Source: Rodentolepis nana
Taxonomy: Eukaryota > Platyhelminthes > Cestoda > Cyclophyllidea > Hymenolepididae
Reading direction: 5' to 3'
Assembly (NCBI GenBank): GCA_900617975.1
Contig: UZAE01001125.1
Coordinates: 1 to 15,084 of the forward strand
DNA length: 15,084 nt
Position numbers and translations under genes: made by a program. The notes under the pieces are model-generated. The model saw only the letters and a program-made list of their open reading frames with translations, did no database searches and was not told the DNA's origin. Positions 1 through 15,084 of the stretch are shown here, piece by piece (position 1 is the first letter of the stretch; the number at the start of each line of letters is the position of its first letter).

Positions 1-54
1 AATTGAATATGGCTTCTAAAAAAATTCATTATATGTACCATAATGGTGCATTAT

Positions 55-331
55 ATACTCATACGACAAAAAAGTCTATTAACCGGCAGTTGACTTCTGT
101 CTTCAAACTACCATGGCCCGACTGCTTGCCATATTCGACCTTTTTCACAGTACACATCTTACCTTTTTCTCTACCTTTGTGTCTGTCTGCCTCTTTTACA
201 TCTGTGAATCGCTCTTCTGTACCCCACCCCTCGATTTTCTTCTACTTTGATGAATCTTTCCTCTGTGAAGCCTGAAGTCAGCTAAATGGTTAATGATAGC
301 TATCATAACGCCTGGCATTTAAAATAAATAA
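55..331 (+). mobile_element. SINE-like retroposon, copy A (5'-truncated)
   Basis: Sense-orientation copy of the short retroposon family that recurs through the window. It begins inside the head (ATACTCATACGACAAAAAAG) and runs through the pyrimidine-rich body to the tail GCCTGGCATTTAAAATAAATAAA. It is flanked by a 12-bp target-site duplication with one mismatch: ATGGTGCATTAT at 43-54 and ATGATGCATTAT at 332-343. The missing head plus the duplication fit target-primed reverse transcription. An open frame across it is not a gene. Confidence 0.85.
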
Positions 332-343
332 ATGATGCATTAT

Positions 344-726
344 TTTATCAATTATACTTTAAAAACTGATGTGGTAATTGTGAATGAATTTATGTCAACC
401 TATCATGATACCGGTTTGAGTTCAAGTTGAGTTAGCACAACTTATGTAACTCTATTGACTCTCAAATGCTATTTCCCATTTCTGCTACGCCAAAATGATG
501 AGCAGAGGAATTCCAATCATTAAAGAATTGAATTGAGGAGGCAAGATAGAGCCTCCATAATTAAACAAAACTGGTCAATAAGCCCTGTGTAAATTAGATG
601 GACATTTACTACATTCCAGGGAACTCCCACTTAGTATAGATCGTACAGACAAAGCTGGTTCAATTAACCTTTTAATCGTCACTCTATCATATTCATCGGT
701 TGTTGAATTTACTATGATTGGATATC
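344..726. other. AT-rich intergenic stretch, no gene seen
   Basis: I see no convincing coding sequence here. A short perfect inverted repeat, GGAGGC at 537-542 and GCCTCC at 551-556, could form a small hairpin. A minus-strand open frame at 575-781 overlaps the repeat head and has no recognisable motif. Confidence 0.5.
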
Positions 727-1264
727 GGGGTGTGCGATAGACGTACCTCCACGTGGTGCGCCCTGGCCAACGCATACTCATACGGCAAAAAGTCTATTAA
801 CTGGCAGTTGACTATGACTTCAAACTACAATCACCCCACTGTATGTCAAATTCGACTACTAGCTACCATGACCCACTGTATGGCATATTAGTCTACTTCC
901 ACAGTACTCACCTCACCTTTTTTCTACCTCTGAGTCTGTATACTTCCATAGTACTCACCTCACCTTTTTTCTACATTTGTATCTTCCACAGTACTCACCT
1001 CACCTTTTTCCTACCTTTTCTAAGCCTCCACAGTACTCATCTTACCTTTTTCTCTACCTTCGTGTAACACAGTACTCACCTCACCTTTGTTCTACCTTTG
1101 TGTCTGTTTAAACCACCGTGACCCGACTGTATGTCATATTCGACCACTTCCACAGTACTCACCTTACCTTTTGCTCTACCTTTGTGTCCTCTCAGCCTCT
1201 CCTACATCTGTGAATCACTCTCCTGTTCCCCCATTCCTCGACTTTTTGTGACTTTATTATTCCT
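727..1264 (+). mobile_element. SINE-like retroposon, copy B, with internal minisatellite
   Basis: Full 5' head (GGGGTGTGCGATAGAC at 727) followed by the family body. It is lengthened to about 540 bp by internal tandem copies of the CACAGTACTCACCTCACC segment, and the recognisable sequence ends near 1264 without the usual A-rich tail. I found no clear target-site duplication, so the 3' end is probably lost. The open frame at 843-1067 (repeated HSTHLTFFLP) is a by-product of the tandem repeat. Confidence 0.8.
895..1190 (+). repeat. Minisatellite inside copy B
   Basis: About six imperfect units of roughly 38-45 bp (one spacing nearer 80), each built around CCACAGTACTCACCTCACCTTTTT then CTACCTTTGT. 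Units begin near 898, 944, 984, 1026, 1067 and 1148. The unit is part of the normal SINE body, so this is local amplification after or before insertion. Confidence 0.75.
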
Positions 1265-1430
1265 AGTGGGCAAACTTCAACATTAGATATTTAATTACCA
1301 AATTTTAGTGATGAATAGTCCTGATGCTAGCTTAGCGTTGTGGGGCATCTTTGGAGATATCAAAAATCTTTCCATTTTTTGATAGTCTAGAGATAAAAAG
1401 TGAGTCAGCACAAAGCTAGAAGAGGAGTGA

Positions 1431-1452
1431 GGGGTTGTGGGGTGGGGTGGGG
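1431..1452 (+). other. Potential G-quadruplex
   Basis: Four runs of four G at 1431-1434, 1439-1442, 1444-1447 and 1449-1452, separated by loops of 4, 1 and 1 bases. This meets the usual G4 pattern with four tetrads and very short loops, in otherwise AT-rich surroundings. Confidence 0.7.
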
Positions 1453-2400
1453 TGAATAATATCTTCTATTTGCACACACACTCAGAATTATTTCCAGTGG
1501 TAAAAAGAAGGTTTCAGCCCATATTCACTTTAAAAAATGACGAGAAATTCAAATGAATAGCTTTTTATCAAAAAAAAAATGGACAGTGCAATTAAAAGAT
1601 GATTTGATAATGTCAGTGATATCAGGCGTCTAAAATCAAATGTCTAGAGTGAAGGCGGTTAAATCGCTTTTGTACTCATAAAGTTGAATTCATTTGGTTT
1701 TTTCCCAATTTTGAATTGCATAATATTAAACCAATTTTTTTGCCGATTGAGGAAAACAATTAAATCAAATTGAATTACTGTAACGATTTGTTTTGTTAAT
1801 ATCACTTTCAAATTAGCGCTATGCAAAGCCAGTAGTTTTAAAACCACTAATTGTTTAAATAAAGTGGGAAATATAGTTATAACTAAAAGCTTATCAGTGT
1901 TTAAATGAGATATAGTCAGTTTCACCTTAAATACACAAAGAATGGCAATTTTCGCCTATCACATTTACGCGGTTACTCAAATAGTGAAATGCTAATCGAT
2001 ACAAGTGAAGTTAAGGCAGCAGAAATTGGTATTTGATTTACGGACACATTATCAAATTAATTTTGTCTCCTGCTTTCCATTAATTATTTTTTATTTGAAA
2101 ATAAAAGCAATGGCGATTTCATATACTTCCGACTGCAATAAAACAATATTTACTGTTATTTACACTAGCCTAAAATTAGCCGTTCTTTTCTCCTCATTAT
2201 GATATTAAATATCATTTATATAAAGACCATTAGTTATTAAATGAAAGGGTAACCCGCACTCTTTCTCAAATTAGTAATTAGTGGTTTGGAAGATTAACCA
2301 GCTATTATATTGTTTGGTGCAGCAACAATGTAACAAGACCTGGCATTGTTTAAATAAAAAATGGCCAACTCAATCACATTAGGATGAAAATTTATTGTCC

Positions 2401-2432
2401 CAAATTGCGAATAAAATGGATACCGCAATTTG
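2401..2432. repeat. Perfect 9-bp inverted repeat
   Basis: CAAATTGCG at 2401-2409 and CGCAATTTG at 2424-2432 are exact reverse complements around a 14-base loop. No gene or U-run lies beside it, so a function is not supported. Confidence 0.5.
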
Positions 2433-3287
2433 ATGACACTTTTATGAGAAAACGTTTAAAATTAACTAAGGGCGTTGCTATGGCTTACAAAGGTACTTTC
2501 TTAGCAGTGTCAAAAAGTGTGCTTGAGAATGATTTGGAGTGGCATTTAAGTTAACAGATCATGGAGTATGAAGGAAATGATGATTTGTGTTTGAATCTAA
2601 TGAATATTATATGGCGTAACAACTAATTTCAAGTAGGACAACAAACTGAGAATAAGAGTTCATTTTGGGTAAAATTTTAATTTTAATAAATTGAAAAGAA
2701 GCACTTGGGTAAGAAGTACTGAACGTCGCGGATATGAATACAAATCTTGAAATGATGAATTTTGCGCAGGAGGGCCTATTTGAATATTTTTTTAGTTAAA
2801 TTCCCGTCATTCTTCATCCATTTATTTTGCTTCAGTGCAGACCAGTTCAATTAAAAGTGCAACAACCAACAACCCTTTTTTCAATCAACTGTTCCATATT
2901 TGAATCAATGCAATGGAGCAGAATCACCGATAAATGAAAAAATTCAAAGAATTTTTGAAGATAAGGCATTGTTCTAGTGGACAGGCGATTCTCTTTATTT
3001 ATCTCTCATCCTTAAATTTCTCAAGCGTTTGTTTATTTGCACTACTGGCCTTCCAGGAATAAGTCGAAATTATGAATGCTTCTTGTCTCTCAACTAAATT
3101 CAAACCAGTGTTTGGGCGGGCATCAACTAACAAAGGACCTTTGGTTACAGATAAGAAGAGAATGTGCAAGGTGTTGAGAGTTCAAAGAAGCAGAGAACGA
3201 AATGACTTCATGATGAGCAAAAGTTTTTCTAAGTTAGACCATCGTATCTAAAAATTTGTTTCTTATAAGGGCAGAATATCGAGAAAT

Positions 3288-3611
3288 ATTTATTTGCTTA
3301 TTCCAATGACAGGCGTTTTGATAATTATCATTAGCCCTTAAATTGACTTCGGGCTTCACAGAGGAGAGGAACTTCAAAGTGAGAAAAGTCGAAAGAGGGA
3401 ATAGAAGAATGAATCACAAATGAAAAGAGATAGACAGACACAAAGGTAGAGGAAAAGGTAAGGTGAGTATTGTGGAAGTGGTCGAATATGACAAATAGTC
3501 GGGCCATAGTAGATTGAAATCAGAAGTCAACTGCCGGTTAGTAGACTTTTTGCCGTATGAGTATACGCTGCTCAGGGTGCACCACATGAAGGTTAGTCTA
3601 TCGCACACCCC
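3288..3611 (-). mobile_element. SINE-like retroposon, copy C
   Basis: Near full-length copy in antisense orientation. On the + strand it starts with the tail complement (TTTATTTG...ATGACAGGCGTTTTGATAATTATC) and ends with the head complement GTCTATCGCACACCCC at 3611. I could not find a convincing target-site duplication, so this may be an older copy. The minus-strand frame at 3414-3608 is repeat sequence, not a gene. Confidence 0.85.
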
Positions 3612-4083
3612 AGATTTTGAATAATGATCTTCTCTTAAAATAACATTATGGATGATCTAATTTTCTTCAATCACGCTTTGCTATGGAATATTTTTGTACT
3701 ACGTGGTCTTAAAGATAATGTAGGGGCCTTTGCAGTTAACGTCAATTTTCCTACACAAAACTCCTTTTCACTAATTAAATTCTAACAAAGTAAAATGGAA
3801 TTTCAATGAAGAAGAGAGCCAGGCTGCTTTCTGCATCGGCATGTTCTTATGAAGCTCAAAAACTCTGATCGTCTAGATTGAAGTCATATTTGAATTTAAA
3901 TGTATTTAACAAATTGTTTCTTTTTGAAGGCATATAAGTCATACATCACACACATTGGTATTAGTTAAGTAGACGGCTTTGACAAATTTTATATTCATAG
4001 GTGTCTTCATTAGTTGTGCAAGCCAAATTACTATTTAATATCATTCAGAAATTAGTAAACATTACCGACAAAATACCGTTTTT
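3612..4083. other. Intergenic AT-rich DNA, nothing recognised
   Basis: No coding sequence, RNA gene or repeat that I can support. The right edge abuts the LINE target-site duplication at 4084. Confidence 0.5.
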
Positions 4084-4180
4084 ATTTTGAGAAGGTGCGT
4101 AGCGGACACGCTTGCCTGGCAAAACACCTTCACGGATTGGGAGTATACACTCAACCCACATGCCCCCTATGTAACCTACA

Positions 4181-4586
4181 GGAGGAAATGGAGAAGACCT
4201 ACCTGATTCGGTGTTCAAAGGAGGAAATGGAGAAGACCCACCTGATTCGGTGTCTAGCGGAGGAAATGGTGATGACCCACCTGATTCGGTGTCCAGCTCT
4301 AAAGACAACGGCAGACCCACCTGATTCGGTGTCCAGCTCTAAAGACAAGGACATGGAGTCTGATTGTGAAACCTACAGGAGGAAATGGAGAAGACCCATC
4401 TGATTCTCTACAGGAGAAAATGGAGAAGACCCACCTGATTCGGTGTTCAAAGGAGGAAATGGAGAAGACCCACCTGATTCGGTGTCTAGCGGAGGAAATG
4501 GTGATGACCCACCTGATTCGGTGTCCAGCTCTAAAGACAACGTTGAAATGGAGAAGACCTACCTGATTCGGTGTCCAGCCCTAAAG
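4181..4586 (+). repeat. Minisatellite within the LINE C-terminal coding region
   Basis: Nine units of 35-51 bp plus one 28-bp linker (4350-4377), with core GGAGGAAATGGAGAAGACC followed by ACCTGATTCGGTGT. Units begin at 4181, 4220, 4259, 4310, 4378, 4413, 4452, 4491 and 4542. A higher-order 39+39+51 block at 4181-4309 recurs almost exactly at 4413-4541. In protein terms the unit is EEMEKTHLIRC plus two residues, so the terminal His/Cys motif of the LINE has been multiplied. Confidence 0.85.
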
Positions 4587-4598
4587 TTTAAGGACTAA

Positions 4599-4645
4599 TG
4601 ATAAATATCACAAAGCCTGCCATTTGAAATAAATTAATAATAATA
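4599..4645 (+). repeat. LINE 3' tail shared with the SINE family
   Basis: Right after the LINE stop codon comes TGATAAATATCACAAAGCC then TGCCATTTGAAATAAATTAA and TAA repeats. The SINE copies end GCTAATGATAACTATCAAAA then CGCCTGCCATTTGAAATAAATAAAT. The two align over about 45 bp, starting with the CTAATGATAA that contains the LINE stop, with only a few differences. Confidence 0.75.
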
Positions 4646-4838
4646 ATTTTGAGAGTCATTTCAACTCGTTTGTGCCTATTTCTGAATGAATGGATTGTTG
4701 AAAGCATATTTACATAGCTTTACATTTTTAGAATACTAAGATATTGTAAGTTTTATTTTCCATTTTAAAATACCCCTTAGTTATTAAATGCTTATTAGCG
4801 GTCAATATAATGCGCTTAGCTGAAAGGCTGTCTATTTG

Positions 4839-4881
4839 AACCAATCAGGAAGACGCAGTTAAGCTCAAGCACTCATATAAA
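4839..4881 (+). promoter_or_regulatory. CCAAT/TATA promoter of the protease gene
   Basis: AACCAATCA at 4839-4847 is followed by TATAAATAG from 4876, with TATAAA at 4876-4881. The spacing predicts transcription start near 4903-4910, giving a short leader of about 20 bases before the ATG at 4928. This is the classic geometry of a strong, regulated RNA polymerase II promoter. The LINE remnant ends 194 bp upstream of the CCAAT box. Confidence 0.65.
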
Positions 4882-4927
4882 TAGTGAAATTTTGATAGAT
4901 CCAACTTTCTGCACACATAATTTCAAA

Positions 4928-4936
4928 ATGCATCTC
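4928..4936 (+). CDS. Protease exon 1 (start codon, MHL)
   Basis: A nine-base coding exon, ATG CAT CTC, followed by a consensus donor GTAAGT at 4937. The ATG is the first after the TATA box (47 bp beyond it) and lies in context TTCAAAATG. Intron 1 is only 85 bp (4937-5021) and ends TCTCATTTAAG. The exon alone is too short to recognise; the start is chosen because joining it to exon 2 gives a textbook signal peptide. Confidence 0.75.
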
Positions 4937-7900
4937 GTAAGTAAATGCCTATTGTCAATTTCAAAGTTTTCTCGGGAATAAAAAACAATGAATTAGGAAA
5001 CATTTTTGTTTCTCATTTAAGGCACTTATTCAAGGAGTTATACTCACAATCGCACTAATTTCACCGGCGGCATCTCTGAAAACCGTAATTAATAATTTTA
5101 TAGCATTTAATCAACATATTTTAAAGCATGAAGTGTCAGAAAAAAAACTAAATTAAAATTTGAAATTTTTAAATTTTGTCCTTTCAGGAGGATTTTTGGA
5201 GACACTTACTGGAGGACATGAGGAAACCCAAAGTCCGCATTGATGAAAGTGAGTTATCATACGCAAACCAATTTGAAATGATTAATAATAGCAATTTTTG
5301 TTCTTTAAGTAACTCTGTTTGCAATTTAAAAAAAACCCTTTGAAATTTACAAATATACATTAACTTCATTTAAAAATTCATCGGAATATTTATCTCCAAA
5401 TCAGCCGGAAAATTACTTTCCAATCTTATTGATTACTTTCCAATAAATAAATCAAACATTTACACATCTTTAAAGGCCCTATTAAAATTTACTGTTAAAA
5501 CCTTGAAATTAAAAATAAGTTAGTTAATAAGTAAATTGGATAGTTTATTCTTAATGTATTTGTCTTAACTTTTATAAGTTTAATTACATAAAGTCGCCTG
5601 AGATAATAATGAACAAGTTGCGCGCATTAAATTTGCTAATCCATCGGAAAATACTAAATTGGAAAGCTACCATATTTTTTTGCTATTTCGAAGTTTGTTC
5701 GATGGTAAGGTTATTCAAGAACTATTTTAAAACAGTCCTAATGCTGCCGTCATCAGATAAAGGCATAAAGTTGAAAAGAAATAAGCCGAAATTCTAAAAT
5801 TTACAGTTACAAGGACAGCATTTACTTGAGAAATTGTTGGTGTATACAATACAAATATTCCTATTACAGCCACATTTATCAAGTATTTTCAATTGTTCTT
5901 CTGACTTATATGGTAAACTTATTAACAATTCGCGTAAATTTTGTAAAGAAAGAAAACGTCTTTTATTGTTATGTCGATCCCATATTGCATCTATATTTAA
6001 TACCTCACTGCATCTTATTTCTCAAACAGGGTAACTTTGTCATTGAGCTGTTTGATTACTTTAATATTATTCAGCGTTTTACAATTAAATTAAAGTAATA
6101 ATGAAAAATCGGAAATAACATTTAAGTTTTAACCAATATGTGCCTAATTTCTTCTATAAATGAAGGAATAAGATTGCTATTTTTCCTCAATATTTGAGAC
6201 AAATTAGAATGAATATTTTATATCATTGCTTAATAATTTTATAAAGTATTTCAAAACATACCTCATCTCTTAAAAAAATATCTAGACTTATATATTTTTT
6301 TAATAAATGCACGTTTAGCTATTTTCGTTTAATTCATTAAATATGACAATAATGTTGCCTGATTAATGTTGGTAAATAAAAATTATTAGGTTTGAAAATT
6401 TGAACAATTTAATAAGTGGAATTAATTCCCAATCGAGACTAGCGTTAGTTGAATTTCAAGCTTAAATGAAATTACAAAAACGGGTTCAAGGAATTTATTT
6501 TTCATTGATTTTTTCACCCTTTAATAAGCTCAGCGGGTTTCTATTGGGCCTTTTAACGATTTTTTCAAAATTTTGTTCCATTAATTTAGTTGATCTGCTG
6601 GCACGCAGGTTTAATTTCACATATCGTCACAGACTATTTCAACTTTTACGCCAAAACGAATTAGTGAAGTGAAACAAGTGGATATGGAGTGTGAATTTTG
6701 CCTAAAGGTGAACTCAGTTTCCGAACAAATTTAGTAAGCCCGAGTGTCGAAGGCAACAATTCAGGACTTAAGATTCCCGATCACTGAATGAATTCATGCA
6801 TACCGAGTTAGAATTCCGTTTCTTAGGTGACTTATTGAAGTGGTAGATGTTGAAATATTTTATTGTCCATTAAAAGTTTTTTTTCTATTTTATTCAGGAC
6901 AACTCTTTATTTCTTCCTATTGGTAGGTAATTAATTTTTATTTAATAAAAACTAGTCTAACATATCATTCACACACGCTTTATAACCTGCTTGACGGTGA
7001 CGAGAAGACAGCCGAAGACATTAACTACTTTCTTCCTATAATTCATCTAGTTCAATTTTTATTTATTTCAAATGGCAGGCGTTTTGATAGTTATCATTGG
7101 CCCTTTACCTGACTTCGGGCTTCACAGAGGGTAGGAACAGGCAAAGTCACAAAATGTTGATAGGAAAACAGAAGTGTTTCACAGAATTAAAAGAGACAGA
7201 CACAAAGGTAGTAAAAAGGTGAGGTGATTACTGTGGAAGGGGTCGAATGTGGCATACAGTGGGGTGATGGTAGTTTGAAGTGAGAAGTCAACTATACAGT
7301 GGGGTGATGGTAGTTTGAAGTGAGAAGTCAACTACCAGTCAATAGACTTTTTTCCGCATAAGTATACGTTGCCCAGGGTGCACCACATGGAGGTTGTAAG
7401 TACACGTTGCCCAGGGTGCACCACGTGGAGGTATGCCGTTTGAGTATACGTTGCCCATTGGTTTATAGACTTGTTTGCCGTATGAGTATACGTTGCCCGT
7501 CAATGGGGTGATGGTAGTTTGAAGTGAGAAGTCAACTGCCACAATGGGGTCATGGTAGTTTGAAGTTAGAAGTCAACTGCCTTTAATAGACTTTTTTGCC
7601 GTATGAGTATACGTTGCCCAGCGGTTTATAGACTTTTTGCCGTATGAGGTCTGTTGCCCAAATATGACATACAGTGGGGTCATGGTAGTTTGAAGTCAGA
7701 GGTCAACTGCCGGTTTATAGACTTTTTGCCGTGTTAGGGTTAGATCAACTGCCGGTTTATAGACTTTTTTGCCGTATGCGCATACACAATGACATACAGT
7801 GGGGTGATGGTAGTTTGAAGTGAGAAGTTGTGACATATAGTGGGGTGAGGGTAGTTTGAAGTCAGAAGTCCACTGCCGGTTTATAGACTTTTTGCCGTAT

Positions 7901-10900
7901 GAGTATACTTTGTAACATACAGTGGGGTCATGGTAGTTTGAAGTCAGAAGTCAAGGCATACAGTGGGGTCATGGTAGTTTGAAGTCAGTGGTCAACTATA
8001 CAGTGGGGTGATGGTAGTTTGAAGTGAGAAGTCAACTACCAGTCAATAGACTTTTTTCCGCATAAGTATACGTTGCCCAGGGTGCACCACATGGAGGTTG
8101 TAAGTACACGTTGCCCAGGGTGCACCACGTGGAGGTATGCCGTTTGAGTATACGTTGCCCATTGGTTTATAGACTTGTTTGCCGTATGAGTATACGTTGC
8201 CCGTCAATGGGGTGATGGTAGTTTGAAGTGAGAAGTCAACTGCCACAATGGGGTCATGGTAGTTTGAAGTTAGAAGTCAACTGCCTTTAATAGACTTTTT
8301 TGCCGTATGAGTATACGTTGCCCAGCGGTTTATAGACTTTTTGCCGTATGAGGTCTGTTGCCCAAATATGACATACAGTGGGGTCATGGTAGTTTGAAGT
8401 CAGAGGTCAACTGCCGGTTTATAGACTTTTTGCCGTGTTAGGGTTAGATCAACTGCCGGTTTATAGACTTTTTTGCCGTATGCGCATACACAATGACATA
8501 CAGTGGGGTGATGGTAGTTTGAAGTGAGAAGTTGTGACATATAGTGGGGTGAGGGTAGTTTGAAGTCAGAAGTCCACTGCCGGTTTATAGACTTTTTGCC
8601 GTATGAGTATACTTTGTAACATACAGTGGGGTCATGGTAGTTTGAAGTCAGAAGTCAAGATGTCAACTGCCGATTAATAGACTTTTTTGCCGTATGAGAA
8701 GTGATAAGTCAACTGCCGGTTAATAGACTTTTTTGCCGTATGAGTGGGTTGCCCAGGGTGCACCGCGTGGAGGTAAGTCTATCGCAACAACTGCCGGTTA
8801 ATAGACTTTTTTGCCGTATGAGTATACGGTGCCCAGGGTGCACCACGTGGAGGTAAGTCTAAATATACATTGCCCAGGGTGCACCACGGAGGTAAGTCTA
8901 TTGCACACCCCATGATACCTATCATAACGCCTGCCATTTGAAACCACACCCCATTTTGTTCAATATAATTTATAATTTTAATCACTTTAACATTCGGTAT
9001 ACCTATCAATACCTTCAAAGAGGCATAATTAACATAATTTGATCTCTGAAATTTTGGTTGAGTTCACTATTCATTTTGCTCAGATCCTTACATCAGCTGA
9101 TTCAATTAAATTTTTTTTCTCTTATTTTAATATTTACTTCCATTCTCGCAATAACGACCAAGTGTGCTCATTTAACAATGAAATTTAAGTTAAGGTAGAT
9201 CTTACTAGAATCTGCTCAAAATGAATTTTCTAATAATAATTGATGAATATTATACAAATGCCTTGTGCAGTTCTGACTCGTATAATATGAATGAAGAATA
9301 AAAATTCTAGTTTCCCTGAAATAACCTTGACGACACTCATTATGCAAGATATTTGGACATTATAAATAGCAAAAGTAGAAAAGTTGCACCAAAGTGTCAT
9401 CCTTAAATATGCCAAATTCTAAGCAGAATTTACACAGTTCGACAAGGAATTATTGACGTGAAGTAAGCTTAATCAGAAACCGATATATTTATTTATTAAT
9501 ATCAAATGTCAGGCGTTTTTACATTTATAATTAGCCCTGGAGCTGACTTTGGGGCTTCACAAAGAGGTGAAGGAACATCAAAGTAACAAAAAGTCGAGAG
9601 GGGGAACAGATGTAAAAGAGACAGACAGACAGACACAAAGGCAGATGAAAGGTGACGTGTGTACTGTGGAAGGGGTCGAATATGACAAATAGTCGGGCCA
9701 TAGTAGTTTGAAGTCAGAAGTCAACTGCCGATCGATAGACATTTTTACCGGATGAGTATACGTTGCCCAGTGTGCACCATGTGGAATTAAGTCTATTGCG
9801 CACCCCAGAAACCGATATATTTATATAATGCATAATCAATGAAGAGAGGATTTTTAATTTTAATTTTAATTTTTTTTTCAATTCAAAAAGCTATTAGGGA
9901 ACACTGTGGCCGAAGCCGCTATCATTCAACTGACGTCTCCAAGCGCATTGTTGGCGGCGTTGAATCGCGACAGTTTGAGTGGCCGTGGCTCGTTTCAATC
10001 CAAATTAAATCTGAAGAACCGGTATGAATTTGAAATTTTTTCATCTAAAGCATAAAGTCAAAATTGTTCATATTGTGCAAAAAAAAATCATTTTTTTACC
10101 TTTTACCAACACTATTAATGCCTTTATTGAATTATCACAAGCATGCAAAAAAACATAGTATCCCATGAATAATTTTTATGAGAATTCCGAATTTTCTCTT
10201 AATTAGCCTCTGTATTCCATTATATAAAATTATTTTATTTATTTAATTCCCTATGCTTAGACTATTATTAATAATTCATACACAATATTTGCTTCGTGAA
10301 AAAATTAATGGAATAGAAGAATAAGGCGTGAATCATTAGTAAAATAAACCTATTTATTTAAGGAATGTTGAAAATTGGCAAATGGATAGTCTCTTTTAAA
10401 TTTCAACAGCCTAAAATGAGAGCTCATTTTTGCGTATTTTTCTGATTTCGATATCTAATTTCGAGGACCAAAATTGATTTTTAAAGAAACGTTGTTCAAT
10501 GGACTGCTTTGTATGAAAAATCATATCCATTAGCACATTACATAGAACGAGCGGTTTGCATGGAAGTTTTTCTTTATCGAAAGATAAAATTTTCAGGAAT
10601 TAACTAGTTTTGGTTGAAAATATTTGGTCTTATCAGACTTTTGGTCCTGCATTTATACAAGTTTTGCTGTTCAATTTAGCCAATTTTCCCATTTAATTGA
10701 TGAGGAACAGAGGTGGCACATTACCCTTTCAAAAATTATTCCAAAATTAAAATGGAGTCGAAGAACCAGTCCAACCTGAACATTCATTTCGGAAATGTTA
10801 TTTTGGAAATACGATTTTATATACTAACTTTTTCATAATTTAAGCGTTGGTTTAAACTGAATACTTCCAAAATGGAGTATCTTCTTCTTCTTCTAATTAA

Positions 10901-13900
10901 AGAGGGGGTCTTGATGTGAATATTCACTTTTCAGAACGTCAATTTAGACGCATTCAACGCTTGCATTCGCTTGCAATCGCACAGTCTGCCTAAACAACCA
11001 CATTTGACCACTTTTCTGCACTTTCCAAGAACCCTCCAAGTTCTCTAGTCTTTCAATGAGATCTTCAGCTGTCACCTCTTGGCATTCTGGCTTGAATAAA
11101 AGGGAGTATCTCAGTCGGACTAGAGAAATATCTCGGCTGAGATTGATGATGCCTTAGTTACAATAAAATGTCGTGCTTAAGACCAATACACTCACGTCTA
11201 AATATATTTCAAGTAATAAAAATAAACCTATTTGACACCAAGGGGAGAAAATCTTTTGTTCCCCATATAAATATACATATATTGTTTAGAGCAATAAAAT
11301 GTAGATTTAATTATCAAAATATTTTCGTCCATGAATTATAAAATAGGCCAATGGAAGAGGTCGCGCAATAAAATCGGTACTTTCACTGGAGTTGAGTACT
11401 TTAAAAAAACAAAATTAGCTATCAAAATAATCAATAATAGGCGTAGTTTTTTAAAAGGAAATTTCCTTAAGTTCTGTTGACCAAAGTTAAAAATATTTAC
11501 AAGTTGTTATCTTGTAGATGAGATACTAGAAAAAGTTATCAGAACACCTACCTTTAGAACGTTAAATCAATTACTTTTTATATTCGCATTCCTGCATTTG
11601 CTCCTTTCGACAATCTTAAAGTCAATAGCAGTGAATGCTCAAGATATTGTGAGTACAGGACACTGTTTTATTTTAAAATTTTGGCCCTATTTGAGTTATA
11701 ACATTCTTATCAATAACAGAGTGGCTTAGGTAATCCAATGAAACCCAAAATATCTCCACGTTATAATTTTAAGAAAAATTGTACCTGGCAATCATTAAGG
11801 TTCATAAACTTTATTTATTTCAAATGACAGGTGTTTTGATAGTCATCATTACCCCTTTAGCTGACTTCGGGCTTCACAGAGGGGAGGAGGAACATCAAAG
11901 TGGCTTCACAGAGGGGAGGAGGAACATCAAAGTGAGAAAAAGTTGAGAGGGGAGGGGAACAGAAGGGTGATTCACAGATGCAAGAAAGACAGTTACAAAG
12001 GTAGAAAAAAGGTGAAGTGAGTACTGTGGAATTAGTCGAATATGGCATACAGTGGGGTGATGGTAGTTTGAAGTCAGAAGTCAACTGCCAGTTAATTTGA
12101 CATTTTGCCATACGAGTATACGTTGCCCAGGGTGTACCACGTGGAGGCAAGTCTATAGCACACCCCTCATTAAATTGAATTAAATATCATAGGAGTAATT
12201 TGTATTAAATATCTATGGAAAAGTGCTATATGTATTTGCAAAATACTCGTCAGATAGAAACTGCATCTCAAAGCTGTTAAGATCGTTTATTTTCCCCCAT
12301 TTCTGCAGACTAGGAACTCAATATCAAGACGAAGCGATGATCGCCTGGAATACTTAATAGAACAACTTCAAGCAAATCCAAAGTTATTCGAACAATTGTT
12401 AAAATTGCAGAAGATGAAGGCAGCTTCTGCACCAACCAACGGTTCATCGCGCACCAGTCATTCAAAACTCGTTGGTCATGTCTGCGGAGGTTCACTTATC
12501 AGTCCGTCTTGGATTCTAACTGCCAGACATTGCTTTGAGTAAGATATATTTAAATTCCACAATGGATAGTCGCTTTTAAAATAAATTGTTGCCGTACCTT
12601 GAGTTATCATGGCAACTACTAACTAGCCAACATTCTCTAAGGAAGCGTTTCAAGCCGCAATGGAACCCCCACTATGTATTCCTTATTCTGTATTTGCGGA
12701 ACGGAGAAGACTTTCTAATTCTAACATATTTAGTTGGCTAATAAACCATAGTAACATCACTTGAACAAAATATAATATTTAGTTATTTATTTATTTCAGG
12801 CGTTTTGATAGTTATCATTAGCCCTTTAGTTGACTTCAGGCTTCACAGAGGGAGGAGGAACATCAAAGTGAATAAAGTCGAGCGACAGACAGACAGATAC
12901 AAAGGCAGAGAAAAGGTATGATGAGTACTGTGAAAGTGGTGAAATATGACATACAGCCAGTGGTGTCATGGCAGTTTGAAGTGAGAAGTCAGCTGTCGGT
13001 TAATAGACTTTTTGCCCTTTGGGTATATGTTGCCCAGGGAGCACCACGCGGAGGTAAGTCTATCACACACGCCATAAAATATGAAAAGAATATCCATAAT
13101 ATAAGAGAACAAGAAGAGGTGCGTGTCAAAGTCACGTTGGTCTAACTTAATCCGAAACGGAAGAGACAGGATCATCAGAGGACGAGGCTAGTAACTTGAT
13201 TAGAATTGCTGTGCACAAGTAATTAACTCTCAATATCACAACGAAGTCATCAAATGTTATTGTTATTGGCACTTTCAGTTAACAAACAGTAAAGATTAAG
13301 ACTTTTTTTAAAATATTATGCACAAAAGACAATTTGATCATGATTTATTATTTTAATGTAAATAAATATTACACGCACCTTAAGGAATAAAGTGCCTTCG
13401 TATTATTTGAATTTACAAAAAAAATGCTGTGACAATAAAATTTTTGATTATATGGGTATTTTAGCCAATGTTCTCTATGAAGACACTATTTCACAATTCT
13501 TTTCATTACATCTTATTTGTTAATAAATTGATAATTAAATACCGTTATTTATTTGTTTACAAAATATACGTAGGATTCCACCACGAGGTGTCACAACTGC
13601 CTGATAACTCTAATACTTGAACAGTTAGTCCAAACAATTCCCACTGTCATTGAGACACAAATCGACTTATTTAAAAAAACAAAAAATAAATAAATTATGA
13701 TAAATGACAAATTCATGGCTCCTCTCTTAGTGGTGGAACTTGATCACGGCATGGAAGAGTCGAAACGATATAAAAGAACACACGATGAACTTATAAATCT
13801 TTCAGATTACGAAAATACATTTACTTTTAAATTAATTTACCAAAATTATAAATACAACGGAATAGATTCAATGCCTTCTTATATTTAATAAAAAATTTCA

Positions 13901-14183
13901 CCAAAATACTATGTCCTCAGCCTAAAATTAATCAATTACCCAAATCTTGGTAGTTTATTGTCTTATCTAATCAAATAGATGCATCCAATTGTTCGGTTAA
14001 TATCTCAACACTAAAATTGTTCCACCATCCATTCATAATTATCCTGTGAAGTGAAGAAGTTGAAGGCCAATAAAGGCTTGATGCTACTCAAGGAAATTAG
14101 AACAAGACAGTCACAACCTCTCACTCTTAAAAAGGACTCACTGAACAATTCGGTTCAAATACCCCCCCCCCCGTGAAGGCTGA
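4928..14183 (+). CDS. Secreted trypsin-like (S1) serine protease gene, multi-exon, 3' part degraded or incomplete
   Basis: Proposed join: 4928-4936, 5022-5084, 5188-5248, 9891-10021, 12309-12538, 12642-12675, then damaged candidates 13731-13885 and 14066-14183. The first five exons give 164 residues plus two bases in unbroken phase. Domain order: signal peptide 1-20 ([20 protein letters not shown]), pro-region, CGRS at 50-53, activation cleavage before IVGG at 64, WPW at 75-77, a large insertion at about 88-144, [17 protein letters not shown] with catalytic His162. By family knowledge it would be an extracellular zymogen cleaved after Arg63, with Cys50 possibly holding the pro-piece by a disulphide. 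A typical S1 domain is about 230-250 residues. Here Asp102 appears replaced and GDSGG is outside the window or lost. Substrate cannot be inferred. Confidence 0.8.
5022..5084 (+). CDS. Protease exon 2 (signal peptide core)
   Basis: 63 bp, 21 codons, phase 0 at both ends. It encodes [19 protein letters not shown] then KT, a hydrophobic core with small residues (SPAAS) for signal peptidase. The donor is ACC|GTAATT at 5085. Intron 2 (5085-5187) is 103 bp and ends CCTTTCAG. Confidence 0.8.
5188..5248 (+). CDS. Protease exon 3 (pro-region)
   Basis: 61 bp encoding [20 protein letters not shown], plus the first base of the next codon. The residues are charged with no membrane segment, as expected for a propeptide after a signal sequence. 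The acceptor CTTTCAG and donor GTGAGT are both strong. The one-base overhang pairs exactly with the two-base overhang of exon 4, 4.6 kb downstream. Confidence 0.8.
5249..7056. other. Intron 3, first part: AT-rich, no gene seen
   Basis: About 1.8 kb of very AT-rich sequence. Short open frames (for example near 5609, 5826 and 6466) have AT-driven composition, no splice support and no recognisable motif. I see no RNA gene. Confidence 0.55.
7287..7955. repeat. Tandem segmental duplication, unit 1 (669 bp)
   Basis: Reads as identical, base for base, to 7991-8659 (offset 704 bp), including its internal scrambled subrepeats. The copies diverge at 7286/7990 and at 7956/8660, and 35 bp of related repeat separates them. 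Confidence 0.9.
7991..8659. repeat. Tandem segmental duplication, unit 2 (669 bp)
   Basis: Exact second copy of 7287-7955. Identity is far higher than between neighbouring subrepeats inside each unit, so this event is much younger than the expansion of the array, or it is an assembly artefact. Confidence 0.9.
8912..8952 (+). repeat. Opposite-orientation SINE tail fragment
   Basis: ATGATACCTATCATAACGCC then TGCCATTTGAAA is the SINE 3' tail in sense orientation. It sits directly against the antisense head end of copy E and is followed by CCACACCCC, which resembles the head end again. It is a mosaic junction from rearrangement or a nested, deleted insertion. Confidence 0.65.
8965..9474. other. 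Intron 3, middle part: nothing recognised
   Basis: AT-rich intronic sequence without a supported gene or repeat. A minus-strand frame at 9230-9415 has no motif or splice support. Confidence 0.5.
9493..9806 (-). mobile_element. SINE-like retroposon, copy F, with an 18-bp target-site duplication
   Basis: A 314-bp copy antisense to the protease gene. It is flanked by a perfect 18-bp direct repeat AGAAACCGATATATTTAT at 9475-9492 and 9807-9824, directly abutting the head end CACCCC at 9806 and the A-rich tail. This fixes the boundaries of the whole family and shows it is a retroposon with a defined 5' end. Its head carries several point changes (GTGGAATTAAGTC instead of GTGGAGGTAAGTC). It lies 66 bp upstream of exon 4. 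Confidence 0.92.
9891..10021 (+). CDS. Protease exon 4 (CGRS, zymogen activation site, IVGG)
   Basis: 131 bp encoding [22 protein letters not shown], then [20 protein letters not shown] and P. IVGG is the hallmark new N-terminus of an activated S1 protease, and WPW matches the family. The acceptor follows a T-rich tract and ends CAAAAAG. The first two bases (CT) complete the codon begun in exon 3. The donor is CCG|GTATGA. An in-frame ATG at 9839 upstream also gives a hydrophobic leader ([15 protein letters not shown]). That stretch is more simply the T-rich tract before the acceptor, though an alternative start cannot be excluded. Confidence 0.88.
10022..11810. other. Intron 4, first part
   Basis: Mostly AT-rich, without protease sequence. 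It contains the coding-like minus-strand segment at 10944-11136 described separately, and a 20-base stretch at 10381-10400 that recurs in intron 5 at 12561-12580. Nothing else is recognised. Confidence 0.5.
10944..11136 (-). pseudogene. Coding-like fragment of unknown gene on the minus strand
   Basis: The minus strand has an open frame from 11153 down to a stop at 10944-10946. Its composition is protein-like and unlike the AT-rich noise nearby: [20 protein letters not shown], then [19 protein letters not shown], then [14 protein letters not shown]. Local G+C is visibly higher than in the surrounding intron. Two plausible minus-strand acceptors precede it, AATCTCAG| at 11137 and TTTCTCTAG| at 11120. 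There is no start codon near its beginning and I do not recognise the family. It may be an exon of an antisense gene, a processed gene fragment, or part of another transposon. Confidence 0.4.
11811..12166 (-). mobile_element. SINE-like retroposon, copy G
   Basis: Full-length antisense copy from the tail (TTATTTATTTCAAATGACAGG) to the head end AGCACACCCC at 12166. An imperfect target duplication is possible (TCATAAACTT before, TCATTAAATT after). It ends 142 bp upstream of exon 5. It carries an internal 32-bp direct duplication. The splice-donor-like motif of its relatives is changed here to GGCAAGT. Confidence 0.85.
11871..11934 (-). repeat. 32-bp tandem duplication inside copy G
   Basis: The segment from GCTTCACAGAGG to ATCAAAGTG at 11871-11902 is repeated exactly at 11903-11934. 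It occurs once in other family members, so it arose within this copy. Confidence 0.85.
12309..12538 (+). CDS. Protease exon 5 (loop insertion and catalytic His)
   Basis: 230 bp, entered in phase 0 after TTTCTGCAG. The first half encodes a charged, Leu-rich stretch ([19 protein letters not shown] then [10 protein letters not shown]) that looks helical, then a Ser/Thr-rich linker with an N-glycosylation site NGS. The second half is canonical: [20 protein letters not shown], with the catalytic His codon at 12528-12530. Arg replaces the usual Ala before His (TARHC rather than TAAHC). The donor GA|GTAAGA leaves a two-base overhang that fits exon 6. A minus-strand frame at 12310-12495 is only a shadow. 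Confidence 0.9.
12642..12675 (+). CDS. Protease exon 6 (short, after the His motif)
   Basis: 34 bp whose first G completes the Glu codon left by exon 5, giving [12 protein letters not shown]. Intron 5 is 103 bp. It contains a perfect branch-point consensus TACTAAC at 12617-12623, 18 bp before the acceptor CTCTAAG, which strongly supports the acceptor. The proposed donor TAT|GTATTC is weak. Using the next AG, 4 bases downstream, would give another frame, so the exon end is less sure than its start. Confidence 0.6.
12785..13073 (-). mobile_element. SINE-like retroposon, copy H
   Basis: Antisense copy, slightly diverged at the head (ATCACACACGCC). A small deletion near the tail changes the usual TTTCAAATGGCAGGCG to TTTCAGGCG. 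This creates a strong acceptor-like sequence on the gene strand. AAAATAT repeats near both ends are only a weak candidate for a target duplication. Minor open frames on both strands here are repeat translations. Confidence 0.85.
13074..13730. other. Intron between exon 6 and exon 7 candidates
   Basis: AT-rich sequence without a recognised gene. A pyrimidine-rich acceptor (GGCTCCTCTCTTAG) closes it at 13730. Confidence 0.45.
13731..13885 (+). pseudogene. Degraded protease exon 7 (strand before catalytic Asp)
   Basis: The frame reads [15 protein letters not shown] and later [19 protein letters not shown]. This resembles the S1 segment W-x-V-x-L-G-x-H ... I-I-x-H-P-x-Y-N-G that follows the His motif. 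The acceptor CCTCTCTTAG at 13730 is good. Entered from exon 6 in phase 0, however, it reads WWNLITAW and soon meets a stop; one missing base near TGGTGG would restore WVEL. At the far end, where homologues continue with D-I-A-L, the frame hits TAA at 13886-13888. No GT donor exists between 13760 and 13909. AATAAA overlaps the stop (13887-13892), so a short terminal exon is an alternative reading. Confidence 0.5.
14066..14183 (+). pseudogene. Degraded protease exon 8 (catalytic Asp region, Asp replaced)
   Basis: The frame reads [19 protein letters not shown] then [17 protein letters not shown]. It resembles the S1 stretch D-[IL]-[AM]-L-[LI]-K-L ... P-[VL]-x-L ... S-V-[QR]-P-I-C-L-P. Gly (GGC at 14075-14077) occupies the place of catalytic Asp102 (GAC/GAT). 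The ICLP end is replaced by a C11 run at 14162-14172 that leads into a stop, while a consensus donor GTGAGT stands at 14184. The match is by pattern only and no search was run. Exon start could be 14066 or 14076. Confidence 0.4.
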
Positions 14184-14304
14184 GTGAGTGGGCGTGATGA
14201 GTCTATTATTGTATTAAGTGCATTAATCTAATTGTCTTAAGCAGGAATGTGAGTAGAGTGGGGAGGCGTAGTTTTTTGTCATTACATCTCGCTTTTGCTA
14301 CAAA

Positions 14305-14621
14305 TTTATTTATATCAAATGGCAAGCTTTATGATAGTTATCATTAGCCCATTAGTTGACTTCAAGCTTCACAGAGGAAGAGGAACATCAAATCGAAAAA
14401 AGTCTAGGGGGGTTGAACAGAAGAGTGTTTAAAGATTTTAAAAAGACAGACAGACACAAAGGTAGAGAAAAAGGTAAGATGAGAACTGTGGAAGGGGTCG
14501 AATATGACAAATAGTCGAGCCATGGTAGTTTGAAGTCAACTGCCGATAAATAGACTTTTTTACCGTATGAGTATACGTTGCCCAGGGTGCCCCACGTGGA
14601 GGTAAGTCTATCGCACACCCC
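14305..14621 (-). mobile_element. SINE-like retroposon, copy I
   Basis: Near full-length antisense copy from the tail (TTTATTTATATCAAATGGCAAGC) to the head end TCGCACACCCC at 14621. It keeps the GGAGGTAAGTC head motif at 14599-14609. No clear target duplication was found. Overlapping open frames at 14388-14659 on the minus strand are repeat translations. Confidence 0.87.
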
Positions 14622-15084
14622 AACCACCAAACATAAAAGTCAGCCGTCTGACTTACCAAAAACGATTCTCGTGAGGAGATTCGGCATTTGCAGGCTACTT
14701 GCAGTCATTGATAAGTCAAAGTCCAGCATGGAGACGACACCGAAAGAATACTATGGAATGAGTAGAAATCTCAATCCGGAACTCAAGCAGCCGAACCGAC
14801 ATCAACAGCCTTCAACTATTTACCGCTAACTTTCTAATTTTTACACCAAACTTTCGCCTCCCTGGTTCCGCCTGTACTTACTTCAACTCTTACATCCCAG
14901 TCTCTGGCTTCAGATATTCTTAGCCTTACCGTCCCAAAACCTTCCACTTCTCTACTCAAACCTTCTCATATTCATCGCCGTCGTCGTGTTTCTTTGCCCT
15001 CTCGACTGGTCGAATAGATACACAATAACTACTAATCGAGTGTTTTATCTCCATGCCTGCCCAAACTCTAGGCGGGGGGGGGGG
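14622..15084. other. Unassigned, more GC-rich terminal segment
   Basis: G+C is visibly higher than in the intronic DNA upstream. A frame running out of copy I to 14829 and a pyrimidine-rich stretch at 14830-15020 have no motif I can name. No GDSGG-coding sequence is present. The segment ends with a G11 run at 15074-15084, which suggests a contig edge. Confidence 0.4.

Follow-up and report, generated by a model that had tools for sequence, protein, structure and literature searches.

The window analysed here, 15,084 nucleotides of contig UZAE01001125.1 of the tapeworm Rodentolepis nana, contains the 3' end of a 5'-truncated LINE and several copies of a repeat of about 325 nt, referred to below as the short family. 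The LINE fragment (positions 4093-4645, plus strand) consists of a zf-RVT coding remnant, a 39-bp tandem expansion, and a 3' tail. The zf-RVT remnant is matched by PF13966 with E=0.0023 and 19 bits, below the 27.5-bit Pfam cut-off; the 39-bp unit belongs to the LINE coding end and is repeated about nine times, forming the array at 4178-4527. The consensus of the LINE 3' end matches positions 4120-4634 piecewise, at 94-98% identity. The tail proper, followed by an (AAT)n run, occupies 4583-4645 on the plus strand, and its first 52 nt (4583-4634) are 98% identical to consensus positions 216-267; the short-family consensus matches the same tail at 90% over 49 nt (4590-4638). Consensus positions 108-215 are absent from this copy, which amounts to a 108-bp deletion with AAAG at its junction (4583-4586). 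In other LINE copies the ORF ends with ...CPALKTTTESQRYWEARRRLMNCY and a stop codon, after which comes a 3' UTR about 103 nt long; the sequence CPALKFKD-stop, which an earlier note on this DNA took for the end of the LINE ORF, is the deletion junction of the copy in the window and not the ORF end of the family.

The 9-nt sequence ATTTTGAGA is found immediately on both sides of the fragment, at 4084-4092 and at 4646-4654, as a putative target-site duplication, and the LINE fragment and its tail look like one insertion on this account. Taken alone, the repeat is modest evidence, because 1.8% of random pairs of same-size stretches share at least 9 nt. The LINE coding end is prone to tandem expansion elsewhere as well: in another genomic copy (L010 and L083 being one and the same) it is a neighbouring unit (...PSQIGSIHSTHM...) that is repeated.

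The short family is represented in the window by full-length copies at 3292-3611 (83% identity over 327 columns), 9491-9806 (with a 19-nt repeat at both flanks), 11810-12166 (with one 32-bp internal duplication) and 14304-14621 (90% over 326 columns), and by a near-full-length copy at 12783-13073, all on the minus strand. On the plus strand, the copy at 54-333 lacks its first 46 nt and has the tail (84% identity to positions 47-325 of the 325-nt consensus), and the copy at 727-1247 has the 5' ribozyme region (see below) and internal tandem repeats, the tail being missing. A further minus-strand copy has its 5' end at 8911 and its tail at 7058, with a large tandem array of ribozyme and head segments in between; it is swollen to 1.85 kb, and a segment of about 700 bp is present in it twice (99% identity over the 300 nt reported). 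Adjoining the 5' end of this copy, a tail-only fragment of 32 nt (8912-8943, plus strand), matched by the short-family consensus alone, lies between two CACACCCCA repeats and is perhaps an extreme case of a 5'-truncated insertion. Each of the seven short copies that have a tail is matched at its end by the LINE 3' consensus, at 267-329 on the plus strand and at 3301-3350, 7061-7116, 9495-9538, 11813-11868, 12785-12844 and 14308-14370 on the minus strand, in agreement with the earlier note, which had seen the LINE tail at the end of every such copy.

Two pieces of the window resemble exons of a trypsin-type serine protease, at 9912-10022 (plus strand, with an IVGG motif recognized by eye) and at 12258-12542 (plus strand, Pfam Trypsin, E=2.1e-8), and several short copies appear, by eye, to be located within or beside presumed introns of such a gene. 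A search of a plasmid collection with one short copy gave no match.

We searched the 107-Mb assembly that contains the window contig. The LINE encodes an endonuclease (locus L029, PF14529, E=1.2e-13), a reverse transcriptase (L091, PF00078, E=4.3e-27), an RNase H (L012, E=1.6e-12) and a zf-RVT-like end (L018, E=0.0037, below the cut-off), these domains being located in different copies. On contig C2222, a match to the endonuclease, a match to the reverse-transcriptase ORF and the tail follow one another along a single strand, in the order given, over about 3.1 kb. The trypanosomatid element L1Tc likewise codes for an endonuclease, a reverse transcriptase and an RNase H. Named relatives of the LINE reverse transcriptase (query L091:1852-3015, minus strand) outside tapeworms include, among the matches listed, sequences from spiders and a cockroach, about 43-57% identical along a part of the query; unnamed metagenome records are listed as well. 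Endonuclease matches led to 20 LINE 5' regions; 17 of them have differing flanks (by eye) followed by a complete or near-complete start GGGGTGCGCGATAGACTT..., and in the other three the start is lost or rearranged. In the consensus of LINE 5' regions, the ATG at which the ORF starts is at 103 nt.

The tail is widespread. Window positions 4540-4660 gave 67 listed matches in the genome (1,776 first-look candidates, 40 of them scored), and exact 39-mer tails number 66 for the LINE type and 208 for one short-family type, with no occurrences of the controls. When the bases that precede the tail are included in the pattern, i.e., TTTAA for the LINE and CTAAA for the short family, there are 202 LINE-type and 1,418 short-type exact tails, and none for the reversed-pattern controls; the short family is far more numerous than the LINE. 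The collected loci contain 108 distinct tails, 60 of the short family, 44 of the LINE and four others, and on reading, four of the 60 proved to belong to something other than plain short copies. A sample independent of the tail was obtained by picking 14 divergent LINE copies by a piece of the reverse-transcriptase ORF. Nine of these reach the zf-RVT end, and eight of the nine carry the tail, the ninth being without its last part; the other five stretches include neither zf-RVT nor tail. The concern that LINE 3' UTRs elsewhere might lack the tail is thus not borne out by copies chosen regardless of it, and the expectation of at least 40 bp of shared tail across many loci is exceeded by the two consensus sequences, which share about 65 nt.

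The similarity between the two families extends to their other end. The short-family and LINE 3' consensus sequences align over 65 columns with a local score of 87 (the best of 500 shuffles scores 32), and the 5' consensus sequences align over 97 columns with a score of 128 (best of 500 shuffles, 25). The first ~97 nt of the short family correspond to the LINE 5' UTR, starting at the identical first base. In L070 and L084, two of the four exceptions among the 60 short-family tails, a head of the short-family kind runs straight into the LINE endonuclease ORF, and the LINE tail is found at the end. The middle of the short family, about 160 nt, gave nothing beyond matches of 9-20 nt with E of at least 1.7 when compared to the LINE parts collected, which do not make up the whole LINE, and a LINE origin of the middle was rejected within this scope. 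Since both ends match the LINE and nothing in the LINE parts compared resembles the middle, the short family appears to consist of both LINE ends around other material; if that holds, it is a composite, like the R2/R1 hybrids discussed below. L070, L084 and a set of copies of about 140 nt contain, by appearance, LINE sequence only. As the tail and the first ~100 nt are both shared with the LINE, the short family is best read, on its sequence, as a stripped-down relative of the LINE that would borrow the LINE machinery, i.e., as a SIDE (short internally deleted element), with homology to the LINE at the 5' end and at the 3' end, and not as a SINE transcribed by RNA polymerase III. Of the pair of an autonomous LINE and a non-autonomous SINE that was proposed earlier, the LINE and a short partner with a shared tail are supported throughout the genome; the classification of the partner as a SINE is not supported, its head being the LINE 5' UTR.

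The shared 5' end has a structure of its own. The core of HDV-like ribozymes is a nested double pseudoknot made of P1, P2, P3, P1.1 and P4, with a catalytic C after P4. The first ~72 nt of the element can form P1 (GGGGUGU/GCACCCU), P2 (AUAGACU/AGUCUAU) and P3 (ACC/GGU) with the loop UCCACGU, and likewise P1.1 and P4 (CGUAU/AUACG), after which a C follows, so that the modelled fold has the nested double pseudoknot and the C at the place typical of this class. In the window, the fold is predicted at the 5' end of the copy 14304-14621 (14550-14619, minus strand), where the Rfam model RF02682 scores 34.7 bits (cut-off 44, E=2.3e-5) and RF00094 scores 29.5 bits (cut-off 50, E=0.0062); the catalytic-C position of this copy reads T, and its ribozyme is therefore probably inactive. 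We scanned 17 of the 20 LINE 5' loci, leaving out three. At E of up to 1, RF02682 is found in 15 of the 17 (best score 40.2 bits, E=4.6e-5) and RF00094 in 13 (best score 37.1 bits), every score being below the curated cut-offs of 44 and 50, respectively. The same scan produced 37 matches in all, nine of which are weak and belong to unrelated families.

Seventy rows out of 103 were chosen by hand, incomplete or rearranged starts being left out and one row (L015) covering part of the fold; in this alignment 93.9% of the cells of the 22-pair fold are paired, versus 30-53% when the fold is slid along the sequences. The 70 rows, which are very alike, contain no compensatory covariation. The catalytic position is C in 18 of 21 LINE rows and in 45 of 49 short rows. 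A pattern of the ribozyme core occurs 3,741 times in the genome and its control not at all, a count that includes both families and every unit of the arrays.

The tail, for its part, could fold into a small stem-loop (GGGCU/AGCCU and UGAU/AUCA). In an alignment of 70 of the 79 tails, 89.7% of the cells of this 9-pair stem are paired, versus 37-47% after sliding, and covariation was not found in the aligned tails. The tails of four sequences fold at 0.6-1.5 standard deviations below their shuffles (z from -0.6 to -1.5), which is ordinary stability. Because the stem-loop is conserved, yet neither unusually stable nor covarying, it is plausible, and we would put it no higher, that the tail is the recognition signal for the LINE protein.

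Signs of insertion accompany the elements. Exact flank repeats of at least 9 nt accompany 35 of the 63 elements in which both ends are present, compared to 2.4% in swapped flanks; 19 of the 35 are 12-14 nt long, a simple AAT repeat accounts for at least one, and for one of the 63 elements downstream sequence is missing. Among plain short copies, such repeats flank 33 of 58, and 25 are without an exact 9-nt repeat. Four separate insertions of about 140 nt (L079, L126, L127, which shares its site with L128, and L129) consist of the LINE 5' UTR fused to the tail. L127 and L129 are flanked by repeats of 13 and 12 nt; by eye, the repeat of L079 is imperfect and that of L126 is doubtful. L126 and L129 have one common junction and so may stem from one shortened source. 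L126 combines a LINE-type head with the short-type tail AACTATCATAAAGCC. In the chimera L020, a short-family body is continued by the LINE 3' UTR, and an 11-nt repeat flanks the whole, as expected from a template jump; when more short/LINE chimeras were sought at the poly-C stretch, none was found, and L020 is the sole case seen. The shortened and mixed copies suggest that the two ends suffice, and that RNAs of the short family and of the LINE can meet in one reaction.

We think it likely that the ~325-nt family is made of both LINE ends and a ~160-nt middle of other origin, and that this composite SIDE has been moved by the LINE in trans. In such a scheme, transcription of the element would often take place as part of a host transcript; cleavage by the 5' ribozyme at the first base of the element would leave a precise 5' end; and the LINE protein would recognize the 3' tail and, at a nick, copy the RNA by target-primed reverse transcription. 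The two LINE ends may have been joined by internal deletion or by template jumping. A stronger statement, which we make tentatively and would not yet bet on, is that a self-cleaving ribozyme at the 5' end and a tail at the 3' end could be all that a passenger needs for being copied by this LINE, everything in between being cargo. In this reading, the observed forms would make up a natural series, from the full LINE, through elements with the 5' UTR and the start of the endonuclease, to the 325-nt family with its foreign middle and to the ~140-nt elements without a middle, and arrays of several ribozymes would have spread as units. The abundant short repeat would then be a ribozyme-SIDE of an animal, dispersed in high copy number and released from transcripts of the host, not driven by RNA polymerase III.

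The most serious alternative, which we regard as unlikely though still worth keeping in mind, is that the short family was moved not by the LINE seen in the window but by a sister LINE with ends of the short type, now rare or unsampled. The two types of ends have fixed differences (GGGCAAC versus GGACAAC, and the loop AC versus AA), and the commonest short tail, AACTATCAAAACGCC, is carried by none of the 44 LINE-labelled tails (themselves chosen partly by their LINE-type tail), by none of the eight tail-independent ones, and by none of the 100 examined out of the 202 LINE-type tails; as this tail is seen on no LINE in those samples, the partner at present may be a sister LINE. The mixed copies, however, with a LINE-type head and a short-type tail in L126 and with a short body and a LINE tail in L020, are indicative of exchange between the two, the variant ATAAAGCC is common to the LINE and one short subfamily, and the LINE copies examined are a part of the total.

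The direction of descent could also be the reverse, the LINE having taken both of its ends from an older short ribozyme element. Short copies are indeed more diverged from their consensus, with a median of 7.8% (n=46) compared to 5.2% for LINE 3' ends (n=43, a sample biased low, as it was picked partly by exact tail match) and 3.8% for LINE 5' ends (n=16), and its middle portion shows no relation to the LINE parts compared in the case of the short family. On the other hand, the LINE is seen giving rise to shortened forms, those with an internal LINE fragment (L070, L084) and those with no middle (L079, L126, L127, L129), and we consider the reverse direction improbable. Even less can be said for a classical SINE that has a head of RNA polymerase III type and has taken its 3' tail from the LINE. 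The length of ~325 nt, the high copy number, the shared tail and the flanking duplications are SINE-like, and a TTCGA motif in the body resembles, by eye, part of a B box; but the head is the LINE 5' UTR, ARAGORN finds no tRNA and Rfam no match at the gathering cut-off in the window, and a whole short copy compared to Rfam at E of up to 5 is matched by the two HDV ribozyme models only, and by no tRNA, 5S or 7SL. A head of tRNA type was rejected on these grounds, and the short family seems to have neither a tRNA-, 5S- or 7SL-derived head nor an RNA polymerase III promoter, as far as can be judged from its sequence. Finally, chance adjacency of a LINE fragment and an old SINE tail is refuted by the 66 exact 39-mer LINE tails and the 202 with LINE-type flank against none in the controls, by the tail in eight of nine tail-independent LINE copies (the ninth lacking its last part), and by the single repeat that encloses the fragment with its tail in the window.

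Read as a composite SIDE moved by the LINE, the tapeworm family has several counterparts. The R2 SIDEs and R2/R1 hybrid SIDEs of Drosophila, described, in the available part of the source, as consisting of an HDV-like ribozyme at the 5' side and the 3' end of a LINE, as occupying fixed rDNA sites, and as rare (PMC3414825), share with it the two kinds of ends, the movement by the LINE in trans that is held to take place, and the hybrids and template jumps. Unlike them, the tapeworm family is dispersed (1,418 exact tails), has varied flank repeats, and contains a ~160-nt middle without a match in the LINE parts compared. In trypanosomatids, the Pr77 hallmark of L1Tc/NARTc and ingi/RIME is, according to the text accessible to us, a 5' HDV-like ribozyme of 77 nt found in long and short elements alike, and the short elements match both ends of their long partner (PMC4035085), as they do here; the host is unrelated to the tapeworm, and the likeness is one of build, as judged from descriptions. 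Promoter activity of the 5' end is reported as established for the trypanosomatid elements in the same text (PMC4035085).

The Persaeus SIDE of Lepidoptera, with the CR1 element Zenon as its partner, resembles the tapeworm family in its high copy number, its length of about 300 nt, its LINE-homologous regions, which include part of the 5' UTR, and its want of an RNA polymerase III head; its partner, however, is a CR1, its host belongs to another phylum, and the term HDV-like ribozyme does not occur in the paper on it (PMC6740152). For the zebrafish LINE ZfL2, with its stringent 3' tail, the proposed recognition site is a stem-loop whose binding was shown by assay, as described in the portion consulted (PMC4176376); the tapeworm tail, in comparison, has a stem, known from sequence, that is conserved but of ordinary stability and not covarying. 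In the tapeworm H. microstoma, transposable elements are given as 23% of the genome and LINEs as 1% in the available text (PMC7653826), and SIDEs are called a rarity among non-LTR retrotransposons in the accessible part of PMC6740152. Neither an HDV-like ribozyme of a tapeworm nor this LINE/short pair appears in the titles and abstracts of the best 4-15 papers listed per literature search, in a collection that includes a minority of subscription papers.

Set against these descriptions, the tapeworm SIDE seems to differ from the systems compared in that an HDV-like ribozyme and a middle of other origin go together with dispersed insertion in high copy number. A SIDE of this kind, with well over a thousand dispersed copies and with minimal versions occurring naturally, would reveal the two parts required by a LINE for moving a passenger, as well as a route to high copy number without an RNA polymerase III promoter. 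The analysis also corrects the SINE reading of the short repeat and points to the LINE behind it.

The SIDER2 elements of trypanosomatids have two Pr77 copies in tandem, according to the available text (PMC4035085); the tapeworm differs in having arrays made up of several ribozyme segments. Contigs C20, C26 and C73 also carry arrayed exact ribozyme cores, mostly at a spacing of 82-90 bp; the arrays of C26 and C73 have identical spacing (88, 82, 86) and identical variants, as if this array had spread as a unit. Tail-only insertions are observed at about position 1505 of L064 and at about position 1505 of L078; the latter is about 60 nt long, has ATTCAGATTTG on both sides, and mixes an upstream part of the short type with a tail of the LINE type.
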